The notes beneath the pieces were generated by a model. That model was not told the DNA's origin and ran no database searches. It saw nothing but the letters and a program-made list of their open reading frames with translations. From Gemmatimonadota bacterium (GTDB taxonomy: Bacteria > Gemmatimonadota > Gemmatimonadetes > Gemmatimonadales > Gemmatimonadaceae), in assembly GCA_947471365.1 (NCBI GenBank), contig CANIWQ010000008.1, positions 1 through 42,964 on the forward strand: a DNA stretch of 42,964 bases. Direction: 5' to 3'. The translations under genes were made by a program, and so were the position numbers. This document shows positions 1-42,964 of this stretch, piece after piece; the stretch's first letter is position 1, and every line of letters starts with the position of its first letter.

Positions 1-2692
1 CACCGCGATAGTCGAGCAACGCCGTGAAGCGCAGGCGACGGTCGAGTACTTCGATGCCCGTGTTCAACGTCACCGTCTTACGCGGGGCGCTGTACGCGCG
101 GAGCGTCACGGCCGTGTCCACGAACACTTCGTTCAGGTTCGGATCGGCGCTATACGTGAGAATGCCGTCCTTGTTCTTGTCGTTCCAGCCGGTGATGTGC
201 TTGGCCCAGAGCCCAAACAACGGCGAGCCTTCCACCGCACGCGTGGTGGTGCCAATCTGCGGCGGCGTGCCGCCCAAGCTCACCAGCTTGTTCGAGTTCA
301 TCGACGCACTCAACGTCACGTCAATGCCCAGCGCGCGACGGTCCACCAACTGCGCGTTGATCGACCCTTCCAAGCCTTCGTTCGTCACCGAACCAAGGTT
401 GCGGCGCACGCTGGAGGCGGCGCCTGCCGACGGAGCGACGATCGCCGAGATCAGCGCGTCCTTCGTCTTCTTGGCGTAATACGTCAGTTCAAAGTTGACG
501 GCGCCCTTCAAAAGACGCGCTTCAAAGCCGACTTCCGTCTCGGTCGTCTGCTCTGGTTTCAAATCGCTGTTGCCGAGCGCCGAGAACACCACGCCGGGCT
601 GGTCCGTGCCGCGAACATTGGCCGTCGTCGCGCCAAACGTACGCAAGGCATCGAGCGGTCCGGGCTGCACGCCCGACGATCCGAACGCCGCGCGCAAACG
701 GAAGTTGTCAATCTGGAGCACCTTCGGCATGTGGAACCACGGCTCATCCGAGATGACCCACGAGGCGCTCGCCTTCGGGTAGAAAATGCTCTGGAAGTTC
801 GTACCGAACGCGCTGTTCTGGTCGGTGCGCACCGCGAGCGTCAAGTACAAACGGTCGCGAATGGCCAGCTGTTCTTCCAGGAACTGCCCGAGCGTGCGCT
901 GCGGCACGTACGAGTTGGTCACCGAGATGATCGTACCGGCCGGCGGCGTCTGCGTGCCCGGGGCCAGCACGGAGCCCTGCGCACCGTCGCCATCGCGGCG
1001 GAAATCCACATACTGAATACCGAGCGTGGACTTCAGGACGAGCGCATTGAGGAAGCTATTCGTCGCGGTCGCCGAGAAGTTGGCGGTAAAGTTGCGATCG
1101 TTGAAGCGATAGTTATTCGCGAAACCGGTGCGGTAGGTCGCCGTGATGGGCGGACCTTCACCACGGAAGAGCAGATTCTGCTCCAACCGGTCGGTGAGAT
1201 CGTTGCCAATGTCGGCGCGCATCTGCAACCAACTGGTCGGGCGGAAGTTGATATTGGCCGACGCAATAAAGCGATTGATCGACTGCTCCACCTTTTCCTG
1301 ATAGGTGAAGCCCGGCGTCCACGCACGATAGCCATGCAACGGCGTGCCGATCGTGGCCACCGTCCCGTTCGTGGAGTAGCCCGGACCGCCAAAGCCCTGC
1401 GACCCGAGTCCCGCCGTGGCGTTCGATGCCTGCAGCAGGTACGTGTCGCCCATCGTGATGCCCGTGCTCACCGTAATGTCGAGCTTCGAGTTAATGGCCG
1501 CGCTCAGGTTCGCGCGCACACCGGTCTGGTCGAGCTGGTTCGGATGTTCCATCCACTTCCGAATCGGCTGCGCCATCGTATCGAGCATCCTGGTTTCGAA
1601 GTTCGGCAGCTTGAACACGCCGGTCTCCGTCTGACGCGTGAACGCCACATAGTACCGCAGCGCCTCGCTCCCGCCGCTCACCTGCGCGCCCAGCTCCAGT
1701 CGATGCCCCATGCCCAGCGGCGTCGCTTCGGGATCCTTCAAGGGCGAATACTGACGCAGGCTGTCCTTCACGCACGAACCAGCTGAGATCAACGGCAGGC
1801 CGCACTCACGGTACGCCGTCAGCCCCGGCGTGTGGCCGGCAATCGTGTAGTTCCACGGATACGGGTTGCGGTCGACCAGCGCGCCGTCTTCCACAAACGT
1901 GCTCCACTTCGCGGCACCGGCGCGTCCCTTCTTGGTGGTAATCACCACCACGCCGTTCGCCGCGTCCGTGCCATACAGCGTCGCCGCCGACGGCCCCTTC
2001 ACGATTTCAATGTTCTCGATGTCTTCCGGATTGATGTCGCCCGTGCGGCCGGCCTGTGCGTCGCCGGTGAACAGCGACGTCTGGCTGCCGCCGGTCATCC
2101 GTACGCCGTCGATCACGTAGATCGGGTCGTTCGTCAGACTGAGCGAGCTCGTGCCGCGAATACGAATGCGCGACCCCGAACCGGTCTGCGTGCTCGGCGT
2201 GACCAACACGCCCGGCGTACGCGAGTTCAGGAGGTCGTTCATGTTCGTGATTGGCGAGTTCTCCTTCAACTTCGCCACGTCAATCGACGCCACGGCATTG
2301 CCGATTTCCACGCGGCGGGTTTCGCCGGTCGCCGTCGTCACCACCGGCGTCAGGTTCACGGCGACCGCGCTCAGCACCACGTCCACCGCGAGCGTCTGCC
2401 CCGCCGTCACGGTGATCGTCTGCTTCTGCTCGCCATAGCCCACGCGCAACACGCGCAGCGTCTGCGTTCCCGTAGGAACCGACTTCAACGTCGCCTTGCC
2501 GTCAGCGCCGGTCAGGGCACCGAGGTTCGTGCCCACGACGGCCACCTGGGCCTGTTCGATAGGGCGCGTGCCTTCGCGCACGGTAACGGTCACGCTGCCT
2601 TGTGCAGCCGCGGCGGATGCGCAGAAACCGAGCGCGAGCAGAGCTCGCGATACGGTCCCAGCAATCCGCGTCCAGGGTGGTGGCCTGTGCAT
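1..2692 (-). CDS. SusC/RagA-family TonB-linked outer membrane receptor (C-terminus beyond window)
   Basis: This is the N-terminal ~897 residues of an outer membrane active transporter; the frame is open to the left edge, so the rest of the barrel lies outside. Translated from ATG at 2692 it has a signal peptide (about residues 1-30, ending in an Ala-rich stretch before QGSVTV). Next is a carboxypeptidase-regulatory beta-sandwich (about 33-110, with PIEQAQVAVVGTNLGAL and later GYGEQKQTI). The plug domain (about 120-235) carries DLLNSRTPGVLV, RIRIRGTSSL, YVIDGVRM and the IEIVKGPSAATLYG motif typical of SusC. Beta-barrel sequence follows. The family imports glycans or other large ligands with TonB energy, usually with a SusD lipoprotein encoded next downstream, which here would be left of base 1. 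An AGAGG ribosome site lies 7 nt before the ATG. The substrate cannot be told. Confidence 0.93.
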   Translation of the reverse strand, partial: MHRPPPWTRIAGTVSRALLALGFCASAAAAQGSVTVTVREGTRPIEQAQVAVVGTNLGALTGADGKATLKSVPTGTQTLRVLRVGYGEQKQTITVTAGQTLAVDVVLSAVAVNLTPVVTTATGETRRVEIGNAVASIDVAKLKENSPITNMNDLLNSRTPGVLVTPSTQTGSGSRIRIRGTSSLSLTNDPIYVIDGVRMTGGSQTSLFTGDAQAGRTGDINPEDIENIEIVKGPSAATLYGTDAANGVVVITTKKGRAGAAKWSTFVEDGALVDRNPYPWNYTIAGHTPGLTAYRECGLPLISAGSCVKDSLRQYSPLKDPEATPLGMGHRLELGAQVSGGSEALRYYVAFTRQTETGVFKLPNFETRMLDTMAQPIRKWMEHPNQLDQTGVRANLSAAINSKLDITVSTGITMGDTYLLQASNATAGLGSQGFGGPGYSTNGTVATIGTPLHGYRAWTPGFTYQEKVEQSINRFIASANINFRPTSWLQMRADIGNDLTDRLEQNLLFRGEGPPITATYRTGFANNYRFNDRNFTANFSATATNSFLNALVLKSTLGIQYVDFRRDGDGAQGSVLAPGTQTPPAGTIISVTNSYVPQRTLGQFLEEQLAIRDRLYLTLAVRTDQNSAFGTNFQSIFYPKASASWVISDEPWFHMPKVLQIDNFRLRAAFGSSGVQPGPLDALRTFGATTANVRGTDQPGVVFSALGNSDLKPEQTTETEVGFEARLLKGAVNFELTYYAKKTKDALISAIVAPSAGAASSVRRNLGSVTNEGLEGSINAQLVDRRALGIDVTLSASMNSNKLVSLGGTPPQIGTTTRAVEGSPLFGLWAKHITGWNDKNKDGILTYSADPNLNEVFVDTAVTLRAYSAPRKTVTLNTGIEVLDRRLRFTALLDYRG

Positions 2693-2902
2693 GCGGGTCC
2701 TCTCAAAGTCTGGGGAACGCCGGCACGAAGCTGAGCCGGCGGACAAACAACTTCCTGATCTGCGAAACAACGCACCGCCGGAGCAAAATGTTCACTCCCG
2801 ACAGCACCGCGTACCTCGCTGAACCCGCAGCGGTCACAACAGTGGCACTTCAGTACGCATTTGTAGCGCTTGGGGCCACCAAGAGAAGCCACAAAGTCCC
2901 AA

Positions 2903-2938
2903 AAAAGGGGGCGACCGCATCGGCGGTCGCCCCCTTTT
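2903..2938 (-). terminator. Intrinsic terminator after ald
   Basis: A perfect GC-rich inverted repeat (arms AAAAGGGGGCGACCGC and its complement) with a tiny loop is followed on the minus strand by TTTTTT. It sits about 105 nt past the ald stop and upstream of the SusC-like gene, so it closes the long minus-strand block. The remaining bases between ald and the receptor (2693-2902 and 2939-3042) show no gene; they presumably hold the receptor promoter, which I could not pinpoint. Confidence 0.9.
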
Positions 2939-3042
2939 GCCGCTGATCGCAGCACCAACGCCCTTATCCCCCGCTTATCCCCCGGGGTCCATCGCCCGTG
3001 GCTGGGCCCTGCCCCATCAATCTGGAGGCAGACGCCGCAATA

Positions 3043-4158
3043 TCAGCCGACGAACTTGCCGGGCTCGTGGTATTCCATCCCAAACGCCTCGGCTACGCCA
3101 CGGTAGGTGATCTTGCCATCCGTCACGTTCAGCCCCTTCAGCAGCGCCGGATCGTCGCGGAGCGCCTGCTTCCATCCCTTGTTCGCCAGCTTGAGCGCGT
3201 ACGGGAAGGTTGCGTTCGTCAGCGCCAGCGTCGACGTGCGCGGCACGCCGCCCGGCATGTTCGCCACACCGTAGTGAATGATGCCGTCCACCGTGTACAC
3301 CGGATTCTCGTGCGTCGTCGCGTGAATCGTTTCCACGCAACCGCCCTGATCGATCGCGACGTCTACAATCACCGAGCCGGGGCGCATCAGCTTCAGGTCT
3401 TCCTTGCGAAGCAGCTTCGGCGCCTTGGCGCCCGGAATCAGCACGCCGCCCACCACGAGATCAGCGGTCGAAATCTGCTCGAGAATGTTGTGGCGGTTCG
3501 AATAAATGCACGTCACGTTCGCCGGCATCACATCGCTCAGGTAGCGCAGGCGCGGCAGCGACAGATCGAGGATCGTGACCTTGGCGCCCATGCCCGCCGC
3601 CATCTTGGCCGCATTGATGCCAACAATACCGCCGCCGAGCACCACCACCTTGGCCGGCGGAACGCCGGGAACGCCGCCGAGCAACACACCGCGACCGCCA
3701 TACAACTTCTCGAGATACTTGGCGCCTTCCTGAACCGCCATGCGGCCGGCGACTTCCGACATCGGAATCAGCAGCGGCAACTCCCCATTGGACGATTCCA
3801 CGGTCTCGTACGCAATGCAGGTGGCGCCGGTGTCCATATGCGCCTTGGTCAGCTTTTCGTCGGCGGCAAAGTGGAAGTACGTAAACACCGTCTGCCCCTT
3901 CTTCATGCGGGGCCATTCCACGGCGATCGGTTCCTTCACCTTAACAATCATGTCGGCCTGCGCCCACACCGCATCGGCGTCCGCACCGATCGTGGCGCCC
4001 ACCGCCGTAAACTGCTCGTCGCTAAAACCGCTGCCCAAGCCGGCGCCCGCTTCGACCATCACCGCGTGGCCGGCCGACACGAGGGCTTCGGCACCAGCGG
4101 GGACGAGCGAGATACGATTCTCATTCGTCTTGATTTCCTTCGGAATTCCGATCTTCAT
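3043..4158 (-). CDS. ald: Alanine dehydrogenase
   Basis: This enzyme makes pyruvate, ammonia and NADH from L-alanine and NAD+, or runs in reverse. The 371-residue length is normal for the family. It opens with the classic MKIGIPKEIK. The substrate-binding Lys (in IVKVKEP, about residue 75) and catalytic His (in FTYFHFA, about 96) are present. The Rossmann fingerprint VVLGGGIVGINAAKMAAGMG lies near residue 170, and the C-terminal VDGIIHYGVANMPGGVPRT segment is characteristic. The gene starts 14 nt after the M16 protease stop, with no terminator or clear promoter between, so it is probably co-transcribed with it and ends at the strong terminator at 2903-2938. Confidence 0.97.
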   Translation of the reverse strand: MKIGIPKEIKTNENRISLVPAGAEALVSAGHAVMVEAGAGLGSGFSDEQFTAVGATIGADADAVWAQADMIVKVKEPIAVEWPRMKKGQTVFTYFHFAADEKLTKAHMDTGATCIAYETVESSNGELPLLIPMSEVAGRMAVQEGAKYLEKLYGGRGVLLGGVPGVPPAKVVVLGGGIVGINAAKMAAGMGAKVTILDLSLPRLRYLSDVMPANVTCIYSNRHNILEQISTADLVVGGVLIPGAKAPKLLRKEDLKLMRPGSVIVDVAIDQGGCVETIHATTHENPVYTVDGIIHYGVANMPGGVPRTSTLALTNATFPYALKLANKGWKQALRDDPALLKGLNVTDGKITYRGVAEAFGMEYHEPGKFVG

Positions 4159-4172
4159 GATGTCTGTTTAGC

Positions 4173-5468
4173 TCAAGTAAGGGTGTTGTCTCGCCACGGC
4201 CCGAGACTCACCAACGTCTGCCGCTCGGGCCCGAAAAAGGACGCGCACACCGCTCGCGCGTCGTCCTCCGTGATGGCGTCGATCTTCGCGAGCACTCCGT
4301 CGAGTGGCACAAAAGGCTCGTTGAACAACTCAACCGCCGCCGCACGGTACATCCGGCTCGTCACCCCTTCCATCGACAAGGTGATCTGCCCCTTCAACTG
4401 CTGTTTCCCCATCTGCAGCTCGGCCGCTCCAACGCCCTCGGTCGCGATCCGCGCCAACTCGACGCGCACCGCATCCACCGCTTGTGCCGCACTCTCGGGA
4501 GCCGTCGCGAGATACACACCGTGCGTGCCGGTGTCGAGGTTGAACGATTGAAATGTATACACATTGTAGGCGAGGCCTAGCTCTTCACGAAGCCGCTGAA
4601 AAAGCCGCGAGCTCATCCCGCCCCCCAACAGCGTATTCACCAGCATCAGCGTGTGCCGGCGCGGGTCAGCGTGCGATACCGTCTCGCTACCGAACACCAA
4701 GTGCACCTGCTGCCCCTCGCGCTCTACATGGCGCGTCACGGGCGGCATCGCCGACACCGGCGGAGCGGTGAGCCGCTCGCTGCTCCCCGTCTTCACATCC
4801 GCCCAGCCAGTCGAGCCGAGAATGTCCACCAATGCCGCGTGTTCCACATTGCCGCTCGCCGCCACCACCATCTGCGGCGGATGGTACGCACGCTCGTGCA
4901 GCCCACGGATGACGGAGAGCGGCATCGCCGACACCGTGTCACGCGTGCCGAGAATCGAATACCCATACGGGTGCGTGCCCCAGAGGGCCTCGTTGTGCAT
5001 CTCAAACACGAGGTCGTCGGGCGTGTCGTCCACCATCGAGATCTCCTCGAGGACGACCTTGCGCTCCATTTTGAGATCGGATTCGCGCAACAGCGGGCGA
5101 AACACCACGTCGGCAATCACATCCGCCGCCTGCGGCAAATGCTCGTCGAGCACCCGCGCCTGAAAACAGGTGTGTTCGCGCGCGGTATACGCATCGAGCG
5201 ACCCGCCGAGCGCCTCGAGCGACGACGCAATGTCGTGCGCGGAACGGCCTTGGGTGCCCTTGAAGACCATATGCTCGAGCAGGTGCGACACGCCCATATC
5301 GGCGCGCGACTCGTGAATCGACGCGGCGCGCACCCACGCCCCCATAGCAATCGACCGTACCCCCGGAATGTGCTCCGAGACTACGGTCAATCCGTTATCG
5401 AAGACGGTGCGCTCTACCCCCCGCTCCGTCGGGCGGACGTCGGCGAGGGGCTGAGAGCCTTGGGCCAC
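4173..5468 (-). CDS. M16 family zinc metallopeptidase (processing-peptidase-like)
   Basis: This is an insulinase/pitrilysin-type zinc peptidase related to mitochondrial processing peptidase beta. The inverted zinc motif HxxEH is intact as HLLEH, with the distal Glu in the following EEISMVDD region. The C-terminal domain contains LGGGMSSRLFQRLREELGLAY, the family's substrate-binding signature. An open frame extends to ATG 5546, but that start would overlap pnp by 74 nt with low-complexity Ala/Val sequence. GTG at 5468 lies 4 nt past the pnp TAG with GGAGA about 10 nt upstream, so I chose it (431 residues, usual for the bacterial single-chain form). No signal peptide is apparent from this start, suggesting a cytoplasmic protein. 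The order pnp then M16 peptidase is common in bacteria. Confidence 0.9.
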   Translation of the reverse strand: MAQGSQPLADVRPTERGVERTVFDNGLTVVSEHIPGVRSIAMGAWVRAASIHESRADMGVSHLLEHMVFKGTQGRSAHDIASSLEALGGSLDAYTAREHTCFQARVLDEHLPQAADVIADVVFRPLLRESDLKMERKVVLEEISMVDDTPDDLVFEMHNEALWGTHPYGYSILGTRDTVSAMPLSVIRGLHERAYHPPQMVVAASGNVEHAALVDILGSTGWADVKTGSSERLTAPPVSAMPPVTRHVEREGQQVHLVFGSETVSHADPRRHTLMLVNTLLGGGMSSRLFQRLREELGLAYNVYTFQSFNLDTGTHGVYLATAPESAAQAVDAVRVELARIATEGVGAAELQMGKQQLKGQITLSMEGVTSRMYRAAAVELFNEPFVPLDGVLAKIDAITEDDARAVCASFFGPERQTLVSLGPWRDNTLT

Positions 5469-5472
5469 GGCG

Positions 5473-7743
5473 CTAGCGGTCTCCGCGACCGCGGCCGCCA
5501 CCACCACGCCCACCGCGACTGCCGCCACGTCCCCCGCGGTCTTCACGCGGGGCGCTCTCGCCGTCCGCGGACGATGCGTCCGGAGCCGTATCGCCTTCGG
5601 CGTACGACGACGACTCGACAGCCGGCGCAGCCGTTCCGGCCCCGGCTTCGTCCGCGCCCGGCTTCGGCACCAGCGCCTTCATCGACAGACGCAGACGGCC
5701 ACGCTCGTCGCGCTCAATGAGCTTGACCTTCACGCGGTCGCCCTTCTTGACCACGTCTTCGGTCTTTTCGGTGCGGCCCCACTGGAGTTCAGAGATGTGC
5801 ACGAGGCCTTCGGTGCCCGGCATGATTTCGACGAACGCGCCAAACGCGGTCGTGCTCTTCACCGGACCTTCGTACGTCTCGCCCACAATCGGCTCAGCGG
5901 TAATCGCCTGCACCATTTGACGCGCGCGCTCCATCGACTCGCTGCCCACAGCGGAAATCGTGACCAACCCGCTGTCGTCCACGGTGAGTTCGGCGCCCGT
6001 CTCGTCCTGAATGCCGCGAATGTTCTTGCCCTTGGGACCGATCAGCTCACCGATCTTCTCGGGGTTGATCTGCACCGTGATGATACGCGGCGCCCACGGC
6101 GACATCTCGCTCTTGGGCTCCGCCATCACCTTGTCCATCTCGCCGAGGATGTGCAGGCGGCCCAGCTTCGCCTGCGCCAACGCCTCTTGCATGAGGCTGA
6201 TCTCAAGGCCCTGAATCTTGATGTCCATCTGAATGGACGTAATGCCGTTCTTGGTCCCCGCCACCTTGAAGTCCATGTCGCCGAGATGATCTTCGGTGCC
6301 CAGGATGTCAGTGAGGATCGCGTACTTCTTCCCTTCCTTGATGAGCCCCATCGCCACACCGGCGACGGCACCCTTCATCGGCACGCCCGCATCAAACAGC
6401 GAGAGCGAGCCGCCGCACACTGAGGCCATCGAGCTCGATCCGTTGGACTCAAGCACGTCAGACACAATGCGGATGGTGTACGGGAATTCGTCGAACGCCG
6501 GCAACACACCCATCAGGGCGCGCTCGGCGAGGTTGCCGTGGCCGATTTCGCGGCGGCTGGTGCCGCGCATCGGACGCACTTCACCGGTCGAGAACGGCGG
6601 GAAGTTGTAATGGAGCATGAACGACTTGGTCGTTTCCTTGGCCACGTCGATGCTGTCCACACGCTGCGCGTCGCTGGCGGTGCCGAGCGTCGCGGCCACG
6701 AGCGCCTGCGTCTGGCCACGCGTAAAGAGCGCCGAGCCGTGGGCACGCGGCAGCAGGCCGGTGTCGATGGAGATGGCGCGCACTTCGGTCGGCTTCCGGC
6801 CGTCCACGCGCAGTCCCGTGTCCAACACCTGATCGCGCAGCACGCGGTACTCGATGTCGCCGAGCACGGCGCCAATGAAGCTGTGCTGATCTTCGGGCAG
6901 TTCGGCCTTCAGCGTTTCCTTGACGGCATCCTTCACCGCTTCGACCGCCTGCACGCGCGTCTGCTTGTCCTTCTGGTTGATCGCCGCGACGATCTTCTTT
7001 TCGGCTTCCTTGGTGACGCGCTTGACGACAGCGTCCGGCGTCTCCGTCTTGTTCCACGTCATCTTCTCTTCGCGGCCCTTGCCGAGCAGCTCTTCCTGCA
7101 TCGCAATGAGCTCACGAATGCCGCCCTGCGCGATGCCGATCGCTTCGACCACATCGTCTTCTGAAATCTCGAGCGCGCCGCCCTCGACCATGACGATCGA
7201 GTCCTGCGAGCCAGCGACCACGAGTTCCAGGTCGGAGTATTCGAGTTGCTGGAACGTGGGGTTGAGTACCCAGTTTCCCTGCACGCGGCCCACGCGCACG
7301 CTGGCAATCGGCGCCAAGAACGGAATCTTCGACGCGTTGAGCGCAAAGCTCGCCGCCATCAGGCCGAGCATGTCGGCATCGTTTTCTTGATCGGCCGAGA
7401 TCACGTACAGGAAGACCTGCACTTCATTCTGGAACCCTTCCGGAAAGAGCGGCCGGATCGAGCGGTCGATGATGCGGCACGACAGAATTTCGTCGTCGTG
7501 CGGGCGTCCTTCGCGCTTGAGGAAGCCACCCGGGATCTTGCCGGCGGCATACGTCTTTTCTTTGTACTCGACGGTGAGCGGGAAGAAGGGCAGCGTGCTC
7601 CTCTTGGGGCTCACGGTCACGGCGGCGAGCACCATCGTGTCGCCAAAGCGGACAAGCGCGGAACCCGCAGCCTGCTTCGCCATGCGCCCAGTCTCGATAA
7701 TGAGAGGGCGGCCGGCAAAGGTCCGTTCAATGCGATGCATCAT
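5473..7743 (-). CDS. pnp: Polynucleotide phosphorylase
   Basis: This is a 3'-to-5' phosphorolytic exoribonuclease, a core part of RNA turnover. The product is about 756 residues: two RNase PH folds (the first starting RIERTFAGRPLIIETGRMAKQ; the second around VDGRKPTEVRAISIDTGLLPRAHGS), a KH domain (PEKIGELIGPKGKNIRGIQ) and an S1 domain (YEGPVKSTTAFGAFVEIMPG). It then has an unusual acidic/Ala-rich linker of about 45 residues and an Arg-Gly-Gly-rich end. ATG 7743 or 7740 (MMHRIERTF) matches the family N-terminus; the frame extends to GTG 7767 with no added homology. It follows rpsO with a hairpin between, the arrangement known from many bacteria. Confidence 0.97.
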   Translation of the reverse strand: MMHRIERTFAGRPLIIETGRMAKQAAGSALVRFGDTMVLAAVTVSPKRSTLPFFPLTVEYKEKTYAAGKIPGGFLKREGRPHDDEILSCRIIDRSIRPLFPEGFQNEVQVFLYVISADQENDADMLGLMAASFALNASKIPFLAPIASVRVGRVQGNWVLNPTFQQLEYSDLELVVAGSQDSIVMVEGGALEISEDDVVEAIGIAQGGIRELIAMQEELLGKGREEKMTWNKTETPDAVVKRVTKEAEKKIVAAINQKDKQTRVQAVEAVKDAVKETLKAELPEDQHSFIGAVLGDIEYRVLRDQVLDTGLRVDGRKPTEVRAISIDTGLLPRAHGSALFTRGQTQALVAATLGTASDAQRVDSIDVAKETTKSFMLHYNFPPFSTGEVRPMRGTSRREIGHGNLAERALMGVLPAFDEFPYTIRIVSDVLESNGSSSMASVCGGSLSLFDAGVPMKGAVAGVAMGLIKEGKKYAILTDILGTEDHLGDMDFKVAGTKNGITSIQMDIKIQGLEISLMQEALAQAKLGRLHILGEMDKVMAEPKSEMSPWAPRIITVQINPEKIGELIGPKGKNIRGIQDETGAELTVDDSGLVTISAVGSESMERARQMVQAITAEPIVGETYEGPVKSTTAFGAFVEIMPGTEGLVHISELQWGRTEKTEDVVKKGDRVKVKLIERDERGRLRLSMKALVPKPGADEAGAGTAAPAVESSSYAEGDTAPDASSADGESAPREDRGGRGGSRGGRGGGGRGRGDR

Positions 7744-7763
7744 TCTCTGTTCTCGTAGTTGAA

Positions 7764-7807
7764 ACACAAAACGCGCGGTCCGCAGAGGGCGGCCGCGCGA
7801 TTCGTGT
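7764..7807 (-). other. Hairpin in the rpsO-pnp intergenic region
   Basis: The arms CGCGCGG (7772-7778) and CCGCGCG (7793-7799) pair, with an inner CCGC/GCGG stem and outer ACAC/GTGT pairs. On the minus strand the G+C stem is followed by TTTTGTGTTT. It may be a weak or partial terminator for rpsO, or a processing site such as the RNase III site that controls pnp in enterobacteria. The fold is read directly from the sequence; the role is inferred. Confidence 0.6.
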
Positions 7808-7818
7808 CATACAGTGTT

Positions 7819-8079
7819 CTAGTAACGGAGGCCAAGATCGGAAATAATCTTCCGATAGCTCTCGACATCCGTGCGCTTCATATAGTCAAGCAAGCGACGA
7901 CGCTTGCTCACCATCTTGAGGAGCCCGCGGCGCCCGTGGTGATCCTTGGCGTGCTTGCGGAAGTGATCAGTCAAATAGTTGATCCGTTCCGTGAGCACTG
8001 CCACCTGCACCTGGGACGAGCCTGTGTCGGTCTCGTGCTGGCGATTTTTTTCGATCGCCGCTGTCTTTGAGAATGCCAT
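7819..8079 (-). CDS. rpsO: 30S ribosomal protein S15
   Basis: This small-subunit primary binding protein contacts 16S rRNA helices 20-22 and bridge B4. It is 86 residues, close to the usual 88-89. The family signatures are clear: [36 protein letters not shown] and the C-terminal [15 protein letters not shown] 8079 is preceded by AAAGGG at good spacing. It stands between rseP and pnp and has its own likely promoter (8124-8152). Confidence 0.98.
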
Positions 8080-8123
8080 TTTCCCTTTCTGAGTCCCTGA
8101 GCGTTATTCCGTTGTAGCATAAG

Positions 8124-8152
8124 AACATAACCGTATTTTCCGCGACTGTAAA
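8124..8152 (-). promoter_or_regulatory. Candidate sigma-70-type promoter for rpsO(-pnp)
   Basis: On the minus strand, TTTACA (8152-8147) and TATGTT (8129-8124) are separated by 17 bp. The predicted start near 8117 gives a leader of about 38 nt ending in AAAGGG before the rpsO ATG. The element lies just past the rseP stop (8165). The match is by eye only. Confidence 0.55.
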
Positions 8153-8164
8153 GGGGGCGGCTCC

Positions 8165-9334
8165 CTAGCGTATCAGGCTGAGCACCAACGACTTGAGATC
8201 GTTGAACATCACCGTGACGAACAAAAGCCCGACCACCGCGATCCCGACCCGCATGACCCACTCTCGGCTCCGCTCCCCAAAGGGCTTCCCGCGCACTCCC
8301 TCGGCCACCGTCATCAGCACCTGCCCACCATCGAGCAAGGGAATGGGCAACAGGTTCAGAACCGCGAGGTTGATGCTCAAAAAAGCAATGAGCGAAAAGA
8401 GCGGCTCCAACCCCGTCTTGGCCGCTGCCACCGAGGTACGGGCGATGGCAATCGGCCCGCCTAGCGTCGCGACACTGACCGACCCTCGGAATAGCCCGCC
8501 CAGCACCCCAACCACCGCCCCGCCCATCTGCCACGTCGCGTGCCAGCCGGTGGCCACGGACTCCCCGAAGCTCAGAGGCTCCGACGCCGTCGTGGGCCGT
8601 GGAAATGCGCCGATGCGTCCCACGGGGCCCGCCTTCCCCGTCATCGGGTCCGCCGCCGTATCTGTCTTCGGCACCATCACCAACGACTCGTGCGTGCCGC
8701 CGCGGACCACGTCCAGCGTCAGCGCGCGTCCTGGGCTTCGACTCACGCGAGCCGTGAGCTCCGACCAGTTCTTCACCGGCGAGCCATCCACGGCCGCAAT
8801 GCTATCGCCGCCGCGGAGCCCTGCCATCACCGCTGGGTAGCCCGGTATCACCGAATCGATCACCGCTGGCACGTACCGCCGTCCATTCACTGCAAAAATG
8901 CCGGTAGAGACCGTGATCGTGAGCACGACATTCATCACGACGCCAGCGAGCAGAATCACCACGCGCTGCCACGTGGCCTTGGACTCAAACCACCGATCGC
9001 TCGGCACCGGTTTGGGGCCGTGCGGCACCATCGCCTCGGGATCCCAGTTCGGATCGAGTGCGGCCCCTTCCGCGACGGTTTCGTTTCCGCCCTCAAGCAT
9101 CGACGCGGTTTCGTCGTCGCGTGAGGCCATGCGCACATAGCCGCCGATGGGCAACCACGAGATGACGTATTCTGTTTCGCCACCGCGCGGCCGCCAGCGG
9201 AAAATCGGACTCCCCCACCCCAGCGAAAATCGCGGCGCATACACGCCCACGCTCTTGGCGGCCAGAAAATGTCCGAGTTCGTGGACGAACACCACGACGC
9301 CGAGCACGACGAGCGGTGCCAGCCAGGCCAGCAT
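8165..9334 (-). CDS. rseP: RIP metalloprotease RseP (site-2 protease, M50)
   Basis: This is an inner-membrane zinc protease that cleaves transmembrane anti-sigma factors and signal-peptide remnants. The 389 residues begin with a membrane helix containing the HExxH motif (HELGH, residues 18-22). A PDZ domain follows (around PAVMAGLRGGDSIAAVDGSPVKNW). The second zinc-ligand motif, LNLLPIPLLDGGQ, lies in a later helix, and the C-terminal helix ends IAVVGLLFVTVMFND. Its ATG overlaps the dxr stop (TGATG at 9332-9336). Position after dxr in the uppS-cdsA-dxr-rseP run is conserved across bacteria and supports the call. Confidence 0.96.
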   Translation of the reverse strand: MLAWLAPLVVLGVVVFVHELGHFLAAKSVGVYAPRFSLGWGSPIFRWRPRGGETEYVISWLPIGGYVRMASRDDETASMLEGGNETVAEGAALDPNWDPEAMVPHGPKPVPSDRWFESKATWQRVVILLAGVVMNVVLTITVSTGIFAVNGRRYVPAVIDSVIPGYPAVMAGLRGGDSIAAVDGSPVKNWSELTARVSRSPGRALTLDVVRGGTHESLVMVPKTDTAADPMTGKAGPVGRIGAFPRPTTASEPLSFGESVATGWHATWQMGGAVVGVLGGLFRGSVSVATLGGPIAIARTSVAAAKTGLEPLFSLIAFLSINLAVLNLLPIPLLDGGQVLMTVAEGVRGKPFGERSREWVMRVGIAVVGLLFVTVMFNDLKSLVLSLIR

Positions 9335-10497
9335 CAGTTCCGCTCCCGAACAATCGTGCGCGCAGCCCCATCGGCCGCAAGGATGGCATCGCGCGAATCG
9401 CCCGGAATTCCACTGAGGCGCTGCAGCGCTTCATCGATGCACGGAGCAATATCATTGAACGTCATGCGTCCCTCGAGAAAGAGCGCGACCGCCTGTTCGT
9501 TGGCCGCATTGAACACCGCCGGCGCCGCACCACCGGCGCGACCTGCGGCAATACCAAGCTGAAGTGCCGGAAACGCCTCATGCCGCACGGGCTCAAACGT
9601 TAGCGGACTCGCCGCGATCGGATCGAAGCGCGGCACGCCGTCGTCCGCCACGCGGTCGGGATGCGTGAGCGCGTACAAAATCGGCAGCTCCATCGACGGC
9701 ACGCCGAGCTGCGCCACCACACTGCCATCCACGAACTCGACCATCGAATGCACGATGCTCTGCGGATGCACCACCACCTCAATCTGATCGAATGCCACGC
9801 CAAACAAGAAATGCGCCTCAATCACCTCCAACGCTTTGTTCGCGAGCGTGGCGCTATCCACCGTAATCTTGCGGCCCATGGACCACGTCGGATGCTGCAG
9901 CGCATCGACGAGTTGCGCACCGCGAAGGCGTTCGTCCGCCCACGTGCGAAAGGGGCCACCGCTCGCGGTGATAATCAAACGACGAATATCACGGCCGCTG
10001 CGCGCCCCAAGACACTGCAAGATGGCGGAGTGCTCGGAATCCACCGGCACGATCTCGCCACCACCGCGCCGAGCCGCCTCTGCCACTAAATGACCGGCCA
10101 TGACCAACGACTCTTTATTGGCGAGTGCCACGCGTTTGCCCTGCTCAAGCGCCGCAAGGGTGGCATCGAGTCCCGCCGCGCCGACCACGGCGTTGAGCAC
10201 AATGGCGGCGTCCGGATGCGTCGCGGCCCCAACCAGCGCCTCGGCGCCGCGATGCCAGGTCGCCGGGCCATCCGGACCGGACACCAGTCCAACGTAGGCC
10301 GGCTGCCACGCCTTGGCCTGTTCGGCCAATCGATCCGCGTTCGCGTTGGCCGTGAGCGCCACCACGCGATACCGCTCGCGTTGGCGGGCCAACACACGCA
10401 GCGCGGAGACACCGATCGAGCCGGTGGATCCCAGAATCGCGATCCCGCGCGGACCGTGCGTTTCCGTATCGCGCGGCGCGGGCGCCGGTGCGCTCAC
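9334..10497 (-). CDS. dxr: 1-deoxy-D-xylulose 5-phosphate reductoisomerase
   Basis: This enzyme converts DXP to 2-C-methyl-D-erythritol 4-phosphate with NADPH and is the committed step of the non-mevalonate isoprenoid pathway. The 387 residues show the NADPH-binding ILGSTGSIGVSALRVL near residue 21. The metal/substrate motif VPVDSEHSAILQCL is present, as are SGGPFRTW and the Met/Trp flexible loop region HPTWSMGRKITVDSATL. The start is GTG 10497, which overlaps the cdsA stop as GTGA; the preceding charged tail PAPAPRDTETHG is non-conserved. It shares the operon with uppS, which uses the isoprenoid product for cell-wall carrier lipid. Confidence 0.97.
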   Translation of the reverse strand: MSAPAPAPRDTETHGPRGIAILGSTGSIGVSALRVLARQRERYRVVALTANANADRLAEQAKAWQPAYVGLVSGPDGPATWHRGAEALVGAATHPDAAIVLNAVVGAAGLDATLAALEQGKRVALANKESLVMAGHLVAEAARRGGGEIVPVDSEHSAILQCLGARSGRDIRRLIITASGGPFRTWADERLRGAQLVDALQHPTWSMGRKITVDSATLANKALEVIEAHFLFGVAFDQIEVVVHPQSIVHSMVEFVDGSVVAQLGVPSMELPILYALTHPDRVADDGVPRFDPIAASPLTFEPVRHEAFPALQLGIAAGRAGGAAPAVFNAANEQAVALFLEGRMTFNDIAPCIDEALQRLSGIPGDSRDAILAADGAARTIVRERN

Positions 10498-11351
10498 CGC
10501 GGCGCCGGCATCAGCATGAGGCTGAGCAACACGTAGGCCAACGGAAGCGTGAAGAGCATCGAATCCACGCGGTCGAGTACGCCACCGTGCCCAGGAATCA
10601 AATGCGAGCTATCCTTGACCCCGGCTTCGCGCTTGAGCATCGACTCCACGAGATCGCCAATCTGTCCGCCCACGCTCAGGAGCACGCCAAACAGCACGGC
10701 GCGACTCGGCAGGAGCGTCAGTTGTGCAAAGCGCGGCAATGCGTAGCGCGAGAACAGCACACTGATCACCACCGCCACGATCAATCCGCCCACGGCGCCC
10801 GCGACGGTTTTGCCGGGGCTTACCGCTGGCATCAGCTTCCGGACACCCAGCCAGCGTCCGAACACGTAGCCCCCGATATCCGTCCCCCACGTCAGCAACA
10901 ACGGAAAGGCGACTAGTGCGGTGCCCGACGCCGCGTCCACCGCGTAGGGGTGATAGCGGAGCGCGTACGCAAAGCTGAGCATGCCGCCGGTATAGAGCAC
11001 GGCAAAGAGTGTGAGCCCCACGGCTTCGAGGGGTCGCCCCGTTGCGCCGCGACGCCAGAGCGCGACGGTGAGCACTTCGAGCACCACGAGCATCAGCACG
11101 CTCACCGGCGGCGCCCACAGCCCGAGACGCGCCGCATGCACACAGAGCGGCACGAGCGCAGCCAACACCACGCCGTGTTCTTGGAGCGGCCGACTTCCGG
11201 CATCCCGTCCGAGGTGGCCAAACTCAAATGCGGCGAGCGCGGCGGCAACGGCGAGCAGGACCGCAAGTGCGGCGCCGCCAAACCAGACGATTGCCACGGC
11301 ACCGGGGGCCGCGACGAGGGAAAACGCGAGGCGCTTCTGGAACTCGGTCAC
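10494..11351 (-). CDS. cdsA: Phosphatidate cytidylyltransferase
   Basis: This is a membrane enzyme making CDP-diacylglycerol from phosphatidate and CTP. From GTG 11351 it is 285 residues with several membrane helices. The C-terminal signature SPGKTVAGAVGG then DLVESMLKREAGVKDSS and HGGVLDRVDSMLF holds the metal-binding acidic residues. The open frame runs back to 11651, but that part is antisense-like shadow of uppS without family similarity; VTEFQKRLAFSLVAAPGAV is the natural start, 34 nt past the uppS stop. It overlaps dxr by 4 nt. Confidence 0.94.
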   Translation of the reverse strand: MTEFQKRLAFSLVAAPGAVAIVWFGGAALAVLLAVAAALAAFEFGHLGRDAGSRPLQEHGVVLAALVPLCVHAARLGLWAPPVSVLMLVVLEVLTVALWRRGATGRPLEAVGLTLFAVLYTGGMLSFAYALRYHPYAVDAASGTALVAFPLLLTWGTDIGGYVFGRWLGVRKLMPAVSPGKTVAGAVGGLIVAVVISVLFSRYALPRFAQLTLLPSRAVLFGVLLSVGGQIGDLVESMLKREAGVKDSSHLIPGHGGVLDRVDSMLFTLPLAYVLLSLMLMPAPR

Positions 11352-11385
11352 GGAGTGTGGCGCAGGGGAATGAAGGCGCGTGCGC

Positions 11386-12138
11386 TCAGACGGCGACGCG
11401 GCCGAACCGACGATCGCGATTCTGGAAGTCGAGGATCGCTTCGTACAAATCGCGGCGGCCGAAGTCAGGCCAGAGCACCGGCGAGATGTACAACTCGGTA
11501 TAGGCGAGCTGCCAGAGAAGGAAATTCGAAATGCGTTGTTCTCCCGACGTGCGAATGAGCAGGTCGGGATCCGGACAGTCGGCCGTAAACAGCCGACTGG
11601 CAAAGGCGCTCTCGTCGATTTGCGCGGACGATATCTTGCCCGCGACCACATCTTCGGCGAGCAGACGTGCCGCCCGCACGAGCTCGGCGCGCGACCCGTA
11701 CGATATAAACAGATTGAGCCGCAACTTGGTGTTGTGCGCGGTCTGCTTCATGACGCGATCCACCGCGACCGCCGCCGGTGGCGTGAGCCGCTCGAGCTCG
11801 CCGAGCATGCGCACTTGCACGCCCTGCTCATCGAGTTCGTCGGCTTCCTTTTGGATGTACTCCTCAAGGAGCGACATCAGCGCCGACACTTCGCCGGCGG
11901 GGCGTTGCCAGTTTTCCTGCGAAAAGGCGAACAACGACAGCACGTCCACGCCGACTTCAATCGCGCCCTCGACCACTTCGCGCACCGACTTCATCCCGCT
12001 CCGGTGCCCCAGGGGACGCGGCAACATCCGCTCCCGCGCCCAACGGCCGTTTCCATCCATGATGATGGCCACGTGCTTCGGGATCGCGCCGTGCTCGCGA
12101 ATCTGGTCCAGTAGATCGGAGGCGAGAGTGGAGGCCAC
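11386..12138 (-). CDS. uppS: Isoprenyl (undecaprenyl diphosphate) synthase
   Basis: This cis-prenyltransferase makes the C55 lipid carrier for peptidoglycan and other envelope polymers by adding isopentenyl units to farnesyl diphosphate. The 250-residue protein has the family's VAIIMDGNGRWA motif with catalytic Asp near residue 28, GHRSGMKSVREVV, LFAFSQENWQRP, and the C-terminal SGEQRISNFLLWQLAYTE with LWPDF. It begins 2 nt after the frr stop, indicating tight co-translation. Confidence 0.96.
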   Translation of the reverse strand: MASTLASDLLDQIREHGAIPKHVAIIMDGNGRWARERMLPRPLGHRSGMKSVREVVEGAIEVGVDVLSLFAFSQENWQRPAGEVSALMSLLEEYIQKEADELDEQGVQVRMLGELERLTPPAAVAVDRVMKQTAHNTKLRLNLFISYGSRAELVRAARLLAEDVVAGKISSAQIDESAFASRLFTADCPDPDLLIRTSGEQRISNFLLWQLAYTELYISPVLWPDFGRRDLYEAILDFQNRDRRFGRVAV

Positions 12139-12140
12139 GG

Positions 12141-12695
12141 TCAGACTTCCATTAACTCAGCTTCCTTGGACTTCATCAGCGCGTCGATCTTGGCAATGTA
12201 TTCGTCATGCGTTTTCTGCAGCTCCTTCTCGGCGTGCTTCACATCGTCCTCGCTCACGCCGTCGAGCTTCTTGAGGGTATCGCGCGCATGCGTGCGCGCA
12301 TGGCGCACCGCAATCCGGCCGTCCTCAGAGTACTTATGCACGGTCTTCACGAGATCTTTGCGACGCTGCTCGTTCATGGACGGCAACGGCACGCGAATCA
12401 CGCCGCCCTGAATCGCCGGATCGAGGCCGAGGTCCGATTCGCGAATGGCCTTTTCCACGGCCTTGAGTTGCGTTTTATCGAAGGGCGTGACGAGGAGCAC
12501 ACGCGGTTCCGGCGCGGAGACGTTGGCCACCTGGTTCATCGCCAGGAACGAGCCGTACATCTCCACCTTCACCACGTCGAGCATCGTCGGCGACGCCTTG
12601 CCTGAGCGCACCGTCTGAAACTCGCGCTTCGTGGCTTCGACGCCCTTCTCCATACCGGCTTTGCAGTCTTTCAGGATATTCGGAATGCTGGTCAT
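12141..12695 (-). CDS. frr: Ribosome recycling factor
   Basis: With EF-G this factor splits post-termination ribosomes. It is 184 residues, the usual length of about 185. Recognisable blocks are [20 protein letters not shown] near the N-terminus, the [20 protein letters not shown] segment, and [20 protein letters not shown] near the hinge. Its ATG overlaps the pyrH stop as ATGA (12692-12695). Confidence 0.98.
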
Positions 12696-13417
12696 GAGAC
12701 GAGGGTCCCCACCCGTTCGCCCCGGATCGCCTGGAGCACGGCGCCGGGTTCGTTGATGTTCAACACGATCAACGGCATTTTGTTTTCCTTACAGAGCGTG
12801 ATCGCCGTCTGGTCCATCACGCCGAGTTCGCCGTGCATCACTTCTTTGTAGCTGATGTTGGCGTATTTCACCGCATCCGGGTTCGTCTTGGGATCCGAGT
12901 CGTATACGCCGTCGACGCTCGTCGCCTTGATGATCACATCGGCCTTCATCTGAATCGCGCGCAGCACCGCCGCCGTGTCGGTGCTGAAATACGGATTCCC
13001 GGTTCCGGCGGCAAAGATCACCGCGCGTCCCTTCTCCAAATGCCGCATGGCGCGCCGACGGATATACGGTTCGGCGAGCTCTTCCATCCGGATCGCCGTC
13101 ATCACGCGGGTGTCGAGCCCCTCACGCTCCAGGATGTCCTGAAACGCTAGCGCGTTGATGATGGTGCCCAGCATCCCCATGTAGTCCGCGCTGACGCGAT
13201 CCATCCCCATTTTGGAAATCTGCGATCCACGGACGATGTTGCCGCCGCCGATCACCATGCCAATCTGAGCGCCGAGGCTCGTGGCTTCCTTGATTTCCTT
13301 GGCGTACTTGGTAATCACCGCAAAGTCGAACCCCGAGCCCTGCCCTCCAGCGAGCGCTTCGCCGGAGAGCTTCAGGAGCACGCGCGGATACTTCAGCGCC
13401 TTCGGCGTCCGGGGCAC
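12692..13417 (-). CDS. pyrH: Uridylate kinase
   Basis: This bacterial UMP kinase of the amino-acid-kinase fold makes UDP for RNA, DNA and cell-wall sugar nucleotides. From GTG 13417 ([21 protein letters not shown]) it is 241 residues, normal for the family. The phosphate-binding KLSGEAL, the glycine-rich [25 protein letters not shown] and [16 protein letters not shown] are all present. The frame continues to 13516, but that part overlaps tsf. GTG 13417 lies 7 nt after the tsf stop, with GAGGG about 12 nt upstream. The order tsf-pyrH-frr is nearly universal. Confidence 0.96.
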
Positions 13418-13424
13418 GGTGCGC

Positions 13425-14300
13425 TCAGCCCTCGCCCATCTGGAAACGCACGAAGCGCTTGAGTTCGGCGCCGGCGGTTTCCTGGACGAGCTGACCGATG
13501 GTCTTGCTGTCATCACGAACCCACGGCTGCTGCACCAACGTCACTTCGGCGTAGAACTTATCGATACGGCCGCTCACCATCTTTTCCACGATGTTGTCGG
13601 GTTTGCCGCTCGCCTTGGCCTGCTCCACGAAGATCGCCTTCTCGCGCTCGACCAGTTCGGCCGGCACGTCCGTCTTCTGCACCGCAATCGCGACGGTCGG
13701 CACGCCGGCGGCCACATGCTCGGCCACCGTGCCACCGAGCGCCTTGGCCGCCTCACCGCTGGCGCCCTGCACGTCCACCAGCACGGCCACCTTGCCGTTG
13801 TGGTGGCGATACACGCCAATCGTGCCGGAGGTGGCATACCGCGCGACGCGACGCAGTTGCACGTTCTCGCCAGTCTTGGCCGCCGCGGCCTTGACGACTT
13901 CGCCCAGCGTCAGCGCCTTGTCGTGATGCCAGTGCTTGTTCAGCAGCGCATGGTCGGTGCCCAGCTCCGCCACGCCGTCGAGCGACGTGTCCTCCGCGAT
14001 ATGGCGCGCGACCATCGTGGCCAGCGCCACGAACTCGTCGTTGCGGGAGACGAAATCGGTTTCGGAGTTGAGTTCAATCATCACGGCGAGGGTCGCGTCA
14101 TCCGACACCCACGTAATGATCTGCCCTTCGCTGGCCGCACGCCCGGCGCGCTTCTCCGCCTTGGCAATGCCCTTGGTACGCAACTGGTCGACGGCCTTTT
14201 CGATGTCGCCGCCCGTTTCTTCGAGGGCCTTCTTGCAGTCGCCGATGCCGGCGCCCGTGCGGGCGCGCAGTGCGGCGACATCCTTTGCAGTGATGCTCAT
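13425..14300 (-). CDS. tsf: Elongation factor Ts
   Basis: This is the nucleotide exchange factor for EF-Tu. It starts [20 protein letters not shown], whose UBA-like N-terminal domain includes [21 protein letters not shown]. The core motif [33 protein letters not shown] is intact. Length 291 residues. I chose ATG 14300 over the in-frame GTG 14312 because it matches the family start; AGGTG lies upstream. It is downstream of rpsB, as usual. Confidence 0.97.
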
Positions 14301-14332
14301 GATCAATGACACCTGGTATGCTGGGTGTCGAA

Positions 14333-14366
14333 TCGCCGCCGGCGCAACAACGGACGCCGGCGGCGA
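14333..14366 (-). other. 12-bp perfect hairpin between rpsB and tsf
   Basis: The arms TCGCCGCCGGCG (14333-14344) and CGCCGGCGGCGA (14355-14366) are exactly complementary, with a 10-nt loop. There is no T-run on either side, so it is not a standard terminator. It could be an RNA-stability element or a pause that tunes tsf expression relative to rpsB; this role is inferred. Confidence 0.6.
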
Positions 14367-14413
14367 GAAGAAAGTTACTGCTATCCCAACTGCGGCACTA
14401 TGCCGCTTGGGGG

Positions 14414-15358
14414 TTACTCGGCCGTTGCGACCGGACCCGCCGGGGCGCCTGCCGGAGCAGCTGCCGGAGCGCCGTCCTGGGCGCCGTCCTGGGCACCTTC
14501 CGGAGCTCCCGGGGCGCCGTCCTTCAGGCGCGCTGCAATCGCTTCTGGCTTGGCGTGACGACGACGCGGGCGACGCTTCTTGCCGTCACGGTCGTTGCCA
14601 GCCGGTTCCGCACCGCGGTCGGAGGAGTACGTGTAGCTCTCGCCGTCCTCGGACTCTTCGCGCAGCGCCGGCGCTTCGCGACGTGCGTCGTTGATCGTCT
14701 CGGCCAGGGCGCCCGTGATCAGCTCCACGGAGCGAATGGCGTCATCGTTGCCGGCGATCGGCACCGTGATGAGGTCCGGATCGGAGTTCGTGTCGCAGAT
14801 CGCGACGAGCGGGATGCCAAGCTTGTTGGCCTCGTCCACCGCGATGCGCTCCTTCTTGGCGTCGACGATAAAGATCAGGCCCGGCAGACGCGACATCGGC
14901 TTGATGCCCGACAAGTTCTTGCTGAGCTTGTCGCGCAAGCGCATCAGCATCAGCTGTTCTTTCTTGGTGTAGTTCTCAAAGTCACCGCCCGACTCGCTGC
15001 CGGCTTCGAGATCCTTGAGCTTCTTGATCTGCTTCTTGATGGTTGCGAAGTTCGTGAGCAAGCCGCCAAGCCAGCGCTCGGTGACGTACATCGCGCCGCA
15101 CTTCTCGGCTTCCGCCTTGACGAGTTCGGCGAGCTGCTGCTTGGTGCACACGAAGAGCACGCTTTCACCGCGCAGGACGACTTCGCGCACGAGCTTCTGT
15201 GCGAGTTCAATCTGACGCAGCGTCTTCTGCAGATCGATGATGTGAATCCCGTTGCGCTCCGCAAAGATGAACCGACGCATCTTCGGGTTCCAACGACGGG
15301 TTTGGTGGCCGAAGTGTACGCCGGCCTTGAGGAGTTCGTCGAGCGTGGGCTGAGCCAT
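14414..15358 (-). CDS. rpsB: 30S ribosomal protein S2 with C-terminal extension
   Basis: The first ~230 residues are ordinary S2: MAQPTLDELLKAGVHFGHQT, RRWNPKMRRFIFAERNGIHIIDLQKT, ERWLGGLLTNFATI, and PGLIFIVDAKKERIAVDEAN through VPIAGNDDAIRSVELI. After this come roughly 80 extra residues: an acidic stretch (REESEDGESYTYSS), a basic patch (KKRRPRRRHAKPEAIAARL), then Gly/Ala/Pro-rich near-repeats of GAQDGA and GAPAG type. Total 314 residues against about 240-260 in most bacteria. It is followed by tsf after an intergenic hairpin. Confidence 0.96.
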   Translation of the reverse strand: MAQPTLDELLKAGVHFGHQTRRWNPKMRRFIFAERNGIHIIDLQKTLRQIELAQKLVREVVLRGESVLFVCTKQQLAELVKAEAEKCGAMYVTERWLGGLLTNFATIKKQIKKLKDLEAGSESGGDFENYTKKEQLMLMRLRDKLSKNLSGIKPMSRLPGLIFIVDAKKERIAVDEANKLGIPLVAICDTNSDPDLITVPIAGNDDAIRSVELITGALAETINDARREAPALREESEDGESYTYSSDRGAEPAGNDRDGKKRRPRRRHAKPEAIAARLKDGAPGAPEGAQDGAQDGAPAAAPAGAPAGPVATAE

Positions 15359-15485
15359 GATGCGATACCTGATTGGTTGGTGACGTCGGCGGAAGTCATC
15401 GCGGTTGTCGACCGCCCCAAGGGCGGCACCCGACGTCCGCTCATCCCGCCTGAGGGATGAAGAACACGTACACGAGCAACAGCGG

Positions 15486-15545
15486 TACCGCGCCGCGACG
15501 TCGCGGCGAAAGCAGGGATTCCTGCTCTCGCCGCGCGGCGCGGTA
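15486..15545 (-). other. Large imperfect hairpin between rpsI and rpsB
   Basis: The outer arms TACCGCGCCGCG (15486-15497) and CGCGGCGCGGTA (15534-15545) are complementary. An inner pair, CGCGGCGAAAGCAGG (15502-15516) and CCTGCTCTCGCCGCG (15521-15535), matches with one mismatch. It begins 6 nt past the rpsI stop. No T-run follows on the minus strand, so a Rho-independent terminator is doubtful; attenuation, processing or an S2-related leader structure is possible. Confidence 0.6.
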
Positions 15546-15550
15546 TTCGA

Positions 15551-15940
15551 CTAGCGCTTGCTGAACTGGAAGCGCTTACGGGCTTTCGGACGGCCCGGCT
15601 TTTTCCGTTCGACCGCACGCGCATCGCGCGTGAGGAGGCCGAGGTCGCGCAGTTTGCGGCGGTGATTCTCGTCAATCTTGACGAGGGCACGGGCAACGGC
15701 GAGGCGCAACGCGCCGGCCTGACCCGTGGATCCGCCGCCATTGAGATTCGCTTTCACGTCGTAGGTGCCGAGCGTGTCGGTCGCCGTAAACGGCTGCTGA
15801 ATCGCGGACACGAGCGCCGGACGCGGGAAATAGTCACCGAGCGTACGCCCGTTGACTTCCCACTTGCCGGAACCCGGCTGCAGATAGACGCGGCAGACCG
15901 CTTCTTTGCGGCGGCCGACGGTGTGTGTAATGTCGGCCAT
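15551..15940 (-). CDS. rpsI: 30S ribosomal protein S9
   Basis: The C-terminal tail of this small-subunit head protein reaches P-site tRNA. It is 129 residues with THTVGRRKEAVCRVYLQPG, the central NGGGSTGQAGALRLAVARAL motif, DLGLLTRDARAVERKKPGR, and the conserved C-terminal end KARKRFQFSKR. Its ATG directly abuts the rplM TAA. The rplM-rpsI pair is conserved in bacteria. Confidence 0.98.
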   Translation of the reverse strand: MADITHTVGRRKEAVCRVYLQPGSGKWEVNGRTLGDYFPRPALVSAIQQPFTATDTLGTYDVKANLNGGGSTGQAGALRLAVARALVKIDENHRRKLRDLGLLTRDARAVERKKPGRPKARKRFQFSKR

Positions 15941-16390
15941 TTACTTCGCCTCCGCCTTCTTGAAAGTGAGCACGGTGGGACGCTGGGCGATGTGCGGGTG
16001 CTCGGCACCCGGGTAGACGCGCAGCTTGATCCGCAGCTTCTGCCGACCCAGTGCGTTCTTGGGGAGCATCCCGTGCACGGCCTTCTCAATGATGCGTTCG
16101 GGGTGCTTCGCCAACATCGTCGCGAACGGCGTCTGCTTGTCGTGCCCCATGTAGCCGGAGTGCGAGAAGTACGTCTTCTGTTCGGACTTGCGGCCCGTCA
16201 CCTTCACCTTCGAGGCGTTGATGACAATGACGTTGTCGCCCGTATCCATGTGCGGCGTGAACGTCGGCTTGTGCTTACCACGGATGATCTTGGCGATTTC
16301 AGTTGCAAGGCGACCGAGCACCATGCCATCCGCATCGACAACGAACCACTTGTGTTCAATGTCGGAGGGTCGAGCGGTGTACGTGGACAT
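15941..16390 (-). CDS. rplM: 50S ribosomal protein L13
   Basis: This early-assembly large-subunit protein is 149 residues from ATG 16390. It has [40 protein letters not shown], the [16 protein letters not shown] block, and [13 protein letters not shown] with [11 protein letters not shown]. In-frame codons continue upstream to 16483 but do not resemble L13 and would start inside the promoter. The leader is about 86 nt from the predicted start site, long enough for regulation. It is the first gene of the ribosomal/envelope block. Confidence 0.97.
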
Positions 16391-16482
16391 CTCAAAGTGA
16401 ACTAAAGGGGTACCGCGCCTCACCGGTGCAGGTTGCAACCCGGGTTTTGGCCGCCACGATGGGCGTTTTGGGACAGACTCCA

Positions 16483-16512
16483 AAGATAGGCAAGGACTTA
16501 CGGGCTGTCAAC
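16483..16512 (-). promoter_or_regulatory. Near-consensus promoter for rplM-rpsI operon
   Basis: On the minus strand, TTGACA (16512-16507) is a perfect -35 box. TATCTT (16488-16483) is a good -10 box at 18 bp spacing. It lies between the biotin-carrier gene (ends 16548) and the rplM start, exactly where a housekeeping promoter is expected. I saw no obvious terminator before it, so the carboxylase operon may read through. Confidence 0.75.
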
Positions 16513-16547
16513 GCGCCGAGGATGGCGCCGGAGAGCCCTCCCAGAGG

Positions 16548-17048
16548 CTACTCGAACTCCACCAACAGGGCGCCCTTCTCCACCGCCGTCCCGGGAGCCA
16601 CGAGGATGGCTTTGACCCGCCCAGCGGCAGGCGCCCGAAGCTCGTTTTCCATCTTCATGGCCTCCATGGCGATCACCGGCTGGCCGGCCTCGACGAGCTC
16701 TCCAACCGCCACAAAGGCGCGCACCACGAGCCCAGGCATCGGCGCCCGCAGCGGCTGCGGCCCAGTTGGGGCGGCGGCCACGGTCAGGTCGCGGATCGCG
16801 CGGGTGCGCTCGTCGAGCGCCTCCACGGCAAAGCGACGGCCATCAAGCGAGAGCAGATAGCGTCCACGGGCGCCGTCGCGGCGGGCCATCACGCGATGCA
16901 TTTCGCCGTCGAGGTCCACGAGCCGCACGGGGGTGCCCGGCACCTCGGTCAGGCGTGCCTGCTGCGCGGGGCCGCCGTTGACCCGGGCTTGGTCGCCCTC
17001 GAGCTCCACTTCCACGCGGTGGCCGTCCACCTCGACGATGTACTTCAC
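16548..17048 (-). CDS. Biotin carboxyl carrier subunit of an acyl-CoA carboxylase
   Basis: This small 166-residue protein has a C-terminal biotinyl domain: APMPGLVVRAFVAVGELVEAG then the biotin-attachment motif EAMKMEN (Lys is the target), ending ILVAPGTAVEKGALLVEFE. The N-terminal half (VDGHRVEVELEGDQARV, DGEMHRVMARRDG) resembles the BT/linker part found in alpha chains of propionyl- or methylcrotonyl-CoA carboxylases, here as a separate protein. GTG 17048 overlaps the methyltransferase stop by 4 nt. It should work with the biotin carboxylase (18271-19806) and carboxyltransferase (19866-21416) encoded just upstream. The acyl-CoA substrate is not known. Confidence 0.92.
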   Translation of the reverse strand: MKYIVEVDGHRVEVELEGDQARVNGGPAQQARLTEVPGTPVRLVDLDGEMHRVMARRDGARGRYLLSLDGRRFAVEALDERTRAIRDLTVAAAPTGPQPLRAPMPGLVVRAFVAVGELVEAGQPVIAMEAMKMENELRAPAAGRVKAILVAPGTAVEKGALLVEFE

Positions 17049-18274
17049 GCGTCACGCTCCAAGACGAGCTCGCACACGGTTTCGACGTGCGCGGTCTGGG
17101 GAAACATGTCGAACGCGGTCAGTGCGGTCACCCGGTACGACGGCAGGCGCGAGACATCCCGCGCGAGTGTCGCGGGATCGCAACTGACGTACAGAATGGC
17201 GTGCGGCCGCGCCGCTTCCAGTGCCGCGGTCACCTGCGCATCCACACCCGCGCGTGGCGGATTGAGTAGCACCACATCCGCGGGCAGCGCGCGCCCAATG
17301 AGCTCTTCAACTCGCGCAACCACCGCGCGCGATCCGGGCGCGAGTCGCGTCGCACAGTAGGCCACCGCCTCTTCATCCATTTCAATTGCCGTCACCTGCA
17401 CCCCCTCGTGCGACATCGTCGCCGCCACATCACCGGACCCCGCATACGCATCCACCAGAGTGCGCGGCGCGTGGGCGCGAATGCGTTCGATGACGAACGA
17501 CCCGAGGAGATCGCCGACCTCGGGATTCACCTGATTGAACGAGGCATCAGGTTCCGCGTGCGATCGCCGATCGTGCACCAGCCGTCGATCGGCGCCGAAC
17601 GGCACCCACCAGATGGCTTCGAAGGTCGGCACCGCCGCCGCGAACCGTTCGTGTGAGCGCCACTCGTGCCCGCCTTCGAGCACCAGCACAACGCCCGTGC
17701 GACTGAGCCGAAGCGTGGCCCGCAGATTCGGCACCGCCGGCAACAATGCCGCGGCCGCCATCACTTCACGCAGGGCGACGAGCAGACGCGGATCCGCAAT
17801 GCGGCAGTCGGTGAGCGCAAAGACGCGGTCCATGTCGTCCCAGGCATGAAATCCCGCGCGAATCCCGACCGCATCTCGGCGAATGGCCACCGACACACTG
17901 CGGCGGTATTCCCACGCTTTTGTGCCGTGCCGCATCTCCGGCAGTTCCACCTCGCGCTTGGCAATACGGCGCATGGCGTCGCGCACTATCTGCTGCTTGG
18001 CCTCACGCTGCGCGCCAATTTCGAGATGCTGCAGCTGACAGCCGCCGCATCGGTCGCCGTCATAGTGATCGCACGCGGGCCGCACGCGGGATGCGCCGGG
18101 ACGCCCAATGAGTTCGACCACGCCGCGAGCCAGCCGTCCCTTCTTTTCGATGTGCACCAGCACCACGTCACCGGGCGCCGTGCGCGGCACGAACACCACT
18201 AGCCCATTGTGGCGCGCAACGCCGTCGCCGCCCGAGGCGATCGACTCGATCTCAACCGTGCAGAGTTCGCTCAC
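17045..18274 (-). CDS. Class I SAM-dependent RNA (uracil-5-) methyltransferase, RlmD/TrmA family
   Basis: It probably methylates C5 of a uridine in 23S rRNA or tRNA. From GTG 18274 the 409-residue protein begins with a TRAM-like beta-barrel (ELCTVEIESIASGGDGVARH, FVPRTAPGDVVLVHIEKK). Cysteines in CDHYDGDRCGGCQLQHL plus a later one (ALTDCRIAD) could hold a 4Fe-4S cluster as in RlmD. The SAM motif is VDAYAGSGDVAATM, NPPRAGVD is the substrate motif, and the catalytic Cys sits in LYVSCDPATLARD. The frame extends to 18313, but GTG 18274 overlaps the accC stop as GTGA. It lies between biotin carboxylase and biotin carrier genes, an odd context for an RNA modifier. Confidence 0.9.
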   Translation of the reverse strand: MSELCTVEIESIASGGDGVARHNGLVVFVPRTAPGDVVLVHIEKKGRLARGVVELIGRPGASRVRPACDHYDGDRCGGCQLQHLEIGAQREAKQQIVRDAMRRIAKREVELPEMRHGTKAWEYRRSVSVAIRRDAVGIRAGFHAWDDMDRVFALTDCRIADPRLLVALREVMAAAALLPAVPNLRATLRLSRTGVVLVLEGGHEWRSHERFAAAVPTFEAIWWVPFGADRRLVHDRRSHAEPDASFNQVNPEVGDLLGSFVIERIRAHAPRTLVDAYAGSGDVAATMSHEGVQVTAIEMDEEAVAYCATRLAPGSRAVVARVEELIGRALPADVVLLNPPRAGVDAQVTAALEAARPHAILYVSCDPATLARDVSRLPSYRVTALTAFDMFPQTAHVETVCELVLERDA

Positions 18275-19806
18275 CGGGACCGTAACCCGTCGACGCGGGC
18301 GGCACGCACCCACGCGCCCTCCGCATCGGCACGCGCGGTCGCCGCGGCCGCAGGTTGTGTCCCACCACTGCTTGGCGTCGCCGTACCACCACGATCCTGT
18401 CGCGCCAGCAAGGCTGCCGCAATCGCCGCGGCGTGCACGGCCCCCTCACTCGCCGGTACCGCGAGCAGCGACGCGAGCCGCCGCTCCAGCCACTGAATCT
18501 CAATCTCGCCGCGCTGAAACTCCGCGTCGTCCATCACGCGCAGATGAAATTCGCGCGACGTCTCAATGCCATCCACCGACAACTCGCACAGCGCGCGACG
18601 CATCCGCGCCACCGCCGCGGCGCGATTCGGCGCCCACACAATGAGCTTGGCGAGCATCGGATCATAAAACAGTCCAATCTCCGAACCGGCCTCTACCCCA
18701 CCGTCCCATCGCACGCCGGGGCCGCTCGGGAGCTGCAGATGCGTAATGCGTCCGATGGAAGGCAAGAATCCATTGGCCGGATCTTCACTCGTAATACGGC
18801 ACTCCATCGCCCAGCCGTTCGGTTCAAAGGGGCCCGTGAAGGGCAACTTTTCGCCGGCCGCGATTCGGATCTGCCACTGCACAAGGTCCACTCCCGTCAC
18901 CAACTCAGTGACGGGGTGTTCAACCTGAATGCGGGTGTTCATTTCGAGAAAATAAAACTCGCCGCTTTTGTCGAGCAGGAACTCGCACGTGCCCGCATTG
19001 GTGTAACCGGCCGCGCGAGCGGCGCGCACCGCCGCCTCACCCATGCGCTGTCGCAACTCGGGCGACACCGCCACACTCGGCGCTTCCTCAATCATTTTCT
19101 GGTGGCGGCGCTGCACGGAACACTCCCGCTCACCGAGCGAGAGCACGTTGCCGTGCTGGTCCGCCAACACCTGAATCTCGACGTGCCGCGGCCCCTCGAT
19201 GTACTTCTCGACGTACACCGCGTCGTCACCAAAAGCGTTCTTGGCCTCACGCTTGGCGGCATCGAGCGCGCCGACGATTTCATCCGCACTCCGCACGACG
19301 CGCATCCCCTTGCCACCACCGCCAGCCGCCGCCTTGAGCAGCACCGGATACCCAAACTGCGCGGCAACCTCGGCCGCCTCAGTGGCATCACGCAATGCCG
19401 TGGTCGTGCCTGGCACCACGGGCACCTGATGCGCCATCGCAAGCTGGCGTGCGGCCGTTTTGCTTCCCATCGCCGCAATGGCTTCCGCGGGTGGCCCCAC
19501 CCACACGAGCCCCGCATCCCGCACGGCACGCGCAAACCACTCACGCTCGCTCAGAAAACCATAGCCTGGATGAATGGCTTCGGCACCGGTGGCAATGGCC
19601 GCCGCAATAATCGCGTCGCCAAGCAAGTAACTCTGCGCCGAGGGCGCCGGTCCGAGGCGCACCGCTTCGTCGGCTTCGCGCACATGCGGCGCACTCGCGT
19701 CAGCATCGGAATAGACCGCGACCGACAGCACCCCCAGCTCGCGGCAGGCCCGCACCACGCGCAGTGCGATCTCGCCGCGATTGGCGATCAACAGTTTACG
19801 AAACAT
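18271..19806 (-). CDS. accC: Biotin carboxylase subunit of acyl-CoA carboxylase
   Basis: This enzyme uses ATP and bicarbonate to carboxylate biotin on the carrier protein. It begins MFRKLLIANRGEIALRVVRAC. It contains the ATP-grasp glycine loop AAGGGGKGMRVV, HVEIQVLADQHGNVLSLGERECS, EMNTRIQVEHPVTELVTGVDLV, and the C-terminal DPMLAKLIVWAPNR. At 511 residues it exceeds the usual ~450: an Ala/Gly/Thr-rich tail of about 60 residues follows the fold, perhaps a vestige of the linker that joins the biotinyl domain in alpha chains; that is inference. It starts 59 nt after the carboxyltransferase stop. Confidence 0.94.
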   Translation of the reverse strand: MFRKLLIANRGEIALRVVRACRELGVLSVAVYSDADASAPHVREADEAVRLGPAPSAQSYLLGDAIIAAAIATGAEAIHPGYGFLSEREWFARAVRDAGLVWVGPPAEAIAAMGSKTAARQLAMAHQVPVVPGTTTALRDATEAAEVAAQFGYPVLLKAAAGGGGKGMRVVRSADEIVGALDAAKREAKNAFGDDAVYVEKYIEGPRHVEIQVLADQHGNVLSLGERECSVQRRHQKMIEEAPSVAVSPELRQRMGEAAVRAARAAGYTNAGTCEFLLDKSGEFYFLEMNTRIQVEHPVTELVTGVDLVQWQIRIAAGEKLPFTGPFEPNGWAMECRITSEDPANGFLPSIGRITHLQLPSGPGVRWDGGVEAGSEIGLFYDPMLAKLIVWAPNRAAAVARMRRALCELSVDGIETSREFHLRVMDDAEFQRGEIEIQWLERRLASLLAVPASEGAVHAAAIAAALLARQDRGGTATPSSGGTQPAAAATARADAEGAWVRAARVDGLRSR

Positions 19807-19865
19807 GGGTCAGCTCGACCGCCGGCATGGCACCGACGCTCCGGATAGGTCGTTACAGATCAGCA

Positions 19866-21416
19866 TCACAGCGGAATGTTGCCGTGCTTCTTCGGCGGAT
19901 TGCGATCGCGTTTGCCCTGCAGCGTTTCGAGCGCGTCAATGAGCCGCGGGCGGGTGTCGCGCGGATCGATGATGTCATCCACGTAGCCGCGACTCGCCGC
20001 CACGTACGGATTGGCGAACTTCGCCGCGTACTCAGCCACCTTCGCATCAGTAGCCGCAACGGGGTCAGCGCTCTCGGCGATTTCCTTTTTGAACAGAATC
20101 TCCACCGCGCCCTTCGGCCCCATCACCGCAATCTCCGCCGTGGGCCAGGCCACGTTAAAGTCGCCGCGAATGTGCTTCGAGCTCATGACGTCGTACGCCC
20201 CACCATACGCCTTGCGCGTGATGACCGTGAGTTTGGGCACCGTGGCTTCGCAATACGCGTAGAGCAGTTTGGCGCCGTGCTTGATAATGCCACCGTGCTC
20301 CTGCGCAACGCCGGGGAGAAAACCCGGCACGTCTTCGAAGGTCACGATCGGAATGTTGAACGCGTCGCAAAAGCGAATGAAACGAGCCGCCTTGACGCTC
20401 GCATTGATATCGAGACAGCCCGCGAGCACCGCCGGTTGGTTCGCGACGATGCCAACACTGAAGCCACCGAGGTGCGCAAAGCCGCAGATGATATTGGCGG
20501 CGTAGTCGCGCTGCACTTCCAGAAACTCGCCGTCATCAATCACGCGCCGGAGGACGTCGTGCATGTCGTACGGCTTGTTGGGCGAATCCGGCACGAGGTC
20601 GAGCAACGCTTCGTCTTTGCGGTCACGCGGGTCGGTGCCACGCCCACGCGGCGGCGCATCCACATTGTTCGACGGCACGTAACGGAAGAGCGTGCGAATG
20701 GATTCGAGGCACTCGAGCTCGCTGCCGCTCGTGAAGTGCGACACGCCACTCGTGCCACCGTGCGCATCGGCGCCGCCGAGCGCTTCCATGGTGACGTCTT
20801 CGTGCGTCACGGTCTTCACGACGTTCGGGCCGGTCACGAACATGTAGCTCGTGCCGCGCGTCATGAACACAAAGTCCGTAATGGCCGGCGAGTACACGGC
20901 GCCACCGGCGCACGGTCCGAGAATCGCTGAAATCTGCGGCACCACACCCGAGGCCAGCGTGTTGCGCAGAAAGATTTCGGCGTAGCCGCCGAGCGACACC
21001 ACGCCCTCTTGAATGCGTGCGCCGCCGGAATCATTGAGCCCGATCATGGGCGCGCCATTCCGCACGGCGAGATCCATCACCTTGCACACTTTTTCGGCGT
21101 GGGCTTCGGAGAGCGAGCCACCGAACACCGTGAAGTCTTGTGAAAAGACGTACACCAGGCGGCCATCGATCCGGCCAGAGCCAGTGACCACACCGTCGCC
21201 GTAGGGACGCTGTTCGGCCAGCCCGAAGTCCTCGGACCGATGGGTGACAAACCGATCCAGCTCGACAAAGGTCCCTTCGTCCAGGAGCACGTCGAGACGC
21301 TCGCGGGCGGAGAGTTTCCCCTTGTCGTGCTGGGCTTTGAGGCGAGCGGCGCCTCCTCCCTGCTCCGAGGCGGCACGCCGCTGCTCAAGGAGCTGCAGTT
21401 TTTCGCGCATGGACAT
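19866..21416 (-). CDS. Acyl-CoA carboxylase carboxyltransferase (beta) subunit, propionyl-CoA carboxylase type
   Basis: It transfers the carboxyl group from biotin to an acyl-CoA, most likely propionyl- and/or acetyl-CoA. The 516 residues have paired crotonase-like domains: [45 protein letters not shown], and the oxyanion loop [19 protein letters not shown]. In the second half are [41 protein letters not shown] and [23 protein letters not shown]. Start ATG 21416 ([14 protein letters not shown]). It is 36 nt downstream of the lipoprotein hydrolase stop and heads the three-part carboxylase set. Confidence 0.94.
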
Positions 21417-21452
21417 GATCTATAGAAGGTAGCGGACGCGCCCCCCGACCCG

Positions 21453-23393
21453 CTACGGCGTTCCGACCTCAAAGCCGATGTCATCGAGGATGACCGTTCC
21501 GGCAGGGCCGCGGTCAAAGCGGAAGCGCACCGCCCGTACGTTACGCGCGTCGAAACCCATGAGCCGGTCAGCGAAATTCGCGAGCGGAATCGTAAAGGTG
21601 GTCATCACATCTTCGTGATTCTTGGACGGCGGACTGAGCCGTTTTTCGACGTAGTCCCAACGCCAGAGTCGCACCGTGAGTGGCGGACGAATGGGGGCCA
21701 CCTCACTGAGCGGGAGCGAGGCCACGCGGCCATCGGCCATGACCAGTTCGACGGTGAGGTCGAGCGGAAGAGAATCTGCCTTGGCCTTGGCGGAATCGGC
21801 CGCTGTTTTCTTACTCGTCGATGCTTTGGCACTGTCGCTGCTGGCCGTACTTTTCTTGGCCGGATCGGCCGCCGCGCTGTCGCTGATGAACGCCGTATCG
21901 GCAGAAGCGAGCGGCTTGGGCATTTCGCCAACATTGGCCAGCGCAAAGACGAGCGACGACTGCGCACCCAGTTTCCACGACGCCGCCAGCGAATCGGGGA
22001 GCGAGAGCGTGTAACTCGCGCGGGTGCTGTCCCCACCGGCGCGAGGCGCGGTCCACCCAAGCATCACGACGTTGTTATTGAACGGCTGAAGCCCACGACT
22101 CCGCATGGTGAGGCCGAGTTCTTTCCATGTGGCCAAGCGCCGACCACTGATGCGCACACCCGCCGCCGATCCGCGCGTCACATCAATCCCTTCTTCGTAA
22201 TCGGCGAGATAGCGCGTAGTCGGCGATCCGAACCGCGAAATGAAGATCGTCTTCGGAAGCCAGCTCCCTGCCGTGCGATGGTCCACGAACATCGGCCGGT
22301 AGGCCTTTTGGCCGCGCAGCGTCAAATCGAGGAAGCCGGAGATAAACACCTTGGCCACCTGCCGCTGCTCGTCGCCGGTCAGCAACAGCTTCTTATCCAG
22401 CAACCACCCTGAGTTACCAACATCGTTGTCGCCCCACACGGTATTGAACTGCCCGTGATTGGCGCGGTACACAAAGAGCGCCGCCTTTACCCAGTCGCCG
22501 CCGTCGGTAAAGCGCACGCGGTCGAACTGCCGCAGCCCCATAAAGGTGCTCACATCGCTGTCGTGCGACCCGTGCAGCACGAAGTAGTTCACATTCTCCA
22601 CCGGCGTGCCCTTATCGCTCGGTTTGTACTGTCCGTCCACCGGTGAAATCGCGATCACCGATTTGATATTGAACCCGAAGTCGAAGGTCACGCGCGCATC
22701 GTCGGGGTAATGCGTGAGGCGATTGAAGGCCGCGGCCACGGCAACGGCCTCGCCGCCACGCGAATGCCCCGCGATGGCAATACGCGTCATATCCACTTTG
22801 CCGTGGAACAGACTCGCGGTGTCCGCATTCCACGCGCGCCAGACGGCGAGGTGTTTGAGCAGCATCCAGCCGCGCGCGTCGTTTTCGTTGCGCAAGTCGC
22901 CATTCAGAAAGTTCTCGTCCACCGACGCCACAATGTATCCGCGACTCGCGAGATGCTCGCCGAGGTACTGGTAGCCGGGGTCGGAGAACTTCTTCATGTC
23001 GTGGTTGCCGTGCACAATCAGAAAGAGTGGGAACGGGCCCGCGCCCTCGGGATACCAGACCCGCGCATTCACGGGGAGACGTTTTTCGTCGAAGCCCCAA
23101 TAGTCCCAACGCTTCTTCAAACGCTTCTTGTCGCCGCCACGCAAATACGGCGTGCCGTTGACCGTGCGCGTTTTGATGGTGACGGAATCGCGAAACTCGG
23201 CGCGATTCTTATCGGTGCCGTTCCCGTAGTACAGGAACTTGACGGCGAGCGTCCCCCGCTCGGCGGGGTTTGGTGCGGCCATGGTGTTCTTGGCGAGTTG
23301 GAGCGCCGAGTCGTCAGGCACGAGCAGCGAACCCGCGGGGCGGCAGGCGGCAAGCGCGAGGAGCGCGGCCGCCGCAAGATTTCTAGGGATCAT
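21453..23393 (-). CDS. Lipoprotein alpha/beta hydrolase with C-terminal beta domain
   Basis: A 646-residue predicted lipoprotein: the signal MIPRNLAAAALLALAAC ends in a lipobox Cys near residue 17. The hydrolase core (about 100-380) has the oxyanion region LFLIVHGNHDMKKF, nucleophile elbow GHSRGGEAV with catalytic Ser, FVLHGSHDSDVS and probable catalytic His in YRANHGQF. A later beta-rich part (about 380-640) contains a Ser/Ala/Lys-rich linker and ends with FRFDRGPAGTVILDDIGFEV, reminiscent of carbohydrate-binding-like sandwiches. It resembles dienelactone-hydrolase/chlorophyllase-like esterases; the substrate is unknown. It lies directly upstream of the carboxylase genes (36-nt gap) and just after the rpsA terminator. 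Confidence 0.8.
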   Translation of the reverse strand: MIPRNLAAAALLALAACRPAGSLLVPDDSALQLAKNTMAAPNPAERGTLAVKFLYYGNGTDKNRAEFRDSVTIKTRTVNGTPYLRGGDKKRLKKRWDYWGFDEKRLPVNARVWYPEGAGPFPLFLIVHGNHDMKKFSDPGYQYLGEHLASRGYIVASVDENFLNGDLRNENDARGWMLLKHLAVWRAWNADTASLFHGKVDMTRIAIAGHSRGGEAVAVAAAFNRLTHYPDDARVTFDFGFNIKSVIAISPVDGQYKPSDKGTPVENVNYFVLHGSHDSDVSTFMGLRQFDRVRFTDGGDWVKAALFVYRANHGQFNTVWGDNDVGNSGWLLDKKLLLTGDEQRQVAKVFISGFLDLTLRGQKAYRPMFVDHRTAGSWLPKTIFISRFGSPTTRYLADYEEGIDVTRGSAAGVRISGRRLATWKELGLTMRSRGLQPFNNNVVMLGWTAPRAGGDSTRASYTLSLPDSLAASWKLGAQSSLVFALANVGEMPKPLASADTAFISDSAAADPAKKSTASSDSAKASTSKKTAADSAKAKADSLPLDLTVELVMADGRVASLPLSEVAPIRPPLTVRLWRWDYVEKRLSPPSKNHEDVMTTFTIPLANFADRLMGFDARNVRAVRFRFDRGPAGTVILDDIGFEVGTP

Positions 23394-23454
23394 AAGCAGA
23401 TGACGTTATCGGGTGCCCAGAGCTCCGGAAAGGGGCACACCGGCCGCGAGTGCA

Positions 23455-23491
23455 AAACAGCCCCGCCAGTCAACGACCGGCGGGGCTGTTT
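23455..23491 (-). terminator. Intrinsic terminator after rpsA
   Basis: The arms AAACAGCCCCGCC (23455-23467) and GGCGGGGCTGTTT (23479-23491) form a 13-bp stem with an 11-nt loop. On the minus strand the stem runs into TTTT. It starts about 22 nt beyond the rpsA stop and separates rpsA from the lipoprotein hydrolase. Confidence 0.88.
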
Positions 23492-23513
23492 CGGCATACA
23501 AGCTCCGAGGCGA

Positions 23514-25337
23514 CTACTCCTCGATATCGTCCGCGGTGATGTTCGCCGGGATTTCCGGAATGGCCGCTTCTCCTTCTTCCGTGAACACCTTGCTCGGCGT
23601 TTCCGGACGTGGCGGCTGCTCAGCCGGAATGCTCGTCACGGAGAGCACAATGCGACGGTGGATCGGATCCACCTCAAGCACGCGCACTTCGAGATTCATC
23701 CCTTCCCACGCGAGGTCGGCCGTGCTCTGCACCTGGCCGCCCGAGAGGTTGAGCTGCGAAATCGGCACAAAGCCTTCGATGTCGTTGCCAATGTCGGCGA
23801 CGACGCCCTTCTCCATCAGGCGCACAACCTTGCCCTTGAGTTCCGTGCCGACCGGATAGTTCTCGCCGATCTTGAGCCACGGATCCTCGGCGGCCTGCTT
23901 GAGGCCGAGCGAGATGCGCTTGTTGTCGCTGTCGATGTTCAGGATCACCACGTCGACCGCGTCACCCTTCTTGACCACTTCCGACGGGTGCTGGACGCGC
24001 TTGGTCCAGCTCATGTCGGAGATGTGGATGAGGCCGTCGATGCCCGGCTCGATTTCGACGAACGCGCCGAACGAGGTCAGGTTGCGAACCTTGCCATTGA
24101 TGCGCGTGCCGACCGGGTACTTGAGCGGCAACACCATCCACGGATCCTGCTCGGTCTGCTTCATACCGAGCGAGATCTTCTCTTCGTTCGGATCGACCTT
24201 CAGCACCACCGCCTCGATCGCCTCGCCGATGCTGACGAGCTTCGAGGGGTGACGGACGTTGCGCGTCCAGCTCATTTCGCTGATGTGCACGAGCCCTTCG
24301 ATGCCCGGCTCGAGTTCGATGAAGGCGCCGTAGTTCGTGATCGAGACGACCTTGCCCGACACGCGCGTGCCCACCGGGTACTTGGCGGCAACGTCCTTCC
24401 ACGGATAGCTCTGGAGCTGCTTGAGGCCGAGCGAAATGCGCTCGCGCTCCCAATCAATGTCCAGCACCTTGATCTCAAGCTCAGCACCGATCTGCACCAT
24501 TTCGCTCGGGTGCGAGATACGGCCCCACGACATGTCGGTGATGTGGAGCAATCCGTCCACGCCGCCGAGGTCGATGAAGGCGCCGAAGTCCGTGATGTTC
24601 TTGACCACGCCCTTCCGCACCTGATCCTTCTGGAGCTCCTTCATCAGCTTCTCGCGCTTGCCGGCACGCTCGGTCTCGAGAATGACGCGGCGCGAGACGA
24701 CGATGTTGCGGCGACGCTTGTTGAGCTTGATGATCTTGAACTCGTACTTCTGGCCGAGCAGCTCGTCGATGTTCGGCACGCGACGGAGCGCAATCTGCGA
24801 GCCCGGGAGGAACGCATCGACGCCCATGAGGTCGACGACCACGCCACCCTTGATCTTCTTGACGAGGACGCCGGCCACCGGCTGGTCGCTCTCGTAGGCC
24901 ACGCGGATCTTTTCCCACACGCGCATGAAGTCGGCTTTCTTCTTGGAAAGGACAACCGCGCCTTCCTGATCTTCGAGGTGCTCGAGGAGCACTTCGATTT
25001 CGTCACCGACCTTGAGGTCGGGAATATCCTTGAATTCTTCGAGCGGGATCGTGCCTTCGCTCTTGAAGCCGATGTCGAGCACGACGAGGTTGTCGCGAAT
25101 CTCGAGGACGCGCGACTTGACGATCTCGCCTTCTTCGATCGACGCCAGCGTGCCGTTGTACATCTCCAGCATCTGCTCGTACTCGGCCGACGTGTACTCG
25201 TCTTCCTCGTAGAGCTCTGGGCGGCGATTCGACAGGGGGCGAAGCTGCGCTTTCTGCAGGTCGCGCTTCTCACGGGCCGTCAACGGCGACGCGGATTCTT
25301 CGGGGGACTCGGTGGACTCGAGTGTTTCGGTGGTCAT
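23514..25337 (-). CDS. rpsA: 30S ribosomal protein S1
   Basis: This mRNA-binding ribosomal protein is needed for initiation on structured or weak-SD messages. The 607 residues contain six S1 (OB-fold) domains at roughly 68-135, 152-220, 240-308, 325-395, 412-482 and 499-567. The last four show repeated motifs such as DFGAFIDLGGVDGLLHITDMSW, NYGAFIELEPGIEGLVHISEMSW and SFGAFVEIEPGIDGLIHISDMSW. An acidic N-terminus and a 40-residue acidic C-terminal tail flank them. ATG 25337 has AAGG just upstream. It follows cmk, a conserved pair, but has its own promoter. Confidence 0.97.
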   Translation of the reverse strand: MTTETLESTESPEESASPLTAREKRDLQKAQLRPLSNRRPELYEEDEYTSAEYEQMLEMYNGTLASIEEGEIVKSRVLEIRDNLVVLDIGFKSEGTIPLEEFKDIPDLKVGDEIEVLLEHLEDQEGAVVLSKKKADFMRVWEKIRVAYESDQPVAGVLVKKIKGGVVVDLMGVDAFLPGSQIALRRVPNIDELLGQKYEFKIIKLNKRRRNIVVSRRVILETERAGKREKLMKELQKDQVRKGVVKNITDFGAFIDLGGVDGLLHITDMSWGRISHPSEMVQIGAELEIKVLDIDWERERISLGLKQLQSYPWKDVAAKYPVGTRVSGKVVSITNYGAFIELEPGIEGLVHISEMSWTRNVRHPSKLVSIGEAIEAVVLKVDPNEEKISLGMKQTEQDPWMVLPLKYPVGTRINGKVRNLTSFGAFVEIEPGIDGLIHISDMSWTKRVQHPSEVVKKGDAVDVVILNIDSDNKRISLGLKQAAEDPWLKIGENYPVGTELKGKVVRLMEKGVVADIGNDIEGFVPISQLNLSGGQVQSTADLAWEGMNLEVRVLEVDPIHRRIVLSVTSIPAEQPPRPETPSKVFTEEGEAAIPEIPANITADDIEE

Positions 25338-25427
25338 GGACCTTAGTCGCGGAGGGGATCGGCTCGCCGCGACGGCGAGGATTCGGGGTAAACGAACAAG
25401 ACGCTGGCCGATTTGCCAGAGCCATCT

Positions 25428-25456
25428 ATTTTAGCCTTAATATGCCCCGCCGTCAA
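25428..25456 (-). promoter_or_regulatory. Near-consensus promoter for rpsA
   Basis: On the minus strand, TTGACG (25456-25451) and TAAAAT (25433-25428) are separated by exactly 17 bp. The predicted transcript starts near 25421, leaving a leader of about 84 nt. That leader contains a small CTCGCC/GGCGAG hairpin and ends with AAGG before the ATG. It fills the 147-nt gap after cmk. Confidence 0.8.
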
Positions 25457-25484
25457 TGGCGGTAACCGGTGCCGGGACGCGAAC

Positions 25485-26171
25485 TTAGGCCCGTCGCTCC
25501 GCCGCCAAGGCGACAATCCGGGCTACCTGCTCCGTCTGGGTGATGCCTGTGGTGTCCACCCACACGGCGTCCGGAGCGGGCTGGGTCTGCTCGCTGTCAC
25601 GCAGGTCGCGGGTCTCCAGCGCGTCGGTTTCGGCCTCCAAGGCCTCCGCGGTGGGCTCTCCGCCCCCCCGTTGAAGGAGGCGCCGCCGCGCCCGCTCGGT
25701 GGGGAGCGCCACCAACCAGATCTTCAACCCGGCATCGGGAAAGACCACCGTTCCCATGTCGCGCCCGTCGGCCACCACGTCATGCGCCTCGGAGAGCGCG
25801 CGTACCTGCTCGTTCACCCACAACCGGACGTGGTTCATTTTGGCCACGAGCGAGACCAACGCCGTCACGGCGTCGCCGCGGATTTCGTCCTCGCAGTCCT
25901 CGCCGTCAATGTTGGCGAGGAAGGTAGTCGTGCCGGGGCGGAAGCTGACGCGCTGGGCCGCGTGGAGCACCGAGCCTTCGGTCCAGAGCGTGGCGTCGTC
26001 ACCCTCACGCAGGCGCGCCGCCGTCACGGCGCGGTAGAGCGCCCCCGAATCCACATGCCGTGCGCCGATCTGCTCGGCCACCATGCGCGCGGTGGACGAC
26101 TTGCCGGAGGCGGCGGGGCCGTCGATCGTCACAGCGAACGGATGCTTAGCGGATTGCACGGGCGAGGTCAT
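25485..26171 (-). CDS. cmk: Cytidylate kinase
   Basis: This enzyme phosphorylates CMP and dCMP. From ATG 26171 it is 228 residues with the P-loop TIDGPAASGKSSTARMVAEQ. The family's HVDSGALYRAVT and DGRDMGTVVFPDAGLKIWL follow, then the Arg-rich lid sequence ERARRRLLQRGG. The frame is open to 26393, but only as a shadow of aroA. ATG 26171 overlaps the aroA end by 26 nt; an alternative GTG 26159 would overlap by 14. The aroA-cmk-rpsA order is widespread. Confidence 0.95.
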   Translation of the reverse strand: MTSPVQSAKHPFAVTIDGPAASGKSSTARMVAEQIGARHVDSGALYRAVTAARLREGDDATLWTEGSVLHAAQRVSFRPGTTTFLANIDGEDCEDEIRGDAVTALVSLVAKMNHVRLWVNEQVRALSEAHDVVADGRDMGTVVFPDAGLKIWLVALPTERARRRLLQRGGGEPTAEALEAETDALETRDLRDSEQTQPAPDAVWVDTTGITQTEQVARIVALAAERRA

Positions 26172-27405
26172 TCCAGAACTCGGGGTAAGACACGCGGACA
26201 CAATCGGGATCGTCGATTTCAATTTTATTGCCGGGGAGCGCGCCGAGAATCCCAAAGGCCATCGCAATGCGATGATCGCCGTGGGTGACGACTCGGCCAG
26301 CGAGCGGCCGATCGCTCCCCTGCACCACAAAACCGTCCGGAAGCTCCTCCGCCACCGCACCAATCGCACGAAGGTTCTGCACCACGGCCGCAATGCGATC
26401 GCTCTCCTTCACGCGGAGCTCTGCGGCACCGGTGACGCGCGTTTCCCCCACGGCACGCGCGCCCACGCAGGCCAGCATTGGGAGTTCGTCAATCAGCGAA
26501 GGCACTTCGCGCGGCTCAATAACCGTACCCACCACGCGCCGCGGCGCCACCACGAGCGTGCCCACCGGTTCGCCGCCGTTCTCGCGCACGTCTTCCCACC
26601 CGAGCCGTACGCCCATCCGATCGAGCACCACAAAAGCGCCGGTCCGAGACGGATTGGTGCACACGTTTTCGAGCGCGATCTCACCGGACGTGGCGAGGGC
26701 GGCGAGGGCGGCAAAGAAGGTGGCGGACGAGGGATCGCCGGGCACCGCTGTGTCCATGGCGGCGAGCGGGCGTCCGGGAACAAACGTCACCATCGTGCCC
26801 TCACTGCGCACATCGAGGCCACGGCCGCGCAACATGCGCTCGGTGTGATCGCGCGTGAAGGCGGGCTCGTGCACTTCCACCGGCACGTTGGCCACGAGCC
26901 CGGCCAGCAGGATCGCGCTCTTCACCTGCGCGCTCGCGTGTTCGCTGCGCCAGGTAATGCCGTGCAACGCGCCGCCATGCACGGTCATCGGCAGACCATC
27001 GCCGTTTTCAAATTCAAAACGCGCGCCCATCGCGGTGAGCGGCTTCGACACGCGCTGCATCGGACGTGTGCTGAGACTCGCATCGCCAATCACGCGCGAC
27101 GCGAAGGGACAGGCGGCGAGCACCCCAGCCATCAACCTCGTGGTCGTGCCGCTGTTGCCGCCGTCGAGATCGTGCGCGCTCGCACGCAGCCCTCCGAGCC
27201 CCACGCCCGCCACCACCATCACATCGGGCGAGATGTCTGGCATCGCCACGCCCAGCGCGCGCAACATCGACGCAGTGCTCTGCACGTCAGCAGAAGGCAA
27301 GAGCCCCGTGATCCGCGAGTCCCCGCTCCCGAGCGCGCCGAGCATCAGCGCGCGGTGCGAGATGCTTTTGTCGCCTGGAACGCGCACGGTGCCGCTGACG
27401 TGCAT
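26146..27405 (-). CDS. aroA: 3-phosphoshikimate 1-carboxyvinyltransferase (EPSP synthase)
   Basis: This is the shikimate pathway step joining PEP to shikimate 3-phosphate. The 419-residue product from ATG 27405 has the N-terminal VPGDKSISHRALMLGAL with the substrate-binding Lys/Ser/Arg, DGGNSGTTTRLMAGVLAA (PEP-site loop), VPGDPSSATFFAALAAL, VKESDRIAAVVQNLRAIG and the closing DHRIAMAFGILG. The open frame upstream to 27510 is dapD shadow. It starts 2 nt after the dapD stop, so it is translationally tied to the lysine operon. Confidence 0.96.
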   Translation of the reverse strand: MHVSGTVRVPGDKSISHRALMLGALGSGDSRITGLLPSADVQSTASMLRALGVAMPDISPDVMVVAGVGLGGLRASAHDLDGGNSGTTTRLMAGVLAACPFASRVIGDASLSTRPMQRVSKPLTAMGARFEFENGDGLPMTVHGGALHGITWRSEHASAQVKSAILLAGLVANVPVEVHEPAFTRDHTERMLRGRGLDVRSEGTMVTFVPGRPLAAMDTAVPGDPSSATFFAALAALATSGEIALENVCTNPSRTGAFVVLDRMGVRLGWEDVRENGGEPVGTLVVAPRRVVGTVIEPREVPSLIDELPMLACVGARAVGETRVTGAAELRVKESDRIAAVVQNLRAIGAVAEELPDGFVVQGSDRPLAGRVVTHGDHRIAMAFGILGALPGNKIEIDDPDCVRVSYPEFWNDLARAIR

Positions 27406-27407
27406 GA

Positions 27408-28265
27408 TTACCGCAGCCACCCTTCGAGGGCGGTCGCGAGGTCGGTTTTCTCGTCGCGGTACTTCACGATGACGGGCGTCTGCAGCGCGAGCCCCTGCGA
27501 CGCGGCCCATCCGCCGCTGACGTTGCGCGCCCCTGGCACGACCACCGCCCCCTCCGGGATTTCCAGCGGCGCCTCAGCGGACGCGCGATACACGGTCTCG
27601 CGCACGAGATCGTACACGGGCGTGCCCCTTGTGAGGACGACTCCCGCGCCAATGACCGCCTTCTGGCGCACGACGGTGCCTTCATAGACGCCCGTGTTGC
27701 CGCCCATCATGACATCGTCTTCAATGATGACTGGACTCGCGTTCACCGGCTCGAGCACACCGCCCACCTGTGCGGCCGCGCTGATGTGGCAGCGCGCACC
27801 AATCTGCGCGCAACTGCCAATGAGCGCGTGCGAGTCGATCATGGTGCCGGCACCAACATACGCGCCCACATTCACAAACATCGGCGGCATGCACACCACA
27901 CCGGCCGCGATGTACGCGCCGCGCCGAATCGTCGAACCGCCAGGCACCACGCGCACATTGCGCTCCACCCCAAACTGCTGTGGCGGATAGGTGGCTTTAT
28001 CGACGAACGAAAAGACGCCGCCGGCTGGCGAGAGATCCGCGAGTGCGCCAAAACGGAATCCTGCGAGGATTCCGCGCTTCACCCACGGCACCGCGCGCCA
28101 GACGCCATCGTCACCGCGCGTGGCCGATCGCAACTCCCCGCGCTCTAGGGCAGTGAGCAATGTGTCGATAAGCGCCATCGCGTCGCTCGGCGCCGGCGTA
28201 CCAGCGGGCAACGCCACCAATGCTTCGATCCGTGATTCGAGGTCGTGCAGCGGGGAGGCGGTCAC
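27408..28265 (-). CDS. dapD: 2,3,4,5-tetrahydropyridine-2,6-dicarboxylate N-succinyltransferase
   Basis: This enzyme succinylates tetrahydrodipicolinate and is diagnostic for the succinylase branch of lysine/diaminopimelate synthesis. The 285 residues include an N-terminal helical part, FVDKATYPPQQFGVERNVRVVPGGSTIRRGAYIAAGVVCMPP, and a left-handed beta-helix of hexapeptide repeats (VNVGAYVGAGTMIDSHALIGSCAQIGARCHISAAAQVGGVLEP). VIIEDDVMMGGNTGVYEGTVV follows. Start GTG 28265 overlaps the dapA stop as GTGA. Confidence 0.93.
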   Translation of the reverse strand: MTASPLHDLESRIEALVALPAGTPAPSDAMALIDTLLTALERGELRSATRGDDGVWRAVPWVKRGILAGFRFGALADLSPAGGVFSFVDKATYPPQQFGVERNVRVVPGGSTIRRGAYIAAGVVCMPPMFVNVGAYVGAGTMIDSHALIGSCAQIGARCHISAAAQVGGVLEPVNASPVIIEDDVMMGGNTGVYEGTVVRQKAVIGAGVVLTRGTPVYDLVRETVYRASAEAPLEIPEGAVVVPGARNVSGGWAASQGLALQTPVIVKYRDEKTDLATALEGWLR

Positions 28266-29152
28266 GCGCGCAGCGCTCCCGCCGCCACCAGACTCAGGCG
28301 CAACCGCTCCTCGTGACGCGCATCCATGGGCACGAGTGGTAACCGCAACCGATTGTCGAGTTTGCCCATGAGGTGCAACGCGGCCTTGATGGGGAGTGGA
28401 TTCGATTCACAAAACGCGGCCTGCGCAAAGTCGTGCAGCGAGAGATGTAAGGCACGTGCTTCGTCCATCTTCCCCGCAGCGGCGGCCGTCGCGAGGGCGC
28501 TCATTGCGCGCGGCACGGCGTTGGAGATCACCGAAATCACCCCGTGACCACCGGCGGCCATCACGGCGAGCGTGAGCCCATCGTCGCCCGAGAGCACGCG
28601 GAACCCTTGCGGCGCGTGCCGAATGATCTCGCTGATCTGCGCCAGATTTCCGCTGGCCTCTTTGACCGCCACAATGTTTTCGTGCTCCGCGAGTGCGAGC
28701 GTTGTTTCGGCTTCGAGATTGCTCGCGGTGCGGCCGGGCACGTTATACACCACCACCGGGAGCGGCGACGCTTCGGCAATCGCCCAGAAGTGCGCAATGA
28801 TGCCACGCTGGGGCGGCTTGCTGTATGCGGGCGACACATGCAACACATGCGTGGCGCCCGTTGCCGCCATGAGCTTGGACGTTTCGATTGCGACGCGCGT
28901 GTCATTGCCGCCAGCACCGGCAATCACCGGCACCCGACCCGCTGCGCGCTCCGCCGTCACGCGCGCGACGAGCAGGCGTTCTTCCAGCGAGAGCGTGGCG
29001 GCCTCGCCGGTGGAACCCACCGGTACGAGGCCGTGAATCCCCTCGGCGATCTGCCAATCCACCAGCGCGGCGAGCGTGTCGACGGCCACCGAGCCGTCGG
29101 CGTTGAACGGCGTGACAATCGCGGTGGAACATCCACTCAGCAATGCGGTCAT
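28262..29152 (-). CDS. dapA: 4-hydroxy-tetrahydrodipicolinate synthase
   Basis: This enzyme condenses pyruvate with aspartate semialdehyde. The 296-residue TIM barrel shows CSTAIVTPFNADGSVAVDTL, VPVGSTGEAATLSLEER (Thr/Ser contacts), the catalytic Tyr in VVVYNVPGRTASNLE, and the Schiff-base Lys in NIVAVKEASGNL. Its ATG overlaps the dapB stop by 4 nt (ATGA at 29149-29152). Confidence 0.96.
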   Translation of the reverse strand: MTALLSGCSTAIVTPFNADGSVAVDTLAALVDWQIAEGIHGLVPVGSTGEAATLSLEERLLVARVTAERAAGRVPVIAGAGGNDTRVAIETSKLMAATGATHVLHVSPAYSKPPQRGIIAHFWAIAEASPLPVVVYNVPGRTASNLEAETTLALAEHENIVAVKEASGNLAQISEIIRHAPQGFRVLSGDDGLTLAVMAAGGHGVISVISNAVPRAMSALATAAAAGKMDEARALHLSLHDFAQAAFCESNPLPIKAALHLMGKLDNRLRLPLVPMDARHEERLRLSLVAAGALRA

Positions 29153-29856
29153 TCGGCGGCCCCAAGCACGTGATCGAGCGTGAACACGCCGCGTCGCCCT
29201 GCCACCCAGCGCGCGGCCGTGAGCGCACCGGACGCGAACACTTTTCGGTCGCGGGCCGTGTGCGTGAGAGTGATCTGTTCGAACGGTGCATCAAAAACGA
29301 GCTCGTGTGTGCCGGGCACTGAGCCCGTGCGAATGCTCGTCACCGGCAACTCGCGACCGAGCACGCGCCCAACGGCGGCGGCGAGCCAACGCGCGGTGCC
29401 CGACGGCGCGTCGAGCTTGGCGCTGTGATGCGTGTCCACGAGGTGCGCATCAAAACCGGCGTTGGCCTGCGCCATGATGCGAGCCGTCTCGGCAGCGATC
29501 CGCGAGAAGAGGTGCACGCCGATCGAAAAGTTCGGCGCCCAGAGCAACGCCCCACCGCTGCGGCGGACCTCGTCCTCGACCGTCGCGCGTTCGGCGTCCC
29601 AGCCCGTTGTGCCACTGACCACCGGCACGCCGGCGGCGAGGCATGCACGCACATTCGCCGCTGCCGCACTCGGAACGGTGAACTCAATGGCCACCTCGGC
29701 GCCGGCGAGCAACTCGCGCGTGAGACCGCTCGCACCCACCTGCGCTTCGCCGAGCAGTGCGACCACGTCACAGCCGTGCTCTGCCGCGAGCGCCGCCACG
29801 GCACATCCCATTTTCCCGTCGCCAATAATGGCGAGGCGTGTCCGACGTGCGGTCAC
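29149..29856 (-). CDS. dapB: 4-hydroxy-tetrahydrodipicolinate reductase
   Basis: This enzyme reduces the DapA product with NAD(P)H. The 235 residues, slightly shorter than the usual 240-270, show the nucleotide loop LAIIGDGKMGCAVAALA and VSGTTGWDAE. The catalytic motif DTHHSAKLDAPSGTA (His-His and Lys) is intact, and the tail ending RRGVFTLDHVLGA is typical. GTG 29856 overlaps the lysC stop by 4 nt. Confidence 0.93.
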   Translation of the reverse strand: MTARRTRLAIIGDGKMGCAVAALAAEHGCDVVALLGEAQVGASGLTRELLAGAEVAIEFTVPSAAAANVRACLAAGVPVVSGTTGWDAERATVEDEVRRSGGALLWAPNFSIGVHLFSRIAAETARIMAQANAGFDAHLVDTHHSAKLDAPSGTARWLAAAVGRVLGRELPVTSIRTGSVPGTHELVFDAPFEQITLTHTARDRKVFASGALTAARWVAGRRGVFTLDHVLGAAE

Positions 29857-31211
29857 GCGGCCCCCGTGCCGAAGAATGCCTGATGCAACTGACGCATCAC
29901 GGGCTTTACCTGATCGCCATCGACGATCATCGTGAGATTGATGCCGGTGGCGCTCAGCGAGAGCATATGCAGGCGCGTGTCACCAATGGCGGCGATGGCT
30001 TTGGCCATAGCCGGCGAACTTTCGCCGAGCCCAGCTCCCACCAGTGCGACAATGCCGCGATTGCGCTCTAACTCCACATCTCCAAAGGAGCGCAGCTCCG
30101 CGAGCACCGCGTCGAGGTGCTGATCGTCATCCACCGTGAGCGACACGGACACTTCGGAGGTGGTGACGACGTCCACCGATGTTTTATGGCGCGCGAAGAC
30201 ATCGAAGATGGCGCGCAACGCCCCGGGCATGCCGAGCATGCGGGGCGAGTGCACCTTCACGACCATCGTATTGCCCTTGCCCGCAATCGCGCGCACGGGG
30301 AATGCGGGGGCGTCGGAGGTGATGCGCGTGCCTATGCCATCGGGCCGCAACGAGTTGAACACAAATACGGGGATCCCGCGCTTCACCGCCGGCGCAATGG
30401 TATTCGGATGCAGCACCTTGGCGCCGAAGCTCGCGAGTTCGGCGGCCTCGTCAAAGCGGATGTGCTCAATCAACTGTGCGCCGGTCACCACGCGGGGGTC
30501 GCAGGTGAGCATGCCGTCGACATCGGTCCAAATTTCAATGGCCTCGGCATTCAATGCGGCGCCAAAGAGGGCCGCGCTGTAGTCAGAGCCGCCGCGCCCG
30601 AGCGTCGTGGTCACACCCTCGCGCGTAGAGCCCATGTAGCCACCGAGGATTGGGACGCGTCCGGCTTTCACGTGAGGCACGAGGAGCTCGCGTGCGGCCG
30701 CCGCGATCGCCTCCTCTTGCGGCTCTGCTTTGCCGAAGGTGGCGTCAGTGATGAGTACACGGCGCGCGTCCACCAGCACCGTGTCGATGTCGTGCCGACG
30801 GAACGCCGCGGCAACAATCGGCGCGGAGAGCTGCTCGCCCATTGCGGAAATCGTATCGAGCGAACGCGGCGTGAGATAGCCGAGCACCGACAGCGCTTCG
30901 GCGAGATGTGCGAGTTCATCGAACAACATCGAGATTTCGGCCGCAACGTCGTCCGCGTCGGCACCGGTGCCAATGAGTTCACGCGCGGTAGCCAAATGTT
31001 GCTCGCGGAGCGCCTCCACTTGCTCGATGGCGGCGACGAGCTGGCCGTTGGCCGCCCGTTCTGCCGACGCGATCAGCGCGTTGGTGGTACCGGCGAGCGC
31101 CGAGACCACGACAACAGGCTGCCGGTCGAGTCGACCGCGAATAATCGCCGCCGTCCGCCGAATGGCGGCGGCATCACCCACCGATGTGCCCCCGAACTTG
31201 GCGACGATCAC
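29853..31211 (-). CDS. lysC: Aspartate kinase
   Basis: This is the first step of the aspartate family. The 452-residue monofunctional enzyme starts IVAKFGGTSVGDAAAIRR. The kinase core carries GRGGSDYSAALFGAAL and EIWTDVDGMLTCDPRVV, and FGAKVLHPNTIAPAVKRGIPV precedes two C-terminal ACT domains (about 300-450, including VDVVTTSEVSVSLTVDD and LSATGINLTMIVDGD). The layout resembles the lysine-inhibited LysC type (about 450 residues) more than the 400-residue alpha/beta type, so feedback by lysine is likely but inferred. GTG 31211 overlaps the asd stop by 4 nt. Confidence 0.94.
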   Translation of the reverse strand: MIVAKFGGTSVGDAAAIRRTAAIIRGRLDRQPVVVVSALAGTTNALIASAERAANGQLVAAIEQVEALREQHLATARELIGTGADADDVAAEISMLFDELAHLAEALSVLGYLTPRSLDTISAMGEQLSAPIVAAAFRRHDIDTVLVDARRVLITDATFGKAEPQEEAIAAAARELLVPHVKAGRVPILGGYMGSTREGVTTTLGRGGSDYSAALFGAALNAEAIEIWTDVDGMLTCDPRVVTGAQLIEHIRFDEAAELASFGAKVLHPNTIAPAVKRGIPVFVFNSLRPDGIGTRITSDAPAFPVRAIAGKGNTMVVKVHSPRMLGMPGALRAIFDVFARHKTSVDVVTTSEVSVSLTVDDDQHLDAVLAELRSFGDVELERNRGIVALVGAGLGESSPAMAKAIAAIGDTRLHMLSLSATGINLTMIVDGDQVKPVMRQLHQAFFGTGAA

Positions 31212-32278
31212 GAGCGGGCGCTCCGCGCAATTACGCCCTGCTTCACGAGCACTTCGGCGTTGAGAATGGAACCGCCCGCCGCGCCGCGGATGGTGTTGTG
31301 CGACATCGCCACCAAGCGGAGATGCAGAATATTGTCAGCGCGCACGCGCCCAACGGACGTGGTCATCCCCTTCCCGTCCATGACGTCGCGTCGCGGTTGT
31401 GGGCGATCGAGCTCGTCGCGTACCCGCAGCGGCACGTCTGGCGCCGACGGCAACCCCCGCACAATCTCCGCACCACGCCATTCACGGAGCGCCGCGAGTG
31501 CTTGCTCCACCGTTGGCTTGGTTTCGAATCCGAGCGTCAGGCACATCGTGTGACCATTTTCCACCGGCACGCGATTGGCATGCGCACTTACCGCGAACGG
31601 GGCGTACTCAATCGCCGAGCCGGTGAAGGTGCCGAGCATCTTTTGCATTTCGCGCTCGAGCTTGGGCTCTTCGTCACCGATGTACGGCACAACGTTACCT
31701 AGAATATCGAGCGACGGCACGCCGGGATACCCACCGCCCGACACGGCCTGCATGGTCGTCAAGAACAGCTGACGCACGCCAAAGCGCTCGTGCAGCGGCG
31801 CCATCGCCACCACGGCGGTCGTGGAGGCACAGTTCGCGTTGGTGACAATCGCGCCGCTCCATCCGCGCCGCGCGCGCTGCGTGGCGAGAATGTCCAAGTG
31901 CGACGCATTCACCTCAGGGATGACGAGGGGCACGTCGTCATCCATCCGGTAGTTCTTGGCATTGCTGAGCACCACGCGCCCATCTGTGGCAAAGGCTGGC
32001 TCACGCTCTCCCGCTGCGGCCGCGTCGAGCGCCGAAAACACCACCGGCGACTTCACCGACGTGGTGTCGCAGTTCGTCACCAGGAGTGCGGCCACATCGG
32101 CCGGCATCTCGCCCTCGATCCAGCGCGTGGCGTCACGATACGATTTGCCCGCTGAACGTTCGGACGCAGCCACTTCGGCGACGCGAAACCACGGATGGCC
32201 GGCCAAGAGCCGGATGAACGTCTGCCCCACGGCGCCGGTGGCGCCAAGAATGGCAACGGGAATGCGCGAATCGCTCAC
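31208..32278 (-). CDS. asd: Aspartate-semialdehyde dehydrogenase, archaeal/fungal-like type
   Basis: This enzyme reduces aspartyl phosphate to aspartate semialdehyde. From GTG 32278 it is 356 residues: NADP loop IPVAILGATGAVGQTFIRLLAG, catalytic Cys in NANCASTTAVVAMAP, and QAVSGGGYPGVPSLDILGNVVPYIGDEEPKL, a segment typical of the archaeal/fungal subgroup. SAHANRVPVENGHTMCLTL and HNTIRGAAGGSILNAE complete the active site. Upstream frame to 32356 is dapE shadow. It starts 7 nt after the dapE-like stop. Confidence 0.93.
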   Translation of the reverse strand: MSDSRIPVAILGATGAVGQTFIRLLAGHPWFRVAEVAASERSAGKSYRDATRWIEGEMPADVAALLVTNCDTTSVKSPVVFSALDAAAAGEREPAFATDGRVVLSNAKNYRMDDDVPLVIPEVNASHLDILATQRARRGWSGAIVTNANCASTTAVVAMAPLHERFGVRQLFLTTMQAVSGGGYPGVPSLDILGNVVPYIGDEEPKLEREMQKMLGTFTGSAIEYAPFAVSAHANRVPVENGHTMCLTLGFETKPTVEQALAALREWRGAEIVRGLPSAPDVPLRVRDELDRPQPRRDVMDGKGMTTSVGRVRADNILHLRLVAMSHNTIRGAAGGSILNAEVLVKQGVIARSARS

Positions 32279-32285
32279 AGCAGTC

Positions 32286-33281
32286 TCAGGAGTCAAGGAG
32301 CGACCGCACCAGTCGCTCGTAATGGTCAACGCTCGCACGGAGTTCATCGAGGGCAATGAACTCCGTCGCGGTGTGCGCTACGTGAATCGAACCAGGGCCA
32401 AACAACAACGGAGTGCCCCACCGCGGGAGCAACGGAATGTCGGAGGTATAGGCCATCGGTGCAGTGGCAAAGCCCGGCACCGTGTGAAACAGCTGTGCCG
32501 GAATGAACGACCCGTATTCGAGTTCGGCACGGCCCGCCGCCCACGCATCAAGTGTCTGTTGAACGGGCACCACATCACCGACGAGGCGCACCATCAACTC
32601 CACTTCGCATAATCCGGGAATGATGTTCGTGGCGCTGCCGCCACGAATCAGGCCGGCGTTCACGGTGGTTGGCCCCAACGTGGCGTCCGTTGGCAGCGCC
32701 AATGCGTCGAGTTCCGTGAGCAGTCGCGCCATGCCGAGAATGGCGGAATCGCCCAGCTGCGGATATGCCGAGTGGGCCTCGCGTCCCCGCACGCGCACGG
32801 TGACGCGCAGCGCGCCTTTGCAACCGCTCGCGAGCTGGCTCTCCGTGGGTTCGCCATTGATCAGAAAGCGACTTGTGGCTGGGAGATTGTTGGCAGCGCG
32901 GGCACCATCCGAACCGCGCTCCTCGCCCACCACGAACAACAAGTCCACCCGTTCCTCCCCTGCGGCGGCGAGGCGTTCGGCCGCGACCATCATCGCGGCG
33001 GCAATCCCCTTGGCATCGCAGGCACCGCGACCGTAGAGACGATCGGACTCAAGACGCGGCGCGACATACGGAGGCACGGTATCGAGATGGGTTGAGAGCG
33101 TCACGCCACCGCCCTTCCTCGACGCCCACACATTCCCGCGCCCAGGGGTGACTTCCTGCAATGTCACCTCCCACCCACGCGCCGTCAGCCACTGTGCCAC
33201 GAACTCCACGGCCGCCGTTTCCTCTCGCGAGGTTGACGGAACGGCCAGTAACTCGGCGGCGAGGGCAATGACGTCGGTCAT
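32286..33281 (-). CDS. M20-family deacylase, probable succinyl-diaminopimelate desuccinylase
   Basis: The 331-residue dinuclear zinc hydrolase, from ATG 33281, has ligand His in STHLDTVPPY, bridging Asp in GRGACDAKG, and general-base Glu in VVGEERGSDGA. NGEPTESQLASGCKGALRVTVRVRGREAHSAYP marks the dimerisation domain, and the last His ligand lies in GPGSIHVAHTATEFI. ArgE, DapE and related enzymes look alike. Being first in an operon with dapD and other diaminopimelate genes favours DapE. The upstream frame to 33377 overlaps the promoter region. Confidence 0.75.
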   Translation of the reverse strand: MTDVIALAAELLAVPSTSREETAAVEFVAQWLTARGWEVTLQEVTPGRGNVWASRKGGGVTLSTHLDTVPPYVAPRLESDRLYGRGACDAKGIAAAMMVAAERLAAAGEERVDLLFVVGEERGSDGARAANNLPATSRFLINGEPTESQLASGCKGALRVTVRVRGREAHSAYPQLGDSAILGMARLLTELDALALPTDATLGPTTVNAGLIRGGSATNIIPGLCEVELMVRLVGDVVPVQQTLDAWAAGRAELEYGSFIPAQLFHTVPGFATAPMAYTSDIPLLPRWGTPLLFGPGSIHVAHTATEFIALDELRASVDHYERLVRSLLDS

Positions 33282-33311
33282 AGGAACCAATCTATGACAA
33301 ACGCGCGATTC

Positions 33312-33340
33312 ATTGTAGCTGTGAGTCATACGGAGATCAT
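33312..33340 (-). promoter_or_regulatory. Weak candidate promoter for the dap/asd/lysC operon
   Basis: TACAAT (33317-33312) is a good -10 box. At 17 bp the matching -35 is ATGATC, only 3 of 6 bases. The leader would be about 24 nt. It sits back-to-back with the crcB promoter region, and no other site stands out. Confidence 0.3.
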
Positions 33341-33348
33341 GCCGTCGC

Positions 33349-33377
33349 TTGACTCCGTGCCACGGGGCGCACATCAT
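33349..33377 (+). promoter_or_regulatory. Candidate promoter for the fluoride riboswitch and crcB
   Basis: TTGACT (33349-33354) and CATCAT (33372-33377) are spaced by 17 bp. The predicted start near 33384 lies about 15 nt before the aptamer, a sensible place for a riboswitch transcript. The -10 matches consensus at only 4 of 6 positions. Confidence 0.45.
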
Positions 33378-33396
33378 TTCGGAACGCTGCTGCTGG

Positions 33397-33465
33397 TCGG
33401 CGATGGAGTTCGCCGTAACCGCCCGGGTTGGGCTGATGACTCCTACGGACCACCTCCGGAGGAGT
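33397..33465 (+). ncRNA. Fluoride riboswitch (crcB motif) with overlapping expression platform
   Basis: The aptamer matches the crcB RNA motif. Hairpin 1 is GGCGA (33399-33403) with TCGCC (33410-33414). Hairpin 2 is GCCC (33421-33424) with GGGC (33430-33433). Then comes the conserved TGATGACTCCTAC. Loop bases GGAGT (33405-33409) can pair with ACTCC (33439-33443) as the known pseudoknot. The same ACTCC is the start of the left arm of the downstream terminator, so fluoride binding should prevent termination. The gene immediately downstream is crcB, as expected. Confidence 0.93.
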
Positions 33466-33472
33466 TTTTTTT
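33439..33472 (+). terminator. Riboswitch-controlled terminator containing the crcB ribosome binding site
   Basis: The arms ACTCCTACGGA (33439-33449) and TCCGGAGGAGT (33455-33465) pair with one mismatch around a 5-nt loop, followed by eight T residues up to the crcB ATG. The right arm includes GGAGGAG (33458-33464), the crcB ribosome site, so the stem could block translation as well as transcription. Confidence 0.88.
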
Positions 33473-33877
33473 ATGCCCACGAACGGATTCGACGCGAGAG
33501 TACTCGGCCTCATCGGCTTGGGAAGCGCCGTCGGCGGGGTGAGCCGCTTTGTCCTTGGCACGCTCGTGCAGGCACGCACCGGAATGGGCTTTCCCTACGG
33601 CACCCTGCTCATCAACGTGAGCGGTTCGTTGCTGCTCGGGTTCCTGATGCGGTACTCACTCGGATCGACGAGCCTCTCGCCGGACCTGCGAGCCATGCTC
33701 ACGGTCGGCTTTTGCGGCGGGTACACGACCTTCTCGACGTTCTCGTACGAGACGATGTCCTTGATGGAGTACGGTGACTATCGGCGCGCGGCTGGCTATG
33801 TGACGGCAAGCGTTGTGCTGTCAGTGCTCGGCACCTTTGCCGGCGTGGCGGTTGCTCGCGCCGTGCTTGAGCGCTGA
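33473..33877 (+). CDS. crcB: Fluoride ion channel CrcB/Fluc
   Basis: This small membrane channel exports fluoride as a dual-topology dimer. The 134 residues have four membrane helices and the family motifs GLGSAVGGVSRFVLG (helix 1), GTLLINVSGSLLLGFL (helix 2 with the pore-lining Asn) and GFCGGYTTFSTFSYET (helix 3 with the Na-binding break and Phe box). A single copy suggests a homodimer. ATG 33473 follows the T-run of the riboswitch terminator, with GGAGG 8 nt upstream. It is the only gene of its transcript; the next gene is convergent. Confidence 0.96.
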   Translation: MPTNGFDARVLGLIGLGSAVGGVSRFVLGTLVQARTGMGFPYGTLLINVSGSLLLGFLMRYSLGSTSLSPDLRAMLTVGFCGGYTTFSTFSYETMSLMEYGDYRRAAGYVTASVVLSVLGTFAGVAVARAVLER

Positions 33878-33892
33878 CAGCACACGCTTCGA

Positions 33893-34519
33893 CTACCGTT
33901 TTCGTTCGCGGCGCTCGTCCGCCTCCGATTCGCCTCCCCGCTCGCCCTTCGCTCCTTCCGCGGCGGCGCCCTTCGCTCCTTCCGCGGCGGCGCCCGTCGC
34001 TCCTTCCGCGGCGGCGCCCGTCGCCCCTTCCGCAGCGCCTCCTACCCCCGCCCCTCCAGTCGTCGCGGACTGCGAGATCGCAGCCCCCGCGCCGTGCTCA
34101 TAGACCAGTGACCCGCCGCTCTTGCCGACGCGTGCGCCCGCAATGATCAGCGCCACCGACGACACGGTCGCCACCGTTCGCACCACGCCTGCCGCACGAC
34201 CACTCACGACGCCGGCGGCGGTCAATACCAGCACGACTCCGGACAGAATGAGGAACAGCTCAGCGGCCTCTTCGTGGTTCTCAATGACCGACTCTGACAG
34301 CTGCTTCTCGACCGCCTCCCCCTGTTCGTTGCCGGTCTGCAGCGCGGCCCATGCCGACAGCGTGAGTGCGGCGGCAAAGGCCACAGGGACGGCCCACGCC
34401 ATGCGCACCGCGGTTCCCCGACGGATTGCCCAGAGGGCGACCAGCGCGGAGATTGGAAGGAGAAACATCAGCACGATTGGGAAATGCACGACAGCAGGAT
34501 GCAGTGGATCGGGCAACAC
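33893..34519 (-). CDS. DUF2231-like membrane protein with repetitive Ala/Gly-rich tail
   Basis: The protein, 208 residues from GTG 34519 (GGAG 7 nt upstream), opens LPDPLHPAVVHFPIVLMFLLP, the start typical of DUF2231 membrane proteins, whose role is unknown. About four hydrophobic helices follow (near 9-30, 40-60, 90-110 and 118-140). The last ~65 residues are low-complexity, with four 8-residue near-repeats EGATGAAA/EGAKGAAA, then a highly charged end (ERGGESEADERRERKR). The gene is convergent with crcB and divergent from the LuxR-type regulator, with 74 bp between starts. Confidence 0.7.
   Translation of the reverse strand: MLPDPLHPAVVHFPIVLMFLLPISALVALWAIRRGTAVRMAWAVPVAFAAALTLSAWAALQTGNEQGEAVEKQLSESVIENHEEAAELFLILSGVVLVLTAAGVVSGRAAGVVRTVATVSSVALIIAGARVGKSGGSLVYEHGAGAAISQSATTGGAGVGGAAEGATGAAAEGATGAAAEGAKGAAAEGAKGERGGESEADERRERKR
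33947..34042. repeat. 24-bp tandem repeat, four units, inside the DUF2231 gene tail
   Basis: Four contiguous 24-bp units start at 33947, 33971, 33995 and 34019. The first three differ at single positions (CTTC versus CGTC at the unit start) and the fourth is more diverged. Each unit encodes 8 residues on the minus strand, so copy changes keep the frame. Confidence 0.88.
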
Positions 34520-34593
34520 GGGGATCTCCGATGTGAGGTTGGAGGCAACCTGCGGCCCTTCCGCGGCGCGCACCATCCGACATTCGACGCGAT

Positions 34594-35172
34594 ATGACCA
34601 GATTTTCGCTCCCTCCGGCAAATGACGTACCCCCAGACGCCCTCGATGACGGGGGCGCCCCGCTGCCGATCTCGCTGGCGGCCATTCTGGCGGTCATCGG
34701 CCTCGGTGGGATTACCGACCTCGCCCTCGACAAACCGGTCACCTGGTTGTCCCTCCACGTGCTATTCGAGGTCGTCATGGTCGTGGCGTCGGCCACCGGC
34801 GCCGCGGTGCTCTGGCGGCGTTGGCGACGCGCCGAGCAGTCGGCCGGCACGTTACGCACCACGATGGAGTCGCACCGCGCCGAACGCGATGCGTGGCGCC
34901 TCAGCGCACAGTCCGCGCTCGACGGCCTCGGCCGCGCTATCAACGAACGGTTCAGCGCGTGGGAGCTCACCCCCACCGAACGCGAAGTCGCGCTCCTTCT
35001 GCTCAAGGGAGAGAGTCACAAGCGCATAGCCTCGTTCACCAACCGCAGTGAGCGCACGGTTCGGCAACACGCGGTGGCGGTGTACAATAAATCTGGACTC
35101 CACGGACGGGCTGAACTCGCCGCGTTCTTCTTGCAAGATTTGCTGTTGCCGGCGGACGAGCGCGCAACATAA
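34594..35172 (+). CDS. Membrane-anchored LuxR-type transcriptional regulator
   Basis: The 192-residue protein has two predicted membrane helices near the N-terminus (PISLAAILAVIGLGGITDLAL and a second at WLSLHVLFEVVMVVASATGAAV). A charged coiled region follows (about 75-110, RRWRRAEQSAGTL to LDGLGRAINERF). The C-terminal helix-turn-helix (about 118-185) reads ELTPTEREVALLLLKGESHKRIA, RSERTVRQHAVAVYNKSGL and RAELAAFFLQDLL. No receiver or ligand domain is present, so any signal would be sensed in or at the membrane. It is divergent from the DUF2231 gene and 39 nt upstream of the amidohydrolase, both plausible targets. Confidence 0.85.
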   Translation: MTRFSLPPANDVPPDALDDGGAPLPISLAAILAVIGLGGITDLALDKPVTWLSLHVLFEVVMVVASATGAAVLWRRWRRAEQSAGTLRTTMESHRAERDAWRLSAQSALDGLGRAINERFSAWELTPTEREVALLLLKGESHKRIASFTNRSERTVRQHAVAVYNKSGLHGRAELAAFFLQDLLLPADERAT

Positions 35173-35211
35173 GTCGCACGTAGCCCCCCCTCCCCTCACC
35201 CTGAATGCCTC

Positions 35212-36456
35212 ATGAACGTTAGCGGACTCATCCGACGCGCAGGACTTGGCACCGCGTGGCTCACCATCGGCGTTCGCGCACAGGCGCAGGCACCGATTCC
35301 CCGCCCCGACATCGCCATCACGCATGCGAATGTTGTCGATGTGACAACGGGCACTATCACCCGCAACGCGACCGTCGTACTCCACAATGGGCTGATTGCG
35401 TCGATCGGCATGGGCGCAGTTCCCGCTGGCGCGACGGTGATCGACCTCACGGGCAAGTACTTGGTGCCTGGGCTGATCGACGCCCACACGCATTTGGACA
35501 ATGCTGCGGCCGCGCGACGAGCGCTGGAAACCGGTGTAACGACGGCGCGCAGCGCGAGCGTCGGCTCGTTCAAGGACGTGGCCCTACGGGATCTCGTGAG
35601 AGCGGGGTACATCGTGGGCCCGGAGCTCCTCGCCGCTGGCATTTTCGTGACGCCGGACATCGGCGATGCCGCACTCGCGGATACTGGGCTCGGCCCATTG
35701 ATGGCTGGGGTTCGCACACTGGAGCAGCTGCGCACCCTGGTGCGCGTGAATCTCCGGCACGGCGTGGATGTGATCAAGACACGGGGCACGGAACGCGCAG
35801 GAACGCCGACCACCGACCCGCGCCAGCAGGTGTACACCGAGGAAGAACTGCGTGCGGTGGTGGAAGAAGCCGCCACCAAGGGTGTGCCCGTTATGGCGCA
35901 CGCGCACGGCGACGAGGGCGCGTATGCGGCGGTCAAGGCCGGCGTGCGCAGCATTGAACATGGCACCTATCTCTCCGACTCGACCCTCGCGTTGATGAAA
36001 GCGCGCGGCACCTGGTTCGTCCCCACTTTTAGCACGCTGTATGACTTGCTAGAGCCGGGCGGCGACTACGATGACCCCGTTACGCACGCGCGTGCCATGC
36101 ACATGATTCCTCGCGCCAAACGCACGATCCTCGAGGCGCGCCGCTTGGGCATCAAGATCGCGGCCGGTGCAGACGTGAGCTACACCGACAAAACGGTCAA
36201 CCGTGTGTCACACGAGGTGGCACGGTTTGTGGAGATCGGCTTTACGCCCCTTGAAGCGCTGCAAACGGCGACGGTGAACGCCGCCGAGCTGCTTGGCATT
36301 GGCGCGCGCACCGGGCGCATTGCCGTGGGACTCGAAGCCGACCTCCTCGCGGTGGAGGAAAACCCGCTCGTCAACGCGGTCACCCTTCAGGACGTCCTGT
36401 TAGTGATCAGCAACGGTCGCGTCGGCCTGAACCGACTCAACTTCTCGAGACGATAA
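35212..36456 (+). CDS. Secreted amidohydrolase (imidazolonepropionase-like)
   Basis: The 414-residue metal-dependent hydrolase has a likely signal peptide (first ~27 residues, ending RAQAQA). Metal-site motifs are present in order: IDAHTHLDN (HxH), VMAHAHGDEG, SIEHGTYLSD and AAGADVSY with the last Asp. A small beta-sandwich domain is formed by both ends (DIAITHANVVDVTTG and GRIAVGLEADLLAVEENPL). Such periplasmic enzymes often cleave dipeptides or cyclic amides; the substrate is not evident. It ends 4 nt before the M20D gene, so the two are likely co-translated and may act on related amides. Confidence 0.88.
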   Translation: MNVSGLIRRAGLGTAWLTIGVRAQAQAPIPRPDIAITHANVVDVTTGTITRNATVVLHNGLIASIGMGAVPAGATVIDLTGKYLVPGLIDAHTHLDNAAAARRALETGVTTARSASVGSFKDVALRDLVRAGYIVGPELLAAGIFVTPDIGDAALADTGLGPLMAGVRTLEQLRTLVRVNLRHGVDVIKTRGTERAGTPTTDPRQQVYTEEELRAVVEEAATKGVPVMAHAHGDEGAYAAVKAGVRSIEHGTYLSDSTLALMKARGTWFVPTFSTLYDLLEPGGDYDDPVTHARAMHMIPRAKRTILEARRLGIKIAAGADVSYTDKTVNRVSHEVARFVEIGFTPLEALQTATVNAAELLGIGARTGRIAVGLEADLLAVEENPLVNAVTLQDVLLVISNGRVGLNRLNFSRR

Positions 36457-36460
36457 TCGC

Positions 36461-37912
36461 ATGCTCCCCTTTGACTTTCGGCCTATCGCCGTCGCCGCGC
36501 TGTTCGTGCCGTTCGCTGCATTCACTACAACGTTGCGCGCGCAGGACACGCCCACCGAGCGCGCCGCCGGCGCCGACGTGGTGAAGCAGATGGCCGCGCT
36601 CCAACGCACCCTCGACGTGCCAGCCCTCGTGGCCAAGCTGACGGGCGCCAACCCCGCCCGCGACGCCATTGCCGCGCGCGCCAAAACATTGATGGACACC
36701 GAACTCCTCGCGATGGCCGACGACATCGCCCGCCATCCAGAGGTTGGCTTCAAAGAAGAACGTTCGGTGCGCGTGCTCACCGAGTACCTCAAAGCGCATG
36801 ACTTTGACGTGACCATCGGTGTCGCCGGACTGCAGACCGCCTTCGTGGCGCGCTACCGCCGCGGCACGCCGGGTCCGAATCTCGGCATCATTCTCGAGTA
36901 CGATGCGCTTCGCGGCACCACGGGCGACTTCCACGGCGACCAGCACAGCGCCCAGGGGCCAACGGGAATCGCTGCGGGGATTGCCGTGGCCGAGTTCCTC
37001 ACGCGGAGCAAGACGCCTGGCACCGTCACGTTTTACGGGACGCCCGCTGAGGAGATGATGCCACCGCCGTCCAAGACGGTGATGCACGAGGCGCACGTGT
37101 TTGATGGCGCTGACGTGATTGTCCGATCGCACTCCAGCATGGGAACGCAACGCGCCGCGCATGGATTTGGCTCGTGCTGCCTCAACATTGACGGAGTGAA
37201 ATACACCTTCTCCGGCGCGCCCGCGCACCAGATGACGCCGTGGGAAGGACGCGACGCGTTGACGGCCGCGATTCATCTGTTCAACAATGTGGACGCGATT
37301 CGCCGCAACCTGCGTCCCGAGGCGCGCATTCAGGGCATCATCACGGAGGGGGGCAAGGCGCCAAACGTCGTCCCCGATCGCGCGGTGGCCGATTTCTACG
37401 TGCGGTATCCGGACCAAGTCTACTTGGCGCAGGTGCGTGAGATGGTGGACAACGCCGCACGCGCCGCGGCACTCGCCACCGGCACGGTGGTGAAGATTGA
37501 ACCCTACGGCAGCATGCGCGACGGCATTTCGTCGGCCGCGCTCAATGAAGTGGCGTTCGGCTACCTCAAGAAATACGGCGGCACCAAAGTCCAAGACGAA
37601 CCGGGCAAGCCACAGGGCTTTGAAGAGACGGGGAGTGTATCGAGCGCCATTCCGGGGGTTGGGTTCTCCGCACACACCTCAAACGGCGGATTCCACACAT
37701 ACGAGATGGAAGCCGACGGGCTCGGCGCGGTTGGGCATCAGGGATTTGTGGTGGACGCGCAGGCGATGGCGTCGCTACTCTATGATTTTGCGACGCGGGC
37801 CGACTACCGCGCGGCCGTCAAGCGTGAGTTCGATACCACGCGCGCGCTGTTCAGCGCGTACATCTCGGCGCTCGACAAAGCGTATCCGAAGCCGGTCGTG
37901 AAAGCACCCTAA
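36461..37912 (+). CDS. Secreted M20D-family amidohydrolase (AbgB/IAA-amino-acid-hydrolase-like)
   Basis: The 483 residues start with a signal peptide (MLPFDFRPIAVAALFVPFAA, cleavage probably after LRAQ). The M20D features are DIARHPEVGFKEERS, the EYDALRG motif, GDQHSAQGPTGIAAGIA, general base in GTPAEEMMPP, and AHQMTPWEGRDALTAAIHLFN in the dimerisation domain. The C-terminal part is SAHTSNGGFHTYEMEADGLGAVGHQGF. Relatives cleave p-aminobenzoyl-glutamate, N-acyl amino acids or peptides; which applies is unknown. It lies 4 nt after the amidohydrolase, and a strong hairpin follows. Confidence 0.9.
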   Translation: MLPFDFRPIAVAALFVPFAAFTTTLRAQDTPTERAAGADVVKQMAALQRTLDVPALVAKLTGANPARDAIAARAKTLMDTELLAMADDIARHPEVGFKEERSVRVLTEYLKAHDFDVTIGVAGLQTAFVARYRRGTPGPNLGIILEYDALRGTTGDFHGDQHSAQGPTGIAAGIAVAEFLTRSKTPGTVTFYGTPAEEMMPPPSKTVMHEAHVFDGADVIVRSHSSMGTQRAAHGFGSCCLNIDGVKYTFSGAPAHQMTPWEGRDALTAAIHLFNNVDAIRRNLRPEARIQGIITEGGKAPNVVPDRAVADFYVRYPDQVYLAQVREMVDNAARAAALATGTVVKIEPYGSMRDGISSAALNEVAFGYLKKYGGTKVQDEPGKPQGFEETGSVSSAIPGVGFSAHTSNGGFHTYEMEADGLGAVGHQGFVVDAQAMASLLYDFATRADYRAAVKREFDTTRALFSAYISALDKAYPKPVVKAP

Positions 37913-37941
37913 GCACCCGCGCCGACACGCAGTGAAGGCCC

Positions 37942-37973
37942 CCAAGGGCCACCGCCCGCGCGGTGGCCCTTGG
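37942..37973 (+). terminator. Hairpin terminator between convergent genes
   Basis: The perfect 14-bp arms CCAAGGGCCACCGC and GCGGTGGCCCTTGG have a 4-nt loop. It lies between the M20D gene (ends 37912) and the BLUF-like gene (ends 37987 from the other side) and could serve both. The T-run is poor (CGTTCGT). Confidence 0.75.
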
Positions 37974-37986
37974 CGTTCGTCCGCAC

Positions 37987-38406
37987 TTACGTGACGGAAT
38001 CTCGAAAGCTCTGGAGAAATATTTCAGGCAACAGTCGCCGACGACTGGCCATTGACGGACCCGTCTCTGGGGGCAAATAGAAACTGCACGCGCCTTCCAC
38101 GACGAGACGTGATACGGATTGCCGATTGGTTCCGAAGGTCCACGTGGGATAATCGCGGACAGCGACCCTCCGATCCAGCAGCACTTCGACGCCGTCGGTC
38201 GGATTAAAGCTCACCGCGTAGCGCATCACCGCGTCGATCATGTCCGATTTGCCCTCGACGACGTGGATGAAATTCTCGCGACTACAGAGCAACACGCCTG
38301 TGACGTCAGTTCGCTCGCTCCACCCTTTCCACACGCGCACGCTCTCCACCAGTTCGCTATCGGTGAGCAATCTCACGAAGTGGCCGAGGTAGATCACCTG
38401 TCTCAT
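37987..38406 (-). CDS. BLUF-domain protein with altered flavin-site residues
   Basis: The 139-residue protein is one BLUF fold plus a short basic tail (RRRLLPEIFLQSF). Alignment by eye to AppA-like BLUF: RQVIYLGHF (Tyr kept), VTGVLLCSRENFIHVVEG (strand 2-3), then DGVEVLLDRRVAVRDYPTWTFGT. Where photoactive members have Asn (6 before the TG of the helix-strand turn) this one has Ser. The essential Gln of the FxQxLEG motif is His (FIHVVEG), and the Met after the Trp (WxM) is Phe. BLUF proteins normally bind FAD and sense blue light; here flavin chemistry may be lost or different. It stands alone, convergent to the M20D gene. Confidence 0.8.
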   Translation of the reverse strand: MRQVIYLGHFVRLLTDSELVESVRVWKGWSERTDVTGVLLCSRENFIHVVEGKSDMIDAVMRYAVSFNPTDGVEVLLDRRVAVRDYPTWTFGTNRQSVSRLVVEGACSFYLPPETGPSMASRRRLLPEIFLQSFRDSVT

Positions 38407-38493
38407 CAGTACCGATGTTCTGAAGAGGCCTACACGGCAGACAGAACTGCCCTCGAAGCCGAAGAGTAGATCGACATCGCGGCGAGCGCGATA

Positions 38494-38507
38494 CTAGACA
38501 CGTCTAG
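38494..38507. promoter_or_regulatory. Inverted repeat CTAGAC-AC-GTCTAG upstream of the BLUF gene
   Basis: Perfect 6-bp arms (38494-38499 and 38502-38507) with a 2-bp spacer lie 88 bp before the BLUF-like start. The form and place suit a dimeric regulator site, but no regulator is identified. Confidence 0.35.
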
Positions 38508-38700
38508 GCACGGGGCGCAATCCTGCGATCGCTCATGGCCCATTCTGGATCTGTGCACTGCGCGATCAATCGGTCAACGGGCACGGAGCCGAATGGCGCT
38601 CAGGAACGCGAGACAGACAGTGCTCTCAGAGAACGGTATCTTGTCCATCAGTTACTGCGATCGCGAGCCTCATGCAACGCTCACGGAATCGCCGCTGGGT

Positions 38701-38958
38701 TCACACGAAGCGTCTGTAGTCACGAGACTGGGCATCGAAGCCACGGGGCAACTCCCCGAAGACGGTCTCTGACTTGACGTGAAACACGTGTCCGGTACGC
38801 TGCGTAACGGCCGTCTACCGACGCTACGCCATCACCTGATCGATCACCTCGGGCGGCCCCTCCATCACGTGAATGACGTTCTCGACATTAAAGAGCATCC
38901 TCCCATGTGATCATCGGTAGTTACGGAGGAGCCGCTTTACTGGAGAAAGATGCGCTTG
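38701..38958 (-). pseudogene. Decayed second BLUF-domain gene
   Basis: One minus-strand frame reads QAHLSPVKRLLRNYR, stop, SHGRMLFNVENVIHVMEG, PPEVIDQVMA, stop, RR, stop, then a segment with ETVFGELPRGFDAQSRDY. The central part matches the intact neighbour (SRENFIHVVEG, KSDMIDAVMR), including the same His in place of Gln. Three internal stops and no N-terminal strand or start codon show it is broken. It is probably an old tandem duplicate or a relic of a related gene. Confidence 0.7.
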
Positions 38959-39183
38959 GCTTCCGGAAGCGTGAGACCGCGCTTCCGCGCGTATCCGATG
39001 ATCGAAGCTGCCGAAATTGCCGAGGGGACGGAGTTCTGCATCGAGGAGGCCGAGCCCAGTTTCGGCAAATCTTCATGGAAGAGTGCGTCGGCTCCGAATC
39101 GAGGAGACACTCGATGGACGCGTGATTATACGAACGCTGCCCCCAAGCAAAAGACCTCGCGCGTCGGCGACGCCTAGGACGCG
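38959..39183. other. Stretch without a recognisable gene
   Basis: Together with 38407-38700 this surrounds the BLUF relic, giving about 0.9 kb without an intact gene. Short open frames exist on both strands, for example 38593-38772 on plus (59 codons) and 38937-39110 on minus (57 codons, ending LPEAKRIFLQ), but none has a clear start, ribosome site or family match. I take the region as decayed sequence. Confidence 0.5.
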
Positions 39184-39242
39184 CGGCGGGCGGCGGGCGG
39201 CGGGCGGCGGGCGGCGGGCGGCGGGCGGCGGGCGGCGGGCGG
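39184..39242. repeat. Heptanucleotide microsatellite (CGGCGGG)8
   Basis: Eight perfect contiguous copies of CGGCGGG run from 39184 to 39239, followed by CGG. GGG runs at 4-nt spacing on the plus strand fit a G-quadruplex pattern. It lies about 80 bp before the next start codon (39321), within reach of the promoter or leader of that gene. Confidence 0.95.
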
Positions 39243-39320
39243 ACAATGCGCATTGAGAGCGCCGCAATGCCCCGTTCCGGAGGACTCGGCAATGCCCGCC
39301 TTTCTCGTTATCGTTATTCC

Positions 39321-40058
39321 ATGAGAATCGCACACGCGCTGTATCTCGTGTCAGCCGCCGCCGGGATGCTTGCGGCGCGGCCCGCACACTCGCAGGACGC
39401 TCGCACCGTCGTACTCCGCTTCCGTAAGACGGGCGACACGGTCGCTATTCGCAACGCGCAGATCACGATCGATCACACCATTGAAGCCGGGAACACCGAC
39501 TCGCTCGGCATGATCCGCGTCCCGGACCTCGATGATGGCGGCCACATTGTCGAGGCGGTCGCGCGCGGCTACCAGGCCTACTTCGACAAGTTCACGAGTG
39601 GTCCGAACGTTCGTATGCCGATCGAGCTCGAGATCCTCGCCGTCGAAGTGGCGATGAAGCCGAAGGGACAGCCAACCGAGCTTACCGTTGCTGGGTTTGA
39701 TCAACGGCGCGCGAAGGCGCAGGGAAAGTTCTTTACTCTCGCGCAGCTCAAGGCGGCGGACGGCCGGCCGCTCGCGAATCTGCTGAAGGTCGACGCTGGC
39801 GCTGCAATCGCCACAGGACCGCGCGGTGCATCTGTCCTCGCCGCGGGAGCCGCGCCGAGTGACGGCGGCGCCTGTTATGCCGCCGTGGTCCGCGACGGCC
39901 TTCGCATCTATCCGTTCGAGAGCGCCACGCCGCCCGATTTAGATAAAATCTTCACCGATGATCTCACGGGCGTCGAGTTCTACGCGCGCGCCTCACTCGC
40001 GCCCGCCGAACTCAAGGACGTCGCGAGCTGTGGCGCTCTGGTGCTCTGGAAGCGATAG
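39321..40058 (+). CDS. Secreted protein with carboxypeptidase-regulatory-like and TonB-plug-like parts, no barrel
   Basis: The 245 residues from ATG 39321 open with a signal peptide (MRIAHALYLVSAAAGMLAARPAHS). An N-terminal beta-sandwich (about 28-110) has IRNAQITIDHTIEAGNTDSLG and EAVARGYQAYFDKF, similar to carboxypeptidase-regulatory domains. The C-terminal third (GPRGASVLAAG, CYAAVVRDGLRIYPF, LTGVEFYARASLAPAELKD, CGALVLWKR, two Cys) resembles the end of TonB receptor plugs, but no barrel follows. I cannot name a function; a periplasmic adaptor or remnant receptor are options. Upstream frame to 39246 runs into the microsatellite and has no family support. A terminator follows. Confidence 0.7.
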   Translation: MRIAHALYLVSAAAGMLAARPAHSQDARTVVLRFRKTGDTVAIRNAQITIDHTIEAGNTDSLGMIRVPDLDDGGHIVEAVARGYQAYFDKFTSGPNVRMPIELEILAVEVAMKPKGQPTELTVAGFDQRRAKAQGKFFTLAQLKAADGRPLANLLKVDAGAAIATGPRGASVLAAGAAPSDGGACYAAVVRDGLRIYPFESATPPDLDKIFTDDLTGVEFYARASLAPAELKDVASCGALVLWKR

Positions 40059-40082
40059 TCACCGACCGCACCGATTGAAGCA

Positions 40083-40118
40083 CGAAGGGCGCCCCCGCAT
40101 CGGGGGCGCCCTTCGTTT
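40083..40118 (+). terminator. Intrinsic terminator between convergent genes
   Basis: The arms CGAAGGGCGCCCCCG and CGGGGGCGCCCTTCG form a perfect 15-bp stem with a 3-nt loop, then TTTA on the plus strand. It closes the 39321-40058 gene and lies 22 nt before the end of the convergent LVIVD gene. Confidence 0.85.
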
Positions 40119-40139
40119 ACATCGTGGTGGCGGTGCGGA

Positions 40140-42011
40140 CTACTTCGCCGCCGCCAACCGCCGGATCTCACCGGCCATCGTCTTCACCCGGGCACCGTCC
40201 TTGGCACCCTTCGCGTCGCCATCGACCTGCGACGCGAGCGCGTTCAGAGCCGCGGCACGCGCCGCACCGGACTTCATCTCCGCTGCGTCGAGCGCGTCGG
40301 AAATCGCCGTGGTACGGTCGACGGCAAGGCCGCTCCCACGCACCAACTGGTCGAGGTATGACCGCACGACCACAAACGCCGCCGGCCAGATCATCTTCGG
40401 CTGGCTCTGCGGATTGTACTCCGTGAACGTGACCAGCTTGGCCGCTGCAATCTCGTTGGCCGAGAGCTGCGCACTGGGCGTCAGCTCATAGATATCCAGC
40501 CCACGATCAAGCTCGGACGAGTAGACCATTCCGTTCCAGTAATACGCACCCCACGAACCGCCGATCGTCCCACTGCTGCGGCGCGCGCCGGCCGCCTGAC
40601 CGGCCATTGCGGCCGTCGGGACGTCCGCACCGGCCGGCGGATCGATCGAGCCGCGATCGAAGTAGGCGATCTCAAAGGCATTGTCCTGGTCCGTGAAGTC
40701 CATCACGTCCACGCCGCCCTGATACCAGCCCTGCACATAGAGGTCACGCCCCGGCACAGGAATAATGCCGCCGTTATGCGAGACGCAATTCTCTTCCGCG
40801 GACTGCGCCGCCGGAAGCTTGAAGTAGCCATGCTGGGCCTGCTTCTTTTTTGCATCGACGGAGATGATCGTGTTGCCGCCGAGTTCCTTCATGCTCGAGG
40901 CCTGGCACATCGGGCCCGTGCCCCCGCCCCACTCGTCCGTCTGGATCGTCTTCTTGCCGTCGTTGCTGAACGCGGCGGTGTGACGGCCCTGGAAGTTGTT
41001 GGTGTCGGCCAGCGCGTCGAGACGCACAGGCTTTTCGGGATTCGAGATGTCCACGAGGATCGCGTGCGTGGAGCAGGACGCCGAGAGCAGATGGAGTGCT
41101 GGGTACGCTGTGACGTCGTGGCAGTTGCGCGGACCCGTAGGTGCCGGCGCGGCCGCTGGCGCTGCGGCATCACTCGGAGCACCTGCTGCTCCGCCACGTC
41201 CGCGACCACCCGCCGCACGGTTCGGGTTCACCGGCATGCAGAACTGCACGCACGTGCCGCCACCATCGAGGCCCGTAAAAATGCGCGCGCCCGAAATCAC
41301 CACAGCCTGCTCGGGGTGATTGAGGGGCACCTTGATGATATCGAGCTGATACAGCGAGTTCGTTGGGTCAGCCGGATCCGTGCCATTCTTACAGCCGGCG
41401 AGTTCAGTCTCGGGACGAGCAGCCGACTGTCCCGACACATAGAGATAGATGATGTTCGCGTCCGTCGGGCTGGGCACAACGGTGTGCGTGTGCGAGCCTT
41501 TGCAGGTCTGCACGTTCTTGACGAGCTTGGGCGCCTTCGGGTTGGTGACGTCGAAGATGCGCACGCCCGCCATGTGGTCCTTGGGGTCCTGCACGCCACC
41601 CTTCCCGCAATCATTGCGGTTGCCCGCGCCTTCGGCGGAGATGAAGAGCAAGTTGCCAACGATCGACGGGTCGCCCTGCGACGTGATGCACTCGACGACC
41701 GAGGCGAGTGTCGGCTTGGCGGTGTCGGTGATGTCCCAAATCGTGAAGCCGGCGAAGTTCGCCTGATACACGAAGTGGGTGCCGAAGGCGAGGTCCGAGT
41801 TGATGAAGGTCAGGCCGCGGACCGTGTCGAACTGCGCCGGCTTCTTGGAGAACGAGACGAGGCGCATGTTGCTGGCGGCCACGCCGGCGTCAAATCGGCC
41901 CGACTTGAGGGTGGTGCGAGGATCTTGGGCGCTGGGGTAGGTCTGCGCCGACGCCATGCTCGGCGCAACGAGAGTTACCAACAATAGCAGCCATAGTCGG
42001 ACAACGCGCAT
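40140..42011 (-). CDS. Secreted LVIVD-repeat beta-propeller-like protein
   Basis: The 623-residue exported protein has a signal peptide (MRVVRLWLLLLVTLVAPSMASA). Repeated segments of LVIVD type, such as FAGFTIWDITDTAKPTLAS, MAGVRIFDVTNPKAPKLVKN and HAILVDISNPEKPVRLDAL, suggest a beta-propeller. Many Cys residues and His-rich patches (SHTHTVV, GRHTAAFS) occur. A Gly/Arg then Ala/Pro-rich insert (RAAGGRGRGGAAGAPSDAAA) lies near residue 265. The C-terminal ~80 residues are helical (DALDAAEMKSGAARAAALNAL). Function is unknown; LVIVD proteins are surface or periplasmic and ill-characterised. It follows the DUF305 gene by 81 nt, so the two are probably one unit. Confidence 0.8.
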   Translation of the reverse strand: MRVVRLWLLLLVTLVAPSMASAQTYPSAQDPRTTLKSGRFDAGVAASNMRLVSFSKKPAQFDTVRGLTFINSDLAFGTHFVYQANFAGFTIWDITDTAKPTLASVVECITSQGDPSIVGNLLFISAEGAGNRNDCGKGGVQDPKDHMAGVRIFDVTNPKAPKLVKNVQTCKGSHTHTVVPSPTDANIIYLYVSGQSAARPETELAGCKNGTDPADPTNSLYQLDIIKVPLNHPEQAVVISGARIFTGLDGGGTCVQFCMPVNPNRAAGGRGRGGAAGAPSDAAAPAAAPAPTGPRNCHDVTAYPALHLLSASCSTHAILVDISNPEKPVRLDALADTNNFQGRHTAAFSNDGKKTIQTDEWGGGTGPMCQASSMKELGGNTIISVDAKKKQAQHGYFKLPAAQSAEENCVSHNGGIIPVPGRDLYVQGWYQGGVDVMDFTDQDNAFEIAYFDRGSIDPPAGADVPTAAMAGQAAGARRSSGTIGGSWGAYYWNGMVYSSELDRGLDIYELTPSAQLSANEIAAAKLVTFTEYNPQSQPKMIWPAAFVVVRSYLDQLVRGSGLAVDRTTAISDALDAAEMKSGAARAAALNALASQVDGDAKGAKDGARVKTMAGEIRRLAAAK

Positions 42012-42092
42012 CGGAGCACACTCCAGTGGTGGGTCAGGGACTGACGGAACGCCGGTTGCGGCGCGGAAGCTCTGGAAACGAAGTTCGAGCGC

Positions 42093-42719
42093 TTACTTCG
42101 GGGGGAGCTTGGCCATCAGGCCGCGCATGATACCAATCTCACCCGTCTGCGCCGTCACGACATCGTTGGCGAACACGGAGACATCGACTTCCTGCCCTGC
42201 GCGCGGTGACTTGAAGAGGTCGTCGACCATCGTCAGTGCGCCCGCGTGGTGCATGATCATGAACGTCAGGTAGGCGCGATCGAAATCGACCCCCTTCGAG
42301 TTCTCGAGTTGCGTGAGCTGCGCATCGGTCAGCATCCCATCCATCCGCACGTGGTGCCACGACGCCGTGTCGGGCGCAAACTGGTTGTTGCGCTCCAACC
42401 ACTTCTGCATGATCTGGATTTCGGGAATCTGCGACTGGTCAATCTTCTTCGAGAGCTTGAGCACCTGCGCGTTGGCACCGCGGGAGTCCGCCATCCGTGA
42501 CATCACAATCGCTTGGGCGTGGTGCGCGATCATCCCTTGCATGAACTCAACATCGGCTTTCGTATAGATCGCGCCCGCAGGGATCACGATCTCGGGGCCC
42601 ATGTGCATGTGATCCATACCGCGCATGCCGGCCATGCCGCCTTGGGCGGACGCCGTCGACGATACGCCGGCCAGCGAGGTACAAACCGCGACTACAAGTA
42701 GTGAGCGGAGGGTCAACAT
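42093..42719 (-). CDS. DUF305-domain secreted protein
   Basis: The 208-residue exported protein has a signal peptide (MLTLRSLLVVAVCTSLAGVSSTASA). It is a ferritin-like/helical DUF305 protein with paired His motifs: QGMIAHHAQAIVMSRM and FMIMHHAGALTMVDDL, plus a Met/His-rich N-terminal stretch (MAGMRGMDHMHMG). DUF305 proteins are often tied to copper or other metal handling, which the Met/His motifs would fit, but this is inference. GGAG lies about 11 nt before ATG 42719. It is upstream of the LVIVD gene on the same strand. Confidence 0.85.
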   Translation of the reverse strand: MLTLRSLLVVAVCTSLAGVSSTASAQGGMAGMRGMDHMHMGPEIVIPAGAIYTKADVEFMQGMIAHHAQAIVMSRMADSRGANAQVLKLSKKIDQSQIPEIQIMQKWLERNNQFAPDTASWHHVRMDGMLTDAQLTQLENSKGVDFDRAYLTFMIMHHAGALTMVDDLFKSPRAGQEVDVSVFANDVVTAQTGEIGIMRGLMAKLPPK

Positions 42720-42905
42720 GTCGAGTGTGCTCCGTCAGTGTACCGACCCAGACATCGGGCCGGGAGGATGCGGGAACCGTTCAGGACCTACGAGAAGCCT
42801 AACGATACAGCGTAAGCGCACTCGACACTAGGCGGCGGCCACCGCGTCGCGTGAAGCGCCGGACTGAGATGGACTGGGTTGGGTAGACACCATTCTTCTG
42901 TTTTA

Positions 42906-42964
42906 TGCCGAGGCTGGGAATCGAACCCAGATGGGATTACTCCCAAGGGATTTTAAGTCCCTCG
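42906..42964 (-). tRNA. tRNA-Leu(UAA), 3' part
   Basis: On the minus strand the anticodon arm AGGGA-CTTAAAA-TCCCT gives anticodon UAA. A long variable arm (TTGGGAGTAATCCCA) marks class II. The T arm CTGGG-TTCGATT-CCCAG and acceptor strand CCTCGGC plus discriminator A follow. The 5' half (acceptor and D arm) is beyond the right edge. CCA is not encoded (TAAA follows). The 186 nt between it and the DUF305 gene show no gene. Confidence 0.93.

Follow-up and report, generated by a model that had tools for sequence, protein, structure and literature searches.

BLUF proteins and the flavin site

BLUF photoreceptors have a ferredoxin-like fold with the order beta-alpha-beta-beta-alpha-beta. Their hallmarks are a bound FAD and a light-induced red shift of 10-15 nm, and a Tyr serves as electron and proton donor to the flavin. 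Short BLUF proteins bind their partners via the face of the beta-sheet and the C-terminal helix. In the structure of OaPAC, Gln48 adjoins flavin N5, Asn30 binds N3/C4=O and Asp67 binds the ribityl O2'/O3' (PMC11533990). The Gln is part of a strand with the motif FxQxxEG. Natural BLUF proteins without this Gln are encoded on plasmids of the Microbacteriaceae Curtobacterium and Frigoribacterium and have Gly instead. They keep Tyr and Asn and match the BLUF family strongly (89.5 bits). The Curtobacterium protein also keeps the D-x-R-H motif; the Frigoribacterium frame is partly changed. At the Gln site both read CLG(I/V)LEG, and Met is kept (L050 601-876 in Curtobacterium, L049 601-996 in Frigoribacterium); the Curtobacterium frame continues for about 200 residues past the domain. 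TEX47, a subunit of the sperm axoneme, is orthologous to the BLUF-domain protein MOT7 (PMC11779644, PMC10266980). It may serve as a precedent for the structural use of a BLUF-like protein. The sequence logos of a BLUF survey left out sequences without functional residues (PMC4844311). Since BLUF surveys discard such sequences, proteins of the kind described here are overlooked.

Predicted loss of flavin contacts in a short BLUF protein

The window, i.e. the whole stretch of 42,964 nucleotides analysed here, contains the following BLUF-related features:

37987..38406, minus strand: gene of a variant short BLUF protein of 139 aa, based on an open reading frame (ORF) with ATG start, Pfam, phmmer and alignment; residues 1-91 are the BLUF domain, followed by the C-terminal helix-like tail LLPEIFLQSFRDSVT
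38263..38265, minus strand: codon of His48 (Gln in canonical BLUF), from the alignment; common to the relative G063 and the relic
38317..38319, minus strand: codon of Ser30 (the flavin-binding Asn in canonical BLUF), from the alignment; Cys in G063
38827..38904, minus strand: relic of another BLUF copy, spanning 26 codons, FNVENVIHVMEG, found by six-frame translation, with stop codons on both sides

Judged by its sequence, the 139-aa ORF is a genuine BLUF homologue. It matches the Pfam BLUF family (PF04940) with 37.7 bits (cut-off 25, E 2.2e-9) and covers profile positions 1-91 of 92, which places it in the family. In phmmer searches it matched OaPAC and other BLUF structures (E 1.2e-5), the best solved relatives being OaPAC, BlrB, bPAC and AppA. 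Its GC content by codon position (0.58/0.44/0.71) is typical of coding genes. PF04940 scores are bimodal, with 87-111 bits for canonical domains versus 38-39 bits for the window protein and one other. A partial match to PF24787 (TEX47) lies below the cut-off (E 0.0014, about 50 residues) and shows no special relationship to TEX47/MOT7, which are eukaryotic and belong to another context. Structure prediction with AlphaFold2 using one and three sequences yielded pLDDT values of 37 and 38, below usable confidence, and the fold assignment therefore rests on homology. The element order of the second model (pLDDT 38), E H E E H E E, fits that of BLUF; a Foldseek search with this low-confidence model gave no match.

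Like the short BLUF proteins of the PixD/BlrB/BlsA type (PF04940), the window protein has homology over the full domain, stands alone with about 140 aa, ends in a helix-like tail and carries Tyr and Trp. Unlike them, it has Ser8, Asn30, Gln48, Asp67, Arg69, His70 and Met92 replaced. It shares the natural absence of Gln with the Microbacteriaceae plasmid BLUFs, which in contrast to it keep Tyr and Asn. The sequence-only reading of this DNA had noted a retained Tyr and the changes of Gln to His, Asn to Ser and Met to Phe. Alignment to OaPAC bears this out: Tyr6 is Tyr, Asn30 is Ser, Gln48 is His, Trp90 is Trp and Met92 is Phe. Further residues are lost: Ser8 is replaced by Gly, Asp67 by Phe, Arg69 by Pro and His70 by Thr, so that the D-x-R-H motif after helix 2 reads F-N-P-T. 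The most economical alignment of this motif has no gap, and the alternative with a one-residue gap is also devoid of D-x-R-H. The strands with Asn and Gln align without gaps; therefore, a Gln moved elsewhere in the protein, for which the alignment was also checked, was rejected. Lys29 and Arg63 were rejected as informative losses, too, as both vary among canonical relatives.

The same columns were read in 48 BLUF domains from genomes of the phylum to which the window genome belongs. Ser8, Asn30, Asp67, Arg69, His70 and Trp90 are invariant (48/48). Gln48 is found in 47 domains and Glu in one; at position 92, 42 domains have Met and six have Leu. Tyr6 is present in all but one, in which the frame is cut by the contig end. 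Besides Tyr6, the window protein retains only the Trp of these columns. Since Asn30, Gln48 and Asp67 are all replaced, the alignment indicates that both the ring and the ribityl contacts to the flavin are missing.

Single residues differ in some other BLUFs: L023 (G281:C254:20048-20320) is a natural, otherwise canonical BLUF with Glu for Gln48, equivalent to the laboratory mutant AppA Q63E, which has been described as pseudo-lit, and the long-frame BLUFs of genus g4 (open frames of 356-398 aa; L148, L155, L156, L158, L159, L160) have Leu at Met92.

The sequence-only reading had also considered different flavin chemistry, i.e. an altered pocket that still binds flavin, in which His48 replaces Gln and supports a different photochemistry or redox chemistry. 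Tyr6 and Trp are kept, His48 occurs in all three copies and a Tyr-His pair near flavin N5 is imaginable; furthermore, Lys29 and Arg63 are unconserved even in canonical relatives. However, this idea is weakened, because not only the isoalloxazine contacts are gone but also the complete D-x-R-H motif with its ribityl-binding Asp, which like Asn30 is invariant in the 48 relatives. In G063, which has the same His, the Tyr codon is out of frame, and known BLUFs are inhibited in photoactivation when Gln or Tyr is removed (PMC3915823). With the entire pocket lost, altered flavin chemistry is unlikely.

Alternatively, loss of Gln might lock the protein in the signalling conformation and make it a constitutive mimic of the lit state, permanently bound to a partner. 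Slr1694 Q50A and AppA Q63E have been described as pseudo-light-excited, and BlsA Q51A behaves in the dark like the illuminated wild type (PMC6695109). These Gln mutants keep flavin or turn insoluble, whereas here the pocket itself is lost. In addition, there is no known partner, and no regulatory gene adjoins the ORF. A lit-state mimic is possible but improbable.

Two variant copies and a relic

Among 18 genomes of the genus, the only relative of the variant was found in G063 (45-47% identity), so that it is present in 2 of 18 genomes including that of the window (G000). Nothing closer than ordinary BLUFs was detected in 179 genomes of the family and 394 of the class or, with the Pfam model, in 288 genomes of the order. 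Scans of genome contigs and viral contigs yielded no further members of the variant, tblastn against phage records found none, and tblastn with the variant against plasmid records returned other BLUF proteins only. A search of viral contigs for BLUF domains to extend the alignment found two. A weak match of the relic in G258 turned out to be a chance match inside a histidine kinase gene, and a weak PF04940 match in G068 was not confirmed. Thus, the genomes searched hold two full-length variant copies, one of them frameshifted.

The G063 copy carries His48, Phe92, Cys30, Glu67, Ala69 and Thr70. Directly after its Tyr6 codon there is one extra base, located outside any homopolymer run. Because of this base, and unless it is a sequencing error, the G063 sequence gives a reading frame without the first strand including Tyr. 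The window and G063 copies have in common the motifs CxREN(F/I)IHVVEGK and WTFGTNR, which are not seen in canonical BLUF, and EIFLxxFRxS in the tail. In the tree, the pair is fully supported and sits on a stem of 2.2 substitutions per site, compared to a median terminal branch of 0.32.

A relic with the same His near the gene had been reported from the sequence, and this holds: on the minus strand, 38827-38904 reads GRMLFNVENVIHVMEGPPEVIDQVMA and includes the equivalent of His48. With a profile of the two variants it is the second-best match in the six-frame translation of the window (i-E 1.1e-5); with a canonical profile it reaches an i-E of 0.023, the next best being 0.73. The search for homologues of the His variant thus returned the G063 copy plus this relic. 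As both share the His and G063 also the Phe, the earlier view that the change is a feature of the lineage and not a one-off error is supported.

Selection between the copies and the preferred reading

Comparison of the G000 and G063 copies over 88 codons gave pS 0.67 and pN 0.29 (Fisher p 2.3e-7), values that measure selection over the whole history of the pair and say nothing of the function of the window copy today. The two proteins share 47 identical residues versus 30.8 +/- 3.1 under random redistribution of the same base changes. None of 5000 random placements reached 47 identities, and 83% created a stop. Protein-level constraint in this lineage is clear. Because both copies carry His48 and Phe92, it is most simply assumed that constraint continued after the shared changes from Gln to His and Met to Phe. 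The flavin-holding positions 30, 67 and 69 differ between the copies, whereas the three motifs named above are shared, a pattern expected of a protein kept for a use other than flavin binding. Between the two BLUF copies, dS (about 1.3-1.4) is far higher than in the adjacent M20 gene (0.28); the copies may therefore be old paralogues or separate acquisitions instead of orthologues.

The reading preferred here, to which a probability of about one half is assigned, is that of a flavin-free, light-blind BLUF derivative that was once used as a protein and is now decaying patchily in the genus. With the flavin pocket dismantled, this short stand-alone BLUF protein most likely folds without FAD and is blind to light. 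It would retain the ferredoxin-like BLUF fold and could act as a constitutive protein-binding module via the beta-sheet face and the C-terminal helix. The variant gene appears to be dispensable and on its way to be lost across the genus, as a frameshift interrupts the copy in G063 and only a relic is left of the second one in the window. A BLUF fold used without light had been proposed before, and it is the best-supported reading, since a comparison of two Gln-less copies reveals selection on the protein. Decay, which had not been considered, is relevant as well: G063 has a frameshift in its copy, and the variant is known from no more than two genomes.

The chief alternative is an incipient pseudogene. 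In this case, a formerly canonical or modified BLUF would have escaped selection, its frame would be open by chance and the missing residues would reflect decay. The occurrence of the variant in only 2 of 18 genomes of the genus, the frameshift in G063 and the dead second copy in the window are in agreement with this, as are the location in a variable segment that is absent from genome G091 and the lack of a visible strong ribosome-binding site upstream of the ATG. However, 139 codons are open, protein-level constraint is strong between copies that both have His48 and Phe92, and the same His in three copies is unexpected under random decay. Simple pseudogenization is thus possible, if somewhat unlikely. 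Tentatively, one might go beyond the preferred reading and propose a flavin-free, light-blind subfamily in which His48 and the WTFGTNR strand form the core of a new conserved site; once the chromophore had been lost, this subfamily would have been selected for a new function such as binding of a ligand, a metal or a protein.

If the preferred reading is true, a natural photoreceptor domain has outlived its chromophore, and the protein would reveal which elements of the BLUF fold persist for partner binding after light sensing has been lost. For such variants, the annotation 'BLUF domain protein' would wrongly predict light sensing.

A variable segment next to tRNA-Leu

The borders of the segment that holds the variant gene, and a possible trace of integration, are:

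36461..37912, plus strand: gene of an M20-type peptidase/amidohydrolase, which delimits the variable segment on its near side and closes the block common to the window and G063
38718..38743, strand not assigned: weak vestige of a tRNA-Leu gene, from its 3' part (81% over 26 bp; E 0.011, weak alone)
42906..42964, minus strand: 3' portion of a tRNA-Leu(TAA) gene, truncated where the contig ends, which delimits the variable segment on its far side

The window is collinear with G063 at 92.9% over bases 1-37971, and this block stops just before the BLUF gene. In G091, tRNA-Leu(TAA) and then tRNA-Gly come 15 bp after the M20 gene, without BLUF. The distance between the M20 gene and tRNA-Leu thus amounts to about 5.0 kb in the window, 1.57 kb in G063 and 15 bp in G091. 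The tRNA-Leu part at 42906-42964 has 93% identity with its counterpart in G091 and 88% with the one in G063. Integration at a tRNA gene usually leaves a partial copy of the 3' part of the tRNA as a scar. The remnant at 38718-38743 lies inside a stretch of 155 bp that is 73% identical to G063, and G063 contains a clearer copy of the tRNA-Leu 3' part (L039 6436-6482, 47 bp, 89% identity). The BLUF variant family sits in a turnover zone adjoining tRNA-Leu.

Between the M20 gene and tRNA-Leu (37912-42905), the window contains, in addition to the BLUF gene, a 270-aa ORF that matches no Pfam family, an LVIVD-like ORF of 623 aa and a DUF305 gene; the corresponding 1.57-kb segment of G063 carries a LEA_2 gene. 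A perfect tandem repeat with 8.6 copies of the 7-mer GCGGCGG is located at 39183-39242, between the relic and the next gene.
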